Shown here: positions 1 through 10,703 of the stretch, in pieces
How positions within the stretch are numbered: position 1 is the first letter of the stretch
Layout: the number at the start of each line of letters is the position of its first letter
Assembly: GCA_003164305.1 (NCBI GenBank)
Contig: PLSZ01000559.1
Location: 1 to 10,703 of the forward strand
DNA length: 10,703 nucleotides
DNA from: Acetobacteraceae bacterium
GTDB taxonomy: Bacteria; Pseudomonadota; Alphaproteobacteria; Acetobacterales; Acetobacteraceae
Reading direction: 5' to 3'
Notes under the pieces: generated by a model
Databases searched by the model: none
Seen by the model: only the letters and a program-made list of their open reading frames with translations
What the model was told of the DNA's origin: nothing
Position numbers and translations under genes: made by a program

Positions 1-845
1 TGGACGACATCGCCGGTTTCGCGGGCACCGTGGCGACCTGGAAAGGCGGCGACTCGTTCGTCATCACCGGAGGCACGCTGTCGAACCTGGGTGTGAGCAA
101 TGGGAACACCTTGACGTTCTCGGATGCCGGCACCGGAGCGGGCGCGGGCGGGATCGATTCGATCATCTTCGGCTCGGGCATCAGCGCGGGGGCGTTTGGC
201 ATCGTCAACGGCAACACCGTGCAGGCGGTGGCGTGCTTCGCCGAGGGCACGCGCATCGGCACCGCGCGTGGCGAGATCGCGGTGGAGAATCTTCGCGTTG
301 GCGACCACGCGGTCACGGCGGAAGGTGGCGCGGAAGAGCCGATCGTTTGGATCGGGCATCGGGTTGTGAATTGTTCCGCGCATCCCCAGCCGGAGATGGT
401 GTGGCCGGTTCGGGTTCGGGCCGGCGCGTTCGGCGAAAACGTTCCGGAGCACGATCTTTATCTTTCCCCCGATCACGCGGTGTACGTCAACCACGTTCTG
501 GTACCAGTGAGGTTGTTGATCAACGGTAGCAGTATCGCCCAGGTGAAGCGGGATCGGGTGACGTATTTTCATGTCGAGTTGCCGCGGCATGCGGTCATCA
601 TGGCTGAGGGGCTGACGGTCGAGAGCTATCTCGATACCGGCGATCGGGCGAACTTTCGCGATGACGTCACGATCCGGCTGTTTCCGGACTTCGCGGGCCG
701 GTTGACGCCTGGGGCCGCGCGGCTGTGGGAAACCCGCGGGTGCGCGGAACTTGTTTTGTCGGGAACCAGGTTGGCCGCGATATGCCGGCGTCTGAAAAGA
801 CGCGAGGCCATGACGGTGTCAGCGCTGCGGAACGTCAGCCGGTAA
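1..845 (+). CDS. Hint_2-domain secreted beta-strand-repeat protein, C-terminal part (5' partial)
   Basis: The frame is open from base 3 to a TAA at 843-845, so the gene begins before the window. A GTG at 30 is in frame, but no Shine-Dalgarno precedes it and homologous-looking beta sequence continues upstream of it, so I do not take it as the start. The first ~75 residues are Gly/Ser/Thr/Asn-rich, as in extracellular beta-strand-repeat proteins. They lead into a Hint_2 domain (234-656), whose Cys is in the motif ACFAEGTRIGT. The final ~60 residues, with RLWETRGCAELVLSG and a basic end, are a tail I associate with Acetobacteraceae Hint proteins. Hint domains catalyse an N-to-S acyl shift that can cleave or modify the upstream polypeptide. 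There is no C-extein after the domain, so true protein splicing is unlikely. The stop lies 59 nt before the next gene. The domain call is firm; the biological role is unknown. Confidence 0.88.
   Translation, partial: DDIAGFAGTVATWKGGDSFVITGGTLSNLGVSNGNTLTFSDAGTGAGAGGIDSIIFGSGISAGAFGIVNGNTVQAVACFAEGTRIGTARGEIAVENLRVGDHAVTAEGGAEEPIVWIGHRVVNCSAHPQPEMVWPVRVRAGAFGENVPEHDLYLSPDHAVYVNHVLVPVRLLINGSSIAQVKRDRVTYFHVELPRHAVIMAEGLTVESYLDTGDRANFRDDVTIRLFPDFAGRLTPGAARLWETRGCAELVLSGTRLAAICRRLKRREAMTVSALRNVSR
234..656 (+). other. Hint_2 autoprocessing domain (within the first gene)
   Basis: The domain is about 141 residues, a usual size for Hint_2. The nucleophile-position Cys is encoded at 234-236, followed by FAEGTRIGT and the block IAVENLRVGDHAVT, which match the intein/hedgehog A-block pattern. 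The B-block-like segment is LYLSPDHAVYVNHVLVPV, with its His codon at 474-476. The closing signature is ESYLDTGDRANF at 621-656. The key Cys and His are both present, so the domain looks able to activate its N-terminal peptide bond. The nucleophile that would finish the reaction cannot be deduced from sequence. Confidence 0.87.
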
Positions 846-904
846 TTCCTCAGGTTGACCCGTGCCGCTCGTGCAAGCGCGCGGACCAGTAACAGGAGAA
901 ATCC
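846..904 (+). promoter_or_regulatory. Intergenic gap with ribosome binding site for the giant gene
   Basis: AGGAG at 894-898 sits 6 nt before the ATG at 905, a near-ideal Shine-Dalgarno spacing. An in-frame TAA at 890-892 rules out any start further upstream, so 905 is the first possible start after that stop. I see no T-tract terminator and no convincing -35/-10 promoter in these 59 nt, which favours co-transcription with the upstream Hint gene. Confidence 0.8.
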
Positions 905-3900
905 ATGTCGACCAACTCCTCCGGCCTGGACCCGCTGGACCTGGCGTCCGGTACGATCGCTTCCGTGTTCGATCCATCGGTTTTCCCCTTGGTGACGGTC
1001 GATCCGTTCAGCCTGAACTGGCCCACGCCGTGGCTGGAACTGAACGCGGGCGGCGTTGCCGCACCCGATGCTGGTCCACTTCCCGCTTTGACCGCGGCCA
1101 CGACGGCGCCAACGAATGACGATGCATCGGTCGCCAGCGCCGGCACCATGTTCGCGAGTTTCACGACATCCGCGGGCGTGAACACACCGTCCGTCCCGAT
1201 AACGACGTCGGCCAACCCCGGCCCGGTTGGCAGCCAGGGAAGTCTGCTGTTGGTGGCGGGTCTCGCCCATGCGACAGGCCCGGTTCTGGGCTCTGCCTCG
1301 ACCAGCGATGACACGATCGCGGGACGCGCGATCGACACCGCGGCGATCGTTTCTCTGACGGCATCGATCGACGGCGGGACCGTCTTCAGCGAAACCAGCG
1401 CGATCGGCGCGGGCGGAGGATTCACTCTCACGCCTGTCATGATCGCCGCCCTGGCCGGTGGTTCGTTAAGTAACGGAGCGCACACCGTCGTTGTCAGCGC
1501 GTCCGACGGCAGCGGCAACACGACGTCGGCCGGCGTCTCTTTCACGCTGGACGGTATCGCGCCTTCCTTGAATGCCGGTCTCACGGATGTCACCGGGACG
1601 AGCACTCTCGCGCAAACCATGGGGGCGTCGAGCAACGACACCGTCGCCGGGACCGGGACGGATGCCGCCGGCATCATCAGTCTTTATGGGACGCTGGATG
1701 GGGTTCGCGAATATACGAACCTGACCGGCGACATCGGCACCAACGGTGCGTTCACGCTCACTCCCACGGTACTGAATTCAATCGCTGGCGGAACGTTGCC
1801 GGATGGGCACCATTCGCTGGTACTACAGGCGACGGACACCGCGGGGAACGTGACGTCCCAGACCGTCGGCTTCACCTTGGAGACCGAACTCGGCGTCCCG
1901 ACCCTGGCGTTGGCGTCCGCCGATCAAACCACCGGTCCGACGACGACAAACTCCAGCGTGGTCACGCTGTTGGGCACGACGACACCTGAGGCTGTCGTGA
2001 CGCTGATGAACAACGGCGCCACCGCCACCGCTGGCCAGACGGGTTTGTTCCAGTTCGCGAACGTGCCTGTCAGTACGGGTGGAAACTCGATTTCGGTACA
2101 GGTGACGGATCTCGCGGGCAACACCTCCAGCGCGTCGCTGAACGTGGTGCAGGCGAATGCCGGGGGCACCGACCCGGTCATCGAATGGGACACGATCACC
2201 AACCAGGCGATCACCACGGACGCGTCGCCGCCGACGGTGGCGTCTCGCGCGCTCGCGATCGAAAGCCTGTCCGTTTATAACGCGGTGGCGGCGATCGATG
2301 GCACGCCCGGCTTTGATTCGAGTCTGATCGCGCCGTCCGGCGCCAACGCGCAGGCGGCCGTGATCGCGGCGGCGGACGCGGCGCTGGACTCGCTTTATCC
2401 GGCACAGGCCGCCGGTTTCGACGCCCAGGCGACGGCCGATCTGGCGGCCATTCCCAACAGTCTGTCGAAAACAGAAGGGATCGCGGTCGGCCAGGCGGCG
2501 GCGGCGGCGGAACTGGCACTGCGAGCGGATGATGGCTCGGCCAACAGTGTCACGGATACCGGCAGCCAGACCCCAGGGCAGTGGCAACCCACACCGCCCG
2601 CGTACGCTCCGGCGTTGACGCCGCAATGGGCGAGCGTCACGCCGTTCGCGCTGGATAATCCAGGCCAGTTCCTGCCGGCCGCTCCGCCGGCGATCGGCAG
2701 CTCGGCTTATGCCGCGGCCGTGAATGAAACCTACAGTCTGGGTGGGCTGAACAGCACCGCGCGCACGGCGGCGGAGACCCAGGCCGCGCTGTTCTGGAAT
2801 CTTCCGACCGGCACCGACACGCCCGCCGGCGAATGGAACGTGATCGCCGCGAGCGTCGCGCAAAGCAGCGGCGCCGGATTATCGGAAGACGCCCTGTTGT
2901 TCGCGGAACTGAACGTCGCTGAGGGCGACAGCGGAATCGCGGCCTGGAACGGCAAGTTCACCTACAGCGCATGGCGGCCGGTCACGGTCTTCACCGATCC
3001 AACGATCGCCAGCGTCAATCCGCTGATCGATTCGAGTTCGACCTGGACGCCCTTGCTCGTGACCCCGAATTTTCCGGAATACCCGGAAGGCCACGGCGTT
3101 TTCAGCGGCGCCGCCGCGACGGTGCTGGCGAGCTTCTTCGGCGACAACACAACCTTCACCGTTTCGTCGCAAACGTCTCCGGGTGGCGCCGATCTCACGT
3201 TCACGAGCTTCAGTTCCGCGGCCGAAAATGCCGCGATGAGCCGGATCTGGGGCGGCATTCATTTCACGTTCTCGGCCTCGACCGCGTTGACGGTGGGCGA
3301 CGAAATCGGCCAATGGACGCTGGGTGCCTTCAATTCCGGTTCCGATACGACGCCGCCGAAAGTGACGCTGAATAACGTGTCCGGCGGCACGACGAACACG
3401 GACCCAACAGTCACCGGGGTGGTGTCGTCAAGTTTTGGCGTCGCGGCATTGAACGCGCTGCTGCCTAACGGAACGACGGTCAATGTGCCGTTGAATTCGG
3501 ATGGAACGTTCTCATACACCGTGCCGGATGCGCTGGATGGCAGCGCGGATGGCAATCAGCAGATTACGTTCATCGCGGTCGATCCGGCCGGCAATCAATC
3601 GCCCGCGAACAACTACACGTTCACCCTGATCACTCAGGCACCTACCATCACCCTCGCTTCGGGAAGCGTGACGAACAACGCGACGATCGGCGCGAGTTCG
3701 GTTCTCGATGGGACGATTGGCGTCGAAGCGGGCGACACGCTTCAATCGCTCACATATTCGTTCGATGGCGGCGTGGCAACGCCGGTCGTCGCCAATCCGA
3801 CGACCGGAGCGTTCGACACGCCGCTGAATTTGACGAGCCTCACGCCTGGCCCGCACGAGTTGGCGCTGACCGCGCTCGACGCCGCCGGCAACACCACGAC

Positions 3901-6900
3901 CAAATACATGCCGGTCGTCTATGCTTTGCCGCCGCTGATTCTGACCAGCGTCACGCCGACGGTCGGCACCAGCAATGTCGGGGTGACTTTCCGTCCCAGC
4001 ATCACGTTCTCTCGGGCGGTGAACACCGCGACGCTGAACAGCACTGACTTCTATGCCACCGACAGCACGGGCGCGGTGCTGCCCGCGACAGTGGTGCCCT
4101 ACACCGACGGAACTGGTGCGTGGCTGTTGCCCACCGGCACGTGGCCGGGGTCGTCGATCGTGACGCTGCATGTGATCGGGCAGGATATTACCGCCGTGGC
4201 CGGCGGTGCCGAGCTTGACGCGGCCGATGTCGGGACGCCTGGCAGTTCGATCAGCGAAAGCTTCACCACGGTCGCCAGCACACCAGTGCCGGGGACCACG
4301 ATCACCGGCATCATTGTCGATCCCGGTCCGGACGGCACGCCGTTCACCATCGACGATGTGAAGTCGTCAGTCGGCAACTCGAGCGATTACGCCTCGGACA
4401 CCTGGAAGCTGCCGATCGCCGGAGCCACGGTTTATATCCTTGGCGACGAACAGGACGCCGTCAAAACGGCCGCCGACGGTTCGTTTACATTGACCAACGT
4501 GCCGTCAGGCGACGTCAAGGTCGTCGTCGATGGGACGACGGCCACCAATCCGCCGTCAGGTTATTACTTCCCGACAATGACATTGGACATCAACGTCAAG
4601 GCGGGCGTGGCCAACACGATTCCGGCGGATATGGGAACCCCCGCCGAGCAGGCGGGCATGGCGGGCGATCCGGCGGTTTATCTGCCGCGCGTGGCGGACG
4701 ATGCCCTGACGCCAATCAGCGGCACGCAGCCGACCACGGTGACCGCGGCGAACAACTCGGACCTTGGGTCCGGCGCGTTCACCATGACGCAGCAGCAGCT
4801 TTCGGAGTTGTCGCTGACCGTGCAGGCGAACAGCATCGTCGATGCGAACGGCAATCCGGTGGCCAACCCAATGGTTGGTATCGCTCCGGTGCCGGCCTCG
4901 ATCGTGCAGGACATGTTACCCGCTGGGCTGATGCAGCACAGCTTCGACATCACGATCCAGGCGCCTGGCGGGTCGGTGTTTTCGTCCGGCGCCACGTTAA
5001 CGATGCCCAACGTGTTTGGCCTGGCGCCGGGCGAGCAGACCTACATCCTGTCGTTCGATCACACGACCGGTCGACTTGTGATCGACGGCACCGCGACGGC
5101 TTCGGCCGACGGGCAAACGGTCACGACCAACCCGAGCACCACGATCATGGCGCCGGGCTGGCACGGCATGACGCCACCGGGCTCCAACGGCAACGGCAAC
5201 GTGGGGGACGATTATCCGTCCACCTACGGCGCGGCTTACAAGGCCTTCCTGCAGGCCGAAGGTCAGGCCAATCCGACGGCGATGGCGATCGTCACGGGCG
5301 GTAACGATTCGGTCAGCCAGGCGTCAAACGGCGCCGGTGTGATCACTGGCACGGCCGGGGCTCTGGGCGCCTCGCATGGCGGGCTGACGTTCCTCGGCGG
5401 CGTCAGCGCTGGCATGGACGCGGCGAACGGGATCCACAATTTCGCGACGAATGCCTCCCAGGTCGCCAATCAACCGACCAACCTCGGAGCCTGGGGTGTC
5501 CTCGGCGCACAGGCAGTGCATGACGCGGCGAACGAGTTCCTGGACCTCGGCAGCAACATCCCGGGGCCGGCGGGGGAGTGGGCGAATGGCCTTCGCGCGG
5601 CGACCTCCGCCGTCGATTTTTACGAGGGCATGCCGAGTTCCAATGCCAGCGTGCAGTCGAACGTCAACACGATGTCCAACTCAAACCCGTTCAGCACGCT
5701 GTCGGGTCATCAGGCGGTGTCGAATGAGGGGACGACGAGCGCGTTCGACGCCATCGTCTCGTCGGTCGACGCGGAGGTCGCGTATGAGTTGCCGATTTTC
5801 CAACGCATCCAGAGCGACCTGACGACGATCTCCGCGCTGGACGAGTTGAACCTGACGGAACCCAGCCTCGGCGTCACACCGGCGCAATTGGCGGCGCTGG
5901 CCACTCAGTTGCCGGCGATCCAAAGTGCGTTCGACGATTACCTGTCAGCGTCTCAGGCGCTCGTGGGTCATCCGACGGCGCTCGGTCTGGCCGAGGAGAT
6001 CGCGAACGGCCTCGCCACGGTGGAAGCCACGACCAACGCGGCGTTCTTTCTGGAAGTCACCCCACCTGTTTTCGCGCGCGGCCTCTCCTACATCGCGAAC
6101 CAGAGCGGCGGAGCGGCGCAGATCCCCAGTACCGCTCCCGCGAGCGCCTCTGGGCTGACGATGACCGCGGCCAATGTAGCCCCGCTCGCCCAGGCCGCGA
6201 CGGTTTTCCCGGCCGCGGCGCAAAGCGCTCAGGCGTTGGCGGTGGAGGATGTGTTCGACACCGGCGGCGTTGCAAGCGTTGCCAACCCGGCCGCGACCGA
6301 CACGGTTTATCTCGCGATCCAGGGCTCCGACGGCAGCATCCAGCGGATGAGCTTCACCGCGGATCAGGGCTACAATTTCTTCTTCGCCCCAAACCTTTAC
6401 TATCAAATAACGGCTTTCGATCCGACGACGAATTCTACCGGCGAGGCGTTCCTGCAAAGCGGCCCGTCCGGCCAGAACACGCAAATCCCACTGATCGGCC
6501 TGTCGCAGGATCCTGGCACGCCGGGCGCCGATGGGCTCACGCCGACCGAGGCGTTCGTCATCGGGGTCAGCAATACGACCGCGGACAATCTGGTTCCGGG
6601 GTTGACGGACCTGGCCGCGCTGCAGGAGGGGCTTTACAACGGAAGCGTGCTGCCCGGCACGACCGGCATCGTGGCCTCGGTATCGCTGAATGGCAGCGCG
6701 CAGGCGGTGGCGCTGGCCGGTTCATTGGCCAGCGGGCTGACCACGTATGCCTATGTGGCGACCGGCAGCTATGGGCTCGCGGTCGTCGATGTCAGCAACC
6801 CGGATGCTCCGGTGGCGCTTGGACAGATATCCCTGGGTGGCAACGCGACGGGCGTGGCGGTCAGCACGGCTTTGGGTATCGCCGTGGTGGCGAACGGAAC

Positions 6901-9900
6901 CGATCTCGCGTTCGTCAACGTCAGCGATCCGGCGCAGCTTTCCGTTCTCCAGACGGTTCCGGTCGATGCGACGGTCGCGCAGATCATCGGCGGCACGGTG
7001 TATGCCAACAACGGTGGGTCGCTCGACAGTTTCGACGTCGCGACCGGCACCTTGCTGCAAACGTTGGGTCTGGGCGGAACGACACTGACCGGGATCGCGG
7101 TCCAGGGCTCGACGATTTACACCATGGATTCGAGCGATACGCTGCGGGTCATCGACACCTCCAGCGGTTCGATGGTGCTCGACGGGTCGGTCACCCTACC
7201 TTACGGCGGCAATCAGATCTTCGTCGCCAATAATGTTGTCTATGTCGGCGCGGAGAGCGTCTCGACCGCCGGTGGTTATTTGACGGTCGATGTCAGCAAT
7301 CCGTCCGCGCCAGCCTTGATCGAGGGGCCTGACAACCGCGGTATCGGCGGGGCCGCGCTCGCGCTGAACGGTTCCGGAACCGGTTTGTCGGTCCAGCAGG
7401 GTCTGACACCGCAAGGCCAGATCGTCGATTTCGCCTCGGTCTTCAACACCTCGAGCCCGTCGAACACCGGTCAGTTCGTCACGCAATATAACCTGCCATC
7501 GCAGCCATACGGCGTGGCGATCGGTGACGGGACCGGTTTTGTCGCGGACGGCACAAGCGGACTGCAGGTGCTGAGTTATCTCGCCCCGGATACGGCCGGC
7601 GTCCCGCCGGTCATCGATAGTGTCACGGGCCCGGCGGATGTCGATCCAACGACCGCCGGGATCCAGGTTTATGAAGGCGTTCCGGTCTCGGTCAGCGCGA
7701 CCGTTACCGATGACGTACAAGTTCGGAACGTCGAGCTTTTGCTCAACGGTAGCGTCGTGGCGAACGCGGTGACGTTCCCCTTCGCGTTGACCGCGACAAT
7801 GCCCTCGATCGCGACCCTTGGCACGAATGTGGCGACCTTGCAGGTCGAGGCGATCGATACCGGCGGCAACACCACTCTTTCGACGCCGGTTCAGGTTCAA
7901 CTCGTGCCCGATACGCGGCCGTTGACATTGCTCAATCAGAGCGTCAGCGAAGGCGCCATTCTCAGCCAGTTCGATCGCACGATCAGCCTGACGTTCTCCA
8001 AGCCGTTGAACGCGGCATCCGTCACCACCGCCAATTTCGAGGTGCTGAACCAGGGCGGCACCGTCGTGACGGCCCAATCGCTGGAACTGTCCGGCGGCGA
8101 TCAGGTGGTGTCGCTGAACTTCGGCACGCTGGCGACGGGAGCCTACAAACTGGTTGTCGACGCACCGGCGGTCACTGACGATAACGGTGTCATATTGGGG
8201 GCGAGCACGCTGGCCACGGATTTCTCCGTCCAGGCGTTCTCGGCGATCTTCACCAACGCGGCTGGCGGCAGTTGGAACACGGCCAGCAACTGGAATGGCG
8301 ACTTCGTTCCGGGACCGTTCGATTCGGTTTACATTGGCAACGCCATCGGCGCGGCGGTCAATTACGACGGCAATACGGACAGCGTGACCCAGTTGGTGGT
8401 CAGCGGCAGCGGTCAGTTCAACGTGACCGGCGGGCAGTTGACCGTCACCGGCTTGTTTGAGGCCGACGAACTGATCACGGTGGGCGGAGGCGGTTTCTCC
8501 GCGCAAGGCTCGGTGAGCATCAACAGTCTGGGCGCGATTCAGGTCAACAACCGATCGACCGCGCTCGACAACGTCGCGATCGCGGCGGGCGGGCAGATTC
8601 AGATCAGCAACAATGACTTCCTGTATGTCGCCGGGACCTTCACCAACGCGGGCCTGATCGGGCTGAATTCCAGCAACAACGATACGGAATTCGACCCCAC
8701 CGGCAACCTGACGCTGAACGGCGGCGGCGTGGTTCAGTTGTCCGATAACGGCAACAATTATATCGATGGAAACAGCGCGGCCGTTACGCTGACCAACGCC
8801 GGCAACATCATCCGCGGCGCGGGCACCATCGGCAGCAGTGGCAGTCTGACGCTGGTCAATCAGTCCGGCGGCACGATCGACGCGACGAGCAACACCAACT
8901 GGCTGGCGATCAACGGCGACACGGTGACCAACACGGGACTGCTGGAGGGTACCGGCGCCGCGTCCCTGGCCATTCTGAGTTCCAGCGTCAACAACGCCGG
9001 CGGCACGATCTCGGCGCCCGACGCCGGTTCTTATGTGCAGTTCCGGTCGAGCAGCATCACCGGCGGAACGTTGTCGGACGCCAATGGCGGCATCATCCAA
9101 TCGATCGACCGCGGTGTGTCGCTGGATAACGTGACGTTGAGCACCGGCAGCGATCTGCACGTTACCAACAATAACTACATTTATCTGGCCGACACGTTCA
9201 CGAACAAAGGCACGGTGTTTCTCGACTCGATTAATAACGACACTGAACTGGATCCGACGGGCACCACCACGCTGACCGGCGGCGGCGTCGTCCAGATGTC
9301 GAACAACGGCAACAACTACATCGGCGGCCAGGGGGCGACCGCGACACTGATCAACGTCAACGACACGATTGAAGGTGCCGGCACGATCGGGGTGAACAAT
9401 TCGCTGACCCTGATCAATCAGTCCGGCGGCACGATCGACGCGACGAGCGCCACCAACTGGCTGGCGATCAACGGGGTCACGGTGACCAACACGGGCTTGC
9501 TGGAAGGCACCGGCCCGGCATCGCTGGCGTTTCTGAGTTCGGGCGTCAACAACGCCGGGGGGACGATCGCGGCGCCGGTCGCCGGGTCCTATGTGCAGTT
9601 CCGGTCGAGCAGCATCACCGGCGGAACGTTGTCGGACGCGAATGGCGGCATCATTCAATCGATCGACCGCGGAGTCTCGCTGGATAACGTCACTCTGAGC
9701 ACCGGCAGCGACTTCCATGTCACGAACAACAATTATGCGTATTTGAACGATACGTTCACGAACAAAGGCACGGTTTACCTCGATTCGACCAATAACGATA
9801 CGGAACTGAATCCGGACGGCACGACGACCCTGAACGGCGGCGGCGTCATTCAGATGTCGGACGACGCCAACAACTACATCGCCGCGCGGGGCACCGCGAC

Positions 9901-10703
9901 CACGCTGATCAATGTCAACAATGAGATCGAGGGCGGCGGTTCGATCGGCGCCGGCGGCAGCCTGACACTGGTCAATCAGGCTTCCGGAACGATCAACGCG
10001 ACCGGTACGAACAGCGCTTTGACGCTGGTCTCGGTCTCCATCACCAACGCGGGACTTTTGGAAGGTACCGGGCCGGCACCGCTGTCGATCGTGAGTTCGA
10101 GCGTCGCCAATACCGGTACCATATCCGCGCCTGTCGCGGGCTCGGCGGTCAACCTGTTCTCGGCGGGGATCACCGGCGGCACGCTGTCGGACGCCAATGG
10201 CGGCGTGATCCAGCAGACCAACCGCTCCAGCACGCTGGACAACGTGACGCTGAGCGCGTCCAGCAACATTCATGTGCTGAACTTTGAATACCTGTCTCTG
10301 GCGGACACCTTCACCAATAAGGGAACGGTGTTCCTGGACTCGAGCAACAACGACACTCAGCTGGACATGGGCGGCACCGCGCCTGTCACCCTGACAGGCG
10401 GTGGCGTCATTCAGCTTTCGGACAACAGCAATAATTCCATCGACGGGATCGGCGCGACCGTCACTTTGATCAATGTGAACAACACGATCCGGGGCGGGGG
10501 TCAGATCGGCGCGAACAACGGTCTGACCCTGGTCAATCAGGCCTCCGGCACGATCGACGCGACCGGCACCAACAATGCGTTGGTGCTGTCTACGGACACC
10601 ATCACCAACGCTGGACTTTTGGAAGGCACCGGAGCGGCGCCGCTGACGATTTCCAATTCGAGCGTCGCCAATACCGGCACCATATCCGCGCCTGTCGCGG
10701 GCT
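905..10703 (+). CDS. Giant multidomain adhesin-like protein with embedded vanadium-haloperoxidase domain (3' partial)
   Basis: One frame runs from ATG 905 to the window end without a stop, giving at least 3266 residues; the C-terminus is missing. The start follows AGGAG (894-898) and an in-frame stop at 890-892. The N-terminus (MSTNSSGLDPLDL...) has neither a basic n-region nor a hydrophobic core, so Sec export is unlikely. A C-terminal type I secretion signal beyond the window is a reasonable guess. Domains by residue: Ig-like ~124-419 (three), haloperoxidase/PAP2 ~423-810, Ig-like ~812-1010 (two), Big_5 ~1011-1122, carboxypeptidase-regulatory-like and following beta module ~1126-1432, Ala/Gly-rich helical stretch ~1433-1779, linker ~1780-1928, LVIVD-type propeller ~1929-2231, Ig-like ~2232-2336, Big_5 ~2337-2444, NW segment ~2445-2526, beta-solenoid repeats from ~2534. 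The composition (Thr, Ser, Asn, Gly, Ala, Asp; few Lys and Cys) fits a secreted stalk protein. Function is inferred: surface or extracellular matrix protein carrying an enzyme domain. Confidence 0.9.
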   Translation, partial: MSTNSSGLDPLDLASGTIASVFDPSVFPLVTVDPFSLNWPTPWLELNAGGVAAPDAGPLPALTAATTAPTNDDASVASAGTMFASFTTSAGVNTPSVPITTSANPGPVGSQGSLLLVAGLAHATGPVLGSASTSDDTIAGRAIDTAAIVSLTASIDGGTVFSETSAIGAGGGFTLTPVMIAALAGGSLSNGAHTVVVSASDGSGNTTSAGVSFTLDGIAPSLNAGLTDVTGTSTLAQTMGASSNDTVAGTGTDAAGIISLYGTLDGVREYTNLTGDIGTNGAFTLTPTVLNSIAGGTLPDGHHSLVLQATDTAGNVTSQTVGFTLETELGVPTLALASADQTTGPTTTNSSVVTLLGTTTPEAVVTLMNNGATATAGQTGLFQFANVPVSTGGNSISVQVTDLAGNTSSASLNVVQANAGGTDPVIEWDTITNQAITTDASPPTVASRALAIESLSVYNAVAAIDGTPGFDSSLIAPSGANAQAAVIAAADAALDSLYPAQAAGFDAQATADLAAIPNSLSKTEGIAVGQAAAAAELALRADDGSANSVTDTGSQTPGQWQPTPPAYAPALTPQWASVTPFALDNPGQFLPAAPPAIGSSAYAAAVNETYSLGGLNSTARTAAETQAALFWNLPTGTDTPAGEWNVIAASVAQSSGAGLSEDALLFAELNVAEGDSGIAAWNGKFTYSAWRPVTVFTDPTIASVNPLIDSSSTWTPLLVTPNFPEYPEGHGVFSGAAATVLASFFGDNTTFTVSSQTSPGGADLTFTSFSSAAENAAMSRIWGGIHFTFSASTALTVGDEIGQWTLGAFNSGSDTTPPKVTLNNVSGGTTNTDPTVTGVVSSSFGVAALNALLPNGTTVNVPLNSDGTFSYTVPDALDGSADGNQQITFIAVDPAGNQSPANNYTFTLITQAPTITLASGSVTNNATIGASSVLDGTIGVEAGDTLQSLTYSFDGGVATPVVANPTTGAFDTPLNLTSLTPGPHELALTALDAAGNTTTKYMPVVYALPPLILTSVTPTVGTSNVGVTFRPSITFSRAVNTATLNSTDFYATDSTGAVLPATVVPYTDGTGAWLLPTGTWPGSSIVTLHVIGQDITAVAGGAELDAADVGTPGSSISESFTTVASTPVPGTTITGIIVDPGPDGTPFTIDDVKSSVGNSSDYASDTWKLPIAGATVYILGDEQDAVKTAADGSFTLTNVPSGDVKVVVDGTTATNPPSGYYFPTMTLDINVKAGVANTIPADMGTPAEQAGMAGDPAVYLPRVADDALTPISGTQPTTVTAANNSDLGSGAFTMTQQQLSELSLTVQANSIVDANGNPVANPMVGIAPVPASIVQDMLPAGLMQHSFDITIQAPGGSVFSSGATLTMPNVFGLAPGEQTYILSFDHTTGRLVIDGTATASADGQTVTTNPSTTIMAPGWHGMTPPGSNGNGNVGDDYPSTYGAAYKAFLQAEGQANPTAMAIVTGGNDSVSQASNGAGVITGTAGALGASHGGLTFLGGVSAGMDAANGIHNFATNASQVANQPTNLGAWGVLGAQAVHDAANEFLDLGSNIPGPAGEWANGLRAATSAVDFYEGMPSSNASVQSNVNTMSNSNPFSTLSGHQAVSNEGTTSAFDAIVSSVDAEVAYELPIFQRIQSDLTTISALDELNLTEPSLGVTPAQLAALATQLPAIQSAFDDYLSASQALVGHPTALGLAEEIANGLATVEATTNAAFFLEVTPPVFARGLSYIANQSGGAAQIPSTAPASASGLTMTAANVAPLAQAATVFPAAAQSAQALAVEDVFDTGGVASVANPAATDTVYLAIQGSDGSIQRMSFTADQGYNFFFAPNLYYQITAFDPTTNSTGEAFLQSGPSGQNTQIPLIGLSQDPGTPGADGLTPTEAFVIGVSNTTADNLVPGLTDLAALQEGLYNGSVLPGTTGIVASVSLNGSAQAVALAGSLASGLTTYAYVATGSYGLAVVDVSNPDAPVALGQISLGGNATGVAVSTALGIAVVANGTDLAFVNVSDPAQLSVLQTVPVDATVAQIIGGTVYANNGGSLDSFDVATGTLLQTLGLGGTTLTGIAVQGSTIYTMDSSDTLRVIDTSSGSMVLDGSVTLPYGGNQIFVANNVVYVGAESVSTAGGYLTVDVSNPSAPALIEGPDNRGIGGAALALNGSGTGLSVQQGLTPQGQIVDFASVFNTSSPSNTGQFVTQYNLPSQPYGVAIGDGTGFVADGTSGLQVLSYLAPDTAGVPPVIDSVTGPADVDPTTAGIQVYEGVPVSVSATVTDDVQVRNVELLLNGSVVANAVTFPFALTATMPSIATLGTNVATLQVEAIDTGGNTTLSTPVQVQLVPDTRPLTLLNQSVSEGAILSQFDRTISLTFSKPLNAASVTTANFEVLNQGGTVVTAQSLELSGGDQVVSLNFGTLATGAYKLVVDAPAVTDDNGVILGASTLATDFSVQAFSAIFTNAAGGSWNTASNWNGDFVPGPFDSVYIGNAIGAAVNYDGNTDSVTQLVVSGSGQFNVTGGQLTVTGLFEADELITVGGGGFSAQGSVSINSLGAIQVNNRSTALDNVAIAAGGQIQISNNDFLYVAGTFTNAGLIGLNSSNNDTEFDPTGNLTLNGGGVVQLSDNGNNYIDGNSAAVTLTNAGNIIRGAGTIGSSGSLTLVNQSGGTIDATSNTNWLAINGDTVTNTGLLEGTGAASLAILSSSVNNAGGTISAPDAGSYVQFRSSSITGGTLSDANGGIIQSIDRGVSLDNVTLSTGSDLHVTNNNYIYLADTFTNKGTVFLDSINNDTELDPTGTTTLTGGGVVQMSNNGNNYIGGQGATATLINVNDTIEGAGTIGVNNSLTLINQSGGTIDATSATNWLAINGVTVTNTGLLEGTGPASLAFLSSGVNNAGGTIAAPVAGSYVQFRSSSITGGTLSDANGGIIQSIDRGVSLDNVTLSTGSDFHVTNNNYAYLNDTFTNKGTVYLDSTNNDTELNPDGTTTLNGGGVIQMSDDANNYIAARGTATTLINVNNEIEGGGSIGAGGSLTLVNQASGTINATGTNSALTLVSVSITNAGLLEGTGPAPLSIVSSSVANTGTISAPVAGSAVNLFSAGITGGTLSDANGGVIQQTNRSSTLDNVTLSASSNIHVLNFEYLSLADTFTNKGTVFLDSSNNDTQLDMGGTAPVTLTGGGVIQLSDNSNNSIDGIGATVTLINVNNTIRGGGQIGANNGLTLVNQASGTIDATGTNNALVLSTDTITNAGLLEGTGAAPLTISNSSVANTGTISAPVAG
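1274..2162 (+). other. Three tandem bacterial Ig-like domains (giant protein, residues ~124-419)
   Basis: Three consecutive ~90-110-residue units end in the typical Ig-like closing strands: SASDGSGNTTSAGVSFTLDG, ATDTAGNVTSQTVGFTLE and VTDLAGNTSSASLNVV. Each has the D-x-(A/S)-GN-x-(T/S) signature before the last strand, which is common in Big-type domains of large bacterial adhesins. They probably act as a spacer between the N-terminus and the haloperoxidase domain. The ~120 residues before the first unit are low-complexity and match no family I recognise. Confidence 0.78.
2171..3334 (+). other. Vanadium-dependent haloperoxidase / PAP2-type domain (giant protein, residues ~423-810)
   Basis: About 388 residues align by eye with bacterial vanadium-dependent haloperoxidases. 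It opens with VIEWDTITNQAI and SRALAIESLSVYNAVAAIDG. The middle has PSGANAQAAVIAAADAALDS followed by LYPAQ, then GQWQPTPP, PQWASVTPFAL, a QF-x-PAAPPAIGSSAYAAAV stretch and LGGLNSTARTAAETQAALFW. The vanadate pocket follows: Lys684 and Arg691 in GKFTYSAWRPVT (the 7-residue spacing of characterised enzymes), FPEYPEGHG with acid-base His730, and SRIWGGIHF with Arg780 and axial His786 (6-residue spacing). The usual Ser of SGH is Glu728. Family enzymes oxidise halides with peroxide to hypohalous species; relatives are acid phosphatases. Activity here is uncertain because of the Ser-to-Glu change. Being buried inside a giant Ig-repeat protein is unusual, as most members I know are stand-alone. Confidence 0.88.
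3335..4275 (+). other. Two Ig-like domains followed by an SbsA-type Big_5 domain (residues ~811-1122)
   Basis: The first unit begins DTTPPKVTLNNVSG and closes with FIAVDPAGNQSPANNYTFTL. The second begins APTITLASGSVTNN and closes LTALDAAGNTTTKYMPVV. From 3935 the sequence ILTSVTPTVGT, then FRPSITFSRAVNTATLNSTD and FYATD, fits the Big_5/SbsA Ig-like pattern of an S-layer-type domain (P-x-I-x-F-S-x-x-(V/L)-x-x-x-T-(L/V)). These look like spacer or adhesion modules between the haloperoxidase domain and the next block. Confidence 0.72.
4280..5200 (+). other. Carboxypeptidase-regulatory-like beta-sandwich plus downstream beta module (residues ~1126-1432)
   Basis: TITGIIVDPGPDGTPFTIDD is followed by PIAGATVYILG and TAADGSFTLTNVPSGDVKVV, the pattern of a carboxypeptidase regulatory-like or SdrD B-like sandwich, with an Asp-rich loop that may bind calcium. 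A second beta module follows with LTVQANSIVDANGNPV, the stretch DITIQAPGGSVFSSGATLTM, YILSFDHTTGRLVIDGTATA and APGWHGMTPPGS (Trp1419, His1420). From memory, this pair resembles blocks in very large secreted proteins of cyanobacteria and planctomycetes; that needs a database search. No catalytic residues are evident. Confidence 0.62.
5201..6240 (+). other. Unrecognised Ala/Gly-rich, probably helical region (residues ~1433-1779)
   Basis: Beta-sandwich character stops and the sequence becomes rich in Ala, Gly, Asn, Leu and Glu with few Thr-Val beta strands, for example YKAFLQAEGQANPTAMAIV and IQSDLTTISALDELNLTEPS. A glycine-rich stretch at 5327-5446 has many GxxxG-like spacings. Two low-complexity Ala/Ser/Thr/Pro segments follow towards 6240. 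I recognise no family. It may be a helical spacer or an uncharacterised functional domain. Confidence 0.4.
6686..7597 (+). other. LVIVD-type beta-propeller (residues ~1928-2231)
   Basis: The repeating pattern is 'visible value, then V-D-V-S-(N/D)-P', as in LVIVD propeller blades. Examples are AYVATGSYGLAVVDVSNPDA (from 6746), IAVVANGTDLAFVNVSDPAQ, VYANNGGSLDSFDVATG, IYTMDSSDTLRVIDTSSG, VVYVGAESVSTAGGYLTVDV leading into SNPSAP (7286 on) and GTGFVADGTSGLQVLSY. Six to seven blade-like units give one propeller of about 300 residues. Blades of this type occur in bacterial surface proteins, where they are thought to mediate binding. The preceding 6240-6685 stretch has degenerate D/P/G loops (DPGTPGADGLTPTEAFVIG) reminiscent of thrombospondin type-3-like linkers, but few of the calcium-ligand Asp are kept. 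Confidence 0.72.
7598..8236 (+). other. Ig-like domain plus second Big_5 domain (residues ~2232-2444)
   Basis: The first unit begins PPVIDSVTGPADVDP and has VSATVTDDVQVRNVELLLNG, closing with VEAIDTGGNTTLSTPVQVQL, an Ig-like pattern seen in large secreted proteins. The second, from about 7913, has SQFDRTISLTFSKPLNAASV and TTANFEVLN, then GAYKLVVDAPAVTDDNGVIL, the Big_5/SbsA pattern. The order propeller, Ig-like, Big_5, NW segment looks like one inherited block rather than chance assembly. Confidence 0.7.
8237..8503 (+). other. NW-motif entry segment of the beta-solenoid (residues ~2445-2533)
   Basis: The motif GGSWNTASNWNGDFVPGPFD is followed by SVYIGN and VTQLVVSGSGQFNVTGGQLT. The G-x-W-x-x-x-x-NW-x-x-x-x-VP-x-x-x-D-x-V-x-I pattern is common at the N-terminal edge of beta-helical stretches in large autotransporter-like and other surface proteins. 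It probably caps or begins the solenoid formed by the tandem repeats that follow. Confidence 0.65.
8504..10703 (+). repeat. Coding tandem repeat array, 555-561-bp (185-187-residue) beta-solenoid units
   Basis: Four units are visible: about 8504-9061, 9062-9619, 9620-10174 and 10175 to the window end (incomplete). The LDNV marker recurs at 8564, 9122, 9680 and 10235, giving spacings of 558, 558 and 555. A late marker in units 3 and 4 (TISAPVAG) is 561 apart because unit 4 has two extra residues at APVTLTGG. The shared order in each unit is ITGGTLSDANGG, LDNVTLS, TFTNKGTV, NNDTELDP, LTGGGVVQMSNNGNNYI, GAGTIG, SLTLVNQSGGTIDA, VTNTGLLEGTG, SSVNNAGGTISAP. Asn, Gly, Thr and short valine strands indicate a right-handed beta-helix stalk. 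A 50-bp stretch is identical at 9032-9081 and 9590-9639. The array probably continues past the window. Confidence 0.9.

Follow-up and report, generated by a model that had tools for sequence, protein, structure and literature searches.

The open reading frame at 905..10702 of the window (the whole stretch of DNA analysed here, 10,703 nucleotides from an Acetobacteraceae bacterium) encodes a giant protein that we judge, with a probability of about one in two, to be a probably secreted fibre of a definable family, combining a fixed vanadium-haloperoxidase-fold (VHPO) module with an exchangeable cassette. The exchangeable block, at about 5315..6334, is its most unusual feature and lies outside the domain on which the preliminary description of this DNA had centred.

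Results

The frame lies on the forward strand, as do all its modules. It spans 3266 codons within the window and runs past the window edge; a near-identical database protein is 4404 aa long. Pfam and the relatives described below confirm the preliminary description in that one long frame joins Ig-like, haloperoxidase, propeller and solenoid-like parts. A Big_13 Ig-like domain (aa 330-418, 1892..2158; best Pfam stretch 332-414) stands directly N-terminal of the VHPO domain (aa 423-810, 2171..3334), which is recognised by Pfam and by PDB sequence and fold matches. It is followed by two Ig-like modules delimited by conservation (aa 815-1008, 3347..3928; an NCBIfam Ca_tandemer stretch at 814-899 is under cut-off), a Big_5 module found by Pfam and conserved in relatives (aa 1009-1120, 3929..4264), a carboxypeptidase-regulatory-like module that we label CPreg (aa 1125-1275, 4277..4729; Pfam CarbopepD_reg_2 under cut-off), and a beta module, possibly ZU5-like, that we label ZU (aa 1276-1470, 4730..5314). 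The hypervariable insert, or cassette, is predicted to be helical and has approximate edges (about aa 1471-1810, 5315..6334). Beyond it lie a module that we label preP (aa 1811-1945, 6335..6739), in which a beta part precedes a stretch that we take, from its pattern, to be thrombospondin-type-3-like; a propeller-type module (Pfam LVIVD; aa 1946-2230, 6740..7594); Big_7 with a second Big_5 (aa 2232-2420, 7598..8164; Pfam Big_7 and Big_5, two stretches); and a repetitive, solenoid-like stalk from aa 2425 to the window edge (8177..10702), whose repeats are visible in the sequence and are common to only a minority of the related giants. The tail of the database protein (aa 4200-4404) has a match in 18 of 120 giants, though not always at their C-terminus: in P0010, at least, the match is elsewhere.

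Upstream, a forward frame open at the window edge (3-845) ends 59 bases before the giant frame with a C-terminal Hint_2 domain (PF13403, E 4e-46). It is the end of a further protein, which may be a second one that is large and secreted. An antisense frame of 1168 codons, also open at the window edge (7196-10702, reverse strand), lies opposite the repetitive stalk and is probably a by-product of repeats and high GC. PADLOC gave no phage-defence match for the window giant (P0001), and the DNA encoding its N-terminus (905-2170) had no relatives among the plasmids searched.

The domain at aa 423-810 has the two-bundle VHPO fold, and its best PDB match over the full domain, by sequence and by fold, is the vanadium iodoperoxidase of Zobellia galactanivorans (4cit, 4usz), whose Lys, Arg, His, Arg and His positions it shares. 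The complete haloperoxidase domain that had been proposed, with five named residues in order, is thus borne out by Pfam, by the PDB match and by alignment, as is its fold on comparison with known VHPO structures. The vanadate ligand positions are Lys684 (2954..2956; K in 114 of 115 giants with the domain), Arg691 (2975..2977; R in 113), His730 (3092..3094; H in 112), Arg780 (3242..3244; R in 112) and His786 (3260..3262; H in 112), and all five are kept together in 112 of the 115. Residue roles and numbering in the Zobellia enzyme follow the usual assignments. That enzyme is a single one (a 458-residue PDB chain), whereas the window domain sits within a giant protein and has Glu728 (3086..3088) for the loop Ser, which in 4cit lies two residues before the ligand His. 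This Ser is usual, not strictly defining: the 115 giants have S in 97, A in 10, E in 7 and D in 1. At Phe723 (3071..3073) the counts are F 75, H 37, S 2 and A 1; we take Phe to be a chloroperoxidase-like and His a bromoperoxidase-like state.

Of the 8 giants with an acidic residue at position 728, 3 have lost ligands, against none of the 107 that have Ser or Ala, kinship being ignored in this count. The three are P0006, P0228 and P0238, the alignment of P0228 covering just part of its domain, and their VHPO domains are likely to be pseudo-enzymes kept inside the fibre. The Glu-bearing giants P0004, P0005, P0013 and P0015, like the window protein, retain all five ligand positions. Because Glu728 replaces the loop Ser, and an acidic residue there is linked with ligand loss, hypohalous acid production by the window copy is not assured. 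We file the domain as a VHPO-fold homologue, closest to iodoperoxidase and short of a proven haloperoxidase. NapH3, named in a PDB entry title among the fold matches, is a reminder that the VHPO fold is capable of other chemistry.

We collected 120 giant proteins, with a VHPO domain in 115; the other five begin inside or downstream of its place. The order of modules is identical in all 89 proteins that have all eight tested modules: VHPO, Big_5, CPreg, ZU5-like, insert, preP, LVIVD, Big_7, Big_5. In each of the remaining 31, one or more of the eight could not be matched. The first reading, a haloperoxidase-fold domain in a long multi-domain protein, therefore holds, except that the fusion is not isolated: it recurs as a family, neither unique nor an artefact. 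Included in the 120 are truncated proteins, and also P0070 and P0071, which have only the VHPO domain in common with the rest. These two represent another type of fusion, in which the VHPO domain is joined to PF07731, a Pfam domain of multicopper-oxidase type, and to fibronectin type III, and their N-termini are hydrophobic. Scanning a genome collection with a single query sequence returned one relative at 37% identity; an alignment query would reach further. Among plasmid records with a VHPO match, 58 of 98 were from Phaeobacter, and on one Phaeobacter plasmid VHPO is a gene of its own, 1326 bases long and adjoining transport genes.

On a tree that combined 111 giants with 59 small proteins out of 118 usable ones, the giant label needs 7 changes against a shuffled mean of 49.2. 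Six giants (P0050, P0052, P0056, P0060, P0061 and P0241) group with small proteins, and some small proteins group with giants, so the tree does not establish a single origin.

The block between ZU and preP measures 150-1265 aa in 99 of 100 proteins, and these 99 inserts (threshold >60 aa) were compared. BLAST homology (E <= 1e-3) joins 516 of 4851 insert pairs; for the flanking modules it joins 99.7-100% (VHPO 4560/4560, CPreg 4465/4465, ZU 4851/4851, LVIVD 4851/4851, Big7 4644/4656). Even where VHPO identity is at least 90%, the inserts are related in 5 of 12 pairs. The 32 BLAST clusters of inserts are an upper figure; profile search merges P0007 and P0203 into the window's class, and P0217 into that of P0021, P0193 and P0195. 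The classes differ in how they are distributed over the VHPO tree (92 rows compared). A class of long inserts, with 25 members on the tree, is distributed nearly at random: it needs 19 changes where shuffling gives 22.1 on average, and 13 of 200 shuffles were as low. The window's class (12 members) is mostly inherited, since it needs 5 changes against 11.5, with 0 of 200 shuffles as low. The His/Phe723 trait (7 changes against 23.7) lies within the VHPO domain and is a soft control, since the alignment behind the tree itself contains this column. The window insert is 73% identical to that of P0004, with flanks at 86-96%, and a search for a GC shift in it found none.

Of the 99 inserts, 19 contain the zinc-protease motif HExxHxxGxx[HD], and 18 of these belong to a single 30-member class of long inserts; the remaining one, that of P0041, has a Pfam Matrixin match (E 9.7e-8). 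The other nine of the ten inserts scanned gave no Pfam match over cut-off, and no Pfam peptidase was found in the motif-bearing P0010. The window insert had no Pfam match and no PDB sequence match, and its predicted model is all-helical, at low confidence.

Exchange of the cassette is seen within Rhizobium, where six proteins have VHPO domains 91-97% identical, yet insert identity is 19-29% for 14 of the 15 pairs. Beyond the insert, identity in Big7 is 83-93% in the ten comparable pairs. The fifteenth pair, P0193 of R. phaseoli and P0195 of R. ruizarguesonis, has a common cassette at 94% identity, so alleles either pass between species or are older than the species. The insert of P0021 is a distant BLAST relative of these two (25-28% identity), which means that identities of 19-29% do not equal unrelatedness in every pair; those of P0019, P0196 and P0197 differ from this class. 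In DNA, the R. phaseoli gene aligns to that of R. etli with 91% identity across nt 1-5885, loses all match up to nt 8413 and resumes at 88-94%; against R. beringeri, identity is 88% across nt 1-6371, the match is then lost up to nt 8062, and beyond that it returns at 83-88%. The swapped stretches have 52.3-55.0% GC against 59.3-61.5% in the flanks. Protein identity returns only gradually across preP and LVIVD, which counts against a clean cut. The gene is annotated as a single piece in R. phaseoli, in two pieces in R. etli (L001, 8626-20582) and in three in R. beringeri (L010, 8633-21056); decay, phase variation and sequencing error are candidate causes of the piecewise annotation.

The 4404-aa protein has no GGxGxD nonapeptide of the RTX kind (some relatives have up to 8), which sets it apart from type I secreted RTX proteins, and its N-terminus lacks a hydrophobic stretch on a crude hydropathy measure. 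Neither an exporter gene nor a linked immunity gene was recognised in three incomplete Rhizobium gene tables. Secretion or surface display of the giant is plausible.

Discussion

The family resembles several known systems and, on the tests made, belongs to none of them. The giant bacterial heme peroxidases PepA (PMC3396595) and MopA, among the 'long peroxicins' (PMC6247904), are likewise described, in the sections available to us, as large multi-domain proteins with an oxidative enzyme domain; theirs is a heme enzyme of another fold accompanied by a haemolysin-type calcium-binding domain, and an exchangeable middle block is not mentioned in those sections. Polymorphic toxins and RHS proteins, as defined in the sections of PMC12419801 available to us, also join a conserved scaffold to a variable module. 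A link to RHS proteins exists at the level of sequence: the stretch of CPreg and ZU matches a Streptomyces RHS protein (28%, E 2e-6), and the relatives P0056 and P0061 carry RHS-type Pfam domains and YD-like motifs after ZU. Polymorphic toxins, however, bear their variable toxin at the C-terminal tip, whereas the variable block of the giants is internal and followed by preP, LVIVD, Big7 and Big5. MARTX toxins have conserved arms around an exchangeable middle, as the giants do; the giants differ in carrying a haloperoxidase-fold module, and an autoprocessing cysteine protease domain was absent from the Pfam matches of P0001 over aa 1-3266 (E up to 0.1). In animals, peroxidasin joins a haloperoxidase to extracellular Ig domains, although its enzyme is a heme protein of unrelated fold. 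The plan of the giant protein is thus like that of RHS and MARTX proteins and its build like that of the giant heme peroxidases.

In the reading that we prefer, the protein would be exported without a classical signal peptide, as crude hydropathy suggests, and would form a long fibre displayed at the cell or released from it. The fixed VHPO-fold module would sit near the N-terminus among Ig-like domains, and the cassette between two conserved beta modules, followed by the LVIVD propeller, further Ig-like domains and a lineage-specific stalk. The peroxidase module would oxidise halide with hydrogen peroxide near a bound target, an activity that Glu728 renders uncertain in the window copy. The cassette, zinc-protease-like in some members and built of other domains elsewhere, would add a second, diversifying activity against the target or recognition of it, and the protease-like cassettes favour an attacking role. 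It is tempting to go further, though only tentatively, and to see here a new class of polymorphic secreted proteins across several phyla, in which an internal cassette is exchanged between species as a unit beside an invariant vanadium-peroxidase core. Such a protein would be a weapon that acts by oxidation and bears a second warhead open to exchange (zinc-protease-like, helical or other), and side lineages would carry a pseudo-enzyme head.

The main rival is a variable adhesin with a curing enzyme, in which the cassette would bind ligands, having diversified to suit different surfaces, and the peroxidase would cross-link or harden the surrounding matrix, on the plan of peroxidasin. The Ig-like, Big_5, Big_7 and LVIVD domains, the repetitive stalk, the many inserts that bear no enzyme signature, and the placing of the insert in mid-fibre, flanked by conserved modules, all agree with this; the zinc-protease motif in 19 of 99 inserts would be unexpected of a pure binding domain, and on balance we regard the adhesin as rather unlikely. 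We think it improbable, too, that the clade of the window protein has become a pseudo-enzyme or changed its function, with Glu728 weakening vanadate binding and the domain serving a structural, binding or phosphatase-like role. The association of an acidic residue at position 728 with ligand loss (which ignores kinship) and the other chemistry that NapH3, by its entry title, performs on the same fold would suit such a change, yet the five ligand positions are intact in the window protein and in the four other Glu-bearing giants, and one of the three losses, that in P0228, is counted from a partial domain alignment. That separate genes were joined by an assembly or frame error might be suspected from the copies annotated in pieces on two Rhizobium plasmids; we reject it as extremely improbable, since the same order recurs in every one of the 89 full-module relatives, including a single intact gene in R. 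phaseoli R744.

To our knowledge, work on vanadium haloperoxidases has dealt mostly with stand-alone enzymes, from algae, from fungi and from natural-product pathways. Literature searches aimed at the giant VHPO architecture gave no description of it among the matches listed, which comprised titles and the starts of abstracts, with most subscription literature outside their range.

In the proteins assembled here the VHPO domain is instead a constant element of a giant multi-domain family, and the swappable middle block of the relatives may point to a family of secreted, modular weapons or adhesins that has so far gone unrecognised. The nearly identical peroxidase heads of the Rhizobium proteins, joined to different cassettes, should allow the roles of head and cassette to be told apart. 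If the head is active, it would help to explain why haloperoxidase activity should exist near plant roots and in other bacteria outside the sea.
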